Part shown: in pieces, positions 1-64,000 of the stretch
Numbering within the stretch: position 1 is the first letter of the stretch
Layout: every line of letters starts with the position of its first letter
Assembly: GCF_002975435.1 (NCBI RefSeq)
Contig: NZ_PCPT01000001.1
Span: 124,001 to 188,000, forward strand
Origin: Arthrobacter sp. MYb227
GTDB lineage: Bacteria > Actinomycetota > Actinomycetes > Actinomycetales > Micrococcaceae
DNA length: 64,000 nucleotides
Reading direction: 5' to 3'
The notes under the pieces: generated by a model
The model's database searches: none
Told to the model about the DNA's origin: nothing
The model's input: only the letters and a program-made list of their open reading frames with translations
Program-made: the position numbers and the translations under genes

Positions 1-46
1 CGACCTTTCAACCATCATCAGTCCGGAACGTCCGGACCTGAGATCC

Positions 47-89
47 AACTTCTACGTCTCGTAGAAGTTCATTTCTACCCACTGTAGAA
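47..89. promoter_or_regulatory. Two BlaI-like operator palindromes
   Basis: Two inverted repeats share the core TTCTAC-N5-GTAGAA. The first has 9-bp arms (47-55 and 61-69, AACTTCTAC/GTAGAAGTT) and the second has 6-bp arms (73-78 and 84-89). Their centres are 23 bp apart, about two helical turns. They lie 110-150 bp upstream of a BlaI-family repressor gene; BlaI/MecI proteins bind dyads containing TACA/TGTA-type half-sites, so autoregulation is the natural inference. The symmetry is seen directly; the binding is inferred. Confidence 0.6.
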
Positions 90-128
90 CATTTTCCTCA
101 AACACTGTAAACTTGGGTTAGCGAAAGG

Positions 129-181
129 TTCGAAACACCTGACGCCGAACACTGCGCATCATGCCGTGTTCATGTTTCGAA
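129..181 (+). promoter_or_regulatory. Nested inverted repeats in the blaI leader
   Basis: An outer repeat TTCGAAACA (129-137) pairs with TGTTTCGAA (173-181), and an inner repeat GAACAC (147-152) pairs with GTGTTC (166-171). Together they could fold into one long interrupted hairpin that ends just before the ribosome-binding region of the repressor gene. It could be an RNA structure or another protein-binding dyad; nothing in the sequence decides which. Confidence 0.4.
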
Positions 182-198
182 TGTGTTAGGAAATTAGA

Positions 199-573
199 TT
201 GGCCACTCTTGGCGACCTTGAACGATCAGTAATGGATCTTCTTTGGGACTCGGTACCCCCCCTCACGGCCAACGAACTACGCGATAAGCTCGCCGAACCC
301 GGTGACGTCGCAGGTAAAGAACTTGCAGTGACCACGGTTCTCACCGTCCTTGCACGTTTAGAAAAAAAGGGCCTCGTTGCCCGCGAACGCGATATTCGTC
401 CACACCGCTACACCTCGGTTACTAGCCGTGAAGAACACACAGTTGCTCTCATGAATGAAGCACTTGGCACCGTCTTGGATCGCGAAGCAGTGCTGGCACG
501 ATTCATTGGCGGCATATCCGCCGAAGAAGCGCAGTCATTGCGTCAACTTCTAGACTCGCCGCACAACGCCTAA
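199..573 (+). CDS. BlaI/MecI/CopY-family transcriptional repressor
   Basis: A 124-residue winged-helix repressor. The N-terminal half fits the BlaI/Penicillinase_R family: a start-proximal LGDLE...VMDLLW helix, the TTVLTVLARLEKKGLVARE recognition helix and wing, then RPHRYTSV leading to a C-terminal dimerisation helix. It opens with TTG at 199, preceded by AGGA about 8 nt upstream. The gene immediately downstream encodes an M56 peptidase, the usual sensor partner that cleaves such repressors in beta-lactam or cell-wall stress responses. Regulation is probably autogenous through the palindromes at 47-89. No beta-lactamase or PBP2a gene is adjacent, so the regulon is unknown; respiratory genes are controlled by BlaI in mycobacteria, which is an alternative. 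Confidence 0.9.
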   Translation: MATLGDLERSVMDLLWDSVPPLTANELRDKLAEPGDVAGKELAVTTVLTVLARLEKKGLVARERDIRPHRYTSVTSREEHTVALMNEALGTVLDREAVLARFIGGISAEEAQSLRQLLDSPHNA

Positions 574-597
574 GCGCTCCCCTAACGGCCGAGCGCG

Positions 598-1557
598 GTG
601 CTGCTGACCTCATACATCTTGGCGGGCTTGGCCATCTTATTGGCATGGCCTATACCCGTCATGCTTTCGCGTGCCCGCTGGAGCACGCGTTCGCCATTTG
701 CGGCAATGATTCTCTGGCAGTCGATCGCACTGGCAGGTGGCCTGTCGATGATCGGCGCACTGCTTTTTTGGGGGTTGAACCCCATGGGCAATACGCTCAT
801 CTCCTCGTTGATCTCGGGCGTAAAGCTCGTACTAGGTGACCCGAACGTCAATTCCCCAGGAACCGTACACATCTTTGCCTTGAGTACAGCGGCATTGCTG
901 GGATTTCACCTGGTGCTGACATTGATTCGGGCGGCATGGCGAATTACCAGACAACGAGCCAAACACCGGCACATCCTCTCCCTCCTTTCGGAGAAATCCC
1001 CCACCGACCCAACAACGTTAGTTTTGGATCATGAAACGCCGGTAGCATACTGTTTGCCAAGTTTCAGTGGCTCTGTCACCGTTCTATCCCGTGGCCTCGT
1101 TAAACAACTGACCGAAGACGAGTTACGTGCGGTCATGGCCCACGAACGCGCCCACCTCGATCAGCGGCACGATCTATTGTTGCTGGCCTTTACCTCCTGG
1201 AATGATGCACTGCCTTGGCTCCCAACCTCAAAATTGTCCTTGGCTGCGGTTCAGGAGCTAGTCGAAATGCTTGCCGACGATGCCGCCTTACGCGAAGTTG
1301 AACCAAAGACGCTTTTGCGGGCCTTATTGACCGTGGCAACCGGGGCGCTTGGCGCACCCGCCACACCCAATGCCGCACTGCCCCCGGAGGGAGCCCCGGG
1401 AGGCCCCACCGAGGAGTTGTCATCACGCAGGCTCAAGCGCTTACTCACCGTTCAACCACAACTCGGTGGTGGCCTGCGCGCCACGATTATCGCAGGCGCC
1501 TTGTTCTTAATAGCTCTTCCTACCACGCTGGTTATTGTCCCCGGATTCTTTGAGTAG
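598..1557 (+). CDS. M56-family membrane metallopeptidase (BlaR1/MecR1-like)
   Basis: A 319-residue integral membrane zinc protease. Hydrophobic segments lie near residues 2-22, 38-58, 92-112 and 296-314. The zinc motif HERAH is at 182-186, with a plausible third ligand in EMLADD near 223-228. It lacks the large extracellular penicillin-binding domain of true BlaR1, so it resembles the shorter Rv1845c-type partners of actinobacterial BlaI. It starts with GTG 24 bp after the repressor stop, with no strong Shine-Dalgarno, which suggests translation coupled to blaI. The expected role is signal-dependent proteolysis of the cognate repressor; the signal cannot be deduced. Confidence 0.85.
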   Translation: MLLTSYILAGLAILLAWPIPVMLSRARWSTRSPFAAMILWQSIALAGGLSMIGALLFWGLNPMGNTLISSLISGVKLVLGDPNVNSPGTVHIFALSTAALLGFHLVLTLIRAAWRITRQRAKHRHILSLLSEKSPTDPTTLVLDHETPVAYCLPSFSGSVTVLSRGLVKQLTEDELRAVMAHERAHLDQRHDLLLLAFTSWNDALPWLPTSKLSLAAVQELVEMLADDAALREVEPKTLLRALLTVATGALGAPATPNAALPPEGAPGGPTEELSSRRLKRLLTVQPQLGGGLRATIIAGALFLIALPTTLVIVPGFFE

Positions 1558-1622
1558 CCGCTAACTTCACTGCCGCGACACAGAATAGTTGCGAACCAAC
1601 CGCGAACGACTCAAACGCAGTC

Positions 1623-1745
1623 TCAGTATTCGGCTCCGGAATCGAAGAATACCGATAATCCGCCGGAGAGCAAGAAGCCGCCCAAAAGAACTATGGCTAC
1701 GGTAATGCATGAAATGGTCACAACCATTTTCTTATGCTCGGTCAT
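1623..1745 (-). CDS. Small single-pass membrane protein (40 aa)
   Basis: A short minus-strand frame begins with ATG at 1745 and ends with TGA at 1623. It is preceded by a near-ideal AGAAGGA ribosome-binding site 4-5 nt upstream. The 40-residue product has a basic N-terminus (MTEHKK), one hydrophobic helix (about residues 8-33, including a Cys at 13 and GG/SGG motifs) and an acidic C-terminal tail. This is the pattern of a genuine small membrane protein. Its function is unknown. It is convergent with the M56 peptidase gene, and it lies upstream of nothing else on its strand within the window. Overlapping plus-strand frames at 1709-1928 have no comparable start signal. Confidence 0.6.
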   Translation of the reverse strand: MTEHKKMVVTISCITVAIVLLGGFLLSGGLSVFFDSGAEY

Positions 1746-1953
1746 TTGTTCCTTCTTATTTATTCTGCTGGATCATTTTTTGTACTCAAACGCGTACGAC
1801 TAGCGGTTCCGCATGGTGCTTTCTCGGTACGTTCGAAGGGCATACCCAAGAAGCGTACTCAATACCCACGAGCACCGCTTATTTCATTCGTTCCTCTACG
1901 TTTCGCTGAGGCTTCCTCCACGAGTTAAAGCCTCGCCAGGATTTGTTTGAAAC

Positions 1954-2001
1954 ACTAAAGGTGTGGCAGATTTTCATCAGAAAACCTGCCACACCTTTAG
2001 T
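1954..2001 (-). terminator. Terminator downstream of parE
   Basis: A 16-bp perfect inverted repeat (1954-1969 and 1986-2001, ACTAAAGGTGTGGCAG) flanks a 16-nt loop, directly beyond the parE stop at 2015. It is followed by TTTTT on the plus strand and could also act for that strand. Confidence 0.75.
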
Positions 2002-2014
2002 ATTTTTCTAGAAC

Positions 2015-4120
2015 CTAAGCGTCAATCCGGTCTCGTTCCAGCCCTTCGGCACCGGCGATAATGAATTCCTTACGTGGAGCCACGTCCGAGCCCATAAGCA
2101 AATCAAAAACACGCTCGGCACTTTCCGCTTGAGCCAGCCCCACACGACGCAGGGTGCGGTGACGCGGATCCATAGTGGTCTCAGCCAGCTGATCGGCATC
2201 CATCTCACCAAGACCCTTATAACGCTGCAATGGCTCCTTATAACGCTTCCCTGCAGCCGCAAGGGCATCAAGCACCTGATGCATCTCCGCTTCCGAGTAG
2301 GTGTAGATCATCTCGTTCGCTTTAGCTCCCGGGTTGATCACTTCAATACGATGCAATGGTGGCACCGCGGCATACACGCGGCCATGTTCAATCATCGGGC
2401 GCATGTACCGGAAGAACAAAGTGAGAAGCAGGGTACGAATATGTGCACCATCGACGTCGGCATCGGTCATCAGCACCACTTTGCCGTAACGAGCCGCCGA
2501 AATATCAAAGCTACGTCCCGATCCGGCACCAATCACCTGAATCATTGCCGCGCATTCGGCGTTCGAAAGCATATCGGCAACCGAAGCCTTCTGTACGTTC
2601 AGGATCTTGCCACGAATAGGCAGCAACGCTTGGAAGTCCGAGGAGCGCGCAAGCTTTGCAGTACCCAGGGCGCTGTCACCCTCGACGATAAATAGTTCGG
2701 AACGCGCAACATCATTGCTACGGCAATCTGCAAGCTTCGTTGGAAGCGATGAAGTCTCCAGCGCGTTCTTACGGCGCTGGGTTTCCTTATGCACGCGTGC
2801 CGAAACTCGCGACTTCATTTCGCTGACAATTTTTTCAAGTAGCATCGCTGCCTGAGTCTTGTCCCCGCGCGTTGTTGCATTGAGCTGCGCAGTGAGTGCC
2901 TTTTCAACAACCTTAGAAACAATTTGGCGCACCGCGGAGGTTCCCAAAATTTCCTTGGTCTGGCCTTCAAATTGCGGTTCGGCAAGGCGTACAGTAAGTA
3001 CGGCTGTCAGCCCGGCGCTCACATCGTCTTTTTCGATCTTGTCATTACCGACCTTGAGCTTACGAGAGTTAGCTTCGATGACCTTGCGGAAAGTTTTGAG
3101 CAAAGCCTGCTCAAAACCCGTCTGGTGGGTTCCGCCCTTGGGCGTGGAAATAATGTTGACGAAGGTGCGCACACTGGTTTCATAACCAATTCCCCAGCGC
3201 AGGGCTAGGTCAACATCGCAGACTCGTTCAACGTCGGTAATCTTACTGTGACCTGATTCATCGATCACTGGAACCGATTCCTTGAACGTTCCCGAGCCAT
3301 GGAAACGCCAAATGTCGGTTACTGCAGCATCGTTGGAAAGATACTCGACAAATTCGGAGATTCCACCATCGTGGTGGAATACCTCTTCAAAGCTTCCCTC
3401 GGCGCCTTCGGTATCGGGCAGTCGACGCTCATCACGCAGGGTAATTTTCAGCCCCGGCACCAAGAACGAGGTCTGCCGAGCACGGGTCTGCAGCTCGGTA
3501 TAGGAAAATTTGGCATCCGGGGTGAAAATCTGGCGGTCAGCCCAGTAACGCACGCGCGTACCTGTAACTCCACGTTTGGCCTTACCCACAACATCAAGTA
3601 CCGAAGCATCGGAGAACGGTTCAAAGGGTGCATCCGGTGTCGGCTTACCCGCATCCTTGAAACGTCCTGGCTCACCGCGACGGAACTGCATTCCATAGGT
3701 TTTGCCGCCGCGGTCCACCTGAACCTCAAGTCTGGAGGATAGTGCGTTCACTACCGAGGCACCAACACCGTGGAGTCCACCGGAAGCCGTGTAGGAGCCG
3801 CCACCAAATTTGCCACCGGCGTGAAGCTTGGTGAAAACCACCTCAACACCAGATAATCCGGTCTTGGGTTCGATATCTACGGGAATACCGCGACCGTCAT
3901 CGTGAATTTCCACGGAGCCATCCGGATGCAAAATAATATTGATGCTCTGCCCATGACCGGCTAGGGCCTCGTCAACAGAGTTATCAATAATCTCCCACAG
4001 GCAGTGCATGAGTCCACGCGAGTCGGTGGAGCCGATGTACATGCCTGGGCGCTTGCGAACCGCCTCGAGACCCTCTAGGACAGAGAGGTGTCGAGCGTTG
4101 TAGTCATTGGTGATGGCCAC
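2015..4120 (-). CDS. parE: DNA topoisomerase IV subunit B (type IIA topoisomerase ATPase)
   Basis: A 701-residue GyrB/ParE-family subunit that hydrolyses ATP to drive strand passage during chromosome decatenation. Visible in order are the GHKL ATPase motifs (DNSVDEALAG, DDGRGIP, GGLHGVGASVVNA), the transducer, and the TOPRIM motifs EGDSA and DADVDG. The ParE rather than GyrB assignment rests on location beside sigA instead of dnaA-recF and on EGDSALGTAKLARSSDFQALLPIRGK-type TOPRIM spacing; no parC is in view. I chose GTG at 4120 because GAGGAG lies 10 nt upstream and the protein then begins VAITNDYNARHLSVLEG like homologues. An in-frame ATG at 4183 would add 21 unlikely residues. Confidence 0.88.
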   Translation of the reverse strand: MAITNDYNARHLSVLEGLEAVRKRPGMYIGSTDSRGLMHCLWEIIDNSVDEALAGHGQSINIILHPDGSVEIHDDGRGIPVDIEPKTGLSGVEVVFTKLHAGGKFGGGSYTASGGLHGVGASVVNALSSRLEVQVDRGGKTYGMQFRRGEPGRFKDAGKPTPDAPFEPFSDASVLDVVGKAKRGVTGTRVRYWADRQIFTPDAKFSYTELQTRARQTSFLVPGLKITLRDERRLPDTEGAEGSFEEVFHHDGGISEFVEYLSNDAAVTDIWRFHGSGTFKESVPVIDESGHSKITDVERVCDVDLALRWGIGYETSVRTFVNIISTPKGGTHQTGFEQALLKTFRKVIEANSRKLKVGNDKIEKDDVSAGLTAVLTVRLAEPQFEGQTKEILGTSAVRQIVSKVVEKALTAQLNATTRGDKTQAAMLLEKIVSEMKSRVSARVHKETQRRKNALETSSLPTKLADCRSNDVARSELFIVEGDSALGTAKLARSSDFQALLPIRGKILNVQKASVADMLSNAECAAMIQVIGAGSGRSFDISAARYGKVVLMTDADVDGAHIRTLLLTLFFRYMRPMIEHGRVYAAVPPLHRIEVINPGAKANEMIYTYSEAEMHQVLDALAAAGKRYKEPLQRYKGLGEMDADQLAETTMDPRHRTLRRVGLAQAESAERVFDLLMGSDVAPRKEFIIAGAEGLERDRIDA

Positions 4121-4320
4121 GGTTTTAGTACTCCTCAAAAACGTCGGAACGACGCTATCCACAATAGTGCCCATCCCTGTCAATTCGCGTTTCGTAGCCC
4201 GTCAATGAGCCACAGCTCACCTGCCATGGGGCTACGCGGTGAGCGAAAGAGCGGATATTGGCGAAGAAAAACGGCAAATTACTGGTTGTATTAGGTACAC
4301 ATCAAAAGAAGGAGGTCATC

Positions 4321-4545
4321 ATGACATCGACAACGGTAACCCGACAGTTGAATGCTCTCGATCGTTGCGACCGCTGCGGAGCACAAGCCTTTGTGCGTGC
4401 GGTACTGGAGACCTCCGGAGGCGAACTATTCTTCTGCGGTCACCATGCTCGCGCAGTTGAAGCAAAACTTCGCCCCTTGACCATTGAATGGCAAGACGAG
4501 ACGGCTCGACTTTACGAAAAGCCTGTCTACGACGACGAGGACTAA
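4321..4545 (+). CDS. DUF7455 small zinc-ribbon-like protein
   Basis: A 74-residue protein with an almost perfect AAGGAGGT ribosome-binding site (4309-4316) before ATG 4321. Cys16-x2-Cys19 and Cys39-x-His41 form a likely zinc-binding knuckle. The tail is acidic (YDDED). This family (DUF7455) is recurrently found next to the principal sigma factor gene in actinobacteria, as here, where it sits between parE and sigA and diverges from parE. Its function is not established; by position and zinc site it may act with nucleic acid or the transcription machinery, which is inference only. Confidence 0.82.
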   Translation: MTSTTVTRQLNALDRCDRCGAQAFVRAVLETSGGELFFCGHHARAVEAKLRPLTIEWQDETARLYEKPVYDDED

Positions 4546-4595
4546 TCAGCGTCTTTAGCGGTAGTACCCGTTTCACCACTAAAGACTGTGTAGCA

Positions 4596-4640
4596 AAACA
4601 GGTTGGGCTCCGGCGAAAATCGCCGGAGCCCAACCTGTTT
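4596..4640. terminator. Bidirectional terminator, 20-bp perfect stem
   Basis: The arm at 4596-4615 is a perfect inverted repeat of 4621-4640 with a 5-nt AAAAT loop. It lies between the convergent DUF7455 and sigA genes. Confidence 0.8.
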
Positions 4641-4671
4641 AATGCCTACGAATACCGCTGGGCTTAATGCG

Positions 4672-4727
4672 AAAACGCCGGTTGGGGATTTCCACATAAT
4701 TGTTTGGAAACCACCAACCGGCGTTTT
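4672..4727 (-). terminator. Terminator of sigA
   Basis: AAAACGCCGGTTGG (4672-4685) pairs with CCAACCGGCGTTTT (4714-4727), with a partial inner stem (GGAAACC/GGATTTCC-like). It ends in a T-run on the minus strand, 12 bp past the sigA stop. Confidence 0.8.
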
Positions 4728-4739
4728 GGGTTTTAACTC

Positions 4740-5939
4740 TTAGTCGAGGTAGTCACGCAAGACCTGTGAGCGCGACGGGTGGCGCAGCTTCGACATGGTC
4801 TTTGATTCAATCTGGCGAATACGTTCACGGGTAACACCGTAAACCTTGCCAATCTCATCCAAGGTCTTGGGCTGACCATCGGTCAAACCAAAGCGCATTG
4901 CTACAACGCCAGCCTCGCGCTCGGAGAGCGTATCGAGAACCGAATGAAGTTGTTCCTGCAACAAGGTAAAGGAAACCGCATCCGCCGGAACTACTGCTTC
5001 GGAGTCTTCAATCAGGTCACCGAATTCCGAGTCTCCGTCCTCACCCAGCGGGGTGTGTAGGGAGATTGGCTCGCGACCGTACTTCTGGACCTCGACAACC
5101 TTTTCCGGGGTCATGTCCAATTCCTTGGCCAATTCTTCCGGGGTTGGTTCGCGACCCAAGTCCTGCAACATCTGGCGCTGGACGCGTGCAAGCTTGTTGA
5201 TAACCTCAACCATGTGTACCGGAATACGAATGGTACGAGCCTGGTCGGCCATCGCACGGGTAATTGCCTGACGGATCCACCAAGTTGCGTAGGTGGAGAA
5301 CTTAAAGCCCTTGGTGTAGTCGAACTTCTCAACTGCACGGATCAGGCCAAGGTTGCCTTCCTGGATCAAGTCAAGGAAGAGCATGCCACGCCCGGTGTAG
5401 CGCTTTGCAAGCGATACAACGAGTCGGAGGTTGGCTTCAAGAAGGTGGTTCTTGGCGATCTTTCCATCATGGATGATCTGCTCATAGTCCCAGCGCAAGC
5501 GCTTTTCCATCTTGCCGTCGTCAGCCATGAGCTTCTCATTGGCAAATAGACCAGCTTCGATGCGAAGCGCAAGATCGACTTCCTGCTCTGCATTAAGCAG
5601 AGCAACCTTACCGATCTGCTTCAGGTAGTCCTTGACCGGGTCTGCTGTGGCACCGGCGACCATGACCTGCTGCTGCGGGGCATCGTCTTCGTCTGCCGTG
5701 AGCACGAAGCCCTTGGAGTTTTCGTCACGCTTAGGTGCCGCCGGAGTCTCGTCAGCATCCTCGTCCAAGTCTGCTTCTTCGACTTCGGTCTCAACATCGG
5801 CCTTGACAGCCTTGGCACGGGACTTGGCCGGAGCCTTTTTTGCCGGAGCCTTCTTTGCAGGGGCCGCCTTGGCAGCCACTACCTTTGCCTCGGCAGCGTC
5901 CTCAGCCTGGCTATTGGTGGTCGTCTCAGAAGATGACAC
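4740..5939 (-). CDS. sigA: Primary RNA polymerase sigma factor
   Basis: A 399-residue group 1 sigma-70 factor that directs core RNA polymerase to housekeeping promoters. The N-terminal ~85 residues are low-complexity (repeated AKKAPAK, then acidic), as in actinobacterial SigA/HrdB. Region 1.2 ([11 protein letters not shown]) follows, then the region 2.3-2.4 core ([29 protein letters not shown]), region 3, and the region 4.2 helix-turn-helix [19 protein letters not shown]. It starts with GTG at 5939, with AGAAAGG 6 nt upstream. A TTGACA hexamer in the upstream 100 bp is a possible -35, but I found no convincing matching -10. The gene is convergent with DUF7455. Confidence 0.97.
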
Positions 5940-6235
5940 GAAATACCTTTCTCACGGTTCGTCCGCGATGCCACCTACCGGTAACACCACTATGACCCTG
6001 TCAAGTCCGCGTCCCACCTTTGAAGGCGAGTCGAGAAAAGAGGGTCTGCGTAATAGAACGCCCTAATCCCGCCATTTGTTCCCTTACGAGTTATCGAAGG
6101 GTACTGCCGCTAAGCAATGGATCACGAACCCAACCGGGTCTGCTGCTTAATAGTGTCTCACGTTTCACCGGCCGCAACTTGCACACACGGGCATTTTTGC
6201 CAAGAGATTTACCCGACAAAGCACTGTGTTTTCCG

Positions 6236-7393
6236 TCAAGCGCTCATTTGCCCGTCGAGTTTGCGATGCCAAGCCTTCACCGGATCCGCGACCCACAGTG
6301 GCATTTCCCCGGTTTCAAGTAGTCTCATGAGTAGTTGTGCCAAGCGATACTCGTTGTCAATCCGCAGTGCGGCCCTGAACAAGGCAAGCGCACTACTACC
6401 ACGACCCTTGGCCCATTCAATCCATCCCAATAGACACAGCAGGGCAGCATGATCCGTACCCGCAGCAATACCTAACAGATCCCGGCAGATATACCAGAGC
6501 CGTTCCAAGCGTTCCCAATCTGGGCAGAGCTGCGAGGTTCCCAACAAGAACTCCGAGAAGTCTTGTGAAGCCTCACCGAATTCCGTGGCACGCAGGATCT
6601 CGTCCATAGCCGTAAATGCCGATTTCTCGCCCCGCCCTGCTAGATACGGGAGCAAATCACGCAATGTCTTATCGTGCAAAGAGGCAAGTAATGCTGCCGA
6701 AAGAGAGGCTTGGAAACGAATCTTCTTCTCCGCAATGGCTGGATCATCGCCGAGCAGATCGGCCCAAGAGGCAATCAAGGACTCCCTGCCGCCAAGCTCC
6801 GAAATTCCTTCAAGCTTCGCCTGAATCCCGTCCCGGATTATGTCCTTGTTCTCCCAGTCCTGCACTCCTCCCCCATCCCAAAGCTGGGTTGCGGGTGCCG
6901 AACCCGCCAACACCATGCGTAGGTGAGTTTCGGTCAAGGCAAGATCGGGAAGTGGGAAGCCTTCTGTGGGGCAGCATCTGGCGTCCATACAGAAATAGCT
7001 GTGCCAACGTTTGGTACCAACGTGCCAACCATCGCGCACTTTGAGCCCAGAAGCGGAGAAACTCGCTGCCAGATTTTTGAGCAATTCACCACGTGGTGGC
7101 CACTGTTGCGCATCGATCTGGGTAGCTCCGGTGTAAAACACAATGAACAATCCATCGGCGCGGGGAACCTTTTGAACGAGGTTTAGCATTTGGCGAACCC
7201 ATAATTCTTCTTCAGACTTGCCGTGGCTGGCCAGGGGAAGGTCCACACGCAGGGTTGCACACAGTCCGGCTTGTTGCAGGATCAGTAGGACCACCGAATT
7301 GCGTGGATAGAACCCCAAGGCATGGGGAATGTAGGCGAGCACCTCGTCGGGGGTTGCCATGGAAAAATTAGGTGCGGAGGCTGAAGTAGTCAT
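6236..7393 (-). CDS. DUF4192 domain-containing protein
   Basis: A cytoplasmic protein of about 385 residues of the actinobacterial DUF4192 family, recognised by its N-terminal signature (TPDEVLAYIPHALGFYPRNSVVLL) and the mid-protein TGATQ...WPPRGELL region; its biochemical function is unknown. The C-terminal part is helical and repeat-like (CLLGWIEWAKGRGSSALALFRAALRID), reminiscent of tetratricopeptide-type helices. I prefer ATG 7393, which has CGGA upstream; ATG at 7405 would add four residues (MLGY) without a ribosome-binding site. It is followed by a 300-bp spacer to sigA that holds the sigA promoter region and no gene. Confidence 0.8.
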   Translation of the reverse strand: MTTSASAPNFSMATPDEVLAYIPHALGFYPRNSVVLLILQQAGLCATLRVDLPLASHGKSEEELWVRQMLNLVQKVPRADGLFIVFYTGATQIDAQQWPPRGELLKNLAASFSASGLKVRDGWHVGTKRWHSYFCMDARCCPTEGFPLPDLALTETHLRMVLAGSAPATQLWDGGGVQDWENKDIIRDGIQAKLEGISELGGRESLIASWADLLGDDPAIAEKKIRFQASLSAALLASLHDKTLRDLLPYLAGRGEKSAFTAMDEILRATEFGEASQDFSEFLLGTSQLCPDWERLERLWYICRDLLGIAAGTDHAALLCLLGWIEWAKGRGSSALALFRAALRIDNEYRLAQLLMRLLETGEMPLWVADPVKAWHRKLDGQMSA

Positions 7394-7515
7394 GTATCCG
7401 AGCATGCTTCGGTCGCGGGTCTAGATCTTGGTGCCCGCGACGGGCTGTGGATTCTCGAAAGCCCATACCGCAGCGAGCTAGCTGTGTGGGAAAGTCTCAG
7501 CGTGGCAAGACGCAA

Positions 7516-8859
7516 TTATGCGTTGTCGTCCTCAATCGCATCCATATGATCAGGCTGAGCACTTTCGCCGCCCTGCGTGTCACGTGATTCCTGAGCCAAG
7601 GCAGCCTTTTTCTTACGCGCCTTGCTACGGGTAATGATCATGCCTGTAACACCGATGAGCATCACCAAAAATTGAAAGGATAGGGCAATTCTGAAGGCAT
7701 CCAAGGTGTAGAGTTCGGTTCCCTGCCCGGCCATCTGTTGCTGCATATCCATCAGCCATCCAATGACGTATACAGAGACCAGCGCGGCCAAGAACCCGCC
7801 AACATTCACAATTCCTGTGGCGGTGCCTATGACGTGTGGAGGATTAAACGTTCTAACAAAATCGAACCCAATCATTGAAGCCGGCCCACCCACTGCCATG
7901 CATACGATCAGAATAGTCAGCATCCATACCGGGGTCTGACCGGGCCACAGAATAACTATCAGCCAGGTTGCAGCAATGGCACCAATAATCCCGAAGGCAA
8001 TATTAGACCGTTGATTCGGGTAGCGGGCAACAGAGGCCCCAAGAATTGGTCCACAGACAATCGCAACGACGACAAAGATTGAAAGCAACCCGGAAGCCAT
8101 GGTTGGGGAGACACCCTGGCCAGAAACCAAGAATGGGTATCCCCAGGTAAGCAAGAAAACGTTCACGGTGAACTGCGTGGTGAAGTGAGTCCAAAATCCC
8201 AATCGGGTACCGGGTTCTTTCCATGCCTGGGAAAGTAGGACCTTCACTTTGTGTGGGGCGGCCTTGGGCTTATCATTTTTCGGACCGTCGCTCACCAAAA
8301 CCAGGGTCATGACCAACGCGAGCACAGAAAGCGCCGCGAGGCTAAGAAACGCTGGGGTCCAACTCCACAGGTGGAGTAGTGCAACAAAGGGAATGAGCGA
8401 AAGCAATTGACCCAGTTGACCCACCATGCCAGTGACCTGAGTGAGCATGGGAATTCGATAGCCGGAGAACCAATTGGGTAGCAACCTAATGACCGATACA
8501 AAGGTCATGGCATCCCCGGCACCAACAAAGAAACGCCCAACTAATCCGGCACTTACCGATCCGGCCATGGCAAGCAAGAGCTGCCCAATGATCATTAGCA
8601 CGGCTCCGCCGGCAATCATTCTTCGAGGTCCCCACCGGTCAACAAGGATCCCTACGGGAATCTGCAGCCCGGCGTAAACCACGAGTTGCACCACGGAAAA
8701 TGTGGCAAGGATAGAAGCTGTGGCGCTGAATCGTTCGGTAGCTTCAAGGCCAGCCACTCCAAAACTAGTGCGCTGAGTGACGGCGATGAGGTAGGCCCCA
8801 ACGCTTGCACCCCAAACCAGCCAGGATCGTGCGGAATCCAGATGGGTCGATGCGTGCAC
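7516..8859 (-). CDS. Major facilitator superfamily transporter
   Basis: A 447-residue permease with 12 predicted membrane helices and a lysine-rich cytoplasmic C-terminus (RSKARKKKAALAQ). The MFS motif A region appears as GILVDRWGPRR after helix 2, and an intracellular loop with repeated basic residues (KNDKPKAAPHK) separates the two halves. The substrate is not deducible. GTG 8859 overlaps the last base of the PAC2-family gene stop (TAGTG), a translation-coupling arrangement. The two are therefore probably co-expressed, though no functional link between a PAC2 chaperone-like protein and an MFS carrier is established. Confidence 0.88.
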   Translation of the reverse strand: MHASTHLDSARSWLVWGASVGAYLIAVTQRTSFGVAGLEATERFSATASILATFSVVQLVVYAGLQIPVGILVDRWGPRRMIAGGAVLMIIGQLLLAMAGSVSAGLVGRFFVGAGDAMTFVSVIRLLPNWFSGYRIPMLTQVTGMVGQLGQLLSLIPFVALLHLWSWTPAFLSLAALSVLALVMTLVLVSDGPKNDKPKAAPHKVKVLLSQAWKEPGTRLGFWTHFTTQFTVNVFLLTWGYPFLVSGQGVSPTMASGLLSIFVVVAIVCGPILGASVARYPNQRSNIAFGIIGAIAATWLIVILWPGQTPVWMLTILIVCMAVGGPASMIGFDFVRTFNPPHVIGTATGIVNVGGFLAALVSVYVIGWLMDMQQQMAGQGTELYTLDAFRIALSFQFLVMLIGVTGMIITRSKARKKKAALAQESRDTQGGESAQPDHMDAIEDDNA

Positions 8860-9794
8860 TAGGAATCGGAAACGGCGGAACCGCCCTGATCATCCATTCC
8901 CGACAGGAAAGCTTCAACGGCGTTGGCTAACTCTTCCCCATCCGGAACTTCCGCGTCAATGCTTACCAAGAGGGAGCGACGCTCGGTCTCCGGGACGTGC
9001 TGATCAAAACGTGTCTCAAAATTTTCAACCATTTTTTGTACGTCGGGATTGCCCGATACCTGCTCCGCGATCTGGCTTTCAAGCCGACGACCCGCCTCCC
9101 GTAAACGGTCGGTAGGTAGCCCAAGTTCCATTGCGGCACCCACATATTCAAGGGCGCCTACCGCAACGTTCGGGTATTCAGCTTCGGAGAGGTAATGCGG
9201 AACGTGCATTGAGTAACCAACAGCATCATTGCCACGTTCGCTGAGTCGAATTTCAAGCAGGTTGACAAAGCTTGCCGGAAGTTCTGCAGTTGGCGCCCAA
9301 CTAGAAATTCCTTCAACTAGGTCGGCGCGGTTACCGTGTGCAGTCACTCCCATGGGACGGGTATGTGGAACCGGCATTGGCATGGCCCCGAAGGAAACCG
9401 TGAGCTTTACATTGAATGCTTCAACGAGGGCTGTGATGGCACGAGTGACGCGTTCCCAGGCAAGATCAGGTTCCGGGCCGGTAAGGAAAAAGAAATCTTG
9501 ATCCAGCCCATCGGTGAGCAAGTAGAGCTCGAGGCTCGGTGGCTGGTAAGCAGCAAAATGATCACCAAGGAATGAAATTTGCGGTCGGCGCTCGCGATAG
9601 TTGATCAATTGATCGGTGTCGAACGAGGCAATTAGGCGAGGGTTTAGCGAATCCAGGAGTTCGGTGCGCACTTGGGAGACCACATGCCCGGCATCAGCGT
9701 GTCCACGCATGCCAACGAGCAGATCCAGTCCTTGAAGTTTCGGTGCATCGAGATCGATGTCTTCAAACCTGATCAAGGATTGATAATCAAGCAT
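8859..9794 (-). CDS. PAC2 family protein (proteasome-assembly-chaperone-like)
   Basis: A 311-residue PAC2-domain protein: the fold related to eukaryotic proteasome assembly chaperone 2, common in proteasome-bearing and other actinobacteria. Visible features are the start-proximal DLDAPKLQGLDLLVGMRGHADAG, the YRERRPQISF strand, HTRPMGVTAHGNR and VPHYLSEAEYPNVAVGAL. The start is ATG 9794 because AAGGAG lies 8 nt upstream; 13 in-frame residues further upstream lack a signal. Its role in bacteria is unproven. It is first in a two-gene unit with the MFS transporter. Confidence 0.85.
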   Translation of the reverse strand: MLDYQSLIRFEDIDLDAPKLQGLDLLVGMRGHADAGHVVSQVRTELLDSLNPRLIASFDTDQLINYRERRPQISFLGDHFAAYQPPSLELYLLTDGLDQDFFFLTGPEPDLAWERVTRAITALVEAFNVKLTVSFGAMPMPVPHTRPMGVTAHGNRADLVEGISSWAPTAELPASFVNLLEIRLSERGNDAVGYSMHVPHYLSEAEYPNVAVGALEYVGAAMELGLPTDRLREAGRRLESQIAEQVSGNPDVQKMVENFETRFDQHVPETERRSLLVSIDAEVPDGEELANAVEAFLSGMDDQGGSAVSDS

Positions 9795-10173
9795 TGCCGC
9801 TGCTCCTTTCAGGTTGCTGCCTAGCACCACCACACTCAGTAGCTGAGTTCTTAGCCCCCGTTACCTCGTGGGCAACAGTAAATTAAGCTCAAGCGTTGTT
9901 GGTGGCTGGGGAATTATTCCCTCTTGCCGGGTTTTCTACCGGCTACAGAAGGTTCAACCAACAGCAGGCGTGGTTTCTTCCCGTACGGCTTTCAATTCTA
10001 GGCCGTCTTGTCCCCAAATGCTGTGTGTGCTCCGTCTCAGGGATACGATCGATGAAGACCAATCAGTATTTGGTGTGCCCCAAACGGGCACTACCGGTAC
10101 CGAAGAAGTTCGCCGGGGTGCAGCAAAACCCAAGATGCTCACCCACAAAATCTACAGAAACAGGAATCGTTCC
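9795..10173. other. Divergent intergenic region, no gene
   Basis: About 380 bp between the divergent PAC2-family and pepA genes. It holds a short hairpin (GCCGG/CCGGC, about 9928-9944) and presumably both promoters, but I could not assign -35/-10 boxes with confidence. The frame open from 9868 into pepA has no ribosome-binding site and a non-family N-terminus. Confidence 0.5.
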
Positions 10174-11688
10174 GTGATCAACTCAAGCGATCTCAAGCTG
10201 ACAGCCGTTTCCACAGACATCAAGCGCATCGGTGCAGACGCACTTGTCCTTGGTGTAGTGAAGGGCACCGATGGCCCCCAGCTGGTTGCCTCGCCCTTCA
10301 GCCCCAAGCTGACCGAATCGCTGCAGGCAACCCTCGCCCTACTCAATGCCACCGGCGCAGCCGATGAGCTGACCCGCCTTCCGGCAACAGATGAATCAAA
10401 GGCAACATTCCTTGCCTTTGTGGGCTTGGGTGCCTTCGAAGAAGCAACAATCACTGAGGAAGCATTGCGCCGCGGCGCCGGTGCGGCAACGCGTCAGCTC
10501 GCCGGAAACGCTACTGTGATCTTCGCGCTACCAACAGCAACCGTCGCACAGACCGGCGCAGTCGCCGAAGGCATCGCCATCGCAGCCTACGATTTCTCTA
10601 ACCACCGCTCCACCCCAGCCAAGAAGCTGCCGCTGAGCGAAGGCATCATCGCAACGGCCGCCTCCGCGGACAAGGATCTGCCCGCAGCAATGAAGCGTGC
10701 AGCAGTACTTGGCCGCGCGGTCCGCGCAACCCGCGACCTTGTCAACACCGCCCCGAATGTTTTGTTCCCCGAGTCATTTGCCACTGCGGTGAAGGATTCG
10801 GTCAAGGGTTTGCCGTTGAAGGTCACGGTGCTCGATGACAAGAAGCTCGAAAAGGATGGCTACGGCGGTCTGATCGGTGTTGGTCGCGGTTCGGACCGTG
10901 GGCCACGTTTGGTCAAGGTCGAGTACTCCCCCGCCAAGGCCGCCAAGCACCTGGCCCTTGTGGGCAAGGGCATTACCTTTGATACCGGCGGCATCTCCAT
11001 CAAGCCCGCGGCTGGCATGCACGCCATGAAGAACGATATGGCCGGTGCTGCAACGGTTCACCAGGCAATCGTTGCCATCTCCGAGCTTGGCCTACCAATC
11101 AAGGTCACTGCGTGGCTCTGCCTTGCAGAAAACATGCCAGGTGGCGGCTCCACCCGTCCGGGCGATGTCATCACCATGTTTGGTGGCAAGACCGTTGAGG
11201 TACTGAACACTGATGCCGAGGGTCGCTTGGTCATGGCAGATGGCCTAGTGGCAGCAAGTGCCGAGAAGCCGGATGCAATCATCGACGTGGCAACCTTGAC
11301 CGGTGCACAGGTAGTGGCTTTGGGTACCCGCACCGCTGGCATCATGGGCGATGACACCCTGCGTGATGCTGTTGTAGCGGCCGCGGAGCGCGCCGGCGAA
11401 ACAACCTGGGCTATGCCTATCCCCGAAGAACTGCGTCCGAGCTTGGACTCACAGGTCGCAGATCTTGCCAATATTGGTGAGCGCATGGGCGGCATGATGA
11501 CGGCCGCAGCGTTCCTCGATGAATTCGTTGGCGAAGCCGATGGCGTAAAAATTCCGTGGGCCCACATGGATATTGCGGGTCCGGCCTTCAACGAAGGCGC
11601 ACCTTATGGTTACACGCACAAGAATGCTACTGGCGCATCCGTACGCACACTGGTGGCATTGGCAGAGGACATGGTCAGCGCAAAGTAG
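10174..11688 (+). CDS. pepA: Leucyl aminopeptidase (M17 family)
   Basis: A 504-residue cytosolic aminopeptidase that removes N-terminal residues using two metal ions. The C-terminal catalytic domain shows the M17 hallmarks: GKGITFDTGGISIKP, MKNDMAGAATV and the signature NTDAEGRL, with the bicarbonate-site arginine in the last. The N-terminal ~170 residues form the macro-like domain. The start is GTG 10174, with AGGA about 7 nt upstream; this gives a family-typical N-terminus (VINSSDLKLTAVSTD). It is a single-gene unit followed by a hairpin at 11715. PepA proteins in enterobacteria also bind DNA, but nothing here indicates that. Confidence 0.95.
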   Translation: MINSSDLKLTAVSTDIKRIGADALVLGVVKGTDGPQLVASPFSPKLTESLQATLALLNATGAADELTRLPATDESKATFLAFVGLGAFEEATITEEALRRGAGAATRQLAGNATVIFALPTATVAQTGAVAEGIAIAAYDFSNHRSTPAKKLPLSEGIIATAASADKDLPAAMKRAAVLGRAVRATRDLVNTAPNVLFPESFATAVKDSVKGLPLKVTVLDDKKLEKDGYGGLIGVGRGSDRGPRLVKVEYSPAKAAKHLALVGKGITFDTGGISIKPAAGMHAMKNDMAGAATVHQAIVAISELGLPIKVTAWLCLAENMPGGGSTRPGDVITMFGGKTVEVLNTDAEGRLVMADGLVAASAEKPDAIIDVATLTGAQVVALGTRTAGIMGDDTLRDAVVAAAERAGETTWAMPIPEELRPSLDSQVADLANIGERMGGMMTAAAFLDEFVGEADGVKIPWAHMDIAGPAFNEGAPYGYTHKNATGASVRTLVALAEDMVSAK

Positions 11689-11714
11689 CACTCTTTATAC
11701 CTTAATACCCCTGA

Positions 11715-11744
11715 CGCTTTTCTACTCTTTGTAGTAGAAAAGCG
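11715..11744 (+). terminator. Hairpin downstream of pepA
   Basis: CGCTTTTCTAC (11715-11725) and GTAGAAAAGCG (11734-11744) form an 11-bp perfect stem with an 8-nt loop, 27 bp after the pepA stop. There is no T-run. It also contains a TTCTAC...GTAGAA dyad resembling the operators at 47-89. Confidence 0.6.
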
Positions 11745-11851
11745 CGCGGATACGCGGTGGCGGCACATTTGATACCCAAAGGCGCCGCTACCGCTGTGCA
11801 TCCGGTCACAACCGCATGCAATCTGCCACACCTCATGTGGCCGAGTGCGAT

Positions 11852-11880
11852 TTGGGGGGCTAAGGTAATTCTGATAGATC
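11852..11880 (+). promoter_or_regulatory. Probable lpdA promoter
   Basis: TTGGGG (-35, 11852-11857), a 17-bp spacer and TAGATC (-10, 11875-11880) lie about 110 bp before the lpdA start. The match is moderate, and no other candidate in the 300-bp spacer is better. Confidence 0.45.
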
Positions 11881-11991
11881 ACTAGTAATACAGTTTTTTG
11901 TGTCTCGTTATCCGGGACTTGAGAAACACACCCCCACACACCATGGCCGACCACTCACGTTGGCCACAACTCATAACGAGGGAGCGTTCAC

Positions 11992-13371
11992 GTGGCCGAA
12001 TCGGCAGCAACGCAAGAATTCGACATCCTCATTCTCGGCGGCGGATCCGCTGGCTACTCGGCAGCATTGCGCGCCGTTCAGCTGGGTTTCACCGTTGGTC
12101 TGATTGAGAAGGCCAAGGTCGGTGGCACTTGCCTGCACACCGGTTGCATCCCGACCAAGGCATACCTGCACTCGGCAGAATTGGCCGAGAATGCTCGCGA
12201 AGGTGCCAAGTACGGCATCAACACCACCCTTGAGTCAATCGACTTGGGTGCTGTGCGCAGCTACAAGGATGGAATCGTTGCCGGCAAGCACAAGGGCCTT
12301 TCGGGTCTGCTGAAGATGAAGAAGGTCACCGTTATCGAAGGTAACGGTCGCCTGGTTTCCCAGGACACCATCGACGTTGATGGAGTGCCTTACAAGGGCA
12401 AGAACATCATCTTGGCCACCGGTTCGGAGTCCAAGACCTTCGGTCTGGAAATCGGCGGACGCGTGCTTACCAGCACCGAAGCACTGAACATGGACACCTT
12501 GCCCAAGAGCGCCATCGTGCTCGGTGGCGGCGTCATTGGCGTCGAATTCGCTTCCGTCTGGAAGTCCTTCGGCGTCGAGGTCACCATCGTTGAGGGCCTG
12601 CCTTCGCTGGTTCCGAACGAAGATCCTGCAATCATCAAGGTTCTTGAACGTTCCTTCAAGAAGCGTGGCATCAAGTTCAACACCGGTGTCTTCTTCGAAA
12701 AGGTTGAGCAGGATGCCAACGGCGTCAAGGTCTCCCTGGCCGACGGCAAGACCCTCGAAGCAGACATCGTGCTCGTTGCAGTTGGCCGCGGCCCGGTCAC
12801 CGCAAACCTTGGCTACGAAGAGCAGGGCATCCCGATGGATCGCGGCTTTGTACTTGCCAATGAGCGCTGCCACACCGGCGTGGGCAACATCTACGCCATC
12901 GGTGACATCGTCCCGGGCGTCCAGCTTGCACACCGCGGCTACCAGCACGGTATCTTCGTCGCCGAGGAAATCGGTGGCCTGAACCCGGTCATCGTCGAGG
13001 ACATCAACATCCCGAAGGTCACCTTCTGCGAGCCGGAAATCGCTTCGGTTGGCTACTCCGAGCCTGCTGCCAAGGAAAAGTTTGGCGCAGATCAGATCGA
13101 GACCACCGAGTACAACCTTGCCGGCAACGGCAAGTCCTCGATCCTTGGCACAAGCGGCCTGATCAAGATGGTTCGCGTCAAGAACGGCCCAATCGTCGGC
13201 GTTCACGGCATTGGTGGCCGCATCGGTGAGCAAATCGGTGAAGCACAGCTGATCGTGAACTGGGAAGCCTACCCGGAGGATGTTGCTCAGCTCATCCACG
13301 CCCACCCGACACAGAACGAATCGCTCGGCGAGGCTGCCATGGCTTTGGCCGGCAAGCCGCTGCACGGTTAG
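11992..13371 (+). CDS. lpdA: Dihydrolipoyl dehydrogenase (E3)
   Basis: A 459-residue FAD flavoprotein that reoxidises dihydrolipoyl groups with NAD+ in 2-oxo acid dehydrogenase complexes. Seen: the N-terminal FAD-binding GGGSAGYSAA, the redox disulphide GGTCLHTGC (Cys47/Cys52), the second dinucleotide fold (VLGGGVIGVEFAS), the FAD-binding YAIGD, and the C-terminal catalytic HPTQNE (His438, Glu443) contributed across the dimer. GTG 11992 has GAGGGAG about 8 nt upstream. It lies 147 bp ahead of the E2 gene, separated by a hairpin, so E3 may be transcribed both alone and with E2. Confidence 0.97.
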   Translation: MAESAATQEFDILILGGGSAGYSAALRAVQLGFTVGLIEKAKVGGTCLHTGCIPTKAYLHSAELAENAREGAKYGINTTLESIDLGAVRSYKDGIVAGKHKGLSGLLKMKKVTVIEGNGRLVSQDTIDVDGVPYKGKNIILATGSESKTFGLEIGGRVLTSTEALNMDTLPKSAIVLGGGVIGVEFASVWKSFGVEVTIVEGLPSLVPNEDPAIIKVLERSFKKRGIKFNTGVFFEKVEQDANGVKVSLADGKTLEADIVLVAVGRGPVTANLGYEEQGIPMDRGFVLANERCHTGVGNIYAIGDIVPGVQLAHRGYQHGIFVAEEIGGLNPVIVEDINIPKVTFCEPEIASVGYSEPAAKEKFGADQIETTEYNLAGNGKSSILGTSGLIKMVRVKNGPIVGVHGIGGRIGEQIGEAQLIVNWEAYPEDVAQLIHAHPTQNESLGEAAMALAGKPLHG

Positions 13372-13385
13372 TCACATTTAGCATG

Positions 13386-13421
13386 ACCGGGCACGTTTAC
13401 CCATGGGTAGACGTGCCCGGT
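13386..13421 (+). terminator. Hairpin between lpdA and sucB
   Basis: ACCGGGCACGT (13386-13396) pairs with ACGTGCCCGGT (13411-13421), with an inner TACCC/GGGTA stem. It has a strong G+C stem without a T-run, so it may attenuate rather than stop transcription. Confidence 0.55.
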
Positions 13422-13518
13422 GCACTAAGCTCGGAGGCAACGCCTCCCACGAGATGTGCGGGAAAACCCCGCTCGATCTCTCGCACACAAATTTAGTTTT
13501 TAGGAGAACGGGAACAAG

Positions 13519-15198
13519 ATGTCTGAAACCGTGAACTTGCCCGCCCTGGGTGAAAGCGTCACCGAAGGCACCGTTACACGCTGGCTCAAGCAGGTTGGCG
13601 ACCGCGTAGAGGTCGACGAGCCGTTGCTGGAAGTTTCGACCGACAAGGTCGACACCGAGATCCCGTCGCCGGTTGCCGGCGTTATCGAGGAGATCTTCGT
13701 AGCCGAAGACGAGACCGCCGATGTTGGAGCCGCACTGGTTCGCATTGGTGATGGCTCCGGCGCTGGCGCAGCCCCGGCAGCCGAGGCACCAGCAGCAGTC
13801 GAGGCTCCAGCCCCGGCAGCCGCCCCTGTCGTTGAAGCAGCACCAGTTGCAGCAGTCGCACCGGCAGCTCCGACCGCTGGCACCGAGATCACCCTGCCTG
13901 CTCTTGGCGAATCGGTCACCGAAGGCACCGTCACCCGCTGGCTTAAGGCAGTTGGCGACGACGTTGCAGTCGACGAGCCGCTGCTTGAGGTTTCCACCGA
14001 CAAGGTCGACACCGAGGTTCCTTCCCCGGTTGCCGGCACCCTGCTGGAAATCCGTGTTGCCGAAGACGAGACCGCCGAAGTTGGCGCGGTTCTTGCCATC
14101 ATCGGTGCAGCCGGCGCGGCAGCACCCGCCGCTCCACCTGCAGCACCTGCCGCTCCAGTTGCGACTCCGGCTCCGGCAGCCCCTGTTGCCGCTCCGGCAC
14201 CAGTAGCGGCCCCGGTACCGGTAGCAGCACCCGCTCCGGTTGCAGCCGCAGCAGCTCCGACTGCTGGCAACGACGGCTACGTCACCCCGCTGGTTCGCCG
14301 CTTGGCAAACCAGAACAACGTTGACCTGTCCACCGTGACAGGCACCGGCGTTGGTGGCCGCATCCGCAAGCAGGATGTCGTCGACGCAGCAGCAGCCAAG
14401 ACTGTTGCAGCCCCGGTTGCCGCAGCTCCGGCGGCAGCACCAGCTAAGGCAGCGGCACCAGTTGTTGCTTCCTCACTGCGTGGCACCGTTGAGAAGGCTC
14501 CGCGTATCCGCCAGGTTATCGCTCGCCGCATGCGCGAGTCGCTGGACGTTTCAACCCAGCTGACCCAGGTACACGAGGTCGACCTGACCCGCATCGTCAA
14601 GCTACGCACCGCGGCCAAGGATGCTTTCTTGGCAACTAACGGCACCAAGCTGACCTACCTGCCGTTCATTGCCAAGGCTGTTGCCGAGGCCTTGAAGCAG
14701 CACCCGAAGCTGAACGCCGAATACGATGAGGCCAAGCAGGAAATCACCTACCACAACGCCGAACACCTGGCGATTGCTGTAGACACCGATAAGGGTCTGC
14801 TGGTTCCGGTTATTTCCAACGCTGGGGATCTAAACCTTGCCGGCCTAGCCGGCAAGATCGCAGATGTCGCAAACCGCACCCGCACCAACAAGATTGGTCC
14901 GGACGAGCTTTCCGGCGGTACCTTCTCGATCACCAACATTGGTTCGGTTGGCGCATTGTTCGACACCCCGATCATCAACCAGCCACAGGTAGCAATCCTT
15001 GGCACCGGTGGAATCGTCAAGCGCGCAGTAGTGGTTACCGACGCAGATGGTGATGACACCATTGCCATCCGCCACATGATGTACCTGTCGCTGACCTACG
15101 ATCACCGTTTGGTTGACGGCGCCGATGCAGGTCGCTTCCTGCAGACGCTGAAGGCACGCCTTGAAGAAGGCGCTTTCCAGGCAGACTTGGGTCTCTAA
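13519..15198 (+). CDS. sucB: 2-oxoglutarate dehydrogenase E2-type dihydrolipoyl acyltransferase (two lipoyl domains)
   Basis: A 559-residue E2 core enzyme that transfers succinyl (or acetyl) groups from lipoamide to CoA. Two lipoyl domains carry the modified lysines in STDKVDTE (Lys43 and Lys162), joined by long Ala-Pro linkers. A peripheral-subunit-binding domain begins near residue 254 ([16 protein letters not shown]...GRIRKQDV). The catalytic domain ends with HRLVDG (His529, Asp533). Actinobacterial proteins of this architecture are usually annotated SucB, but in related genera E2 is shared between pyruvate and 2-oxoglutarate complexes, so substrate is not settled. TTTAGGAGA precedes ATG 13519. 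Neighbouring lpdA, lipB and lipA supply E3 and the lipoyl cofactor. Confidence 0.93.
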
Positions 15199-15214
15199 GA
15201 CTCATCAAGCTAAA

Positions 15215-15254
15215 CCTTGGGCGGTACTCCACGAGTGTGGGGTGCCGCCCAAGG
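15215..15254 (+). terminator. Terminator of sucB
   Basis: CCTTGGGCGG-led arm (15215-15232) pairs with 15237-15254 over 18 bp with two G-T wobbles and a GAGT loop, 16 bp after the sucB stop. Confidence 0.75.
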
Positions 15255-15349
15255 CGTTAATTGGCGAGTTTTGCTTCCTTAAACATGTCATCGAACACTT
15301 TTGCTCCGGCGAATTCTACATGAGGTCGAATTTCCATTAGGCTGGTGCC

Positions 15350-15712
15350 ATGACTTTCTTGCATGCATTCCTTGTTTTCCTGCACATTCTGGGTGCAGCA
15401 GCAATCTTTGGCGGCTGGCTCGCCAACTTCAAGACCCCAACGGTTACCCAATGGCAGTTCTACGGTGCCACTGCCCAGTTGGTCACCGGGCTGCTCCTGG
15501 TTGGTCTTGCCGAAATGACCAAGGGCGATGGTGGCGACGGCCTGAACCACATGAAGATCGCTGTCAAGCTCCTGCTGGCCATTGGTGTCTTCGTTGCAGC
15601 CTTGCTGGGCCGCAAGCGCGTCAAGGCAGGTCAGGAAGTACCTACCGGTCTCGCGCACGGCACCGGCGGTACCGCGCTGATCGCCATCGCCGTTGCAGCA
15701 CTCTGGGTCTAA
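15350..15712 (+). CDS. Conserved small integral membrane protein, function unknown
   Basis: A 120-residue protein with four hydrophobic segments (about residues 3-24, 38-57, 67-87 and 104-120) and short basic loops (GRKRVKAG), so it is almost entirely membrane-embedded. I do not recognise a characterised family. There is no Shine-Dalgarno: a TAGGCT box lies at 15338-15343, only 6 nt before ATG, which suggests a leaderless transcript. It lies between terminator hairpins of sucB and of its own (15751), so it appears to be a one-gene unit. Confidence 0.75.
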   Translation: MTFLHAFLVFLHILGAAAIFGGWLANFKTPTVTQWQFYGATAQLVTGLLLVGLAEMTKGDGGDGLNHMKIAVKLLLAIGVFVAALLGRKRVKAGQEVPTGLAHGTGGTALIAIAVAALWV

Positions 15713-15750
15713 ACCCTCGAGGGGCTATAACTTAGACACCTAACAACTTG

Positions 15751-15792
15751 TAAGGACTGTGTGTTTCCCGCGAGGGAAACACACAGTCCTTA
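15751..15792. terminator. Terminator, 19-bp perfect stem
   Basis: The arms at 15751-15769 and 15774-15792 are perfect complements around a GCGA tetraloop, followed by TCTTT. It ends the membrane protein gene. Confidence 0.85.
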
Positions 15793-15902
15793 GTCTTTAA
15801 CCCGTCTCCCTCGCTCCCCTAGGCAGAGCGTCGGGGCAGTCATAGGATGGATTTGGGTGCCAAGATCACCTATCCGTTGCAATTTCCAAGGGAGTCATCA
15901 TC

Positions 15903-16337
15903 ATGGCTGTAACACGAAGCGCACGTACCCAATGGAGCGGAGACCTTGTCTCTGGCTCCGGTGAAACGACTTTTCAGACCTCAGGCATCGGCACCTTCCC
16001 CATTACGTGGCGAGCGCGGGCCGAGGTATCGGAGGGCAAGACGAGCCCCGAGGAGCTAATTGCTGCGGCCCATGCTTCGTGTTACAGCATGGCCTTGAGC
16101 AATATGCTCAAGGAAGCCGGCCACGTGGCCGAAACGTTAAATACCACCGCAGAGGTCGATTTTGATACCAGTGATGGAGCAAAAATTACCGAGATTCGGC
16201 TGACGCTAGTTGCCACGATTCCCGGCATCGAAGATGCTCAATTCCAAGAGCTTGCGGCAGCTGCCAAGGTCGGTTGCCCGGTCTCCGCTGCCTTGGCTGC
16301 CGTCCCGTCAATCACGCTCGATGCACGGCTAAGCTAA
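15903..16337 (+). CDS. OsmC/Ohr-family peroxiredoxin
   Basis: A 144-residue cytosolic thiol peroxidase that reduces organic hydroperoxides. The two catalytic cysteines are present at Cys60 (HASCYSMAL) and Cys125 (VGCPVS), and the conserved SPEELIAAAHAS precedes the first. It belongs to the OsmC rather than Ohr subgroup by its WSGDL N-terminus. In other actinobacteria lipoyl proteins can reduce such enzymes, which would fit the lpdA/sucB neighbourhood, but that is inference. A GGGAG-type site precedes ATG 15903. It is transcribed alone. Confidence 0.92.
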   Translation: MAVTRSARTQWSGDLVSGSGETTFQTSGIGTFPITWRARAEVSEGKTSPEELIAAAHASCYSMALSNMLKEAGHVAETLNTTAEVDFDTSDGAKITEIRLTLVATIPGIEDAQFQELAAAAKVGCPVSAALAAVPSITLDARLS

Positions 16338-16347
16338 ACATTTGTAA

Positions 16348-16391
16348 TGCGCGGTGCGTCATGGATCTTCGCATCCAAGTAACACCGCGCA
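16348..16391. terminator. Hairpin between osmC-type gene and kinase gene
   Basis: TGCGCGGTG (16348-16356) pairs with CACCGCGCA (16383-16391), with an inner GGAT/ATCC stem. It lies between convergent genes, without a T-run. Confidence 0.55.
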
Positions 16392-16421
16392 CCTACGCTT
16401 TTGCGGGCCGCCGGTGCCCGG

Positions 16422-18014
16422 CTAGGCCGCGGCCTCCCCTGCAGTACTAACATTCCAGATCTTCCAAGTTCCCTGATACTGCCGCAGTTCAATGAGCACG
16501 CGTTGGCGTTGGGTCTTGTGTGAACTCAAGATCACGCGCCCAGAGTTGTCCTTGTAGTTATATTCATCCTGTGCGCTCAGTGCTTCAACAATGAGTGAGC
16601 TTGTCGCAGATGACGCGATGACCCGAGCCTCGCTCAGAACAGTTTTCAAGGAACCCAGTTTCAAGTTCTTTTGCTTCATCAGCGCGAGCATCTGGAGATC
16701 ACGCTTCTGCGCCTCCGACCCCGGATAGTAGATTTGTTCCAATGCGGCAGACTGACCCGACATTAAGATGCGATCACGTTCAAGAGTTAGCCGTGCGGCA
16801 GCAAGCAAAACCTCCTCATCGGAGTTTGCACGCAATGGTGCGTCCTGACCGTTGGGGTTTGTTTCGGAGCTGTCTTCGGGTGTTAACGCGCTGGCCGCCA
16901 CCTTTGGCTCACCGAGAAGAAGATTTTGAGCCGCGTATCCCCCGGTCAGGACCAAAGCCACGCCAAGTGCCACAGCGATTGTGAATTTTTTGCGCGAACC
17001 GGGCACGGAATGAATCTTGTGAGCATTGGCCCACTGTTGTTCATTTTCGGGCATTTCCTGAACATCCGGAGCTTGTGGCTGGCTTGCACGTTTGCCAAGC
17101 TTTTTGGCATGCCTTGTGGCTTTCCTATTCCCACGTTGGACACCTAGGTTAGCGATTCTAACTCTTAGGCTGCGGTGATCAACTTGTTTGGTGGTGAGCA
17201 TGTGTTTCAGTGCCGCTGACGCAACCGCATCACCAAGTTCAACCGCAGTAGGTGTACCTGCCACAAAGATACGTTGGGTAAATTCTGCGGCGCTGGGGCG
17301 TAGTGCTGGATCGATGGCGAGAGCGTCCTCAAGCAATTGTGCAAATTCATCGTTTACCTCCGGAACCATGGCCCCGATGGGGATCCGATTCACCGTTGAT
17401 GCAGGGGCCCGCCCGGTGAGTAAATACCAGGTACAGGCGGCTAGCGCATAGACATCGCGAGCAGGTTCCAAGATACCCAATGTTGCTGGATCACTAACTT
17501 CGGGAGCGCAAAAACCACTGGTCCCATAGTCGCTTTGGCTCTGTCCGCGCATTGTTTGGGTGCCAAAATCAGCAAGCTTGGGCTTGCCTTCTGCCGTAAA
17601 TAGAATGTTCCGTGGACTGACATCTCCGTGTGTGATGCCGCGATCATGTAAGAACTCCAGAGCCTCCCCCAGAGGTGCAATCACCGTAAGCACTTCACCC
17701 ACACTCATCGGGCCACGGGAGGCAACAACCGCGGCGGCGCTTCCCGCCGGACAGTATTCCATCACTAGTCCCGGGCCCTGCGAAGTCTGTACGAAAGCCA
17801 CCTCTTCAACGAGAAATTCGTGACGCAGTTCCGGGGCGCGAATTCCAGTTCGGCGCAATGCTTCGTCATATCCAAGGGTCTTTAATACCAACTCATCCCC
17901 GGTTTTTGGGTCAATAATCACCCACACTGAACTGTTTCCACCGGCACCTAGGTATCGGTTGATGTCATATCCATCAATTTGCGGCTCTTCGCTACGCGTG
18001 TCATACGTTTCCAT
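16422..18014 (-). CDS. Membrane-anchored serine/threonine protein kinase
   Basis: A 530-residue Hanks-type kinase. Visible: glycine loop GAGGNSSV (23-30), ATP-binding Lys45, catalytic loop HGDVSPRN (129-136, with Asp131 and Asn136), DFG (149-151) and APE (170-172). A juxtamembrane basic stretch, one transmembrane helix (about 344-367) and an extracellular domain of ~160 residues follow; the latter has no PASTA repeats and looks like a stress or NTF2-like fold with a WKIWNVS ending. The usual HRD arginine is glycine, so this is a non-RD kinase that may not need activation-loop phosphorylation. It is divergent from lipB with about 100 bp between. Target and ligand are unknown. Confidence 0.9.
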   Translation of the reverse strand: METYDTRSEEPQIDGYDINRYLGAGGNSSVWVIIDPKTGDELVLKTLGYDEALRRTGIRAPELRHEFLVEEVAFVQTSQGPGLVMEYCPAGSAAAVVASRGPMSVGEVLTVIAPLGEALEFLHDRGITHGDVSPRNILFTAEGKPKLADFGTQTMRGQSQSDYGTSGFCAPEVSDPATLGILEPARDVYALAACTWYLLTGRAPASTVNRIPIGAMVPEVNDEFAQLLEDALAIDPALRPSAAEFTQRIFVAGTPTAVELGDAVASAALKHMLTTKQVDHRSLRVRIANLGVQRGNRKATRHAKKLGKRASQPQAPDVQEMPENEQQWANAHKIHSVPGSRKKFTIAVALGVALVLTGGYAAQNLLLGEPKVAASALTPEDSSETNPNGQDAPLRANSDEEVLLAAARLTLERDRILMSGQSAALEQIYYPGSEAQKRDLQMLALMKQKNLKLGSLKTVLSEARVIASSATSSLIVEALSAQDEYNYKDNSGRVILSSHKTQRQRVLIELRQYQGTWKIWNVSTAGEAAA

Positions 18015-18117
18015 GTATTAGTTCTACGCTTCATAGAAATATTTGGCAGAAGATATACACAAGCAATATGACTTCGCGAATTCGAAGGCGTTTAGACAAA
18101 GGCGTACGGTATTGCCC

Positions 18118-18798
18118 ATGAGCATTGAATTCGACCGCCTAGGTTTCTCACCCAACCTCGTCGACTATCAAGAAGCTTGGGATTTACAACGCCGGACACA
18201 CGACGAAGTCGCAGCCGGCGAACGAGGACCCATCGTCTTTTTGTTGGAACACGAAAATGTGTATACGGCAGGACGGCGCACCGAAGCAATAGACCTTCCA
18301 ACCGACGGCACACCAGTGGTCGATGTGGACCGCGGCGGAAAGCTCACCTGGCATGGCGCGGGTCAGCTGGTTGGCTACCCAATCGTGCGTTTACGGGACA
18401 TGAAGGGTATTCGCGAGTACGTAGACATCTTAGAACAAGCCCTGATCAACTCTGCTGCAGCGTTCGGCGTTGAAACAGTACAAATCAAGGGACGTAGTGG
18501 CGTCTGGGTCAAAGGACTCAAAGGAGCCCAAGACCGCAAGCTCGCCGCCATCGGCATCCGGGTTGACCACGGAGTGACAATGCATGGCTTCGCCCTGAAT
18601 TGTTCAAACGATTTCGCCCCCTTTGCCCAAATCATCCCCTGTGGGATTACCGACGCCGGGGTCACGAGCCTCAGCGCCGAAACTGGAACCACCATCACTC
18701 CAGCAGATGTCCTTGACCGCGTCGAAAAAGAACTCGAGACCCTCTTGAGTCCCGCCGTGGCATTGACCGCAACCACCCTAGAAGGAGCCACCCGATGA
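18118..18798 (+). CDS. lipB: Lipoyl(octanoyl) transferase
   Basis: A 226-residue enzyme that moves octanoyl groups from acyl carrier protein to lipoyl domains. Catalytic Lys141 (DRKLAAIGI) and Cys175 (IPCGI) are present, with the substrate-pocket [13 protein letters not shown] and HGFALN motifs. I place the start at ATG 18118, giving the family-typical length. A frame open from 18043 would add 25 odd residues. There is no Shine-Dalgarno; TACGGT lies 7 nt before the ATG, consistent with leaderless transcription. The TGA stop overlaps the lipA ATG (ATGA), so lipB and lipA are translationally coupled. Confidence 0.95.
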
Positions 18799-19796
18799 GC
18801 GCAGCACCCGAAGGTCGCCGCCTACTACGCATCGAACAACGCAACTCGGCAACCCCGGTTGAGCGTAAACCAGCTTGGATCAAGGCCAAGGTCAATATAG
18901 GTCCCGAGTATGTCGGGCTCAAAAAGCTTGTGAAGTCCGAGGGGCTAAATACCGTCTGCGAAGAAGCAGGCTGTCCCAATATCTTTGAATGTTGGGAAGA
19001 CAAGGAAGCAACCTTCCTCATCGGCGGCTCCGAATGCACCCGCCGCTGCGATTTCTGTCAGATCGACACCGGCAAACCACAGGCCATCGACCGCGCCGAA
19101 CCCTTCAAGGTCGCCATGAGCGTGAAGAAGATGGGCCTGCGCTATGCAACAGTCACCGGTGTGGCCCGCGATGACCTCGAAGACGAGGGCACCTGGCTTT
19201 ACGCAGAAACCGTACGCCGCATCCACCAGCTGAATCCTGGCACCGGTGTTGAGCTACTGATCCCCGACTTCTCCGGCAAGCCGGAATACCTTGACGAGAT
19301 CTGCGCCTCGGCCCCGGAAGTTTATGCACACAATCTTGAGACGGTCCCGCGCCTCTTCAAATCCATTCGTCCTGCTTTCCGCTACGAGCGCTCCCTTGAT
19401 GTTATTTCGCAGGGTCGCGCCAACGGGATGATCACCAAATCCAACCTGATCTTGGGCATGGGTGAGACACGCGAAGAAATATCCGAAGCCATCAAGGACC
19501 TGGTCTCAGCTGGCTGCGACCTGCTGACCATCACTCAATACCTGCGCCCCACCGAGCGTCACCACCCGGTGGAGCGTTGGGTCAAACCACAGGAATTCGT
19601 TGAATTGCAGCAGGAGGCCGAGGAGCTTGGCATCCTGGGCGTCATGAGTGGCCCGTTGGTCCGCTCTTCGTACCGTGCCGGTCGTTTGTGGGCAGCCGCA
19701 ATGCGCAAGAAGGGTCTCCCGATCCCAGAGGCACTTGCACACATCGAAAGCTCCGGTGACACGCGCCAGGAGGCCTCGTCACTGGTCGGCGCCTAG
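18795..19796 (+). CDS. lipA: Lipoyl synthase
   Basis: A 333-residue radical SAM enzyme that inserts two sulphurs into the protein-bound octanoyl chain. It has both cluster motifs: the auxiliary 4Fe-4S ligands Cys55, Cys60 and Cys66 ([12 protein letters not shown]), and the radical SAM CxxxCxxC at Cys81/85/88 (CTRRCDFC). The conserved RSSYRA near the C-terminus supplies the auxiliary-cluster serine. It overlaps lipB by 4 bp and ends before a 21-bp-stem terminator. Its substrates are the lipoyl domains of the nearby E2. Confidence 0.97.
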
Positions 19797-19820
19797 ACTG
19801 ACGCACAAGCGCGTGAATTA

Positions 19821-19866
19821 CCTATGGTTGAAGGTGTGGGCAAAAGCCCACACTTTCAACCATAGG
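19821..19866 (+). terminator. Terminator of lipBA
   Basis: A 21-bp stem (19821-19841 with 19846-19866, one mismatch) around an AAAA loop, 24 bp after the lipA stop. Confidence 0.85.
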
Positions 19867-20185
19867 GTTGACGAGGTTTCGCGCGCCGAGCGGGCAGTGA
19901 GCACGGTGTTGTGTCACAAGATCAGACCCCGCCCCAGGCTTTGATTTCTTTTACTCCGGTTGCGCCTGTGGTAGTTGAGATCCAGGCTTCATCCAGCTAT
20001 CGATCAACACCTTGAAACGGTTTATCAATCGCCCCATTCCTAAGCGCGCTCCAGCTATTAGCTCAATACCGATTCGGTGCAGCGTTGCTTCCAAGGCAGC
20101 AAATCGGGTAGGAATATTACTCGGCCGCGGGTCATCTCGCGATGGGACGGGCGCGCTTGCTAATACATAGTAGAATTGAATCACT
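19867..20185. other. Intergenic spacer upstream of DUF4191 gene
   Basis: About 320 bp with no supported gene. A minus-strand frame (19951-20709) passes through it but runs antisense to the DUF4191 gene and lacks a start signal. TAGAAT at about 20170 may be a -10 box for the downstream gene. Confidence 0.45.
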
Positions 20186-20947
20186 ATGGCCAAAAACACC
20201 GATAATGCCTCGAGCGAGGCTGCAAGCCCCAAGCGCGGACTCTTTTCGCGCAAGCCAAAGGCCGAGAAGGCCACCAAGGAACCAGGCCGGCTGAAACAGC
20301 TGGGCCAGGTCTTCCAGATGACCCGCAAAAACGACCCGATGGTCGTTTGGCTCATGCTTCTGGCAGCCCTAGGCATTATTGCAGTAGGCCTCATCATTGG
20401 CTTGCTCATCCAAAACTGGATCACCGCGGTACTGATCTCGATCCCTTTGGCATTGTTGGCAGCAACAATGATCCTTTCCCGCCGTGCCGAAAAGGCAGCC
20501 TTCGTACAACTTGAGGGTCGCCCCGGCGCTGCAGGTGCAGCAATGAGTGTGCTTCGCCGTGGCTGGATCCTCAAGGACGAACCAGTGGCCGTGAACCCTC
20601 GGACTAGGGACCTTGTGTTCCTCGCCATTGGCCGTGCTGGCGTGGTTCTGGTGACCGAAGGTCCAACCACCCGTGTACGCACGCTGGTAGACGCCGAGCG
20701 CAAGCGCATGGGTCGTGTACTTCCAAATGTTCCGATTCATGTCATCAATGCCGGTAGTGAAGAAGGCCAGACGCCTTTGGCACAGGTCGGCAAGGTCATG
20801 AAGAAGTACCCGAAGTCGATCACCAAACTTGAGGTTGGCGCCGTCGATAAGCGTTTGAGCACGCTAGGCAGCGCACGCTTGCCAATTCCCAAGGGGATTG
20901 ATCCAAACCGCGCTCGTCCGGACCGCAAGTCATCACGTGGCCGCTAA
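20186..20947 (+). CDS. DUF4191 family membrane protein
   Basis: A 253-residue conserved actinobacterial protein. A basic N-terminus (KRGLFSRKPKAEKATK) is followed by two adjacent membrane helices (about residues 54-74 and 78-95), then a soluble cytoplasmic domain (RPGAAGAAMSVLRRGW..., RDLVFLAIGRAGVVLVTEGP) and a basic tail. Members of this family regularly follow lipA in actinobacteria, as here. Function is unknown. The start ATG 20186 has only a weak upstream site, with a possible -10 TAGAAT 9 nt before it, so the leader may be very short. Confidence 0.85.
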   Translation: MAKNTDNASSEAASPKRGLFSRKPKAEKATKEPGRLKQLGQVFQMTRKNDPMVVWLMLLAALGIIAVGLIIGLLIQNWITAVLISIPLALLAATMILSRRAEKAAFVQLEGRPGAAGAAMSVLRRGWILKDEPVAVNPRTRDLVFLAIGRAGVVLVTEGPTTRVRTLVDAERKRMGRVLPNVPIHVINAGSEEGQTPLAQVGKVMKKYPKSITKLEVGAVDKRLSTLGSARLPIPKGIDPNRARPDRKSSRGR

Positions 20948-20961
20948 GCAATAACTTCTCA

Positions 20962-21011
20962 TTAAACGTCTGAGGGGCAGAACCACATGGTTCTGCCCCT
21001 CAGACGTTTAA
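20962..21011. terminator. Bidirectional terminator, 23-bp perfect stem
   Basis: The arms 20962-20984 and 20989-21011 are perfectly complementary around an ACAT loop. It separates the convergent DUF4191 and RDD genes. Confidence 0.88.
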
Positions 21012-21043
21012 GAACTATTCACCTAACAGGCGATGACGTCAGT

Positions 21044-21478
21044 TTAGATCCGCACCAAGATCGTCTTGCCAATGCGGTCGTGATATCCGCGCTGATCCGA
21101 ATCACTCATGAGCGGTGGAACTACCAACAAGATCAGCAGCGTACGGATAATTCCGGTCAGCGGCTTGATGGCCTTACCGTCCATGCCCTGAACCTGCATA
21201 CCGAAGATGCGGTGGCCAATTGAATGACCGGTGACGCCAACGGTGATCATTTGCATTGCCGCAAAAATGATTAGGTTTGCTGTGGGATCCGACTTGAAGA
21301 AGAACATGGAGATCAGCATCGCAATCCCCCAGTCAATCACTAGCGCCCCGATGCGGCGGCCAATACGGGCCACAGACCCGGGGCCGCTTTCGGGGCGTCC
21401 GAGCCGTTTGCCTGGCCATTCCTGGTTACTCAGTTGCGGCGGGCCTTCAAGCCACGAGCCAAAATCTTTTCTTTCCAC
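21044..21478 (-). CDS. RDD family membrane protein
   Basis: A 144-residue protein with an N-terminal soluble segment and the RDD domain: ARIGRRIGALVIDWGIA with the Arg and Asp of the family name, about three membrane helices, then TGHSIGHRIFGMQV and a final YHDRIGKT. The family is of uncertain function, possibly transport. I choose GTG 21478 because TAGTCT lies exactly 7 nt upstream, a leaderless arrangement shared by other genes here; an in-frame start at 21523 would add 15 residues. It diverges from glnA and is convergent with the DUF4191 gene. Confidence 0.82.
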   Translation of the reverse strand: MERKDFGSWLEGPPQLSNQEWPGKRLGRPESGPGSVARIGRRIGALVIDWGIAMLISMFFFKSDPTANLIIFAAMQMITVGVTGHSIGHRIFGMQVQGMDGKAIKPLTGIIRTLLILLVVPPLMSDSDQRGYHDRIGKTILVRI

Positions 21479-21591
21479 ACCCCTAAGACTACCGGGAGCA
21501 CCCAAATCCTCCCCGAGAATCACAAAGTCTCACGCCCCATCCACCACTCTGTGATTCAGCTAACGCAATTATTGGCCATTGGCCCGGGTAT

Positions 21592-21629
21592 GTAACGTAC
21601 CCGAAACAATCGAGACACAGGAGAGTAAC
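21592..21629 (+). promoter_or_regulatory. GlnR-like operator array upstream of glnA
   Basis: Four 5-bp elements repeat every 11 bp: GTAAC (21592), GAAAC (21603), GACAC (21614) and GTAAC (21625). The first pair matches exactly the gTnAC-n6-GaAAC box described for the OmpR-type nitrogen regulator GlnR in streptomycetes and mycobacteria; the second pair is degenerate. The array lies about 110-145 bp before the glnA start codon, where nitrogen control is expected. Confidence 0.55.
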
Positions 21630-21737
21630 TCCTTGGGACTATGGTTGTTAAAGAAGGAAAGGCAAGGCTACGTTCTTAAGCCTTTCAACGACATCCCCCC
21701 AGTCGTCATCTAAGACATCAAACAGGAGTCCCTGACT

Positions 21738-23162
21738 ATGTTCAAGAGTCCAGAAGAAGTAATCGCGTACATCGCTGAAGAAGACGTCAAATTCGTTGAC
21801 ATTCGCTTCACCGACATGCCCGGCGTTCAGCAGCACTTCAACGTCCCAGCACGCACGGTAGACGCCGATTTCTTCGTCAACGGCCAGCTCTTCGACGCTT
21901 CCTCAATTCGCGGCTTCGCCGGAATTGCCGACTCCGACATGCAGCTGATTCCGGATGTAAAGACCGGCTTCATCGATCCGTTCCGCTTGGAAAAGACCCT
22001 CGCATTCAATTTCTCGATCGTCAATGCACGCACCGGGGAACCGTACCACCGCGATCCGCGTGGCGTTGCGGAACGCGCAGAAGCCTTCTTGGCCTCCACG
22101 GGCATCGCGGATACAGCTTTCTTTGCACCGGAAGCCGAATTCTTCATCTTCGATAACGTGCAGTACGAATCAAAGCCACAGGGCTCCTTCTACAAAGTAG
22201 ATTCCATCGAAGCACCATGGAACACCGGCAAGAAGGAAGAAGGCGGCAACCAGGGTTACAAGACCCCCTTCAAGGGCGGCTACTTCCCGGTCTCCCCCAC
22301 CGACAAGCAGGCCGACCTGCGTGACGCCATCTGCCTGGAACTCGAAGCCGCAGGCCTCGAAGTTGAGCGCTCGCACCACGAGGTTGGTGCCGCCGGCCAG
22401 GCCGAAATCAACTACAAGTTCAACACGCTGACTCACTCGGCAGATGACCTGCTGAAGTTCAAGTACATCGTGAAGAACGTTGCAGATGCGTGGGGCAAGT
22501 CAGCAACCTTCATGCCTAAGCCAATCTTTGGTGACAACGGCTCGGGTATGCACTGCCACCAGTCGCTGTGGTCCAACGGAACACCATTGTTCTACGATGA
22601 GAAGGGCTACGCCGGTCTCTCGGATACCGCTCGCTGGTACATTGGCGGCCTGCTCAAGCACGCCTCGGCCGTTCTTGCCTTCACCAACCCCACAGTGAAC
22701 TCCTACCGCCGCCTGGTCAAGGGCTACGAGGCACCGGTGAACATGGTGTACTCGCAGGGCAACCGCTCGGCAGGTATCCGTATCCCTGTCACCGGCTCAA
22801 ACCCGAAGGCCAAGCGCATTGAATTCCGCGCACCGGATGCCGCATCCAACCCGTACCTTGCCTTCGCAGCACAGCTGATGGCAGGCCTTGACGGCATCAA
22901 GAACCGCATCGAGCCGGCAGACCCGATCGATAAGGACCTCTACGAGCTGCCGGCCGAGGAAGCCAAGGACATCCAGAAGGCTCCGGCGTCCTTGGAAGAG
23001 GCACTTGCGGCACTAGAAGAGGACTACGAGTTCTTGCTCGAAGGCGATGTGTTCACCGAGGACTTGATCCGCACCTGGATCGAATACAAGCGCGAATACG
23101 AAATCAAGCCGCTAGCACTGCGCCCGAACCCGTACGAATTCGAGCTGTACTACGGCTGTTAA
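21738..23162 (+). CDS. glnA: Type I glutamine synthetase, adenylylatable
   Basis: A 474-residue GSI-beta enzyme that condenses glutamate and ammonia using ATP. Seen: N-terminal FRDTDMPG-like [18 protein letters not shown]-equivalent DASSIRGF, the active-site [17 protein letters not shown] and NRSAGIRIP, and the regulatory Tyr402 in LYELP, the site modified by GlnE. AGGAG precedes ATG 21738 by 9 nt. The long upstream region carries GlnR-like boxes, so transcriptional nitrogen control is likely in addition to adenylylation. It ends before a 15-bp-stem terminator. Confidence 0.98.
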
Positions 23163-23200
23163 TAAGTACTCGTTGATCTCTCAGCAGATCAGCAAGGCAT

Positions 23201-23261
23201 AGAGGGGTCCATGTGATCGCCGGTGGTTCAACAGAACCAACGCGAGCACATGGACCCCTCT
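23201..23261. terminator. Terminator between glnA and HTH gene
   Basis: AGAGGGGTCCATGTG (23201-23215) pairs with CACATGGACCCCTCT (23247-23261), with an inner TGGTT/AACCA stem; the genes converge here. Confidence 0.8.
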
Positions 23262-23276
23262 GTCATGTCACCGTGT

Positions 23277-23480
23277 TTAGGTTTTCCTGCCGTAGCGCTG
23301 ATGCACGGCTTGCCGGCTCACCCCAAGAGATAGCGCGATCGCTTCCCAAGGGAATCCTTCGGTTCTGGCCCTACGTACTAGTACCGCTTCGCGTTGGCGT
23401 GCCTCGCGCTGGGCAGCGGCAAGGGCACCAAGCGCGTCAAGCACTCCATCTTCATCTTGTCCAAGTTTTGTCTTTGTCAT
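23277..23480 (-). CDS. Small helix-turn-helix DNA-binding protein (67 aa)
   Basis: A 67-residue protein: an acidic N-terminal segment, a charged helix rich in Arg/Glu/Ala (about 20-42), then a C-terminal helix-turn-helix (FPWEAIALSLGVSRQAVHQRYGRKT) similar to sigma-region-4-like HTH domains in many short actinobacterial regulators. AAGGGAG precedes ATG 23480 by 10 nt. Two identical 6-6-6 palindromes sit over its promoter, which suggests that it represses itself. It follows a cupin gene on the same strand. The target genes beyond itself are unknown, and the family assignment is by motif only. Confidence 0.78.
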   Translation of the reverse strand: MTKTKLGQDEDGVLDALGALAAAQREARQREAVLVRRARTEGFPWEAIALSLGVSRQAVHQRYGRKT

Positions 23481-23500
23481 GAGTAGCTACTCCCTTCAAG

Positions 23501-23546
23501 TGTCAATTTATCTTGACAAATAAAGACGTGTCAATACTTATTGACA
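23501..23546 (-). promoter_or_regulatory. Twin TGTCAA-N6-TTGACA operators and promoter
   Basis: Perfect dyads lie at 23501-23518 and 23529-23546, with centres 28 bp apart. On the minus strand the TTGACA of the upstream dyad (23534-23529) also serves as an ideal -35, with a 16-17 bp spacer to GATAAA/ATAAAT inside the second dyad, then the HTH gene ribosome-binding site. Both dyads therefore overlap core promoter elements, the layout of a repressor operator. Confidence 0.7.
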
Positions 23547-23573
23547 CCACTTGGGGTAACTCCCAGTCGAAAC

Positions 23574-23903
23574 CTAGCCAGCGATAGTCGTCAGCAGGAA
23601 CGCGCAATCGGTTTCGGCAAGCACACCGTGCAGGGCATCAGGCAGCACATATAGTCCGCCGTGTGAGATAGTTACCGACTCCCCGTTCCAGCGCACAATT
23701 ATGGTTCCACGCAGCACCAAAAGCGTTGCCGATTCGGGCTTCGGATGCTCGCTCAAGACTGCACCGGCGGTCATGGCCAAAAGTGTGTGCCGTAACCGTC
23801 CGTCTTTGAGCACAGCCACAGCGCTACGCCCGTTGGATGCCGCCTGCGCCTTGGTGAGTTCGCGGGTGACAAGATCATCGAGTTCTGCCTGAGTGATATG
23901 CAT
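23574..23903 (-). CDS. Cupin-domain protein
   Basis: A 109-residue single-domain cupin. A predicted beta barrel is indicated by GAVLSEHPKPESATLLVLRGTIIVRWNGESVTI and GGLYVLPDALHGVLAETD. The first cupin motif has His and Glu (SEHPKPES) but is imperfect, while the second retains PxxxHG, so metal binding is plausible but not certain. It could be a small-molecule sensor or a detoxifying enzyme. It is 93 bp upstream of the HTH gene on the same strand and 45 bp before the glnE end; the twin dyads lie between the cupin and HTH genes. Confidence 0.8.
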   Translation of the reverse strand: MHITQAELDDLVTRELTKAQAASNGRSAVAVLKDGRLRHTLLAMTAGAVLSEHPKPESATLLVLRGTIIVRWNGESVTISHGGLYVLPDALHGVLAETDCAFLLTTIAG

Positions 23904-23957
23904 GGAAATACATCAACCTTTCATCATAAAAGCATCGGAGGGGTCCATCTGCATCAA

Positions 23958-26900
23958 CTATGCACCTGAACCATAGTCTCGATCTTCAAAACCAAAGAAA
24001 TACTTTTCAAAAACTGCCCGTGCCAGTCTTGTCGCCTTGAGGTAATCCCCCTCCATGACCGAAGCCTCTCCGGGTGGATAACCACACCAACGAGCCACCG
24101 CTTCCATGTCCCGCCACGAGTGTGGCAACACATCGGTGACACGCCCGGTACAAATAACTCCCGCACTACGTATCCGACTGGCTAACGCCCACGCATCATC
24201 AAGCACCATTACGTCATGTTCGGGAATCAAGCCGGCCTCGGCAATTGCGCTCAGCGCCGGCCGGGTGGAGGTGGTGCGCAGGGCAGGAATCGTTGCAGCA
24301 TGCTGCAGTTGCAGTAACTGGACCAACCATTCAACATCGCTCAGTGATCCGCGCCCAAGTTTGAGATGCCGGGCCGGATCCGCGCCACGGGGCAAGCGCT
24401 CGGCTTCCACCCGCGCCTTGATCCTGCGGATTTCGCGTACCTGGTCTTCGTCAATGGGACTCTCATAACGCAACGGATTAACCATGGCCATGAAATCCTC
24501 GGCCAAAGCCTCCGAGCCCGCCATCGGAGCTGCCCGCAAGAGAGCTTGAATCTCCCACACATCGGACCACCGCTTGTAATATTCGCCATAGGCATCCATT
24601 GAACGCACCAACGGTCCACTCTTGCCTTCGGGGCGCAGCGAGGCATCGATCTCCAAGCGCGGCTCGGCCTGAATAGCCGGAGTCACCGCCTTGCCCAATA
24701 ACGCTCCAATGGCAATGACGATTCGTTTGGCCTGTTCGGTAGCCGCCTGCGGATCTGCATCCTCAAGAACCCTCTGCACGAACATCACATCGGCATCCGA
24801 ACAGTAACCGATTTCCCGGCCACCCTGACGCCCCATGGCAACCACCAAGATCTCACAGAGCTTAGGTGTTACCGCATATTCCTGGTCTTGAGACACCCGT
24901 AATGCGCCAAGCACCGCCGCCCTGTCGTTATCGGCTAGAGCCCTACCCACGCCGTCTTGATCAAGGACTTGCGCTCCGTCGGCAAGTGCAATGCGCAGCA
25001 TTTCACGCCGCCGAATCACCCTGATGAGACGAATCGCGGGATCGGTCCCCAAATTCCGTTTAAGTTTTGAGGAAATTTCTGCCCACAAGGCCTCAAAACT
25101 CAAGGGTTCCAGATCCTTATCCGAGCCCAACCATGCAGTGGATTCGGGCGAGACTTCCAGTAGGTCAGTAATGAACCGTGAGTTCGAAAGAATCTTGCAC
25201 AGTCGCTCGGCAGCCGCATTTGAATCCCGCAGCATGCCCAAATACCAGTGGGATTCCCCCAACGATTCGCTCAGCCGTCTAAAGCCCAATAGCCCGGCAT
25301 CCGGATCAACACCCTCTGCTATCCAGCCGAGCAAGACGGGGAGTAACTGGCGTTGCAATGCAGCACGCCGTTTCACTCCCGAAGTCAACGCCTCAATATG
25401 CCGCATTGCAGCCTTGGGATCCACATAGCCTAGGGCACGCAATCGGGCCTGCGCCGCTTCCGGGCTCAGCCGAACTTCGGCACGCGAAAGGTTTGCTGAG
25501 GTACTCAACAGTGGACGGTAGAAAATCTTTTCATGCAGCAAACGTACCGTGCGCTTGGTTTCACCCCAGCGCTCCAATAGTTTTTTGGCACTGGCCAGCT
25601 CAACCCCCACGGTTGAGCGAACAGCACGAGCAAGAACTCGTTGGCCATACTCCTTGTGAGGCATCAGGTGGGTACGGCGCAAATGAACAAGCTGGATGCG
25701 ATGCTCAAGGACACGTAAGAAACGATATGAATCATCAAATACCTGAGCATCATCGCGGCCTATATAACCGGCTGCGCTCAGTGCATTAATCGCCGTAGTC
25801 GTGGTGCGAACCCGAAGATTCTCGTCGACCCGGCCATGAACCAATTGCAATAACTGGACAGTAAATTCAACATCGCGCAGACCGCCGGGGCCCAACTTCA
25901 GCTGGCGGGGCAGCTCTTCTGGTTTAATGTTGGCGGTGACTCTGCGGCGCATCTTCTGCACCGATTCAACAAATCCTTCGCGCTCCGAGGAAGCCCAGAT
26001 CATGGGTGCAACCATCGCTTCGTAGGCAGCACCCAGCTCTGGGTCCCCGGCAATGGCCCGAGCTTTAAGTAAAGCTTGAAACTCCCACGATGCGGCCCAG
26101 CGTTTGTAGTATGCGGCGTGCGATTCTAGGGTCCGTGATAAGGCGCCGTCCTTGCCCTCCGGGCGAAGATTTGCATCTACTTCCCAGAGACCCGGTTCGA
26201 TACCCACCGAGTCGATGGCCTTAGATATTCCTGCTGCTAAAACTATGGCAATGCTCGATGCCTGTTGCTCATCAAGCTCCAGCGATTCATGAACATAAAT
26301 GACATCCACATCCGAAACGTAGTTCAGCTCCGCTGCACCACATTTACCCATCCCAATAACTGCCAAACGAACCGCGGCAATCTCACGTGGATCAAATCGT
26401 TCGGCAGCTTCGAAACGGCTGATGGCAAGGGCCGCCTCGATCGCCGCCGCGGCTAGGTCGGCAAGTTCCCGGCCCACCGCTGGCATTGCATCAACTGCAT
26501 TGGTAGCACCCAAGTCCCGGTGTGCCAACGAGAGTAGGGCAAACCGATAGCTTGCACGTAAGGCACGGTATGCCTCGGGTCCACCGCATGCAGCAACTGG
26601 AGCTGCGGTGCCCTGCGGGTCGGCACCCACCGCATTGAGCAGGGTCGCACGAAGTATCTGGGGTGCAACCGCTTGCATCCGCGCGGCCGGTGGGGTTTCA
26701 AACACGCTCAACGCTTCAGGTTCTCGGATCATGAAGGTTGCCAATGCATCGGATGCACCAAGAACTCGCAGGAATCCCGGAGCTACCAGCGGATTAGCGA
26801 CAAGTGTTTTGGCAGCTGGTGCGTGTGGAATCAGGCGTATCAGCGAGAGTAAGGCCATGTCCGGGTCAGCGGCATTTGCGAGATCTTCGATCAGCGCGCC

Positions 26901-26996
26901 GAGGTCTATTCCGCTCAGCTCCTCGGCAGCTAGGAACCGTCGGGCACGTTCAAGATCATCAAAACCTGCGGAGATCAGTCGCCGCGTGGGATTCAC
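23958..26996 (-). CDS. glnE: Bifunctional glutamine synthetase adenylyltransferase/deadenylase
   Basis: A 1012-residue enzyme that adds AMP to, and removes it from, the regulatory tyrosine of glutamine synthetase. Two nucleotidyltransferase domains are visible: the N-terminal one with NYVSDVDVIYVHE (deadenylase half) and the C-terminal one with GYCSDADVMFV (adenylylating half), each followed by a helical GlnD/GlnE-type domain (LKLGPGGLRDVEFTVQLLQL and LKLGRGSLSDVEWLVQLLQL). GTG 26996 starts 10 bp after glnA2, with AGGGG located across the glnA2 stop. The two form an operon. Its modifiable target here is GlnA1 (Tyr402). Confidence 0.97.
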   Translation of the reverse strand: MNPTRRLISAGFDDLERARRFLAAEELSGIDLGALIEDLANAADPDMALLSLIRLIPHAPAAKTLVANPLVAPGFLRVLGASDALATFMIREPEALSVFETPPAARMQAVAPQILRATLLNAVGADPQGTAAPVAACGGPEAYRALRASYRFALLSLAHRDLGATNAVDAMPAVGRELADLAAAAIEAALAISRFEAAERFDPREIAAVRLAVIGMGKCGAAELNYVSDVDVIYVHESLELDEQQASSIAIVLAAGISKAIDSVGIEPGLWEVDANLRPEGKDGALSRTLESHAAYYKRWAASWEFQALLKARAIAGDPELGAAYEAMVAPMIWASSEREGFVESVQKMRRRVTANIKPEELPRQLKLGPGGLRDVEFTVQLLQLVHGRVDENLRVRTTTTAINALSAAGYIGRDDAQVFDDSYRFLRVLEHRIQLVHLRRTHLMPHKEYGQRVLARAVRSTVGVELASAKKLLERWGETKRTVRLLHEKIFYRPLLSTSANLSRAEVRLSPEAAQARLRALGYVDPKAAMRHIEALTSGVKRRAALQRQLLPVLLGWIAEGVDPDAGLLGFRRLSESLGESHWYLGMLRDSNAAAERLCKILSNSRFITDLLEVSPESTAWLGSDKDLEPLSFEALWAEISSKLKRNLGTDPAIRLIRVIRRREMLRIALADGAQVLDQDGVGRALADNDRAAVLGALRVSQDQEYAVTPKLCEILVVAMGRQGGREIGYCSDADVMFVQRVLEDADPQAATEQAKRIVIAIGALLGKAVTPAIQAEPRLEIDASLRPEGKSGPLVRSMDAYGEYYKRWSDVWEIQALLRAAPMAGSEALAEDFMAMVNPLRYESPIDEDQVREIRRIKARVEAERLPRGADPARHLKLGRGSLSDVEWLVQLLQLQHAATIPALRTTSTRPALSAIAEAGLIPEHDVMVLDDAWALASRIRSAGVICTGRVTDVLPHSWRDMEAVARWCGYPPGEASVMEGDYLKATRLARAVFEKYFFGFEDRDYGSGA

Positions 26997-27006
26997 TTAG
27001 CTACCC

Positions 27007-28347
27007 CTAAAGAATCCCGAGGTAACGGCGTAGCTCAAAGGGGCTCACGTTCTGCCGGTAGGCTTCCCATTCATCTCGCTTGTTGCGTAAGAATGAGTTG
27101 AATACCTGTTCGCCAAGGATTTCGGGCATCAGCTCGGATTCTTCCATGGCTCGGATTGCATCATGCAAGGACCCTGGCAGGGGGTCGTGTCCCGAGGCTC
27201 GGCGTTCGGCGCTGCTCAAACCCCAGACGTCGTCTTCTGCGTGTGGCTCGAGTTCGTAACCTTCTTGGATGCCCTTCAGTCCGGCACCCAAGAGGCATGC
27301 GTAGGCGAGGTATGGGTTGGTTGCCGAGTCGATGCCACGGTATTCAACACGTGCGCTTTGTCCCTTGCCGGGCTTATACAGCGGAACGCGCACCAGGGCC
27401 GAACGGTTGTTGTGCCCCCAAGACCTGTGGCTCGGGGCTTCCCCGCCACCCCACAGACGCTTGTAGGAGTTCACGAACTGGTTTGTCACTGCGGTGAATT
27501 CCGGTGCGTGGCGCAAGATTCCGGCAATGAATTGACGCGCGGTATCCGAAAGCTGGAACTCTCGTCCTGCTTCGAAGAATGCGTTGGTGTCCCCTTCAAA
27601 GAGGGAGAAGTGGGTGTGCATTCCCGAGCCGGGCTCATCGGAGAACGGCTTGGGCATGAAGGTGGCGTAGATCCCCTGTTGGATTGCCACTTCCTTGATC
27701 ACCGTGCGGAAGGTCATCACGTTATCTGCTGTCTGCAGTGCATCTGCGTAACGCAGGTCAATTTCGTTTTGTCCCGGCCCATTTTCGTGATGTGAAAATT
27801 CAACCGAAATGCCCACTGATTCGAGCATGGTTACCGCAGTACGCCGGAAATCTTGGGCCACACCGCCTGTGACGTGGTCAAAGTATCCCGCACGATCCAC
27901 GGGTACCGGATAGCCTTCTGGTCCAAGTTCACTGGACTTGAGCAAATAGAATTCGATTTCCGGGTGGGTGTAACAGGTGAATCCCATCTCCGAGGCAACG
28001 GCTAACTGTCGTTTGAGCACGTGGCGAGGGTCGGCAGCCGCAGGGAGCCCATCGGGTGTGAGGATGTCACAAAACATTCTTGAGGTGGGTTCTGTTTCAC
28101 CGCGCCACGGCAGAATTTGGAATGTTGAGGGATCCGGTTGCAGGAGCATATCCGATTCATAGATCCTCGAGAGCCCCTCAATGGAGGAACCGTCAAAGCC
28201 CAGGCCTTCATCGAAGGCCCCCTCGACCTCTGCCGGCGCCAGGGCAACGGATTTTAGCGAACCGACAACGTCGGTAAACCATAGGCGAACGAATCGTACA
28301 TCGCGCTCTTCGATGGTCCTGAGGACGAATTCCTGCTGGCGATCCAC
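27007..28347 (-). CDS. glnA2: Glutamine synthetase GlnA2
   Basis: A 446-residue GSI paralogue, identical in length to mycobacterial GlnA2. The active-site signatures are present (DGSSIEG, HPEIEFYLL, KPFSDEPGSGMH, NRSALVRVP). At the position of the GlnA1 regulatory tyrosine it has DVWGLSSAER, a tryptophan context, so it should not be adenylylated although glnE is directly downstream. I place the start at GTG 28347, with AAGGAA 6 nt upstream and the family N-terminus VDRQQEFVLRTIEERDVRF; an ATG 7 codons earlier is less likely. It diverges from panB. GlnA2-type enzymes in some actinomycetes have altered substrates, which cannot be judged here. Confidence 0.95.
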   Translation of the reverse strand: MDRQQEFVLRTIEERDVRFVRLWFTDVVGSLKSVALAPAEVEGAFDEGLGFDGSSIEGLSRIYESDMLLQPDPSTFQILPWRGETEPTSRMFCDILTPDGLPAAADPRHVLKRQLAVASEMGFTCYTHPEIEFYLLKSSELGPEGYPVPVDRAGYFDHVTGGVAQDFRRTAVTMLESVGISVEFSHHENGPGQNEIDLRYADALQTADNVMTFRTVIKEVAIQQGIYATFMPKPFSDEPGSGMHTHFSLFEGDTNAFFEAGREFQLSDTARQFIAGILRHAPEFTAVTNQFVNSYKRLWGGGEAPSHRSWGHNNRSALVRVPLYKPGKGQSARVEYRGIDSATNPYLAYACLLGAGLKGIQEGYELEPHAEDDVWGLSSAERRASGHDPLPGSLHDAIRAMEESELMPEILGEQVFNSFLRNKRDEWEAYRQNVSPFELRRYLGIL

Positions 28348-28471
28348 TGCGGGTTCCTTCCACAACAACTACATTTTTGTCGGCGGTAAGTTCCGCTTTA
28401 CTCACTTTATACGCTTTTGCCCACATGACACGGTGCTACGTGTTGGAGCATTGTGCATTAGTCTCTTGCCC

Positions 28472-29326
28472 ATGAGTGCTCATCCTTCACCAACACCAGA
28501 AACTAATGCTTCAACCCCCGTCAGTGTCGCACGCGTGCGCATCCATCATCTTCAAAAGGCTAAGGATGAGGGTCGCAAGTTTGCGATGCTCACCGCCTAC
28601 GACACCATGATGGCTAACATCTTTGATGAGTCGGGGATCGAATTATTACTCGTGGGTGATTCCGCAGCCAATACTGTGCTCGGTTACACCTCAACCCTCC
28701 CGATCACCCTGGATGAAATGATTATGTTTTCCAAGGCGGTAACCTCCGGAGCTAAACGCGCGCTTGTGGTGTGCGACCTTCCGTTTGGTTCCTATGAAGT
28801 TTCCCCGCAACAGGCCGTGGCCTCCGCTGTGCGTTTGATGAAGGAGGGTGGTGCCCAAGCGGTGAAGCTTGAGGGCGGTGAGTTCTTTGTCCCCCATGTT
28901 CGTGCGTTGGTAGCTGCCGGCGTTCCCGTCATGGCGCACATTGGGTTCACTCCGCAGTCAGAACATGCACTGGGTGGATACCGGGTGCAGGGTCGAGGTG
29001 ACGGGGCGGAACTTTTGATTACGGACGCTCAGGCACTTGAGGCAGCCGGCGCATTTGCCGTGCTCATGGAAATGGTTCCCACAGCCGCTGCCCAGCGCGT
29101 CGATGAAACGCTGCATGTACCGACTGTGGGCATTGGTGCCGGCGCGGTGACCACTGGCCAGGTACTGGTCTGGCAGGACATGCTGGGATTGGGATCCGGT
29201 AAAAGCGCACGCTTTGTCAAGAAATATGCAGACCTACGCTCGGTTGTTGCGCGGGCTGCTAGCGATTATCACAGTGACGTGCTCAATGGATCGTTCCCTG
29301 CTCACGAACACGAATTTGAAAACTAG
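28472..29326 (+). CDS. panB: 3-methyl-2-oxobutanoate hydroxymethyltransferase
   Basis: A 284-residue TIM-barrel enzyme for the first committed step of pantothenate synthesis: transfer of a hydroxymethyl group from methylene-tetrahydrofolate to ketoisovalerate. Seen: MLTAYD, VGDSAANTVLGY, VVCDLPFGSY with the Mg-binding Asp, VKLEGG, HIGFTPQ and the final GIGAG. ATG 28472 has no ribosome-binding site but a TAGTCT box 7 nt upstream (28459-28464), so it is probably leaderless. It diverges from glnA2. No panC or panD is nearby. Confidence 0.95.
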   Translation: MSAHPSPTPETNASTPVSVARVRIHHLQKAKDEGRKFAMLTAYDTMMANIFDESGIELLLVGDSAANTVLGYTSTLPITLDEMIMFSKAVTSGAKRALVVCDLPFGSYEVSPQQAVASAVRLMKEGGAQAVKLEGGEFFVPHVRALVAAGVPVMAHIGFTPQSEHALGGYRVQGRGDGAELLITDAQALEAAGAFAVLMEMVPTAAAQRVDETLHVPTVGIGAGAVTTGQVLVWQDMLGLGSGKSARFVKKYADLRSVVARAASDYHSDVLNGSFPAHEHEFEN

Positions 29327-29341
29327 CCGATCTTCTCGGTA

Positions 29342-29533
29342 TTAGTCGTCGTCTTCGTCTTCGGCGTCCCACTGCTCGTTCCGTTCACGAACCTTTGTCA
29401 TTGCCGCTTCGGCCTCAGCACGTGAATTATAGGGGCCTAGCAATTGGGACCAATCCGATTGTGGACCGGACTCTACGGTACCGGTGACGATGTTGAACCA
29501 ATACTCGCCCTCGCCTGGGAGTGCTTCACTCAT
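29342..29533 (-). CDS. Small SPOR-like cytoplasmic protein (63 aa)
   Basis: A 63-residue protein resembling a lone SPOR domain: [36 protein letters not shown], with the SPOR-type GPY-S-AEAE turn, followed by a very acidic tail (DAEDEDDD). SPOR domains normally bind denuded peptidoglycan at the septum, but this protein has no signal peptide or membrane helix, so that role is doubtful. The start at ATG 29533, with GGAAGG about 11 nt upstream, is preferred to distant in-frame starts overlapping map. It is convergent with panB and divergent from map. Confidence 0.72.
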
Positions 29534-29663
29534 TTGTTTGCCCACCTTCCGCAGCTCATCTTCGTTAGACAGTGTCAACACTACAGCGCGTAGCTTGTTG
29601 TACGACCAAATTCCAGCTGCGGCAGGTGTCGGCAGACCGGGGTGCACCGCTAGACTAGGGCTT

Positions 29664-30539
29664 ATGCCTCTTGCTTCAACTGCACCAGTCGGGTCCCTGA
29701 AACCCGGTATCCAGTCCCCAGAACGTCCAGTCCCCGCATCGATAGTGCGCCCAGAGTATGTGGGGCGCCCGGCGCCACGCAAATCCGATGCTTCGGAGGT
29801 CCGCAGCGCCGAAGTCATTGATAAAATGCGTATTGCCTCCAAGATTGCTGCTCAGGCGCTGGCCGAGGTTGGCAAGGCCGTGGTACCGGGGGTGACAACC
29901 GATGAGTTGGACCGAGTTGGGCATGAATTCCTTCTTGATCACAACGCATACCCATCAACTTTGGGTTACAGGGGTTTCCCCAAGTCACTGTGTGCCTCAA
30001 TCAACGAGGTCATATGCCATGGAATTCCGGATAGCACTGTGGTTGAGGATGGCGACATCATCAACATTGATATCACCGCCTACATCGGTGGGGTCCACGG
30101 GGATACCAACGCGATGTTCCTCTGTGGTGACGTTGATGAGGAATCACGTCTGCTCGTTGAACGCACCGAGGAATCGTTGCGTCGCGCCATCAAATCGGTC
30201 ATGCCAGGTCGGGAAATAAACGTCATAGGGCGAACAATTTCTGCTTACGCGAAAAGATTCGGTTATGGTGTTGTGCGGGACTTTACCGGCCATGGTGTCG
30301 GCGAATCATTCCACACGGGTTTGATCATCCCTCATTATGATGCGGCTCCTGCTTACAACAGGCTCATCGAACCGGGTATGACCTTTACCATCGAGCCGAT
30401 GCTAACTCTTGGCAGCATCGAATGGGACATGTGGGATGACGGGTGGACAGCCACCACGAAGGACCGCAAACGCACCGCACAGTTTGAACATACTCTGCTC
30501 GTCAATGAGGACGGCGCCGAAATCCTCACCTTGCCATAG
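29664..30539 (+). CDS. map: Methionine aminopeptidase, type I
   Basis: A 291-residue metallopeptidase that removes initiator methionine from nascent proteins. The pita-bread ligands are visible: Asp in NIDITAY, Asp in HGDTNAMF, His in GHGVGESFH, Glu in IEPMLT and Glu in QFEHTLLV, with the conserved substrate histidine in VICHGIPD. It has an N-terminal extension of ~40 residues ([10 protein letters not shown], a proline-rich type seen in mycobacterial MapB-like enzymes). TAGACT (29651-29656) lies 7 nt before ATG 29664, with no Shine-Dalgarno, so it is probably leaderless. It is 40 bp upstream of ppgK. Confidence 0.95.
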
Positions 30540-30579
30540 GGCAGGAAATATTACGCACGAGAGAGAACCTTCGATCAAC

Positions 30580-31374
30580 ATGTCTAAAACATCGCAGCAG
30601 CCCAATATTGCCATTGGTATCGACATTGGTGGCACGGGCATCAAGGGCGGCATTGTCGATCTTGACACCGGCACCCTGCTCGGCGAACGCCTCCGCATTG
30701 ACACTCCAAAGCCGGCAACCCCGGCCGCGGTGGCAGAAGTTGTAGCCCAGATCGTCGAAGGACTCTCGGCCCGCCCCGAAGCTCCGGAAGCCAATAGCCC
30801 GGTGGGAGTGACCTTCCCGGCGATCATTCACCGCGGTGTTGCCCGTTCGGCGGCCAACGTTGATAAGTCATGGATTGGCACCGATGTTGATGGGCTGTTG
30901 ACCGAACGCTTGGGTCGACCAGTTCACGTCATGAATGATGCAGATGCCGCTGGTTTGGCAGAGGTTCGTTACGGTGCAGGCAAGGGTGTTGATGGAACTG
31001 TTTTGGTGATTACCCTAGGCACTGGAATTGGCTCGGCACTGATCCATAATGGTGTGTTGGTTCCCAATATTGAACTTGGCCACCTTGAAATCGATTCCGC
31101 TGTTGCCGAGACTAAGGCCTCCGCTTCGGCGCGTGAACGCGATGATCTTTCATGGGATGAGTATGCCGCACGCCTTCAGCGTTTCTTCTCACATGTCGAA
31201 TTTCTGATGTCACCATCACTCTTTGTCATTGGTGGCGGCATTTCAAAGCGTGCAGATGACTTTCTGCCAAAGATTTCAGTCAACACCCCAATGATTACTG
31301 CATCGTCAAAGAACAATGCGGGAATCGTTGGCTCGGCCCTTCAATCACTAATTTCCGAGCAATTGGCCGAGTAA
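30580..31374 (+). CDS. ppgK: Polyphosphate glucokinase (ROK family)
   Basis: A 264-residue sugar kinase. The phosphate-binding [15 protein letters not shown] is at residues 13-27, with catalytic-loop [22 protein letters not shown] and glucose-binding NIELGHLE. Length and sequence fit the actinobacterial polyphosphate-dependent glucokinases, which phosphorylate glucose using polyphosphate and often ATP. The ROK zinc cysteine cluster is absent, as usual for this subgroup. It probably shares the map transcript, 40 bp upstream, since only a poor GAGAGAG-type site precedes ATG 30580. It ends before a long hairpin. Confidence 0.92.
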
Positions 31375-31386
31375 GCTTCAAAGCAA

Positions 31387-31440
31387 AATGGTGGGGTTGG
31401 TTGGACTGAGCTCACGCTCGGTCCAACCAACCCCACCATT
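31387..31440. terminator. Terminator between ppgK and nrdR
   Basis: A 20-bp perfect outer stem (31387-31406 with 31421-31440), extended inward by GAGC/GCTC with one wobble, and followed by CTTT. The genes converge here. Confidence 0.88.
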
Positions 31441-31465
31441 CTTTGATGCGTATTTCTATGGTCCT

Positions 31466-31954
31466 CTAGATCGCACCCAGAGGTCGCTGTTTACCAACCG
31501 GACGTGTTTCACGTTCCCTGCGTAGCGTGTCGATTGCTAGCTCAAAATCTTCAAGTGACTCAAAGTCCTGATAAACACTGGCAAAACGCAGGTAAGCAAC
31601 CTCGTCCAGACGCTGTAGCGGAGCCAAAATGGCCAGCCCTACCTGGTGCGCATCAATTTCGGCGCTACCCGATGAACGTACTGCCTCTTCAACCTCTTGC
31701 GCAAGCATTGCAAGATCATCATCTGTGACGGGGCGGCCTTGGCAGGCTTTGCGCACACCATTGATGACCTTGGTTCGGCTAAATGGTTCGGCAGCACCTG
31801 AACGTTTGAGCACGTTCAGGCTTGCGGTTTCTGCAGTGGTGAAGCGGCGCCCACAGGCTGAGCACTGGCGTCGACGTCGAATCGCTGTGCCATCATCTGT
31901 CAGCCGGCTATCCACCACACGCGAATCGGTGTGCCTGCAATAAGGACAGTACAC
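31466..31954 (-). CDS. nrdR: Transcriptional repressor NrdR
   Basis: A 162-residue repressor of ribonucleotide reductase genes. It has an N-terminal zinc ribbon (CPYC near residue 3 and CSACGRRF near 31) and an ATP-cone ([24 protein letters not shown]...), which senses ATP/dATP. The start is GTG 31954, preceded by AAGGAG 4-5 nt upstream; the protein then begins VYCPYC as in homologues. A 10-bp perfect palindrome lies in its leader (31978-32001). It follows hisD on the same strand, the usual actinobacterial hisD/nrdR linkage. Confidence 0.96.
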
Positions 31955-31977
31955 GGCACTCCTTCCTCGGAAAATTG

Positions 31978-32001
31978 ACCGGAGCACAATAGTGCTCCGG
32001 T
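31978..32001 (-). promoter_or_regulatory. Palindrome in the nrdR leader
   Basis: ACCGGAGCAC (31978-31987) and GTGCTCCGGT (31992-32001) flank an AATA loop, just downstream of a possible -10 (TAAACT on the minus strand) and 24 bp before the nrdR start. It could be an RNA hairpin or a protein-binding dyad; its ACAATA core is only partly like an NrdR box. Confidence 0.4.
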
Positions 32002-32101
32002 TCAGTTTAGAACTACATATGGCCTAATCACAACATTGTCATTACCATATGTTGTGGTTTGCAACACGTTGCGGCGCTTGGGTGATATGTTAGCGAGCTC
32101 T

Positions 32102-33460
32102 TTAGTTGAAGCGTATTGCTACAGCGTCTCCGTGCGCCGGAAGATCTTCGGCGTTTGCAAGGGCAATCACGTGTCCAGCAACTTCATTGAGCGCCGTGCG
32201 GTCATAATCAATGATCTGGATGGCCTTGAGGAACGTGTTGACATTCAAGCCGGATGCAAATGCCGCAGTTCCACTGGTGGGAAGCACGTGGTTGGATCCT
32301 GCGCAGTAGTCCCCCAGACTCACCGGTGCATTTGAGCCAACAAAGATGGCACCTGCGGCGGTGATCAGGGAAGCCACCTCGGCCGCTTCTTCTGTGTGAA
32401 TTTCTAGGTGCTCGGCCGCGTAAACATTGCACACTGAAATTCCTGCTTCGAGCCCATCAACAAGGATGATAGCCGACTGTTTTCCGGAAAGAGCTATACG
32501 CACCCGCTCCGAGTGCTTTGTTGTATTGCACTGGTTTTCAAGTGCCTCACGAACCAGCTGTGCCAACTCGGGGGAATCAGTGATCAGCACCGCCGCGGCA
32601 TTGGGATCGTGCTCGGCCTGAGAGATCATATCCGCCGCAATAAAGTCCGGGTTTGCACTCCCGTCCGCCAGGATAGCGATTTCGGTGGGGCCGGCCTCTG
32701 CATCGATTCCGACAACGCCTTTGACCAGACGCTTGGCTGTTGCAACAAAAAGGTTGCCGGGACCTGTCACTACATCAACGGGTTCGATGGCCAACGCGAT
32801 GTCTTCACCCGGTGCCACCGGCACTCCGTATGCGAATGCGGCAATCGCCTGGGCACCGCCCATGGCGTGGACTTCTTCCACGCCGAGCAGCTGCGCCGCG
32901 GCGAGGATGGTTGGGTGCGGTAACCCACCAAATTCTTTTTGCGGTGGTGAGGCAATAGCCAGAGAGCCAACGCCAGCGGCAAGAGCAGGAACAGCATTCA
33001 TGATAACCGAGCTTGGGTAGACGGCAAGGCCACCGGGAACATATAGACCTACTCGGCGCACAGGAACCCAGCGCTGGGTTACCGTAGCACCGACCCCATA
33101 GCTGACCTCGGTTGCCGCCGGCACCTGTGCTGCAGCAAATTTGCGTGCCCGCGCAATTGATTCTTCAAGCCCTGCCCTAATCTCGGGGTCAAGATTTGCC
33201 AGTGCGTCGGTCATGGCTTGGGCGGGAACTCGCGTATGAGTCTGGGTGACGCCATCAAAACGTGCGGCAAGATCGCACAGTGCAGCAAAGCCTTCGGTGC
33301 GCACTCGGGAGATAATCTCCTCAACTGTTTCTGCTGCCGTGGCAAAGTTGAGTTCCGGACGCGGTAAGACGGCTTTGAGACCGGCATGGTCTAGAGCTGC
33401 ACCCCGCAGGTCAAGGGTTTGTAGCTCGGAAAAGGTCTGGGGGCTGGCATTGCTAGTCAC
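32102..33460 (-). CDS. hisD: Histidinol dehydrogenase
   Basis: A 452-residue zinc enzyme that catalyses the last two NAD-dependent oxidations of histidine synthesis. Signature segments include YVPGGLAVYPSSVIMNAVPA, GGAQAIAAFAYG, the catalytic DAEAGPTEI and AEHLEIHTEEA with zinc ligands, and YCAGSNHVLPT. GTG 33460 lacks a Shine-Dalgarno at proper distance, while TAAACT (33472-33467) lies 6 nt upstream, so it is probably leaderless. The rest of the his operon is not in the window. Confidence 0.97.
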   Translation of the reverse strand: MTSNASPQTFSELQTLDLRGAALDHAGLKAVLPRPELNFATAAETVEEIISRVRTEGFAALCDLAARFDGVTQTHTRVPAQAMTDALANLDPEIRAGLEESIARARKFAAAQVPAATEVSYGVGATVTQRWVPVRRVGLYVPGGLAVYPSSVIMNAVPALAAGVGSLAIASPPQKEFGGLPHPTILAAAQLLGVEEVHAMGGAQAIAAFAYGVPVAPGEDIALAIEPVDVVTGPGNLFVATAKRLVKGVVGIDAEAGPTEIAILADGSANPDFIAADMISQAEHDPNAAAVLITDSPELAQLVREALENQCNTTKHSERVRIALSGKQSAIILVDGLEAGISVCNVYAAEHLEIHTEEAAEVASLITAAGAIFVGSNAPVSLGDYCAGSNHVLPTSGTAAFASGLNVNTFLKAIQIIDYDRTALNEVAGHVIALANAEDLPAHGDAVAIRFN

Positions 33461-33624
33461 AGTCCTAGTTTATAGGTAGGCCCGCCCCACGCGATGATCG
33501 GTGAAGTCGCCGGCACTTAATATATTGTTCTCAGAGCAGTTCCGGTGGCCCATTCCAGGTTTCGACTCGGTCCAGTACTCTACAAGTGGCAACCGGAAAA
33601 TATTGTGAAGGGAAACACTCCTCT

Positions 33625-34128
33625 ATGGCACAGGCGTATGGACACATCGAAGAACTCGAGTCGGGACTGCGTGTTGTTGTTGAGCGCACTCTTCCCTACA
33701 GCGTTGAGGAAATCTGGGCGGCATTCACTACCCCGGCAGGCCTCAAGAAGTGGATTGGTATTTTACGTGGCAGCCAAGCGTCAGCAAACTTAAGCTTTGC
33801 CATGGTTGATCAGGGGAAGGAAGCCAATCCAGCAACTGTGAACATTCATCGCTGTCGCGCGCCTTATGACCTCTCGCTGAGTACCGAGAGCGAGTACGGG
33901 AATTGGCATCTCGGTATCCAGCTTTCCCGCCGCGGCGAGGAAAGTTCCCTTAAATTTTTCCATGATTTGGGTGCGTCCGATGATCCACGCAATATTGGAC
34001 CCGGCTGGGAATACTATATGGAACGAGTCATCTTGGCGCTAGGAAACAAGAGTGTTGATGCACTGGTATGGGATGATTTCTACCCGGCTCTTGCCGGGCA
34101 TTACACGCCGAAATCACCTGAGAAGTAA
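33625..34128 (+). CDS. SRPBCC/AHSA1-like domain protein
   Basis: A 167-residue START-like fold protein. The family start VVVERTLPYSVEEIWAAFTTPAGLKKWIG and the closing GWEYYMERVILAL helix are typical of AHSA1/SRPBCC proteins, which form hydrophobic ligand pockets. The ligand is unknown. ATG 33625 is chosen because the protein then begins at the conserved first strand; an upstream frame start at 33586 adds unlikely residues. AAGGGA lies 12-14 nt upstream, somewhat far. It lies between divergent hisD and convergent dnaE. Confidence 0.82.
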   Translation: MAQAYGHIEELESGLRVVVERTLPYSVEEIWAAFTTPAGLKKWIGILRGSQASANLSFAMVDQGKEANPATVNIHRCRAPYDLSLSTESEYGNWHLGIQLSRRGEESSLKFFHDLGASDDPRNIGPGWEYYMERVILALGNKSVDALVWDDFYPALAGHYTPKSPEK

Positions 34129-34162
34129 CTTCCGCATACTTCTCTTTCAACGCTGAGATAGC

Positions 34163-34216
34163 CAATGGGGTGGCCGTCGGTATTTCTCTTGAGAGAAAAT
34201 CGCTGCCATCCCATTG
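34163..34216. terminator. Terminator between SRPBCC gene and dnaE
   Basis: CAATGGGGTGGC (34163-34174) pairs with GCCATCCCATTG (34205-34216), one wobble, with an inner TTTCTC/GAGAAA stem. The genes converge here. Confidence 0.75.
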
Positions 34217-34234
34217 ACTATGCTTCAAATGCCC

Positions 34235-37200
34235 TTAGCCATCAAGGCAGGTTGGACCCAAAAGTACCTTCAGGTCACCAAAGAGAGCGGAGTTTGGTGT
34301 CACTCGATAGTTCAAACCCAAACCCATTAATGTCATGCCGCGCGGGCCTGATAGCTTCACTCGCACTTCGGTGGTTCCCTGATGCACACGCAGCACATCG
34401 CCCAGGGCCGAGATCACGTCTTCGGTAGCCTTGTGGTGCTGCATGGATATGACCACCGGGCCGCTGACTCCATCTTCACTGATTTCCGGAACCGTGAGCT
34501 CCTGCGCGTTGAGGGTAATTGAACCATCATCGCGCTTCTGTACGCGCCCCTTGACCACGACAATCAAGTCCTCGGCCAGCACGTTGGCAATTGGTGCATA
34601 GGCATTACCGAAGAACATCGTTTCCATGGAACCGGAAAGATCTTCGATCTCACAGCGCGCATAGGGGTTACCAGATTTTTTGGCGATGCGTCGTTGCAAG
34701 GAAGTGATCATTCCGCAAATGGTGACGGTATGTCCGTCTTGCGGCCCATCATCCGAGAGCACCTGGGTCACTGACATATCTGCGTTTTGTTCCAGCATCC
34801 CACCAAGCCCCTTGAGCGGGTGGTCCGAAACATAAAGGCCGAGCATGTCTCGCTCGAAAGCGAGCTTGTCTTTCTTCTCCCAGTCGGGCATGTCAGGAAC
34901 TGCAACGGTCATACTAGATGCCGCGTCTGGATCTTCAATGGCACTGAACAGGTCAAATTGGTTGGCTGCCTCATTGCGCTTTACCGCAATGACCGAGTCA
35001 ACTGCCTCTTCGTGAATCGCTACCAGAGCGCGTCGAGCATGACCCATCGAGTCAAAGGCACCCGCCTTGATCAGGGATTCGATGGTTCGCTTGTTGCAGA
35101 CCACCGCCGGAACCTTTTGCAAGAAATCAGCAAAGTTTTCAAACTTCCCCTTTTCCGCGCGCGCATCAACCAAGGCGTTAACGACATTGGCACCCACGTT
35201 TCGAATGGCACCCATACCGAAACGAATATCTGTCCCCACAGGTGTGAAGTTCAGTGATGATTCGTTCACATCCGGGGCCAACACGGTGATTCCCATGTGT
35301 CGACATTCGTTAAGGTACATGGCCGTCTTGTCCTTGTCGTCCGCCACCGAGGTGAGCAACGCGGCCATGTATTCGGACGGGTAGTGGTTCTTGAGGTAAG
35401 CGGTCCAGTAGGAGATGACTCCATAGGCTGCCGAGTGAGCCTTGTTAAAGGCATAGTCGGAGAACGGAAGCAAGATATCCCAAAGGGCCTTGACGGCCTC
35501 CATGGTGTACCCGTTATCGATCATGCCCTGAGAGAAGCCGGCGAACTGCTTGTCCAGCTCGGATTTCTTCTTCTTGCCCATGGCGCGGCGCAGGATATCT
35601 GCCTGGCCCAACGAGAAGCCTGCAAGCTTCTGAGCAATGGACATGACCTGCTCCTGGTACACGATCAGGCCGTAGGTGCCGCCGAGGATTTCCTGTAGAG
35701 GTTCCTCCAGGGTCGGGTGAATCGGTGTTTCTTCCTGAAGCTTGTTCTTGCGCAACGCATAGTTGTTGTGCGAGTTCGCGCCCATTGGCCCCGGGCGGTA
35801 GAGCGCCAGCACCGCGGAGATGTCCTCGAAGTTATCCGGGCGCATGAGCTTGAGCAGCGAGCGCATGGGCCCGCCATCAAGCTGGAACACGCCAAGGGTG
35901 TCGCCGCGGGCCATCAGTTCGTAGGCGCCCGGATCGTCCAGATCTAGGCGCTCTAGGTCCAGGTCGACTCCCTGGTTGGCTTTCATATTCTCTAGGGCAT
36001 CGGAAATGATCGTCAGGTTGCGCAACCCCAAAAAGTCCATCTTGATTAGCCCCAGGCCTTCACAGGTTGGGTAATCGAACTGGGTGATGACCTGTCCATC
36101 CTGAATGCGTCGCATGATCGGGATGACATCAATGATCGGGTCAGAACTCATGATCACACCTGCGGCGTGCACGCCCCACTGGCGTTTCAGGCCTTCTAGG
36201 CCCTTGGCAGTCTCAAAGACTCGTGCGGCTTCCGGGTCGGTGGCAACCAGCTGACGGAAGTCCCCTGCTTCTGAATAACGCTTGGATTTGGGGTTTTCAA
36301 TGTCGTTAAGCTCGATATCCTTGGCCATCACTGCAGGTGGGAGCGCTTTAGTGAGGGATTCACCCATAGAGTATGGGTAGCCAAGCACACGCGAGGAGTC
36401 TTTGAGCGCTTGCTTGGTCTTGATCGAGCCATAGGTCACGATCATTGAGACACGTTCATCACCGTATTTCTCGGTCACATATCTAATGACTTCCGAGCGG
36501 CGCCTATCATCGAAGTCCACGTCGAAGTCGGGCATTGAAACACGTTCCGGGTTCAGGAAGCGTTCAAAGATCAGTCCGTGGTGCAGTGGGTCCAGGTCGG
36601 TAATGCGCATGGCGTAGGCGACCATGGAACCGGCACCCGAGCCACGTCCCGGTCCAACGCGGATACCGTTATCCTTTGACCAGTTAATAAAGTCGGCAAC
36701 CACTAGGAAGTAGCCGGGGAAGCCCATCTTGATGATGACATCAAGTTCATAGTCGGCTTGCTTGCGTACAGCATCGGAGATGCCGTTGGGGTAACGGTAG
36801 TGAAGTCCCGAGTTGACTTCCTTGATCAGCCAGCTTGTCTCGTCTTCACCCTCCGGGCAGGGGAAGCGTGGCATGTAGTTGGCGTTTGTATCAAAGGAAA
36901 CCTCAGCACGTTCGGCAATGACAAGAGTGTTATCGCAGGCTTCTGGCATCTCACGGAAAAGATGGCGCATTTCCTGTGGGGATTTTAGGTAATAGCCGGA
37001 GCCGGAGAAAGCAAAGCGTGAACCGCCCTGATCATAGGTTGGTTCATCAAGTGTGGAGCCGGAGTTGATGGCAAGCAAGGCTTCGTGTGCTGAGGCGTCA
37101 TGCTCGTGGGTGTAGTGCAGGTCGTTGGTGGCAACCAACGGAATATTGAGCTCCTTGGAAATACGCAATAGGTCATGGGTAACCCGACGTTCAATTTCCA

Positions 37201-37801
37201 GGCCGTGGTCCATAATCTCGCAGTAATAGTTTTCCTTACCAAAGAGATCCTGGAATTCCGCTGCGGCTGCCTTGGCTTCGTTGTACTGGCCTAGTCGAAG
37301 CTTGGTTTGTACTTCACCTGAGGGACAACCGGTGGTTGCAATGATCCCCTCGTGATACGTGTTTAGCAGGTCCCGATCTAGGCGTGGGTACTTTCCAAAT
37401 ACAGAATCTAGGGAGGCCAGGGAGGATGCCTTGAACAGGTTTTTCATGCCGGTGTTGTTGTAGCTCAGCAACGTCATGTGGGTATATAGCCCACCACCCG
37501 AGACATCGTCGCGGCGTTGCGATTCTTCGGTTCGCCATTTCACGCGGGTCTTATCATCGCGTGCTGTACCCGGAGTTACATAGGCTTCAATTCCAATGAT
37601 GGGCTTGACGCCTGCTTGGGTTGCCTTGTTCCAGAAATCGAAGGCACCAAAAAGATAACCATGATCTGTTGTTGCCAAGGCATTCATGCCCAGGCGGTTT
37701 GTCTCTTCAAAGAGTTCGGTTAGACGTGCAGCACCGTCAAGCATTGAGTATTCGGTGTGCGTATGAAGGTGTACGAATCCATCGCGATTAGAGCTAGCCA
37801 C
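34235..37801 (-). CDS. dnaE: DNA polymerase III alpha subunit
   Basis: A 1188-residue replicative polymerase of the DnaE1 class. It begins with a PHP domain (FVHLHTHTEYSMLDGAARL, ATTDHGYLFG). The polymerase active site PDFDVDFDD at 424-432 has the catalytic aspartates, preceded by GPGRGSGAGS. The tail includes helix-hairpin-helix and OB-fold (GHTVTICGMITSLQRR) domains. GTG 37801 has no Shine-Dalgarno but TAGACT lies 6 nt upstream, so it is apparently leaderless. No intein interrupts it. It lies downstream of rluD but is separated from it by a terminator. Confidence 0.97.
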   Translation of the reverse strand: MASSNRDGFVHLHTHTEYSMLDGAARLTELFEETNRLGMNALATTDHGYLFGAFDFWNKATQAGVKPIIGIEAYVTPGTARDDKTRVKWRTEESQRRDDVSGGGLYTHMTLLSYNNTGMKNLFKASSLASLDSVFGKYPRLDRDLLNTYHEGIIATTGCPSGEVQTKLRLGQYNEAKAAAAEFQDLFGKENYYCEIMDHGLEIERRVTHDLLRISKELNIPLVATNDLHYTHEHDASAHEALLAINSGSTLDEPTYDQGGSRFAFSGSGYYLKSPQEMRHLFREMPEACDNTLVIAERAEVSFDTNANYMPRFPCPEGEDETSWLIKEVNSGLHYRYPNGISDAVRKQADYELDVIIKMGFPGYFLVVADFINWSKDNGIRVGPGRGSGAGSMVAYAMRITDLDPLHHGLIFERFLNPERVSMPDFDVDFDDRRRSEVIRYVTEKYGDERVSMIVTYGSIKTKQALKDSSRVLGYPYSMGESLTKALPPAVMAKDIELNDIENPKSKRYSEAGDFRQLVATDPEAARVFETAKGLEGLKRQWGVHAAGVIMSSDPIIDVIPIMRRIQDGQVITQFDYPTCEGLGLIKMDFLGLRNLTIISDALENMKANQGVDLDLERLDLDDPGAYELMARGDTLGVFQLDGGPMRSLLKLMRPDNFEDISAVLALYRPGPMGANSHNNYALRKNKLQEETPIHPTLEEPLQEILGGTYGLIVYQEQVMSIAQKLAGFSLGQADILRRAMGKKKKSELDKQFAGFSQGMIDNGYTMEAVKALWDILLPFSDYAFNKAHSAAYGVISYWTAYLKNHYPSEYMAALLTSVADDKDKTAMYLNECRHMGITVLAPDVNESSLNFTPVGTDIRFGMGAIRNVGANVVNALVDARAEKGKFENFADFLQKVPAVVCNKRTIESLIKAGAFDSMGHARRALVAIHEEAVDSVIAVKRNEAANQFDLFSAIEDPDAASSMTVAVPDMPDWEKKDKLAFERDMLGLYVSDHPLKGLGGMLEQNADMSVTQVLSDDGPQDGHTVTICGMITSLQRRIAKKSGNPYARCEIEDLSGSMETMFFGNAYAPIANVLAEDLIVVVKGRVQKRDDGSITLNAQELTVPEISEDGVSGPVVISMQHHKATEDVISALGDVLRVHQGTTEVRVKLSGPRGMTLMGLGLNYRVTPNSALFGDLKVLLGPTCLDG

Positions 37802-37857
37802 CGACCCAGTCTAGGCGGTTTTTATGAGTGTTGCCGGAAGTCCGTTGGGGATGTGAA

Positions 37858-37892
37858 AAGCGGCACCTACCCTGCGAGGGTGGGTGCCGCTT
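37858..37892 (-). terminator. Terminator of the lspA-rluD unit
   Basis: AAGCGGCACC-led 15-bp arms (37858-37872 with 37878-37892, one mismatch) around TGCGA, 11 bp beyond the rluD stop and before the dnaE promoter. Confidence 0.8.
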
Positions 37893-37902
37893 CTTGCCAT
37901 TA

Positions 37903-38841
37903 TTAGAACTGTCCGTCACGCAACATTTCTAATGCATTATTCAGGTCAATCGGGTAGCTACTGGTGTATTCGACCCATTCGCCACTGACCGGGTGGAAAA
38001 ACCCAAGGCGTTGGGCGTGCAACCATTGGCGTGTTAAGCCCAGTGCCGCAGCGAGCTTCGGGTCAGCACCATAGGTCTGATCTCCCACGCAGGGGTGTCG
38101 TAGAGCGGAGAAGTGCACTCGAATTTGGTGTGTGCGCCCGGTTTCAAGATTCACTTCAACCAGGGAGGCACGTCCGAACGCTTCGATGACCTTGTAATGA
38201 GTGACGGAGGGGCGGCCGTCTTCGATGACGGCAAATTTCCAGTCGTGCCCCGGGTGCCTACCCAGTGGGGCATCGATGGTTCCCTCGAGCGGATCGGGAA
38301 GACCCTGGATGACGGCGTGGTAAATCTTCTTCGGAGTACGTTCCTTGAACGCACGCTTCAGCGCCGTATAGGCGCGCTCGGTCTTTGCCACCACCATCAG
38401 CCCGCTGGTTCCTACATCGAGCCTGTGCACGATTCCCTGTCGTTCAGCAGAACCCGAAGTTGAGATCCGGTAGCCTGCTGCGATCAATGCACCAACTACG
38501 GTTGGCCCTACCCAGCCCGGGGATGGATGTGCTGCCACGCCCACCGGTTTGTCGATAACAACATATTCGTCATCGTCGGCAATAATTTTGAGGTCTTCCA
38601 CGAGTTCCACCCTGATCTCTAATGGATCCGGACGAACCGGAAGATAAACATCGATCTGTTCCCCGGCCAGCACCTTGCGCGATTTGCCCAGTGGTTTTCC
38701 GGCACTTGTTACATTGCCTTCGGTACACAGCAAAGCGGCTTGCGCACGGGATAGTTCAAGACGGTCGGCAAGAAACGCATCGGTACGCTGCTTTGCTTCA
38801 TCTAAGAGAACGACTAATGATTCGCTGCGTCCCTGGTTCAA
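37903..38841 (-). CDS. rluD: RluA/RluD-family pseudouridine synthase
   Basis: A 312-residue RNA-modifying enzyme. An N-terminal S4 RNA-binding domain (about 14-60) is followed by the catalytic domain with HRLDVGTSG (catalytic Asp142) and GRTHQIRVH. It probably modifies helix 69 of 23S rRNA, the RluD role, but the exact uridine is inferred from family. TTG 38841 overlaps the lspA stop (TTGA), with GGAG 5 nt upstream, so it is coupled to lspA, a conserved pairing in many bacteria. Confidence 0.9.
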
Positions 38842-39446
38842 TCTTGCTCCGGGTCTTCGGTGTGATTCTTCTGAATATTTTTTGGGGTTTTGCTGTGCAC
38901 TACTTTTGTTCCATCAACTTCATGGCCGGTAAAGAGCAATAAGCAGATCCCGATCATCGAACTGACGATGAAAATGTCCGCAACATTGAATATCGCAAAG
39001 TTTGGTAGCGCAATGAAGTCAACGACGTGACCGTGGCCAAAGGCAGGGGGGCGGAAAAGCCTATCGGTGAGGTTTCCTGCGACTCCACCCATGAGTCCAC
39101 CCAGCGCAAGTGCCCAACGCCACGAAGCAATTTTGCGGACCAAGAAGATGGCTACGTAAAGTAGCACTGCTGCTTGGATGATTGTAAAGATCCAGGTGAC
39201 CGACTCACCCATGGAAAATGCCGCACCGGAGTTCTTGATGTAAAACCAGCGCAAGAGTGGGGGCCACACGTCAATGACTTGGCCCTCAAACATCTGTGTT
39301 TCAACGATGCGTTTGGTAATTTGGTCCATCAGCAAGGCAAATATAGCCAAGCTGATGGTCACCAGAACCAAGACCCTCGTATTACGGACCTTAGGTGTTA
39401 CCGCCGGGGTGTCCTGCGGTACTGGTGATACGGAGCTGTTTTCCAT
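38838..39446 (-). CDS. lspA: Lipoprotein signal peptidase (signal peptidase II)
   Basis: A 202-residue aspartyl protease of the membrane that cleaves prolipoprotein signal peptides after lipidation. Four membrane helices follow a ~22-residue cytoplasmic N-terminus. The catalytic pair is Asp128 (GNLTDR) and Asp157 (FNVADIFIV), and NSGAAF is conserved. I prefer the second ATG at 39446, with AAAGGA 4 nt upstream; ATG 39449 or GTG 39461 are possible. The C-terminal tail is charged and dispensable-looking. It follows a hairpin behind divIVA and is coupled to rluD. Confidence 0.93.
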
Positions 39447-39461
39447 CATGTCCTTTAACAC

Positions 39462-39497
39462 ATTGTTGGCGGCCGGGAAATCCCGACCGCCAACAAT
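39462..39497 (-). terminator. Terminator of divIVA
   Basis: ATTGTTGGCGG-led 17-bp arms (39462-39478 with 39481-39497, one mismatch), 37 bp past the divIVA stop and immediately before lspA. lspA may depend on read-through. Confidence 0.75.
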
Positions 39498-39533
39498 CCT
39501 AAGCCATCAATTTGTGAGGCAAGTAGCGGCAGA

Positions 39534-40211
39534 TTAGCCGTTGTCCTTGGATTCTGCAGTATCCATGGAACCCTTGGCCTCAAGATCGCGTAGCTGACCT
39601 TCAATGTAGGTCTTCAGGCGAGCACGGTAATCGCGCTCGAAACCACGCAGCTGCTCGACCTTGCGCTCGAGAACAGTCTTCTGCTGCTCGAGTGCCGAAA
39701 GGGTCTTGCGGCTCTTTTCCTCGGCGTCGGATACAAGGCTGTTGGCCTCGACCTGTGCCTCGGCAATAATCTTGTCGCGCTGTTCAACACCTGCTGAGAC
39801 GTATTCGTCGTGTAGGCGCTGTGCCATGGCGAGAACGCCGGCTGCCGATTCGGCAGTTGACGTCGTTGCTGCAGGAGCTGCTGCGACGACCTTGGCTGGT
39901 TCTGCTGCCTTCGGGGCTGCGGCAGCTGGGGTCTCTTCCTTCTTGACCTCTGCTTCCTTAGCCTTGGGCTTTTCAGCTTCTGCTGTCTTAGCTGCCGGAG
40001 CTGCTGCAACTGGAGCGGGCACTGCCTGCTCACCCGCGCTGCTACCGGCTTCGCCGAGACGGCGACGCAGTTCTTCGTTCTCCTGCGTCAGACGACGTAG
40101 CTCGACAACGATCTCGTCTAAGAAATCGTCAACTTCATCCTGGTCATAGCCTTCGCGGAACTTAGTTGGCTGAAATCGTTTGTTGACTACATCTTCTGGC
40201 GTGAGAGCCAT
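39534..40211 (-). CDS. divIVA: DivIVA/Wag31 polar growth and septum scaffold
   Basis: A 225-residue coiled-coil protein. The membrane-binding N-terminal DivIVA motif MALTPEDVVNKRFQPTKFREGYDQDEVDDFLDEI is followed by a short coiled coil, an Ala/Glu/Lys/Pro-rich linker (about 60-125), then a long C-terminal coiled coil. In actinobacteria it recruits cell-wall synthesis to poles and septum. The start is ATG 40211, with GAGGTGA 5 nt upstream; earlier in-frame codons are unlikely. It has its own promoter (40267-40295) and terminator, so it can be expressed apart from the rest of the cluster. Confidence 0.96.
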   Translation of the reverse strand: MALTPEDVVNKRFQPTKFREGYDQDEVDDFLDEIVVELRRLTQENEELRRRLGEAGSSAGEQAVPAPVAAAPAAKTAEAEKPKAKEAEVKKEETPAAAAPKAAEPAKVVAAAPAATTSTAESAAGVLAMAQRLHDEYVSAGVEQRDKIIAEAQVEANSLVSDAEEKSRKTLSALEQQKTVLERKVEQLRGFERDYRARLKTYIEGQLRDLEAKGSMDTAESKDNG

Positions 40212-40266
40212 CTGGTCACCTCGATACTTGGTTCTCTCCTCGAACCGCCTATGTGCGGCCCGAGTA

Positions 40267-40295
40267 CACTTACCGTTACATTGACACGCTGACAA
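40267..40295 (-). promoter_or_regulatory. divIVA promoter
   Basis: TTGTCA (40295-40290), a 17-bp spacer and TAAGTG (40272-40267) lie 56 bp before the divIVA start, a good sigma-A-type match. Confidence 0.55.
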
Positions 40296-40437
40296 CTATA
40301 GTCATTGCGCCTAATGTGACAACACTATAACGACTATCGCACTAATGGCTAAATTCAAGGCGGTGTAACGCGGTGAATGTCATTAGTTTCTAGTTCCAGC
40401 GAGCAACTGTGCTTCAAAAGAAGCGTTTACAAAACTT

Positions 40438-40731
40438 TTACGCAGCAGCTAGTTTGATGACGATGAACTTTAAAAGCATGACCGCCAAGAACAAGATAAT
40501 GAATGCCAGATCTAGGCGGAGTCCACCTATTTCTAGCGGTTTAATACGCGAACGGAGCCAACGCATAGGTGGGTCAGTGGTGCGTACAATCAGCGATACC
40601 GCCACAAGTGAGATACCGCGCGGTCGCCATGAGCGAGCAAACGATTCGGTGATATCCAGCACGATGCGCATGATGAGCATGACTTGTAGCACTGTTAGCA
40701 CCATATAGATCGGTGCGAAGATTAGATCCAC
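40438..40731 (-). CDS. YggT family membrane protein
   Basis: A 97-residue protein with two membrane helices (about residues 5-26 and 74-95) and the conserved RTTDPPMRWLRSRIKPLEIGGLRLDL loop of the YggT family. Members sit between sepF and divIVA in most Gram-positive division clusters and are linked to osmotic or division functions, without a defined activity. GTG 40731 follows the sepF stop by 21 bp, with AAAGG 12 nt upstream. Confidence 0.92.
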   Translation of the reverse strand: MDLIFAPIYMVLTVLQVMLIMRIVLDITESFARSWRPRGISLVAVSLIVRTTDPPMRWLRSRIKPLEIGGLRLDLAFIILFLAVMLLKFIVIKLAAA

Positions 40732-40752
40732 GTGAAATTCGAACCTTTATGC

Positions 40753-41286
40753 TTAGCTTTGGTTGAAGAAGGTGGCTTGATCTTCCGACTGCTTTTTGTC
40801 CTCGCCCAAAACCTCAACGGTTGACGGAGAAAGCAGGAAAACCTTGTTAGTGACGCGTTCAATGCTTCCGTGGAGTGCAAAAACGAGGCCAGCCGAGAAG
40901 TCGACAAGGCGCTTGGCATCTGCTTCGCCCATGTCCGTGACGTTCATGATGACAGGGATGCCATCACGGAAGTTTTCACCAATGATTTTCGCATCATTGT
41001 ATGACCGTGGGTGAACGGTGGTGATCTGACGCAATGAATCGTCCTCGTCCCGTGCTGAAGGCGCGCGCTTGATGGGTGTTACCGGTGCCCGGTATTCGTT
41101 TTCGATGACAGGTCGTGGGGCAACTGGTGCCACCGGTGCCGGCTGAACGGCAACCGGCTCGTCGTGAAGAGGCTCGACAAGGCGCACTTCTTCGCGTTCT
41201 TCGATGTCACGCCGTTCCGTCTCGAAGTTCTCGTCGCCTTCGGCGAGTCCGAGGTAGATCATTGTCTTGCGCAGTGCGCCAGCCAT
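40753..41286 (-). CDS. sepF: Cell division protein SepF
   Basis: A 177-residue FtsZ-binding membrane anchor. It has an N-terminal amphipathic helix ([14 protein letters not shown]), a disordered acidic linker and the C-terminal SepF domain ([34 protein letters not shown]... [17 protein letters not shown]). In bacteria lacking FtsA, as here, SepF tethers the Z-ring. The start is ATG 41286, with AAGGAG 6 nt upstream. The PLP-binding YggS gene usually found upstream is missing; a 194-bp spacer separates sepF from pgeF. Confidence 0.95.
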
Positions 41287-41480
41287 GGTCTTCTCCTTAT
41301 TGTCGTGCGCGGTCGGCATTACCGGCCGCAAGTCTCCGCTAGTTCGACGCTACAGCACCATTCGATGGCACCGGAGTACATCTGTTATTTTGCCCGGGTG
41401 TGTCGCTCATAGGGGCTCGCTCACGGCATCGGTCAAGTAATACTTCTTGTTCTGTATTCCAGTACGATCACGAAAAGTTC

Positions 41481-42185
41481 CTAGCCATCTGTCCAGATAA
41501 GTCCGGCCAGTCGCCCGGTTTGCGGATCCTGACGGTAGGAAAAGTATTTCTCGTCTTCCATGGTGCACTTATTGCTGTCGCTGACTGTGACATTAAGTGC
41601 GCTTAGTTCAACGCGCGCGGCTTCCGGCAGGTTCAGTCCGGGAGTCCCCCACCTGGTTTCGCAGCTAATTCCGGGTCGGATCTTCTCGGACTCTTCGGCC
41701 ATCGCCGGCGGAACCTCGTAGCATGATCCGCATATTGAGGGGCCGATCCAAGCTTCAATGCTTTGTGCGCCATGCTCTCGCATTGCAGTAACGGTGCCCG
41801 AGAGGATGCCGTCGAGTAGCCCGCGCCGCCCCGCATGTGCAACAGCACTTATAGGGCCCGCACTTGTTTTTCCAGCAAAAACCACTGGGACACAGTCAGC
41901 AACCATGACTGCTAGGGGAATCGAGGCATCCGGGGAAAGTAAAGCGTCCCCGGTATATATCTTTTTGGGGCTAGGATGCTCTGCAAGTGTTATGACATCT
42001 GCCGAATGCACCTGATTCATATAGGTGAATTCGGCAGTGCCAAGACCTAATCCACGTTCCAGATCGCGACGCCGCAGCAGCACGGCGTCGCGATCATCCA
42101 AAACGTGGAGGGCAAGGTTTCCTTGGTCCACCGAAGTGAAAGCAATGCGTAGGGCCGGGGCCACTAACGATTGATATCTCAGCAT
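41481..42185 (-). CDS. pgeF: Laccase-domain purine nucleosidase/peptidoglycan editing factor
   Basis: A 234-residue member of the YfiH/PgeF (PF02578) family. The zinc-type ligands appear in NQVHSADV, VADCVPVV and AHAGRRG, and GPSICGSCYEV is conserved. Family members act on purine nucleosides and, in E. coli, prevent misincorporation of L-serine into peptidoglycan precursors, which would fit this cell-wall cluster. It lies 40 bp downstream of ftsZ. ATG 42185 has only a distant GAGGG site, so the start is slightly uncertain. Confidence 0.9.
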   Translation of the reverse strand: MLRYQSLVAPALRIAFTSVDQGNLALHVLDDRDAVLLRRRDLERGLGLGTAEFTYMNQVHSADVITLAEHPSPKKIYTGDALLSPDASIPLAVMVADCVPVVFAGKTSAGPISAVAHAGRRGLLDGILSGTVTAMREHGAQSIEAWIGPSICGSCYEVPPAMAEESEKIRPGISCETRWGTPGLNLPEAARVELSALNVTVSDSNKCTMEDEKYFSYRQDPQTGRLAGLIWTDG

Positions 42186-42225
42186 GGAATTTTGGTTACC
42201 CTCTTCTAGGCTTTGGGCCTACTTT

Positions 42226-43386
42226 TTACTTCAGGAAATCCGGAACGTCCAGATCGTCGTTGGTAGCCGAAAGATCGGGTTCAACGATTGCTGGAAGTTC
42301 TTCAAAGCCTGGTTCGACAGTAGCAATTGCAACGCGTGGCTCCTCGCGCATCGGAGCTACCGGCGGCGCCACCGGTGCTGCAGATGGCGCTGCTGGAATG
42401 CTCCGAGCAGGTGCTGCCACCTGAGGTGCACTTGTGGCATCGACCTGATCGAAACCTGCTGCGATCACCGTGACGCGTGCTTCATCACCGAGGGCATCGT
42501 CAATGACGGCACCGAAGATGATGTTAGCCTCCGGGTGTGCGACTTCTTGCACCAGGCGAGCCGCCTCGTTGATTTCGAACAGTCCCAGATCCGAGCCGCC
42601 CTGAATCGAGAGCAGCACGCCGTGGGCTCCGTCAATCGAGGCCTCGAGCAGTGGTGAGGCAATTGCCAGCTCGGCTGCCTTGACAGCACGGTCTTCACCG
42701 CGCGCCGAGCCAATACCCATGAGTGCCGAACCGGCACCCTGCATAACCGACTTTACGTCGGCGAAGTCCAAGTTGATCAGACCCGGGGTGGTGATCAAAT
42801 CGGTAATACCCTGAACGCCCTGGAGCAGAACCTGATCCGCCTGACGGAATGCGTCAAGAACCGATACGTTGCGGTCGGAGATCGAAAGCAAGCGATCGTT
42901 TGGGATGACAATCAGGGTGTCGACCTCGTCGCGTAGCGCTTCAATGCCGTTATCGGCGCTGGTTGCGCGGCGGCGACCTTCGAAGGTGAACGGACGAGTG
43001 ACAACACCAATGGTCAGTGCGCCAAGACCACGAGCAATTCGGGCGATAACCGGTGCGCCACCGGTACCGGTGCCACCGCCTTCACCAGCGGTAACGAAGA
43101 CCATGTCTGCGCCACGGAGAACTTCTTCAATCTCCTCGGCGTGGTCCTCTGCCGCTTGGCGTCCCACATCTGGGTTTGCGCCTGCGCCAAGCCCACGCGT
43201 AAGTTCGCGGCCAACGTCAAGTTTGACGTCCGCATCACTCATGAGCAGCGCCTGCGCATCCGTGTTAATTGCAATAAATTCGACGCCTCGCAGGCCAACT
43301 TCAATCATGCGGTTGACGGCGTTTACGCCGCCACCGCCGATGCCGACGACCTTGATGACGGCGAGGTAGTTCTGTGGAGCTGCCAC
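42226..43386 (-). CDS. ftsZ: Cell division GTPase FtsZ
   Basis: A 386-residue tubulin homologue that forms the Z-ring. Tubulin signature GGGTGTGG is at 103-110; the T7 synergy loop is [10 protein letters not shown], and a variable proline/alanine linker leads to the conserved tail [10 protein letters not shown] (377-386), which binds SepF and FtsW. GTG 43386 has AAGGAC 3-4 nt upstream. A 200-bp upstream region includes TTGACA and TATAAC elements, so ftsZ probably has its own promoter as in other actinobacteria. Confidence 0.98.
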
Positions 43387-43586
43387 GTCCTTGATTCCCT
43401 TGTTCGATGTGCTGCTGACCGAGGAAGCTCAACCAGACCAACGTTAACCCTCAACTCGAAGGTTATAGTTATGTCAAGCAACCGCTATTAAAACGCTATG
43501 TTTCGTACCCCACACATGCAACGACCAAGCCCGCGTGTCGCGTCAAAGTCGCTGATTTTTACGTGTTTAGTACGTTTGATGGTCCA

Positions 43587-44339
43587 TTATCGGGCCACCG
43601 GGTGTTGTGGAGAAGAAATGTCGTACACCTTGATCGGTGACTCTTTATCCTTTTCGGCCCCGAGTAGAGCCTCGAGGACCTTGGTTTTCAATGCTATTTC
43701 TTGATCATTTCCCCAAATAACCTTGACTCCATTTTTGAGATTCAACTCAACGAAATCCTTGCTAGTTGCCGTTGCATGATCCACGCTGGCCAATAGCTTA
43801 TCTGGTAGTCCTGAGAGAACCCGGGTGAGCATCGAAAAAACCTTTGGATCCTTAATTGCCTTCGTTGCCTTCACCTCTGGAAGCTTGGGCTTATCTTTGG
43901 CTCCAAGAGTGACAAGCGTCTGTCCCTCCGCTCCAACAAGAGACCGTTTCGAACCATCAATAAGGATGGCAACAGGCTGATGCTCAACGATCTTAATGTT
44001 CAGCGTGCTAGGTATTTCCGTCTGGACAATCGCATCCTTAACCGCCGGAAGATCCTGCAGAAGTTCCATCACAGTACCCGTGCCAACCCGGGCTAAGGGA
44101 ACCCCATGCAAAGGCTCCAAAGCCGAATCAAGTTCCTTGTCTTTCACCAAGGAATTTCCCTCCACCTGAATATTCTTGATGGCAAGAATCGGCGAAAAAC
44201 TCAATACAAGCACCAGCGTAATGATCAGCGCAACAAACGTCGACAGGCCAATGATCCAGCGTTTTCGGTTTCGCTTACGTGGATCGGGTGGCAAGTCTAG
44301 AACATTAGATTTACTTTGGCTGGCTTCTGCTGGGGTCAT
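43587..44339 (-). CDS. ftsQ: Cell division protein FtsQ
   Basis: A 250-residue single-pass membrane protein: a basic cytoplasmic N-terminus (PPDPRKRNRKR), a membrane helix at about 28-50, then an extracellular POTRA domain (IKNIQVEGNSLVKDKELDSAL) and beta domain. It links FtsL/FtsB and the septal synthase. The ATG at 44339 directly abuts the murC stop (no gap), so it is coupled to murC. Confidence 0.93.
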   Translation of the reverse strand: MTPAEASQSKSNVLDLPPDPRKRNRKRWIIGLSTFVALIITLVLVLSFSPILAIKNIQVEGNSLVKDKELDSALEPLHGVPLARVGTGTVMELLQDLPAVKDAIVQTEIPSTLNIKIVEHQPVAILIDGSKRSLVGAEGQTLVTLGAKDKPKLPEVKATKAIKDPKVFSMLTRVLSGLPDKLLASVDHATATSKDFVELNLKNGVKVIWGNDQEIALKTKVLEALLGAEKDKESPIKVYDISSPQHPVAR

Positions 44340-45740
44340 CTACTTACCTAAGCGTTCGCCCAGCGCACGAAGAATTGCCTCGCCCTGTTCGGTCACATCG
44401 CCTGCACCAATTGTCATAATGACATCTCCCGACTCAGCTGTTGCCGCGACAACGTGTGCGGCCTGCCCCGTCGAGACAAGCCCACCGGCGGTTTCAAGGG
44501 CTTTTACAACAAGTTCACTGGTGACCCCTGGAATCGGAGTTTCGCGAGCGGGGTAGATCTCCAAGACATGCGCTGTATCGGCAAGTGACAGAGCCTGACC
44601 AAACTCCCTGTGGAATTCCTTGGTGCGGCTAAAGAGGTGTGGCTGGAAGAGCACGTGAACTGCGCCACTGCCCGCTACTGCACGTGCTGCACGTAACGCT
44701 GCCAAGACTTCGGTGGGGTGATGAGCGTAGTCGTCATACACCTTCACTCCCCCAACTTCCCCACGAAAATCAAAGCGACGAGCAGCACCGGTGAAGGCAT
44801 TCAGGCCCGCAACTGCCGCTTCTGGCTCCAAACCAGAATCTAAGCCGATGGCAAACGCCGCAGCAGCATTAAGTAGGTTGTGGTTTCCGGGAAGAGCTAT
44901 TTCAAGCTCAATTTCCTGGCCGTTACCCCATTCCAGGGTGCAGGCGAAGCGGTGACCGCGTGGATGCGGATCGTTCAGGCGGCGATCTGCATCCTCGGCA
45001 AAACCATAGGTCTGCACGCGTAGATCGGGACGTTCACGCCGAATTCGTTGTGCTAGTGCACGTGAACCTGCATCGTCCGCGCAGCAGATCAGCAAACCAT
45101 CTTCCGGCAACAGCGAGGCAAATTCATAAAACGCCTGATGCACCGCCTCCACCGAACCATAGTGATCAAGATGATCGGCTTCAATGTTGGTAATGACAAC
45201 GACATCTGGCTCATAGTTCAAAAATGAGGCGTCTGATTCATCGGCCTCGGCAACAAATACTCGACCTTCGCCATATTCGGCATTCACGCCAAGGCTCGCG
45301 ATATTCGCACCAATGGCGAACGTTGGTGACATTCCGGCTTCACGGAGCATAAAGGCAATGAGCGAAGTGGTAGTGGTCTTCCCGTGAGTGCCTGCCACGG
45401 TGATGACGTGGTGACCTTCCATGGTTGCCGCGAGGCCTTGTGAGCGGTGCAGAATGCGCAGGCCGCGGGAGACCGCCTCGTCGTACTCTGGGTTCCCCGG
45501 TTTGATGATTGAGGAGATCACCACGGTGTTGGCATCGCCAAGGTTCTGCGCCGCGTAGCCGACATTGATCCGTGCGCCTGCTGCCCGCAAATCATCAAGG
45601 ACAGGCAGTTCCTTAGCATCGGTGCCCGAGACGGTGATTCCACGCGCCAACAGTAACCGTGCAACTGCCGAGACACCAACACCGCCAATGCCCATCAGGT
45701 GGACTTTACCGAGCTGGTCAAGAGTATGTAATTCCTGCAT
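44340..45740 (-). CDS. murC: UDP-N-acetylmuramate--L-alanine ligase
   Basis: A 466-residue cytoplasmic Mur ligase that adds the first amino acid of the stem peptide. Seen: N-terminal Rossmann MGIGGVGVSA (16-25), ATP-binding GTHGKTTTT (117-125), YDDYAHHPTE and the C-terminal FQPHLFSRTKEF. The start ATG 45740 is 4 bp after the murG stop; a longer in-frame start within murG is unlikely. It lies between murG and ftsQ as in most actinobacteria. Confidence 0.97.
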   Translation of the reverse strand: MQELHTLDQLGKVHLMGIGGVGVSAVARLLLARGITVSGTDAKELPVLDDLRAAGARINVGYAAQNLGDANTVVISSIIKPGNPEYDEAVSRGLRILHRSQGLAATMEGHHVITVAGTHGKTTTTSLIAFMLREAGMSPTFAIGANIASLGVNAEYGEGRVFVAEADESDASFLNYEPDVVVITNIEADHLDHYGSVEAVHQAFYEFASLLPEDGLLICCADDAGSRALAQRIRRERPDLRVQTYGFAEDADRRLNDPHPRGHRFACTLEWGNGQEIELEIALPGNHNLLNAAAAFAIGLDSGLEPEAAVAGLNAFTGAARRFDFRGEVGGVKVYDDYAHHPTEVLAALRAARAVAGSGAVHVLFQPHLFSRTKEFHREFGQALSLADTAHVLEIYPARETPIPGVTSELVVKALETAGGLVSTGQAAHVVAATAESGDVIMTIGAGDVTEQGEAILRALGERLGK

Positions 45741-45744
45741 GTGA

Positions 45745-46875
45745 CTAGTTTCCCATGTCGGTAGCGTGCGGATGGACTTGGTGTCCCAGTGAGTCAATGA
45801 TCATTGCCGCCATGACCTCGGCAGCATCATTGCGTCCCTGGCCCAATGCGGCAGCACTCATTGTTTCAAGTGCCGTGCTGTCCTTAAGTAGCGGAATCAC
45901 CGTGGTACTTACGAATTCGGGGGTGAATTGGTCATCTGACACCAGCAACGCGCCTCCCGCGACAACAAGATCCGCTGCATTCAGACGCTGCTCACCGTTT
46001 CCGATCGGAAGCGGAACCAATACCGCTGGGGTACCGGCAACAGCAAGTTCACACACGGTTCCTGCTCCGGAACGCGCAACCATTAGATCCGCAGCAGCGT
46101 ATGCCTGTTCCATGGAATCTACGTATTCAATCTGGCGGTAACCAGAGGCAACCAATGGTGCACCAGCATCATCTAGAACGATCTTGTCGCGGCCGGTGAT
46201 GTGTAGGATCTCGATTCCTGCTTCTTGAAGCGCCGGAAGGCTCACGGCAATCGTTGCGTTGAGTGATGCAGCGCCGGAAGAACCACCCGTGACCACGAGA
46301 GCCGGCACCCCGGGGGTGAATCCCAGGGCGGCACGAGCTTGCTCGTTTTGCTCGCTACGGTTCATGCTTGCCACGTTTCCACGCATTGGCATACCAACTA
46401 CCTTGGCACCTGGTAACCCGGTACCACTAAATGCTGCGCCAACTCCTGCCGCGTGCTTTGCACCAACCTTATTAGCTAGCCCTGCCCGAGCATTTGCCTC
46501 ATGGACAAAAATTGGTAGTTTCCGTTTTTTAGCGGCTAAATAGACGGGGGTGCACACATACCCACCGACACCCAACACTGCCTGGGCACGTGCATCATCA
46601 AGAATTTTCCCTGCATCCTTGATCGCCGCAGCAAAGCGGAATGGAAGCTTGATCAAATCAATTGATGGGCGTCGGGGCATGGGAACCTTGGCAATGGTGC
46701 GCAGCTCGTAGCCAGCCTCGGGAACCAAACGAGTCTCAAGCCCCGATTGGGTGCCTATGGCAGTAATCTTTGTTCCGGGCGCGCGGAGCGCCAAGGCATC
46801 GGCAATGGCAATCATCGGTGAAATATGGCCGGCGGTACCGCCACCAGCGATCACCACACGTAATTCTTCAGACAT
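45745..46875 (-). CDS. murG: UDP-GlcNAc:undecaprenyl-pyrophosphoryl-MurNAc-pentapeptide transferase
   Basis: A 376-residue peripheral membrane GT-B glycosyltransferase that makes lipid II. Seen: the N-terminal GGGTAGH loop, VLGVGGYVCTPVYLAA, HEANARAGLANK, the sugar-nucleotide motif TGGSSGAASLN and ARSGAGTVCELA. I take ATG 46875 as start, family-like at MSEELRVVIAGGG; a TTG seven codons upstream is possible. No strong Shine-Dalgarno is present for either. Confidence 0.96.
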   Translation of the reverse strand: MSEELRVVIAGGGTAGHISPMIAIADALALRAPGTKITAIGTQSGLETRLVPEAGYELRTIAKVPMPRRPSIDLIKLPFRFAAAIKDAGKILDDARAQAVLGVGGYVCTPVYLAAKKRKLPIFVHEANARAGLANKVGAKHAAGVGAAFSGTGLPGAKVVGMPMRGNVASMNRSEQNEQARAALGFTPGVPALVVTGGSSGAASLNATIAVSLPALQEAGIEILHITGRDKIVLDDAGAPLVASGYRQIEYVDSMEQAYAAADLMVARSGAGTVCELAVAGTPAVLVPLPIGNGEQRLNAADLVVAGGALLVSDDQFTPEFVSTTVIPLLKDSTALETMSAAALGQGRNDAAEVMAAMIIDSLGHQVHPHATDMGN

Positions 46876-46970
46876 GTCGCCGTGTACTACTTTCAATTCT
46901 TGAGGATTGTGGCATTGCTGCCATTTCTATGCGATGCAGCGGTAAAAGGGGCTGCATAAATTGTTAGTGA

Positions 46971-48275
46971 CTACTTTGTTTGGGCTGCCTTGGCATTCTT
47001 AAAGACCTGACGCAAGCCGCGCGGAGCCGCGCTCTTCTTGCCCATACGTTGTTCCCTAGCAAAGGCAAGCACCACGCCAATACCGAGGTAAGTGGCAAGC
47101 AAGGCAGAGCCACCGGAGGAAATAAAGGGTAGCGGAACGCCGATGACCGGAAGTAGGCCAATGACCATTCCGATGTTTACGAACGCTTGGCCGATAATCC
47201 ATGCCATGACCCCGGCTACTGCGGCTCGTCCGAAGAAGGTTTTGGATCGAACCGCGATGCGGAACATGGCGATGGCCAGCATGGTGTAAAGCAAGACAAT
47301 AAAGAGTGTTCCAAGCAGACCCATTTCTTCGCCCAATACAGCAAAAATGAAGTCGTTCTGTGCTTCGGGAATGTGTGACCATTTTTGGCGCGATTGTCCA
47401 AGCCCCACGCCAATCCAGCCACCGGAGGCCAGCGCGTAGAGGCCTTGTTGTGACTGATAGCAAAAGTCAAGTGTGCCGGCTGCTGGCGGCCCCTCAGCAC
47501 AGCCAAAGAGCCAGGCGGTCACACGACCTAGTCGGGTCGGTGCTACCCACACCGCAACAACCAGACCAACGAGGACTGCTCCGCCACCAATGGCAAAGAG
47601 TTTCAGGGGTGCGCCGCCAACGAACATCACGACGACGAGAATTAACATCAAGACCAATGCGGTACCGAGGTCTTTGCCGCCCATCACCAATCCGATGATG
47701 ACCAGACCGCCGGGTATTGCCAAAGGGACTACCGCATGTTTCCAGTCATTCATCAGGTGAGCCTTGCGCTCAACTATTGCAGCGCTCCACAACACCAAAG
47801 CGGCTTTCGCAAATTCGGAAGGCTGCATGGAAAATCCACCGATATAAATCCAGTTTGTATTTCCCAGGGTTTCACTACCGAAAACCAGCACAGCGGCCAA
47901 AAGGCCACTTGCAATTACCAGGGCCGGCCAGGCAAGTGCCTTCAGCTTTCCGGTGGGCAGAATCTGCAATCCAACCATGAACGCTAGCCCGACTACCGCC
48001 CACATTGCTTGTTTTTGGAAATCAGCAAAGGGAGACTTATTTGCGGCAATTGCTTCAACAGAAGACGAAGAGAGCACCATGATCAGACCCATGAATGTCA
48101 GGGCCAGTGTGGTGCCAAGAACAACGTAGTAGTTGATCTGGGCACCACGAAGTGTTGGGTCTTCAATATTTGAAAACCACTTAGCTAATCCGCGCGGCGC
48201 AGAGCCCCGGCCGGGCTTTGCCGCTTTATCGGCAACATTGCCCCGGCCGCGTGGGCTCTGTTTCTTGCCACTCAC
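46971..48275 (-). CDS. ftsW: Septal peptidoglycan polymerase FtsW (SEDS)
   Basis: A 434-residue SEDS-family glycosyltransferase that polymerises lipid II at the septum with the FtsI transpeptidase. Ten membrane helices follow a ~45-residue basic cytoplasmic N-terminus. SEDS features include MQPSEFAK, KDLGTALVL with the catalytic-region Asp, and GVPLPFISSGGSALLA. AAGGAG precedes GTG 48275 by 5-6 nt. It lies 13 bp after murD. The C-terminal tail is basic. Confidence 0.96.
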   Translation of the reverse strand: MSGKKQSPRGRGNVADKAAKPGRGSAPRGLAKWFSNIEDPTLRGAQINYYVVLGTTLALTFMGLIMVLSSSSVEAIAANKSPFADFQKQAMWAVVGLAFMVGLQILPTGKLKALAWPALVIASGLLAAVLVFGSETLGNTNWIYIGGFSMQPSEFAKAALVLWSAAIVERKAHLMNDWKHAVVPLAIPGGLVIIGLVMGGKDLGTALVLMLILVVVMFVGGAPLKLFAIGGGAVLVGLVVAVWVAPTRLGRVTAWLFGCAEGPPAAGTLDFCYQSQQGLYALASGGWIGVGLGQSRQKWSHIPEAQNDFIFAVLGEEMGLLGTLFIVLLYTMLAIAMFRIAVRSKTFFGRAAVAGVMAWIIGQAFVNIGMVIGLLPVIGVPLPFISSGGSALLATYLGIGVVLAFAREQRMGKKSAAPRGLRQVFKNAKAAQTK

Positions 48276-48288
48276 GACTGCTCCTTAG

Positions 48289-49821
48289 TTACTTGGTGTC
48301 TTCTCCCATGAGCGCGCGTACCGCTTCAATGAAGGCGTTTCCGCGCTGCGCATAGGATGAGAACTGGTCCATCGATGCCGCGGCCGGGGCCATGAGGACT
48401 GTGTCTCCGGCCTCGGCTACCTCGGCTGCGCGATTAACCGCTTCGGACATCACTGCCCAACCGTGTGCGGACCTTGATATTTCGTCTCCAGTTTCGCGCA
48501 CTTGGGTCCGGATAATAGGAACCTTTGGTGCGTGTCGCTCTAGCGCTTGAACAAGCTTTGAAGTATCGGTTCCAATCAAGACAACTGCCCTGAGTCGGTG
48601 TGCATGAGCCGAGACGATTTCGTTGTAATCAACACCCTTTGAGAGGCCTCCAGCAATCCACACCACAGAGCCGAATGCACCAAGTGAAGCATTTGCCGCG
48701 TGCGGGTTTGTTGCCTTTGAATCGTTGATCCACAAAATGTCATCGCGACGAGCCACTGCCTGAATACGGTGGTCTCCCGCGTCAAAATTAGCAAGACCGC
48801 GGGCAACGGCCTGCGGCTCAACACCATAGGCACGAGCCAAGGCTGCGGCAGCAGCGGCGTTAGATGCAGTATGACGAGGTACTACTTCACCGATTTGGTC
48901 CAAGGCGATCAGTTCGGCAGCGGAGTTCCTACGGTCTTCGATGAAGGCCCGATCAACTAGCAGGTCCTCGACCAGCCCAACCATGCTCAGCCCGGGAACC
49001 CCGGTGGTGAAACCAATGGCCCGGCAGCCGTCAATAACGTCAGCGTTTTCAACCATTTCTTCGATCTCCCGCGCATCTGCATTGTAGATTGCAGCCACCC
49101 GGGTGCGCTCGTAGATCTTAGCTTTATCGGCCTTGTAGTTCTCGAATCCACCGTGCCAGTCGACGTGGTCTTCGGCGATATTCAGCACCACCGAGGCCAA
49201 CGGGGAAATCGTGTGGGTAAAGTGCAGCTGGAATGAGGAAAGCTCCAAGGCTATGACGTCGAACCCTTCGGGGTCACGAATTGCGTCAAGGATTGGTGTG
49301 CCAACGTTCCCCGCGGCAATGGCGCGTAGTCCTGCTGCCCTAAAAATAGATTCCGTCATGCTCACAGTGGTGGTCTTACCGTTGGTTCCGGTAATCACTA
49401 CCCATTCGGCGAGCTTGCGTCCCTCCTTGGCACGGACACGCCAGGCAAGTTCAACATCTCCCCAGATTTCAATGCCAGCTTCTGCCGCGGCAGCGAGCAT
49501 CGGTTGACGTGGGTTCCAACCGGGGGAAGCAATCACTAGTTGTGGCGCTTCGCCGTTGATCAGTGGCAATTCGTCGGTATGTGCTGTGCCGAGTAGTACA
49601 TCAACTGCACCGACGATCTTCAAGGTGTCAGCGCGCGAAACATTTACATCCGAATCGGAACCATCGACAACTATTACCTGCGCGCCGAGCTCAATGAGCG
49701 TGTCGGCTGCCGAGAACCCCGAAAGTCCAAGGCCCGCTACAACTACTCGCAGATCCTTCCACGCAGCGTCCCAGCTGGTGAGGTGATCAAGGTTTGTATG
49801 TGTCAAAGTCCAACTACCCAT
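48289..49821 (-). CDS. murD: UDP-N-acetylmuramoyl-L-alanine--D-glutamate ligase
   Basis: A 510-residue Mur ligase adding D-glutamate to the stem peptide. Seen: the N-terminal VAGLGLSGFSAAD, ATP loop GTNGKTTT (145-152), the central-domain NIAEDHVDWHG and the C-terminal IWINDSKATNPHA with the carboxylated-lysine region. ATG 49821 lies inside mraY and overlaps it by 19 bp; a TTG 5 codons later would just overlap the mraY stop and is an alternative start. It is longer than E. coli MurD (438) because of N- and C-terminal extensions. Confidence 0.95.
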   Translation of the reverse strand: MGSWTLTHTNLDHLTSWDAAWKDLRVVVAGLGLSGFSAADTLIELGAQVIVVDGSDSDVNVSRADTLKIVGAVDVLLGTAHTDELPLINGEAPQLVIASPGWNPRQPMLAAAAEAGIEIWGDVELAWRVRAKEGRKLAEWVVITGTNGKTTTVSMTESIFRAAGLRAIAAGNVGTPILDAIRDPEGFDVIALELSSFQLHFTHTISPLASVVLNIAEDHVDWHGGFENYKADKAKIYERTRVAAIYNADAREIEEMVENADVIDGCRAIGFTTGVPGLSMVGLVEDLLVDRAFIEDRRNSAAELIALDQIGEVVPRHTASNAAAAAALARAYGVEPQAVARGLANFDAGDHRIQAVARRDDILWINDSKATNPHAANASLGAFGSVVWIAGGLSKGVDYNEIVSAHAHRLRAVVLIGTDTSKLVQALERHAPKVPIIRTQVRETGDEISRSAHGWAVMSEAVNRAAEVAEAGDTVLMAPAAASMDQFSSYAQRGNAFIEAVRALMGEDTK

Positions 49822-50906
49822 TCAGAATAGAAAATACCAAGGCCGGCAGCTACGAAGAGACCACCCAAAATCCAGAAACGAACCACTACCTTCTCTTCGG
49901 CCCAGCCGGAGAGTTCAAAGTGGTGCTGCAGTGGTGCCATCTTAAAGACTCGTTTACCGCCGCTGAGTTTGAAGAACCCCACTTGGATGATCACCGAAAG
50001 TGAGATCATAACGAATAGACCGGCCAGGACGATGAGCAGAATCTGTGTGCGCGACAGAATGGCAAAGGCGGCAATCGCACCACCGATGGCCAACGAGCCG
50101 GTATCACCCATGAAGATCTTCGCGGGCTTGGCATTCCACCACAGGAACCCGATGAGGGCACCGCAGAGGATTGCGCCAAGCAAGGCCATATCCATCGAGT
50201 CCCGGACCGTGTAGCAGACGTTTCCGGAGGTCGGCAGGCCACAGGCCTGGTTGGTCTGCCAAATGCCAATGAGCGTATACGCGCCAAAGACCATGATTGA
50301 AGCGCCAGCTGCCAAACCATCAAGACCATCGGTGAGATTCACGCCGTTCGTCGTGGCGGTGACAATCAGGTTTGACCACAGAACAAACAGGATCAGCCCC
50401 ACTATTGGTCCCGCGAACGCGAGGTTGATGTTTGTATCACGCAGGAAAGAAATCGCGGTGGAGGCGGGGGTTAGACCATGTTCGTTGGGGAACCCCAAGG
50501 CGAGAACGGCGAATCCGATGCCAACGGCACCTTGAAGCGCAATCTTCTCCCACGCGCGCAACCCAAGGGATCTTTTCTTGGCGATCTTTATGAAGTCATC
50601 AAGAAATCCGACTAGGCCCATACCGGCAAAGAGCAATAGTACAAGTAATCCGGAGGCGGTTACTCCGGCGGTAGCCCTTCCGGTGAGGGTCAGCAATCCG
50701 TGTGTGATGAAATAGCTGAGTATCACCGCACCGATTACCACCACACCGCCCATGGTTGGAGTACCGGATTTAACAGCATGGCTTGTTGGCCCGTCATCAC
50801 GGACCACTTGACCGTACTGCTTTGCGGTGATCAAACGTATGAATAGCGGCATGGCCGCCATGGTAACGACCAGGGAAATGCCTGCTCCGAGGATGAGTGC
50901 AATCAC
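49803..50906 (-). CDS. mraY: Phospho-MurNAc-pentapeptide translocase
   Basis: A 367-residue polytopic membrane enzyme that transfers phospho-MurNAc-pentapeptide to undecaprenyl phosphate (lipid I). Catalytic motifs are FLDDFIK with the paired aspartates, NLTDGLDGLAAG and FMGDTGSLAIGG; about ten helices are apparent. GTG 50906 overlaps the murF stop (GTGA), and the 3' end overlaps murD. MraY is the target of nucleoside antibiotics. Confidence 0.97.
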   Translation of the reverse strand: MIALILGAGISLVVTMAAMPLFIRLITAKQYGQVVRDDGPTSHAVKSGTPTMGGVVVIGAVILSYFITHGLLTLTGRATAGVTASGLLVLLLFAGMGLVGFLDDFIKIAKKRSLGLRAWEKIALQGAVGIGFAVLALGFPNEHGLTPASTAISFLRDTNINLAFAGPIVGLILFVLWSNLIVTATTNGVNLTDGLDGLAAGASIMVFGAYTLIGIWQTNQACGLPTSGNVCYTVRDSMDMALLGAILCGALIGFLWWNAKPAKIFMGDTGSLAIGGAIAAFAILSRTQILLIVLAGLFVMISLSVIIQVGFFKLSGGKRVFKMAPLQHHFELSGWAEEKVVVRFWILGGLFVAAGLGIFYSEWVVGL

Positions 50907-52381
50907 TGCCCCAATCCCTCCTTTGCGGTGCTGGCACCGTTGTTGGTTGCTGCAATCCGGTCGCCAAGATGACGCAGTCCGGATCCGTTTGAGGACTTGA
51001 AAAGCACAATATCCCCGGGAAGTAGTTCGTCGTTCAAGATCCGTGCCGCGGCAGTGGCATCGGCAGCATAGTAGGCTTCATCGCCCCAGCTGCCTTCGAG
51101 TACCGCCGAGTTGTAGGCTGCCTTCGCGCCTAAGCCAACGACAAGCAACTTCTTAATGTTCATGCGCACCGCTACACGGCCCAAAAGATCGTGCTCGTGG
51201 ATTGAGTCGGAGCCCAGTTCAAGCATTTCTCCCAGCACGGCCCAGGTACGTCGGGCATTACCTTGTGCATCGGGCAGTCCCAGCTCGGCGAGGGTGACAA
51301 GAGCTGCACGCATTGAGTCGGGGTTTGCATTGTAAGCATCGTTGATGATGCTCACCCCGTCGGCGCGCTCCGTACGTTCCATACGCCACCTGCTGGCCGG
51401 CCCCAGTCCCTGCAGGGTGGTGGCAATAGTTTCTCCACTGACCCCGAGGTGTTCGGCGACGGTTGCCGCGGCAAGAATATTGGTGACGTGGTGTCGGCCT
51501 ATCAGCCCGGAGACCACGTGGTGTTCGGAGCCATCATTGAGGACAAGAGTGAACTCTGGGTGACCATTCGCATCGATCTCAAGTTCACGTGCCCAGACAC
51601 CCGGTGTTTCGGTGGTGCTATTGCGTTGTACCCCAAATTCACGAACCGGCGCAGTTGTCCTGCTGGACATGGCAGCAACCATGGTGTCGTCGCGGTTCAG
51701 CACCGCAAGGCCTGTAGCCGGTAGCGCTTCAACCATTTCACCCTTGGCGATTGCAATGTTTTCCACGCCGCCGAATTCTCCGGCGTGTGCCGAACCGACA
51801 CCCAACACGACTCCGATTTCTGGATGAACCATATCGGTGAGGTAGGTGATGTGACCGATACCAGTGGCCCCCATTTCTACAATGAGGAATTTGGTATCTT
51901 CGGTTGCCCGGAAAATCGTCAGGGGGACGCCAACTTCGCCGTTGTATGAACCAATCGGTGCGATAGTTGCCCCGATTCTGGCCAGCAATGAGGCGAGAAG
52001 GTCTTTAGTTGTGGTTTTACCTGCGGAGCCGGTGATCCCAATGACCCGCGTCCCGTTTCGTTCCTTGAGTTCGGCCACCATCCAAGCTGCTATTTGCCCC
52101 ATGGCAATTACTGCATCGGGAACAATAATGGCTGGGTGCACCGAACCGTCGGGGGCTTGGGTTTCACGCTCGGCAAGGGCAAGGCTAGCCCCATGCTCCA
52201 TCGCGCTTTGCACAAAGTGGTGCCCATCTGAGGTTTCACCCGGCTTGGCGACAAAGAGCCATCCGTTCTTGGACTCCCGAGAGTCGGTGGTGACCCCGAG
52301 GACCAATTGGTCGGCTCGAGCCGTGGCTGTGAGGCGCCCGCCCGTAATATCGGCGATTTTGGCGGTAAGAAGATCAATCAT
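50903..52381 (-). CDS. murF: UDP-MurNAc-tripeptide--D-alanyl-D-alanine ligase
   Basis: A 492-residue Mur ligase adding D-Ala-D-Ala. ATP loop GSAGKTTTK (118-126), N-terminal TTDSRESKNGWLFVA and central NDAYNANPDSM are present. It starts with ATG 52381, 13 bp after the murE stop, and overlaps mraY by 4 bp. No ddl gene for D-Ala-D-Ala ligase is in the window, as is common in this group. Confidence 0.97.
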   Translation of the reverse strand: MIDLLTAKIADITGGRLTATARADQLVLGVTTDSRESKNGWLFVAKPGETSDGHHFVQSAMEHGASLALAERETQAPDGSVHPAIIVPDAVIAMGQIAAWMVAELKERNGTRVIGITGSAGKTTTKDLLASLLARIGATIAPIGSYNGEVGVPLTIFRATEDTKFLIVEMGATGIGHITYLTDMVHPEIGVVLGVGSAHAGEFGGVENIAIAKGEMVEALPATGLAVLNRDDTMVAAMSSRTTAPVREFGVQRNSTTETPGVWARELEIDANGHPEFTLVLNDGSEHHVVSGLIGRHHVTNILAAATVAEHLGVSGETIATTLQGLGPASRWRMERTERADGVSIINDAYNANPDSMRAALVTLAELGLPDAQGNARRTWAVLGEMLELGSDSIHEHDLLGRVAVRMNIKKLLVVGLGAKAAYNSAVLEGSWGDEAYYAADATAAARILNDELLPGDIVLFKSSNGSGLRHLGDRIAATNNGASTAKEGLGQ

Positions 52382-52394
52382 GACAGGTAGGACT

Positions 52395-54023
52395 TTACCC
52401 TTTATCCTTGGCGTCGAAGGAATCCACGCCGTGCTTCGACGGACTAAAACCGTTCAGTAATAAGGCTTGGCGTAGCTCCGTGCGGTCATCTAATTCAAGG
52501 TTGACACCCATAACCTCTTGAAAAACTTCGTGCCCCCGGCCGGCTACCAGGATGGTGTCATCTTCGGTGGCCATTGCTACCGCGGCAGCAATCGCATCAG
52601 CGCGAGGGAATACTTCAAAAACTTCGCTGTTTAGCGTCTTGGCGGCGATTTCAGCGTGTGCGCCAGCTAGTAGTGCGGCACGGATCGGGGCCGGATCTTC
52701 GGAATGTGGATCATCATCGGTAATGATCACCACATCGGCATGTGACGCGGCAACGGCTCCCATGATGGGCCGTTTGGTGGCATCCCGCTCCCCCGTGGCA
52801 CCAAAGACGACGATGACTTTAGAACCCTGAACCGGGGAACGAACCGAGTCTAGGGCACGGGCCAAGGCATCCGCGTTGTGGGCAAAATCAACTATTGCAG
52901 CAGGTTTTTCGCTGATTACCTGCATACGCCCCGGAACCTCGACGGTTAGTGGGTCATGCGTATCAAGTGCGTGCTGCAGCATTTCCAAGGGTACTCCTGA
53001 TGCCAAAACCATCAGGGCAGCAAGCGCGGCATTAGAAACGTTAAAGTCTCCGGGTAGTCCTGTCACCATGGAAAGAACTTCTTGATCCGGGCCTTGCAAA
53101 TCAAATCCGTGGCCAAGCCCATGGGGCACCACATTCGTGATTCGCCATTGGGCTGCCGAATTCGTCTCCTCCGAGGCTAAGGTCCAGACATGAGCTGTCG
53201 CTTGCTCGGCCATGGCCTTACCCCAGGGATCATCGATGGTGATCACGGCCCGGTCCGAACGTTCAAGATCAAAAAGCGCGGCCTTGGTCTGGAAATATTC
53301 TTCCATTGATCCATGGAGGTCAAGGTGGTCTTGGGTCAGATTAGTAAACCCGGATACAGCAAACCGAAGTCCATCGACTCTTTTGTAGGACAGGGAATGC
53401 GAGGAAACCTCCATCGCGGCGGTGTCCACTCCCATTTCACCCATGCGAGCCATCAGGCCGTGTAGTTGAGGTGCCTCGGGTGTCGTGAGGATGCTGGGGA
53501 TCGGTGTGTGTCCCGCAGCAATTTCAATGGTTCCTACGAGGCCGGTTTCCCGTCCCAAGGCGCGCAAAATTGAGCGGATCATATAAGTAGTGGTGGTTTT
53601 GCCGTTGGTTCCGGTCAGCGCAAAAAGTTCCGGACATTTTTCATCGGTGCCATAAATGATCGCTGAGAGCTCTCCAATGACCTCACGTACGTCTTCCACC
53701 AGCAGCAGCGACATCCCTAGCGATGAAGCTACCGCTTCGCCCTCCATATCCGTGAGGATTGCGGCGGCACCGGCTTCACGTGCAGACTCAGCAAACTGAA
53801 CTCCATGAAACTTAGCACCTGGAGCCGCGATGTAGAGATCGCCCGGGAGTATAGCCCGCGAATCAAGACAGATGCCCGTGATCTTTTGCTGGGGGTCCCC
53901 AATGATATTCGCGCCGCGTCCTGTTTCATGCAGGTGCTCGAGCAGGATGCTCAGTGCTGTGGCTGTCGTGTGTTGCGGGCGAAGCAGCTGTTCTGCCGCG
54001 CGAGGGGTGAGGACTTCAGGCAT
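52395..54023 (-). CDS. murE: MurE, UDP-MurNAc-tripeptide synthetase, probably L-lysine-adding
   Basis: A 542-residue Mur ligase adding the third stem-peptide residue. ATP loop GTNGKTTTT lies at 138-146; ICLDSRAILPGDLYIA and the GERDATKRPIMG segment are conserved. At the substrate-selecting loop, where meso-DAP enzymes have DNPR, this protein has DDPH (437-440, in TDDDPHSEDP), lacking the arginine that contacts the DAP carboxylate; L-lysine, the Micrococcaceae diamino acid, is the likely substrate. The start at ATG 54023 overlaps the ftsI stop (TAATG); a TTG two codons upstream is possible. Confidence 0.93.
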   Translation of the reverse strand: MPEVLTPRAAEQLLRPQHTTATALSILLEHLHETGRGANIIGDPQQKITGICLDSRAILPGDLYIAAPGAKFHGVQFAESAREAGAAAILTDMEGEAVASSLGMSLLLVEDVREVIGELSAIIYGTDEKCPELFALTGTNGKTTTTYMIRSILRALGRETGLVGTIEIAAGHTPIPSILTTPEAPQLHGLMARMGEMGVDTAAMEVSSHSLSYKRVDGLRFAVSGFTNLTQDHLDLHGSMEEYFQTKAALFDLERSDRAVITIDDPWGKAMAEQATAHVWTLASEETNSAAQWRITNVVPHGLGHGFDLQGPDQEVLSMVTGLPGDFNVSNAALAALMVLASGVPLEMLQHALDTHDPLTVEVPGRMQVISEKPAAIVDFAHNADALARALDSVRSPVQGSKVIVVFGATGERDATKRPIMGAVAASHADVVIITDDDPHSEDPAPIRAALLAGAHAEIAAKTLNSEVFEVFPRADAIAAAVAMATEDDTILVAGRGHEVFQEVMGVNLELDDRTELRQALLLNGFSPSKHGVDSFDAKDKG

Positions 54024-55855
54024 TACCAAGGTTTCTTTTGTTCGGTTCCGATAAACACGTCAAAACCCTGAGGCTTTGAGTTGCTTGGTGGAACGTTGTA
54101 GGCGTTGAGCGTTTTGCTCATGACCTCGCTAAAGGTGTCACCAACGCTCCATGTTCTCCACTCGCCCTTGGGGCGGTGCATGGTGACAGTGACAGCGAAT
54201 TGCGGGTCGTCCAACGGAGCAACACCAGAGAATGAGTTGGTGTGTCCGTCATAGCCACCGGATGGTCCGGCGGCCTGAGCCGTACCGGATTTACCTCCAA
54301 CTCGATATCCAGACACACCCATCTTAGTGCCGGTTCCTGCAAGAACCACAGTCTCCATCATTCGCAGCATTTCATCGCTTGTTTCCTTGGAAACCACACG
54401 CCGCGTTTTTGATTCAGGAGTTTTTTCTTCCGTACCATCCGGGTTGATGTATGAGTCTATGAGCTTGGGCTCGATAAGCATCCCACCGTTGGCAATTGCC
54501 TGAGTAATTTGTGAGGTGTGTAATGCGGTTTGGGTATAACCCTGCCCAAACATGATGTTGTATTGCTGGCGGCGCTCCCAATCTTTCGCTGGAGCAAGAA
54601 TTCCCTTGCTGGCCCCCGAAAGGCCAATGTCGATGACTTCACCAATACCCAAGTTACGCATGTATTTGTAGCGGGTCTCATTGCTCATTTTGCTTCCAAT
54701 CATCACCGTTCCGGTGTTGTAGGAGCGAGCAAAAATACCAGCAGCGGTCATCTCGTAGGTGTCGTGCTTCAGCGAGTCATTGATGACTTCGTTATTGATC
54801 TTGTATTGGTTCGCAACCTTGAACGCGTCAGTTGGCTGAATAACGCCTTCTTCGAGGGCAGCAGCAAACGTTGGGACCTTACCCGTTGAACCTGGCTCAA
54901 AGGCTTGCGTCACCGCGGCAGATGTGCGGTACTGGGCATCGGTGGCACTAGGATCATTGGGATCCATTTGGTTTGAGTCACCGATAGCTAGGATCTCGCC
55001 GGTCTTGATATTCTGCACAACTACAGAAACCCACTCGGCCTTAAACTGCTGTTGTTTCTTGCGTGCTTCTTCTTGGGCAATGTATTGAATGTTCGTATTT
55101 GCCGTGAGTTTGACGCTCTGTCCATCAATTGCAAGTTCTTCGGACATACCAGCCATGGGGATGCGCACACCATCCGCGCCTACTTCGTAGGTTTTAGATC
55201 CGGGGGTACCTTTAAGCCGTTTTTCTTGGCTAAGCTCTAATCCTTCGGCACCTTCGAGTGCCGTTTGGTCTTCGGTATTTTTCACAAAACCCAGCAGGGG
55301 TCCTGCAATAACTCCGTTGGGGTATTGGCGTTCACTGCGTAGCAGTCCGGTCAGGGTGCGGATTCGCAATTCCATGGCGGCATTGCGAACCTCGGGGGTG
55401 ACGCCCTTGGCGACAATCGAGTTCGCGTTTGGTTTCGCTCCCGGAGCGCCGACAACTGCGGTACGGACGGTGTCAATATCTTGGCCTAGGATTTCGGCAA
55501 GTTCGCCTACCGCTTGTTCAACTGAGACGCTTTCGCCACCTGTTGAGCCATCTAGCTTCTTGCGGCCAATCTTGCGTTCGGGTTCGACCTTGCGCTGATC
55601 AATGACCAAGTCATAACGGTCAACGCTAGTAGCTAGGATGCGTCCCTCGGCATCAACGATCTGCCCACGTTTGGGGATCGTCACTTGCTGGCGTGTTCGT
55701 TTATCAGACGCTGTTGCGGCAACCGCGGAGGCGTTTAGAGACTGAACAACAAATAACCGTCCGCCGATCACCAACAGGGCGATCAGCGAAAACGCAAGTA
55801 AGAATCGCATCCGATTGTGCGATGGTCCGATATTTGTTGGGGATTTTTTCGACAT
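54023..55855 (-). CDS. ftsI: Septal class B penicillin-binding protein (transpeptidase)
   Basis: A 610-residue transpeptidase that crosslinks septal peptidoglycan. It has a membrane anchor (about 17-38), a class B dimerisation/pedestal domain, and a catalytic domain with active-site Ser323-x2-Lys326 (PGSTGK), SYN (378-380) and KSGT (522-525). Penicillins acylate Ser323. The C-terminus ends without PASTA repeats. It is upstream of murE with a one-base overlap and 66 bp downstream of ftsL. Its glycosyltransferase partner FtsW is in the same cluster. Confidence 0.97.
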   Translation of the reverse strand: MSKKSPTNIGPSHNRMRFLLAFSLIALLVIGGRLFVVQSLNASAVAATASDKRTRQQVTIPKRGQIVDAEGRILATSVDRYDLVIDQRKVEPERKIGRKKLDGSTGGESVSVEQAVGELAEILGQDIDTVRTAVVGAPGAKPNANSIVAKGVTPEVRNAAMELRIRTLTGLLRSERQYPNGVIAGPLLGFVKNTEDQTALEGAEGLELSQEKRLKGTPGSKTYEVGADGVRIPMAGMSEELAIDGQSVKLTANTNIQYIAQEEARKKQQQFKAEWVSVVVQNIKTGEILAIGDSNQMDPNDPSATDAQYRTSAAVTQAFEPGSTGKVPTFAAALEEGVIQPTDAFKVANQYKINNEVINDSLKHDTYEMTAAGIFARSYNTGTVMIGSKMSNETRYKYMRNLGIGEVIDIGLSGASKGILAPAKDWERRQQYNIMFGQGYTQTALHTSQITQAIANGGMLIEPKLIDSYINPDGTEEKTPESKTRRVVSKETSDEMLRMMETVVLAGTGTKMGVSGYRVGGKSGTAQAAGPSGGYDGHTNSFSGVAPLDDPQFAVTVTMHRPKGEWRTWSVGDTFSEVMSKTLNAYNVPPSNSKPQGFDVFIGTEQKKPW

Positions 55856-55921
55856 ACTGTCCTCAGCTCATACCGGTCGACATCTTGGTGCTCGGGAAAA
55901 AGGGGGAAACCCCCGGGACGT

Positions 55922-56662
55922 TTAGTTGCCCGGGGTTTTCATCTCTGGTGCGGGGATAGTTCCACCGTTTAGCTGCTGCTGAGTAAAGGCTGGACGCCCA
56001 TCTTCTGCATTCGCGGGGGCAGGCTTCGGACCGGATGGCTCGGATTTCTGCACAGGAGCGGGTTCTACAGTCTTTTCGACAACCGGGGCTTTAGCCTCTG
56101 CTTTAGCCTTGGGCTTTGGTGTATTCGCCTTAGCTACTTCGTTGGCAGGCTTTACCGGTGCATCAAGAATTCCGGAAGCCTTTTCTCCTTTTTCCGGTTT
56201 CTTGGCCGGTGTTGCCTTGCCGGTGACTTTCCCCGTATCTAGATTCACTGCCGCCGGGGTGCCTGGCTTGACCATACCGAGCTTAGTTGCTTTCTCGGCA
56301 ATCACCTGCGGCGCTTCTAGATACTGGGCCTGCTGACGCAATGCCTCATTTTCTTGGGTCAGCGCTCTTTCCTGACCCTTGAGACCAACCATTGAGTACT
56401 GGCCGTTGGCAATGAAAACGTTGATCAGCAGAACGGCAACCGCGGAAGCCATGATCATCAACAAGATTGTCACCAGCATAGGGAACCGACGCTTGCTGGA
56501 GAACGTAGGAACAACTGAAAGCGTTGTACGTCGTTTGGCCGATGACACTTCGGGACGCGAAGCCGGTATGGGCTCCGGAGCATAGCTGAGCGCAGTGGCA
56601 CCCTGCGTCTGAGGCACGTCAATAGTGCGGGATCGTACGCGGTGGGGTGTCCGGTTGCTCAT
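55922..56662 (-). CDS. ftsL: FtsL-like division protein with long C-terminal extension
   Basis: A 246-residue single-pass protein. A ~58-residue basic cytoplasmic part precedes a membrane helix (about 61-82); a leucine-zipper-like coiled coil (LKGQERALTQENEALRQQAQYL) and the KATKLGMVKPG motif of FtsL/FtsB proteins follow. The final ~110 residues are Lys/Pro/Ala-rich and of low complexity, about twice normal FtsL length. Identification rests on position between rsmH and ftsI, topology and coiled coil. It starts 5 bp after the rsmH stop. Confidence 0.87.
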   Translation of the reverse strand: MSNRTPHRVRSRTIDVPQTQGATALSYAPEPIPASRPEVSSAKRRTTLSVVPTFSSKRRFPMLVTILLMIMASAVAVLLINVFIANGQYSMVGLKGQERALTQENEALRQQAQYLEAPQVIAEKATKLGMVKPGTPAAVNLDTGKVTGKATPAKKPEKGEKASGILDAPVKPANEVAKANTPKPKAKAEAKAPVVEKTVEPAPVQKSEPSGPKPAPANAEDGRPAFTQQQLNGGTIPAPEMKTPGN

Positions 56663-56666
56663 TTAC

Positions 56667-57662
56667 TCAGTTCCTCTTCAGGATGCGTTCCACGGCTCGC
56701 AGCTTCGCAGAAGCTGCACGTGAGTTTTCGGCGATTTCTTGGTCGGTAGGCTTCTCGGTGCCTCGGGTGAGGACCTTGAATTGTGCCTTATGTTCTTCTA
56801 GCTCCACAGGGAAACCTGCGGGAGCCGAAGATTTGGAGCCAGTTGCAAAGTGCTTCTTGGTGATCTTGTCTTCCAACGAGTGGTAGCTCATCACTACTAC
56901 TCGTCCGCCAACATGTAATGCACCCATCGCTGCGGGAATTGCCCGCTCCAAAACATCAAGTTCCTCGTTCACTTCTATGCGAAGTGCTTGGAAGGTGCGC
57001 TTGGCGGGGTGCCCCCCGGTTCGCGCGGCTGCTGCTGGAACCACGGCCCGAATCGCTTCCACCAATTCCTCGGTGGTTGAGAAGGGTTTGATCTTCCGCG
57101 TTTCCACGATTGAGGAGGCAATACGCCCGGCGAACTTTTCTTCGCCCCAGGCACGAATGATGCGCACCAATTCGGTTTCGCTGTATTCGTTGACAACATC
57201 CGCTGCGGTCGGACCGCGCGAGGTGTCCATGCGCATATCAAGTGGTGCATCGTACGAATAGGCAAATCCACGATCACGTTCATCGAGTTGCAACGATGAA
57301 ACACCTAGGTCGAAGAGGACTCCGTCGATTCCATCAAATCCAAGGTCTTCGACTACATCGGCAATTTCGTCGTAAATTGCATGAACCAAATCAGTACGGT
57401 TTGCGTAAGGTTCTAGGCGCGCTCCGGCAAGTGCCAGTGCTTGTTCATCCCGGTCAAGACCGATGAGATGAATGTCCGGGAAGCGCTGTAACAGCGCTTC
57501 GGAATGTCCGCCCATACCTAAGGTGCAGTCGACTACAACGGCACGTCCACGTGCAGCAAATCCGGCTTCAATTCCGGGTGCAAGTAGCCCTACACATCGA
57601 TCAAGCAGTACTGGAACATGGCGTTCAGCGGCGGGTCGCTCTGCGGCTCCGTCAAAACTCAC
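56667..57662 (-). CDS. rsmH: 16S rRNA (cytosine-1402-N4)-methyltransferase
   Basis: A 331-residue SAM-dependent enzyme (old name MraW) that methylates C1402 in the ribosomal P site. Seen: [25 protein letters not shown] (SAM motif I), [23 protein letters not shown] and [12 protein letters not shown]. The start is GTG 57662, with AAGGGG 6 nt upstream; in-frame codons out to 57803 are less family-like. It is the second gene of the cluster. Confidence 0.96.
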
Positions 57663-57830
57663 TGCTACCCCTTTCACGTGGGTGTTGTTGATCGGTCTAT
57701 GGCTGGGATCAGATCCCCCTCCGACCCAAGGTTTAGTTCCGCCTGGCTTCGGGGAAGTGAAGCCAGGATGAACAGCTACCGGGCGGCTGGAGATCTCATC
57801 CAAGCCATTGGTTTCATATCGCCTGAGCGA

Positions 57831-58259
57831 CTAGATACCGGGTGTTGCTACATCATCGGTTTCGGAGAAAATACTCTCCTGCTCCTCGAGGTATGTATTC
57901 CATGAAGCTGAATCCCAGATTTCGACACGGTTTCCCGCACCAATCACCGTGACTTCACGATCTAATCCCGCGTATGAACGAAGCATTGCAGGAATGGTTA
58001 CCCTCCCCTGCTTGTCCGGCAATTCATCGGAAGCGCCGGAAAGGAATACACGAGCGTAATCCCGTGCCTGTCGTGAAGAGATTGGCGCCTGGCTCATTTG
58101 CTCGTGCTGCTTTTCAAATTCACGGTGACTAAATACGTAGATGCAACGCTCTTGACCTCGAGTTAATACGAGCCCATTTGCTAATTCATCGCGATATTTA
58201 GCCGGGAGAATCAACCTTCCCTTCTCATCAAGACGCGGTGTATACGTTCCTAAGAACAC
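57831..58259 (-). CDS. mraZ: Transcriptional regulator MraZ
   Basis: A 142-residue protein with two AbrB-like SpoVT/MraZ DNA-binding repeats ([25 protein letters not shown] and the second [22 protein letters not shown]). It forms ring-like multimers that bind short direct repeats upstream of their own operon. GTG 58259 with GAGAGG upstream gives the standard length; a further 28 upstream codons are unlikely. Its promoter (58316-58343) is overlaid by five 10-bp-spaced repeats, so it is expected to regulate the entire dcw cluster including itself. Confidence 0.95.
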
Positions 58260-58291
58260 ACAGGCCGCCTCTCGGTTTGAAGGAGGATCAA

Positions 58292-58337
58292 CTCCATTCC
58301 CCTCTATTTCGCTCCACTTTACTCCACAACCCTCCAC
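58292..58337 (-). promoter_or_regulatory. Five tandem MraZ boxes
   Basis: Hexamers start at exactly 10-bp intervals: 58292 CTCCAT, 58302 CTCTAT, 58312 CTCCAC, 58322 CTCCAC and 58332 CTCCAC (minus strand: GTGGAG x3, then two variants). They extend from the promoter spacer over -10 and into the leader. MraZ is known to bind repeats of this kind with about 10-bp period. Confidence 0.75.
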
Positions 58338-58343
58338 TGTCAA
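58316..58343 (-). promoter_or_regulatory. mraZ (dcw cluster) promoter
   Basis: A perfect -35 TTGACA (58343-58338), a 16-bp spacer and -10 TAAAGT (58321-58316), 57 bp before the mraZ start. GTGGAG boxes lie inside the spacer and just downstream of -10. Confidence 0.7.
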
Positions 58344-59287
58344 CGAAGCATGGCACGTTTTGCGATGTGAAATGTCTCAAAAACATTGATTTTCCGCGGA
58401 AGTTATCGTGGGGCACAAAGTGGAGGGAAAAAGTTTGCCGCCCGCTACTTCGGAATTTACCGGTGATTTAAAACACATCAAAAAGCGGCATAATCCCCGT
58501 AAATTCAAGGGTTTCGCGGCTATGACGCACGAGCATGGCGCGAAGTGGAGGGAGTTTTGGAGCAATGTGGAGGGGAAATTTGACCGCATTCATTGGTCGT
58601 CTGGCGCTAGAGAAGAGGTCTGTAAATAAAAATTGCGTCGATTGGGCTTACCCGGCGAGTCGGGTTTCTCTACGCACCCGGGCGTGTCGGAACGACACCA
58701 AAAGTTCTCAGCAAATTGGCAGGATTTCGCACTAGGGAGCCGCGTTTTAGCTGCTCGTCGAGCGGCAATACTGCATACGAAAAGCAACTCAAGGGTTTTG
58801 CGTATGAGGGAAGATGCTTCAGCGTGCTTTGCGTCGCGGTGTTGAGATCACAGCTTGAGATCGAGAATCATGACTTTGGGGCCCGATGAGTCTTGCTCGA
58901 TGTTTTACGGGACTCTCGGAGATCAGCACGCCTCGAGCAGTAACTTTTCCTACGGCTTCAAGGCCCAGCGCAGTGCCTCAGTGTTTCCCACTCAGGATGC
59001 CGGGCGAGTGCCTCATACCTGGCACGCTCTGTGGTCACAGAATGGAGAGAATTCAACGAACAACTTTTTTGGGCAACGCAAAACGATGAGAAGTTCTCAA
59101 TCTATGGTTGCCTCATCCAGTTTCTCAACTAATAAACATGGTCTCAGGTCCAGATGTTACCGGAGACATTGCCTACTTCTTACCGAAACGCTGGAGCTCT
59201 GGAGCTCTGGAGCTCTGGAGGGGATCGTGCAATTCTTGGAACAGAGCTCTCTGCTCTGGAAATTACGCTTCACTGATTAACGAGCGT
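58344..59287. other. Gene-free region with hairpin cluster
   Basis: Nearly 1 kb with no credible coding frame: the open frames have no ribosome-binding sites and unusual composition. Four hairpins cluster within 160 bp (58650-58665, 58684-58698, 58750-58766, 58774-58806). Single GTGGAG motifs in plus orientation occur at 58420, 58545 and 58567. An 8-bp tandem repeat is at 59191-59220. It might hold a non-coding RNA or the remains of a lost gene. Confidence 0.5.
59191..59220. repeat. 8-bp tandem repeat, 3.75 copies
   Basis: CTGGAGCT is repeated head-to-tail from 59191 to 59220. The unit is not a multiple of three, consistent with non-coding DNA and slippage-prone copy number. Confidence 0.85.
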
Positions 59288-59314
59288 AAGGCCCCGCAAG
59301 TTGCGGAGCCTTAG
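59288..59314. terminator. Hairpin downstream of DUF3040 gene
   Basis: TAAGGCCCCGCAA and TTGCGGAGCCTTA form a 13-bp stem with one mismatch and a minimal loop, about 60 bp past the DUF3040 gene stop on the minus strand. Confidence 0.6.
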
Positions 59315-59373
59315 CAAATTCTCTTATTCAGTTTTACGGAAGCCTTGCTGCCCCGGGGCACCGCTGGGTCGCC

Positions 59374-59748
59374 TCAAGGACCCTGCTCATCACGCTTACG
59401 CTGTTCCCACTTGCTTTCCAGATCACTCATGAATCCAGATTTCTGTGGCGATTTCACGCCTTCTGGGGAACGTACCGCACGTGAGCGGCCCTTGCGAGAC
59501 AGCGCAAGATAGACACCGCCAAACATTACGATGAACCCCAAAACACCGACAATGATTAGTTGGCTCGAAATGCCTGCAATCAAGATCCCGATGCCGACGA
59601 TTCCGATCAACGCACCCAACGCTAGGTTTCGCGTTGAGTAGTTTCCGGCGTTAGACACCGTCTTCATTGTCGAGGCGAAGCGATGGTCCTCATGTAGCTG
59701 CTTTTCAAGCTGCTCCAGAAGACGTTGCTCATGCTCGGAAAGTGGCAT
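59374..59748 (-). CDS. DUF3040 membrane protein
   Basis: A 124-residue actinobacterial protein. The family start MPLSEHEQRLLEQLEKQLHEDHRFA is followed by two adjacent membrane helices (about 41-60 and 63-82) and a basic cytoplasmic tail. It is conserved near mraZ in actinobacteria and is proposed, without proof, to have a role in the envelope. GGGAAG precedes ATG 59748. Its 3' side borders the gene-free region before mraZ. Confidence 0.9.
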   Translation of the reverse strand: MPLSEHEQRLLEQLEKQLHEDHRFASTMKTVSNAGNYSTRNLALGALIGIVGIGILIAGISSQLIIVGVLGFIVMFGGVYLALSRKGRSRAVRSPEGVKSPQKSGFMSDLESKWEQRKRDEQGP

Positions 59749-59937
59749 CGTCTCTTCCCTTTCACTACACGGTCATGGCTCTCGCCCTTACCTAATGGAA
59801 CGAACTACATCTTCACAATGTTCCCGGTCTTGTCGGCCGGTTGGTTCTATTTCAAGAATAGTCCCGAAACTTGTTAATAAGGTAGTCAGGATTCATCTCA
59901 CAGCTCACTTATGGGTACCAATATGCAGTATAAGAAT

Positions 59938-61128
59938 TTATTGCTCGGTTTCACCGTGAAGCGGCTCCAGTAATGACGCCGGCCGAAGAGCACTTGCTGG
60001 AAATTTGGATCGGATCAAATCCATTGTTGCTTCGGCTTGTCTCCAATGCTCGTCTTGAGGATCAATGCTCAACTGCATTCCCATACCCACGTCCCTGAGC
60101 TTTTCGGCGCGTACCCCCACTAATCGTATGGGCATTGGACGCGAACCAAGCTTGTCCAACAAACTCTCAGCTACCGCCGCAATCTCGCCTGCGGCATTGC
60201 TGGGCATTGGCAAAGTTCGACTGCGTGAGAGCGTTGAAAAGTCTTCATAGCGCAGCTTCAAGGCAATAGTTGAGGCTTCCTTGCCTGCCTCACGGAGCCG
60301 GAATGCAACCCTATGCGAAAGTCTTAGAATCTCTCGTTTCACAATCGCGTCATCATGCACATCAAGGGCAAACGTTTCTTCGGCCCCAATACTTTTCTCC
60401 TCCCGTGTAGTTTGGATTTCACGCTCATCCTTGCCCCACGCCAGCTCAAAGAGATGAGTACCTGTAGCGCCCAGCCGCTTGCTCAGAAGTTTCTGTGGAG
60501 TTTGGGCCAGCTGCGCGACGGTTGAAATTCCCATTTCTTTGAGGGTTGCTGCCGTTTTAGCGCCAACTCCCCACAATGCGTTGACTGGCAAAGAATGTAA
60601 ATATTCAAGAGTTTGGTGTGGGTAGATGACAAGCATTCCATCTGGCTTCGCTCCCGTGGAGGCAACTTTTGCAACAAATTTGCTACTGGCGATTCCCACA
60701 CTTGCCGGCAGCCCCAATTCATTTCTTAGCCGTGAGCGGATCAATTCCCCAATGGCTTCAGGGGTTCCCAGCCGCCGCATACTGCCCGTGACATCCAAGA
60801 ACGCTTCATCGACGCTTAACTGCTCAACCAACGGAGTGATTTGAAAAAATATCTCCATGATTTTCGCCGAATACTTGGAATACAGCCCATGTGTCGGTTC
60901 AATGATCGTTGCCCGCGGAGCCAATCTAACCGCTTGGCTCATAGGCATTGCAGATTTCACACCCTTGGCCCTGCACTCATAGGAAGCTGAAAGTACTACC
61001 GATCGGTCTCCGAGATGGCCAACTATCACTTCTTTTCCAACGAGTTCGGGACGGGTGAGCAACTCAACGGATACGAAGAAGGCATCCATGTCCACATGCA
61101 GTATTGCCCGCACTCGTCGTTGTTCCAT
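59938..61128 (-). CDS. dinB: DNA polymerase IV (Y-family)
   Basis: A 396-residue error-prone lesion-bypass polymerase. The catalytic carboxylates are in HVDMDAFF (Asp13) and SVDEAF (Asp107, Glu108), and the YECRAKGV motif, helix-hairpin-helix and little-finger domains follow. The start is ATG 61128, with TAGACT exactly 7 nt upstream and no Shine-Dalgarno, so leaderless; upstream in-frame GTG 61158 would add ten residues. I see no clear LexA box. A beta-clamp-binding tail is not obvious. It diverges from the polyprenyl synthase. Confidence 0.94.
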   Translation of the reverse strand: MEQRRVRAILHVDMDAFFVSVELLTRPELVGKEVIVGHLGDRSVVLSASYECRAKGVKSAMPMSQAVRLAPRATIIEPTHGLYSKYSAKIMEIFFQITPLVEQLSVDEAFLDVTGSMRRLGTPEAIGELIRSRLRNELGLPASVGIASSKFVAKVASTGAKPDGMLVIYPHQTLEYLHSLPVNALWGVGAKTAATLKEMGISTVAQLAQTPQKLLSKRLGATGTHLFELAWGKDEREIQTTREEKSIGAEETFALDVHDDAIVKREILRLSHRVAFRLREAGKEASTIALKLRYEDFSTLSRSRTLPMPSNAAGEIAAVAESLLDKLGSRPMPIRLVGVRAEKLRDVGMGMQLSIDPQDEHWRQAEATMDLIRSKFPASALRPASLLEPLHGETEQ

Positions 61129-61229
61129 ACTGATGAGTCTAGTGATGGGCACCGACACTGCTAAAGGTTTGCCGCATGCGTACTAGAGTTAAGGACAAAC
61201 GACCTTGTGAAATCCATGGGATGGGAAAC

Positions 61230-62336
61230 ATGACTTTTTTTGCTGCGGACACCTTCGACCCGGAGCAGGCTCGGGTATTTTCCGCAGACTTCTCCGAACG
61301 CATCGAAGCGCGTCTGACCTCGTTCCTTGCCGAACAGCACGCCATTATCTCAAATATTGCCCCTGCAGCAGGTGAAATTGTCTCAGCCATTAGCGATCTA
61401 ACTCGCGGAGGCAAGCGACTTCGTCCCCTCTTTGCCTTTTGGGGTTTTGTAGGTGCTGGTGGAGATCCAAGCGATGAACGCATTATCCAGGCAGGGGCCG
61501 CTCTTGAACTATTCCAAGCCGCTGCCTTGATCCACGATGATCTGATTGATAGGTCAGATACACGTCGTGGACAGCCAAGCGTGCACCGTCGCTTTGAATC
61601 ATTACACCGGGCCTCGGGCTGGCATCGTGATGCGCCCCGTTTTGGTGAGGCTGCATCGATCTTGGCTGGAGACTTGTGCCTGTCCCTCAGCGAACAGCTT
61701 TTTGGGACAATTTCTCCTGCTGTGCCGCGCGCCCGGGCAATCTTTGACACTATGCGGGCTCAGGTTATGGCTGGACAATATCTTGATGTCCTCGAGGAAT
61801 CGGCTGGCCCTAGCTATGGACCGGTCGAGGCGGTTAAACGTGCACGCACCATCGTGCGGTATAAGTCGGCAAAGTACTCAACTGAAAATCCAACGCTTTT
61901 GGGTGGGGCCTTGGCCGGGGCCTCGGAGGACTTACTGGAACAGTACTCCCACTTTGCGCTACCCCTGGGAGAAGCATTCCAGCTCCGCGATGATGTCCTG
62001 GGTGTTTTTGGGGACCCGGAGGTTACCGGGAAGCCGGCAGGAGATGATCTGCGCGAAGGTAAGCGCACGGAGATCATCGCTCACGCGCTGACCTTGGCTT
62101 CGGAAACGGACCAAGCATTTATTCAGGAACGTCTAGGTGCGGAAGATCTCAGCGATACGGAGGTGGCCCGGATGCGTGACTTACTTGAATCGTGCGGAGC
62201 TCTGGCAGCAACCGAAGAATCAATAGCGCAGCTTTCGGAACAAGGATTCGACGCGCTAGAAAAGCTCAAGGTCTCCCCCACAGCTAGAGACGCACTGCGC
62301 ACCCTAGGTCTTGCAGCAATTCGCCGTACGTCTTAG
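61230..62336 (+). CDS. Trans-polyprenyl diphosphate synthase
   Basis: A 368-residue all-helical prenyltransferase. The first aspartate-rich motif is HDDLIDRSDTRRG (Asp103, 104 and 107), the second DDVLGVFGD (about 254-262), and GGKRLRP binds substrate. It extends an allylic diphosphate, probably to geranylgeranyl or longer chains for menaquinone or carotenoid synthesis; chain length cannot be read with confidence. GGGATGGGA precedes ATG 61230. It ends before a 25-bp-stem hairpin. Confidence 0.93.
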   Translation: MTFFAADTFDPEQARVFSADFSERIEARLTSFLAEQHAIISNIAPAAGEIVSAISDLTRGGKRLRPLFAFWGFVGAGGDPSDERIIQAGAALELFQAAALIHDDLIDRSDTRRGQPSVHRRFESLHRASGWHRDAPRFGEAASILAGDLCLSLSEQLFGTISPAVPRARAIFDTMRAQVMAGQYLDVLEESAGPSYGPVEAVKRARTIVRYKSAKYSTENPTLLGGALAGASEDLLEQYSHFALPLGEAFQLRDDVLGVFGDPEVTGKPAGDDLREGKRTEIIAHALTLASETDQAFIQERLGAEDLSDTEVARMRDLLESCGALAATEESIAQLSEQGFDALEKLKVSPTARDALRTLGLAAIRRTS

Positions 62337-62343
62337 TCGAGGT

Positions 62344-62399
62344 CGGGTATAGGTAAAGGCAGTATGCGAAGTGACGCATACTGCCTTTACCTATACCCG
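62344..62399. terminator. Bidirectional terminator, 25-bp perfect stem
   Basis: The arms 62344-62368 and 62375-62399 are perfectly complementary around AAGTGA. The flanking genes are convergent. Confidence 0.9.
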
Positions 62400-62435
62400 T
62401 TGATTCACGTCAAGGTGGAGATAACTACGATTTGG

Positions 62436-62789
62436 CTACCAGCTCAGTGCCTGGGCACGACGGCGGATTTCGGTTTTGCGGCCTGCACGCAGGGCCGCCA
62501 TTGGAGTTCCCGGCAGGGACTCGTCTGCGGTGAAGAGCCAGACAAGAAGTTCTTCATCCTCAAATCCAGAGTCTTTAAGTACCGAGATGGTTCCTTTCAG
62601 GCTCTCTACGAGTTGTCCGTCAAGGACAAAATCAGCTGGCACTGAGCGGATGTTTCGCGCACCTACGCGAACGGCAAGTACCGACCGTTCGTCAAGGAGG
62701 CTGTGCACCTTTTTGATGGAAACATCCAGCGCTTCGGCCAAATCGGGCAGGGGCAGCCAGTCGGCTACAAGATTTTCAATATTGCTCAC
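62436..62789 (-). CDS. Rv2175c-like DNA-binding protein
   Basis: A 117-residue winged-helix protein. WLPLPDLAEALDVSIKKVHSLLDER is the N-terminal helix-turn-helix and DFVLDGQLVESLKGTISVLKDSGFEDEELLVWLFTADESLPGTPM is the Rv2175c C-terminal domain. In mycobacteria the homologue binds DNA and is a substrate of the Ser/Thr kinase PknL. GTG 62789 is chosen as the family start; an upstream GTG or ATG is possible. It diverges from the LysM gene. Confidence 0.88.
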   Translation of the reverse strand: MSNIENLVADWLPLPDLAEALDVSIKKVHSLLDERSVLAVRVGARNIRSVPADFVLDGQLVESLKGTISVLKDSGFEDEELLVWLFTADESLPGTPMAALRAGRKTEIRRRAQALSW

Positions 62790-62903
62790 CAAACCAGCGT
62801 GCCACATCCAACACGACATATGGACACAAATGAAAGATTTTTGCATGGGATCTTTCACAAATTTCGGCCTTTGGTGTAAATTCACATTAGTCACACTCGC
62901 AAC

Positions 62904-62993
62904 ATGAGTCACATGAACCACATGGGAAACTCCTATGAGGGGTTCAAACGACTAAACGATTCGCCCGAGTTCCCATCAAAAAGGATCGCTTAA
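62904..62993 (+). CDS. Possible 29-residue leader peptide upstream of the LysM gene
   Basis: ATG 62904 opens a 29-codon hydrophilic frame (starts MSHMNHMG, ends FPSKRIA) whose TAA overlaps the LysM gene ATG by one base (TAATG). It has no Shine-Dalgarno but lies near a TAGTCA box, so its own translation might be leaderless. The overlap suggests translational coupling. Part of the same RNA can form a hairpin around ATGGGAA...TTCCCAT. Whether it is translated is unknown. Confidence 0.35.
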   Translation: MSHMNHMGNSYEGFKRLNDSPEFPSKRIA

Positions 62994-64000
62994 TGTCCCT
63001 TGCACACAATCCGCGTTTCAAGGCGCTTGGCAGTGTTGTAGCTACCGCTGCCATTCCAGCTGTTGTTCTCGGCTCCCTAGCTACACCGGCGCAGGCAGCA
63101 CCTATCGCTCCCGCACGCGATGCGTTGACCCCCAAGATTGCAACGCCTTCGATGGTCAAGGCCGCCGAAGCCCGCATTGCAGCACACTTAGTCGCCGCCC
63201 ATGTCCCCACAACCCTCACCCCTGCAACGGCCAAGAAGACCGGCACCGAAACGGTGCGTGAGAACGATACGTTGTCTCATATCAAGGTCCGCACCGGGGT
63301 TTCTGTTGCAGATCTCAAACGATTCAACGGGCTGTCTTCCGATCACATCGTTCCGGGTCAGGTCCTCAAGCTCTCCGGTGCCGCCGCGGCACCGGTGAAA
63401 TCCGGTAACACGGCCAAGGCACCAGCCAAGGCTGTCGCCACACGGAGCTATAAGATCCAGTTCGGCGACACCGTCAAGAGCATCGCAACAAAACTTGGAG
63501 TCGAGGTCTCGGAGGTACGCCGCGCTGCGGGTAACCCGGTCAACGATTTCATTTTTGCCGGCCGCACATTGCGCATCGGTTCCGGTGCTGCTTCCACGTC
63601 AAACGTGGCTGCCAAACCTTCAACAGGTTCCCGTGCCACCACTTCATCCACGCATACGGTTCGCGAAGGTGAAAACCCTTCGGTTATTGCGAGCCGTTAC
63701 GGAATGAAGCTCAGCGCATTTATGTCGCTGAACAGTCTTCAGTCCGGTTCGATTATCCGTCCCGGCCAGGTACTTAAGACCTCCGGCACGGCTTCTGCTG
63801 CCCAGTCATCCAAGAGCGCAGCGTCCGCTGCCAAGACTCCTGCAGCTAAGGCACCTGTGGCCAAGGCTCCGGCCGCGCGACAGAGTACCTACACAATCGT
63901 GGACGGCGATACCTTGATCGGGATCGGCATCAAGACCGGGACCGCAGTAAACACCTTGTTGAAGCTGAATAATCTCAGCTACTCCAGCACGTTGCGGATT
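62993..64000 (+). CDS. Secreted LysM-repeat protein (3' end outside window)
   Basis: The frame stays open from ATG 62993 to the window end (336 codons so far). AAGGA lies about 9 nt upstream. A Sec signal peptide ends at PAQA-AP near residue 36. Four LysM-type peptidoglycan-binding repeats are visible: about 85-130 (TVRENDTLSHI), 152-198 (YKIQFGDTVKSI), 222-265 (HTVREGENPSVI) and 298 onward (YTIVDGDTLIGI), separated by Ala/Lys/Ser-rich linkers. A catalytic cell-wall hydrolase domain may follow beyond the end. Confidence 0.9.
   Translation, partial: MSLAHNPRFKALGSVVATAAIPAVVLGSLATPAQAAPIAPARDALTPKIATPSMVKAAEARIAAHLVAAHVPTTLTPATAKKTGTETVRENDTLSHIKVRTGVSVADLKRFNGLSSDHIVPGQVLKLSGAAAAPVKSGNTAKAPAKAVATRSYKIQFGDTVKSIATKLGVEVSEVRRAAGNPVNDFIFAGRTLRIGSGAASTSNVAAKPSTGSRATTSSTHTVREGENPSVIASRYGMKLSAFMSLNSLQSGSIIRPGQVLKTSGTASAAQSSKSAASAAKTPAAKAPVAKAPAARQSTYTIVDGDTLIGIGIKTGTAVNTLLKLNNLSYSSTLRI

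Follow-up and report, generated by a model that had tools for sequence, protein, structure and literature searches.

A probable stand-alone, self-repressing HTH protein of the ClpC2 type with twin dyads over its own promoter in Arthrobacter sp. MYb227

Introduction

Between the nitrogen genes glnA1 and glnE of Arthrobacter sp. MYb227 lie two small genes on the same strand, one encoding a cupin and the other a 67-residue helix-turn-helix (HTH) protein, and two inverted repeats occupy the gap between them. This arrangement raises the question of what such a short protein regulates and whether it belongs to a system that has already been described. We analyzed the locus in the window, i.e., the whole stretch of 64,000 nucleotides under study, and compared it to the loci of relatives. 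The feature is very likely a stand-alone, self-repressing HTH protein of the ClpC2 type, that is, a ClpC2-type HTH domain without the Clp_N sensor.

Mycobacterial ClpC2 is reported to be an autorepressor whose HTH-containing N-terminal region is fused to Clp_N; twin GTCAA/TTGAC dyads lie immediately ahead of the ORF and overlap the -35 and -10 elements (PMC10030653). Its DNA binding, dimerisation and repression have been measured, and its Clp_N part binds cyclomarin A (structures PDB 8ADA and 8AD9; PMC10030653). ClpC2 is studied for sensing and soaking up Clp-directed antibiotics. The HTH region common to RelI and ClpC2 has also been noted before (PMC13284704). The original prediction considered the locus as not recognisable as a described system; its operator-promoter plan is in fact that of ClpC2 (PMC10030653), and its HTH is related to those of ClpC2 and RelI. 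The plan of autorepression through twin operators is therefore known already from mycobacteria (PMC10030653), and what is new here is the HTH standing alone, a form for which our limited literature search, which yielded the ClpC2 and RelI papers, gave no description.

Results

Organization of the locus

The cupin-HTH pair is flanked by glnA1 (21738-23162, plus strand) and glnE (26996-23958, minus strand), and both dyads sit between the two ORFs, 20 bp upstream of the HTH gene. The features are as follows.

23277..23480, minus strand: 67-aa HTH ORF of the ClpC2/RelI type, without effector domain (ORF translation); second gene, after the cupin
23574..23903, minus strand: 109-aa cupin ORF, first of the two same-strand ORFs; regular neighbour of glnE in the genus
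23529..23546, no strand assigned: distal candidate operator dyad TGTCAATACTTATTGACA (motif search; counterparts in relatives)
23501..23518, no strand assigned: proximal candidate operator dyad TGTCAATTTATCTTGACA, overlapping the -10 (motif search; counterparts in relatives)
23529..23534, minus strand: putative -35 element TTGACA, one arm of the distal dyad (consensus match only)
23505..23510, minus strand: putative -10 element TAAATT (TAnnnT), 18 nt from the -35 (consensus match only)
23490..23496, minus strand: Shine-Dalgarno-like AAGGGAG, 9 nt ahead of the ATG (suggested by the sequence)
23201..23261, no strand assigned: 20-nt inverted repeat (95%) between glnA1 and the HTH gene, where the two converge (repeat search and RNA fold)

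The dyads had been predicted to be two identical copies. Their half-site arms are indeed identical, both following the formula TGTCAA-N6-TTGACA, whereas their N6 spacers differ (TTTATC and TACTTA). They had also been said to overlap an ideal promoter. On the minus strand, TTGACA (23534-23529) and TAAATT (23510-23505) match 10 of the 12 consensus letters and overlap both dyads, with the -35 in the distal and the -10 in the proximal copy; the overlap thus stands, but the 18-nt spacing exceeds the ideal by 1 nt. Taken alone, one such promoter match per 901-bp stretch is not above shuffles (mean 0.6). At the other end of the gene, the RNA fold of 23195-23275 is a very stable hairpin (-49.7 kcal/mol, z -7.8). 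A sequence search found no other occurrence of its 13-base arm in the own genome, and the inverted repeat is a probable two-way terminator for glnA1 and the HTH gene.

The paired arrangement exceeds chance expectation

In the window alone, a search allowing up to two mismatches yielded four dyads, which is not above shuffles (mean 2.63). The original prediction had proposed a genome scan for further TGTCAA-N6-TTGACA sites that would define a regulon: across the 4.3-Mb own genome, the exact motif was found at the window pair and nowhere else, with none for the reversed control. The looser form YGTCAA-N6-TTGACR returned the same two places, and its reversed control also returned two. Across the family, 37 of 245 genomes carry the twin pattern GTCAA-N6-TTGAC..GTCAA-N6-TTGAC, and none carries its reversed control. 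Among the 41 places carrying this pattern, 37 immediately precede a gene for an HTH of the same family, and the remaining four all belong to a single genome (G171), where they form two triple arrays before serine hydrolase genes that are downstream of such HTH genes. Because the exact and twin patterns beat their controls and the window-only count does not, what goes beyond chance is the pairing of the dyads at the promoter, together with its recurrence.

Twin dyads accompany the HTH gene across relatives

HTH homologs, with paralogs counted, were detected in 129 of 245 family genomes (E <= 1e-3) and in 194 of 296 class genomes (E <= 1e-5). We assembled 80 loci from named genomes of Micrococcaceae, Microbacteriaceae, Georgenia, Nocardioides, Streptomyces and others; this set overlaps in part with our other locus set, and because the peptide patterns used to retrieve it contained the QAVH helix, the search itself largely determined the helix type. 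As originally predicted, the compact HTH gene comes with twin dyads of its own that cover the promoter, and this arrangement recurs across these relatives. A lack of dyads beside homologues was named at the outset as grounds for rejecting this arrangement, and in 80/80 named loci the search found a dyad shortly before the start of the HTH gene. Two dyads were present in 71 of the 80, with an inter-dyad step of 27-29 bp in 69 of these 71. Dyads in this set were located with GTCA-N8-TGAC, such that only the remaining positions are informative; the same motif occurs three times in the 600,749 bp of these loci outside the promoter. In a separate dyad check covering 34 loci, from which L066 was left out for want of the motif, all 29 best HTH matches outside the own genome (L004-L032) presented one or more dyads when up to two mismatches were allowed.

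The position of the dyads relative to the promoter is also conserved. The motif TAnnnT was found in or at the proximal-dyad spacer in 74/80 loci vs 12/71 for distal dyads. The proximal dyad ends at most 3 nt from the start codon in 64 of the 80 loci (ATG in 60 of the 64), counting from the first in-frame start codon past the dyad, a choice biased towards short distances; ~7% of the codons within these ORFs are start codons. Relative to the ATG, the most frequent layout places TTGACR near -35 and TAnnnT at -12 to -7, which would fit a leaderless mRNA. Most relatives look leaderless in this way, unlike the window copy, which appears to have a short leader with AAGGGAG. Identity among eight loci reached 89-91% in the half-sites, against 58% (distal) and 72% (proximal) in the N6 spacers and 53% in the inter-dyad spacer.

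These layouts bear on whether the distal dyad could be the intrinsic terminator of the cupin transcript rather than an operator. On the minus strand this dyad does form a hairpin, and a T-rich stretch comes after it; yet twin dyads precede HTH genes whose upstream neighbours vary, at steps of 27-29 bp and near the start codon, and we find the terminator interpretation scarcely credible.

Other relatives were observed outside these sets. A 9.9-kb contig of the own genome (C14, L209) has a 77-bp terminal repeat, encodes terminase, portal and capsid proteins and is probably circular. It also encodes a 100-aa HTH of the family, whose start codon is immediately preceded by two identical TGTCACCTAGAGTTGACG sites spaced 29 bp apart (L110, 2701-2747). 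Among 144 candidate stretches of viral contigs we detected three HTH relatives, one of which (L206) had no dyad by GTCA-N8-TGAC.

A probable operator-reading role for the HTH

The structural model of the window HTH predicts helices at residues 10-40, 45-52 and 56-64 (mean pLDDT 86), and the recognition helix corresponds approximately to SRQAVHQRY (residues 55-63). Fold searches with this model were non-significant: the top row of Foldseek was a sigma -35-binding domain (E 0.42) and VIA-align gave Z <= 5.0. RelI and ClpC2 were absent among the best 50 fold matches of each search, a result that is uninformative for so small a domain. Between the window HTH and its six genus orthologs dN was 0.18-0.25, with dS saturated or undefined.

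The relationship to ClpC2 was apparent from sequence profiles. The HMM of the HTH family matches 10/10 fused ClpC2-like proteins (E 4e-8 to 8e-7, in a search confined to those loci), and one of these proteins matches ClpC2 in the PDB (8ada, 8e-30); compared directly with the truncated 8ada, the HTH profile reaches an E of only 0.28. In the ClpC2-like translations the recognition helix is TKQAAQKRF, residues 73-81. This helix is missing from all four ClpC2-like PDB chains that we found: the chain of 8ada ends at residue 72, and 8ad9, 8b9o and 9p2p start past the helix.

We compared recognition helices with half-sites in 174 distinct loci, obtained from 186 by setting aside three whose helix falls outside the motif (L219, L229 and L315) and nine duplicates. 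An intact dyad was found in 148 of them and none, by a strict test, in 26. Among the dyad-bearing loci, QA or QG helices were accompanied by GTCAA in 136/136 and QS helices by GTCAG in 12/12, one QS locus having a GTCAA N7 match as well. The ten ClpC2-like loci all have a QA helix and GTCAA at N7 spacing. This covariation is clustered by kinship, related sequences being non-independent.

Using a Clp_N profile built in this analysis, we identified a Clp_N gene in 12 of the 80 named loci and none within the flank in the other 68, many loci being short or cut by contig ends so that absence means absence from the flank; the same profile found the gene in 15 of 144 loci. GTCAA occurs both with and without Clp_N, and GTCAG 11 times with and once without it. 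Because half-site and recognition helix covary, and because operators persist where no Clp_N is seen, the free-standing relatives point to the HTH as the part that probably reads the operator. For ClpC2, DNA binding was assigned by its authors to the Clp_N part, from the R185A/R189A mutant and the structures of residues 4-72 and 94-252 (PMC10030653). Mutation of R185/R189, which lie in the Clp_N part, weakens DNA binding (PMC10030653), a result for which an HTH-only model does not account, so the HTH is perhaps not the whole DNA-binding surface in ClpC2.

A further paralog in the own genome (C21; L210, 2257-3497) is followed by a gene whose Clp_N product has additional matches to polyketide-cyclase models. 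The two sites upstream of this HTH are half-intact, with TTGAC on one side and AGCAA on the other.

Targets beyond its own promoter

It is also conceivable that the HTH regulates other genes, such as the nitrogen genes, and that its own promoter is merely one target. Across 15 genomes of the genus, exact YGTCAA-N6-TTGACR occurred in seven, which are the same seven that carry the HTH beside the cupin. Of the 13 places involved, 12 are at the HTH's own promoter and one is elsewhere (G190:C30); the reversed control itself gave two places in G000, two in G022 and 0 in the other 13 genomes. In the own genome, sites with one mismatch numbered 31 vs 19 for the reversed control, an excess that would fit a wider regulator, but four of the 31 are the two window operators and the phage-like pair. 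The window has no other match at up to one mismatch, and no second strong target site, and no further exact one, was found in the own genome. Searches for exact and one-mismatch sites in the own genome and the 15 genus genomes thus made no wider regulon evident.

Nevertheless, two cases favour additional targets. In two places of G171 (L111 and L112), triple dyads precede a gene for a serine hydrolase located downstream of the HTH gene, and Cryobacterium breve (L183) shows a like arrangement, the three loci having two or three dyads before the hydrolase gene (beta-lactamase-like by eye). Because these dyads front the hydrolase gene, targets can be added, and this gene is a possible added target. 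On the whole, we consider a wider regulator rather unlikely for the window HTH. Separately, L153 and L190 present a same-strand gene after the HTH that is ABC exporter-like by eye and may be a co-regulated neighbour.

The cupin and the origin of the pair

According to the original prediction, the cupin and the HTH form a two-gene module in which the cupin would bind a small molecule and set HTH activity. The two are side by side in 7/15 genus genomes and in G017, and more distant cupins lie beside an HTH in two genomes of other genera (G078, and G238 in reversed order). However, the cupin adjoins glnE in 15/15 genus genomes, eight of which lack the window-type HTH (four of these eight have a more distant paralog), and such a cupin is present in the locus of only 3 of 80 named relatives, the other 77 being without it. 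Moreover, the HTH dyads come after the cupin gene and none come before it, and the cupin domain is recognized through weak Cupin_2/Cupin_3 matches below the Pfam cut-offs, with no other Pfam match at E <= 1. These counts do not support the pairing claim, and we regard a cupin-controlled HTH as unlikely.

The position between nitrogen genes had been attributed to a later insertion. In the genus, glnA1 is on the other side of the cupin in 14 of 15 genomes and was not seen within the 4-kb flank in G094. Of the 80 named loci, 14 have a glnA-type or glnE gene close to the HTH, as do loci of several further genera, so the own genome did not acquire the HTH recently. Its patchy presence in the genus plus G017 and G046 requires at least four gains or losses on the tree of the glnE, cupin and glnA1 parts. 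Given the fixed place of the cupin beside glnE and the HTH near glnA/glnE in other genera, we do not favour later insertion as the main account. In one locus without the HTH (L121, G156), a 584-aa ORF that is transposase-like by eye was observed between glnA1 and the cupin (3511-5265).

Discussion

Our results are best explained by autorepression. As a dimer, the 67-aa protein would use its recognition helix to bind each TTGAC-type dyad, and because the dyads cover the -35 (one copy) and the -10 (the other) of its own promoter, the HTH would shut off its own transcription and stay scarce. The gene would then switch on when the protein is lost or when a signal pulls it off the DNA. For the window HTH, binding, dimerisation and repression are expected by analogy with ClpC2. 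Several observations speak against this interpretation: 26 of 174 loci are without an intact dyad, 8 of 15 genus genomes are without the window-type HTH, and there is no obvious benefit in a repressor with no evident target besides itself.

More generally, we consider it fairly likely that a portable autorepression cassette, composed of the HTH and a twin operator-promoter, is the constant unit of the family, occurring alone as in the window, beside or fused to Clp_N as in ClpC2, or in a phage-like circular element, where its dyads are imperfect. The recognition helix would read the operator following a simple code, in which A or S after an invariant Q goes with GTCAA or GTCAG, respectively. 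If this is true, the sequence-specific DNA-binding site of ClpC2 moves from Clp_N to residues 73-81. Judging from these sequences, the family would be one of small autorepressors that are widespread in actinobacteria and have a compact twin operator.

Comparison with known systems

The window HTH shows a weak similarity to Sigma-70 region 4 (PF08281; 24.6 bits, E 1.9e-5, below the Pfam cut-off of 25.7), a Streptomyces relative scoring 26.0 bits, and its TTGAC half-site resembles the -35 hexamer. It differs in being a small free protein without the other sigma regions.

By sequence, the closest solved structure is RelI (9sdc_A; E 4.6e-8 by profile and 6.9e-5 by single sequence). RelI (PDB 9SDC) is likewise a small HTH of the same wider family, and from this similarity the window protein could be read as a RelI-like antitoxin or the remnant of a toxin-antitoxin pair. 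RelI, however, is paired with the RelS toxin, whereas no RelS/BrnT-type toxin adjoins the window HTH by Pfam: its neighbours are the cupin upstream and the convergent glnA1 downstream. Inverted repeats are constant here, whereas none are reported upstream of the RelI pair (PMC13284704). An antitoxin is consequently a highly improbable reading. With neither Clp_N nor a toxin-like neighbour, the window HTH is neither ClpC2 nor RelI.

The autorepressor that we favour comes closest to the ClpC2 systems. Split pairs of HTH and Clp_N genes occur in 12 Streptomyces loci (L189, L193-L201, L203 and L205) and at C21 of the own genome. They have the same HTH, accompanied in Streptomyces by the same twin operators, and differ in that the next gene encodes a Clp_N protein, which is not the case at the window. 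Compared with fused ClpC2, the window protein ends after the HTH, without the cyclomarin-binding Clp_N, and its neighbours are the cupin and glnA1; its dyads are 18 bp (N6) instead of the 19 bp (N7) found in 10/10 ClpC2-like loci, and its gene appears to have a short leader. What the two share is an HTH-containing region, N-terminal in ClpC2 and related by HMM to the window HTH, together with twin GTCAA..TTGAC operators over the -35 and -10.
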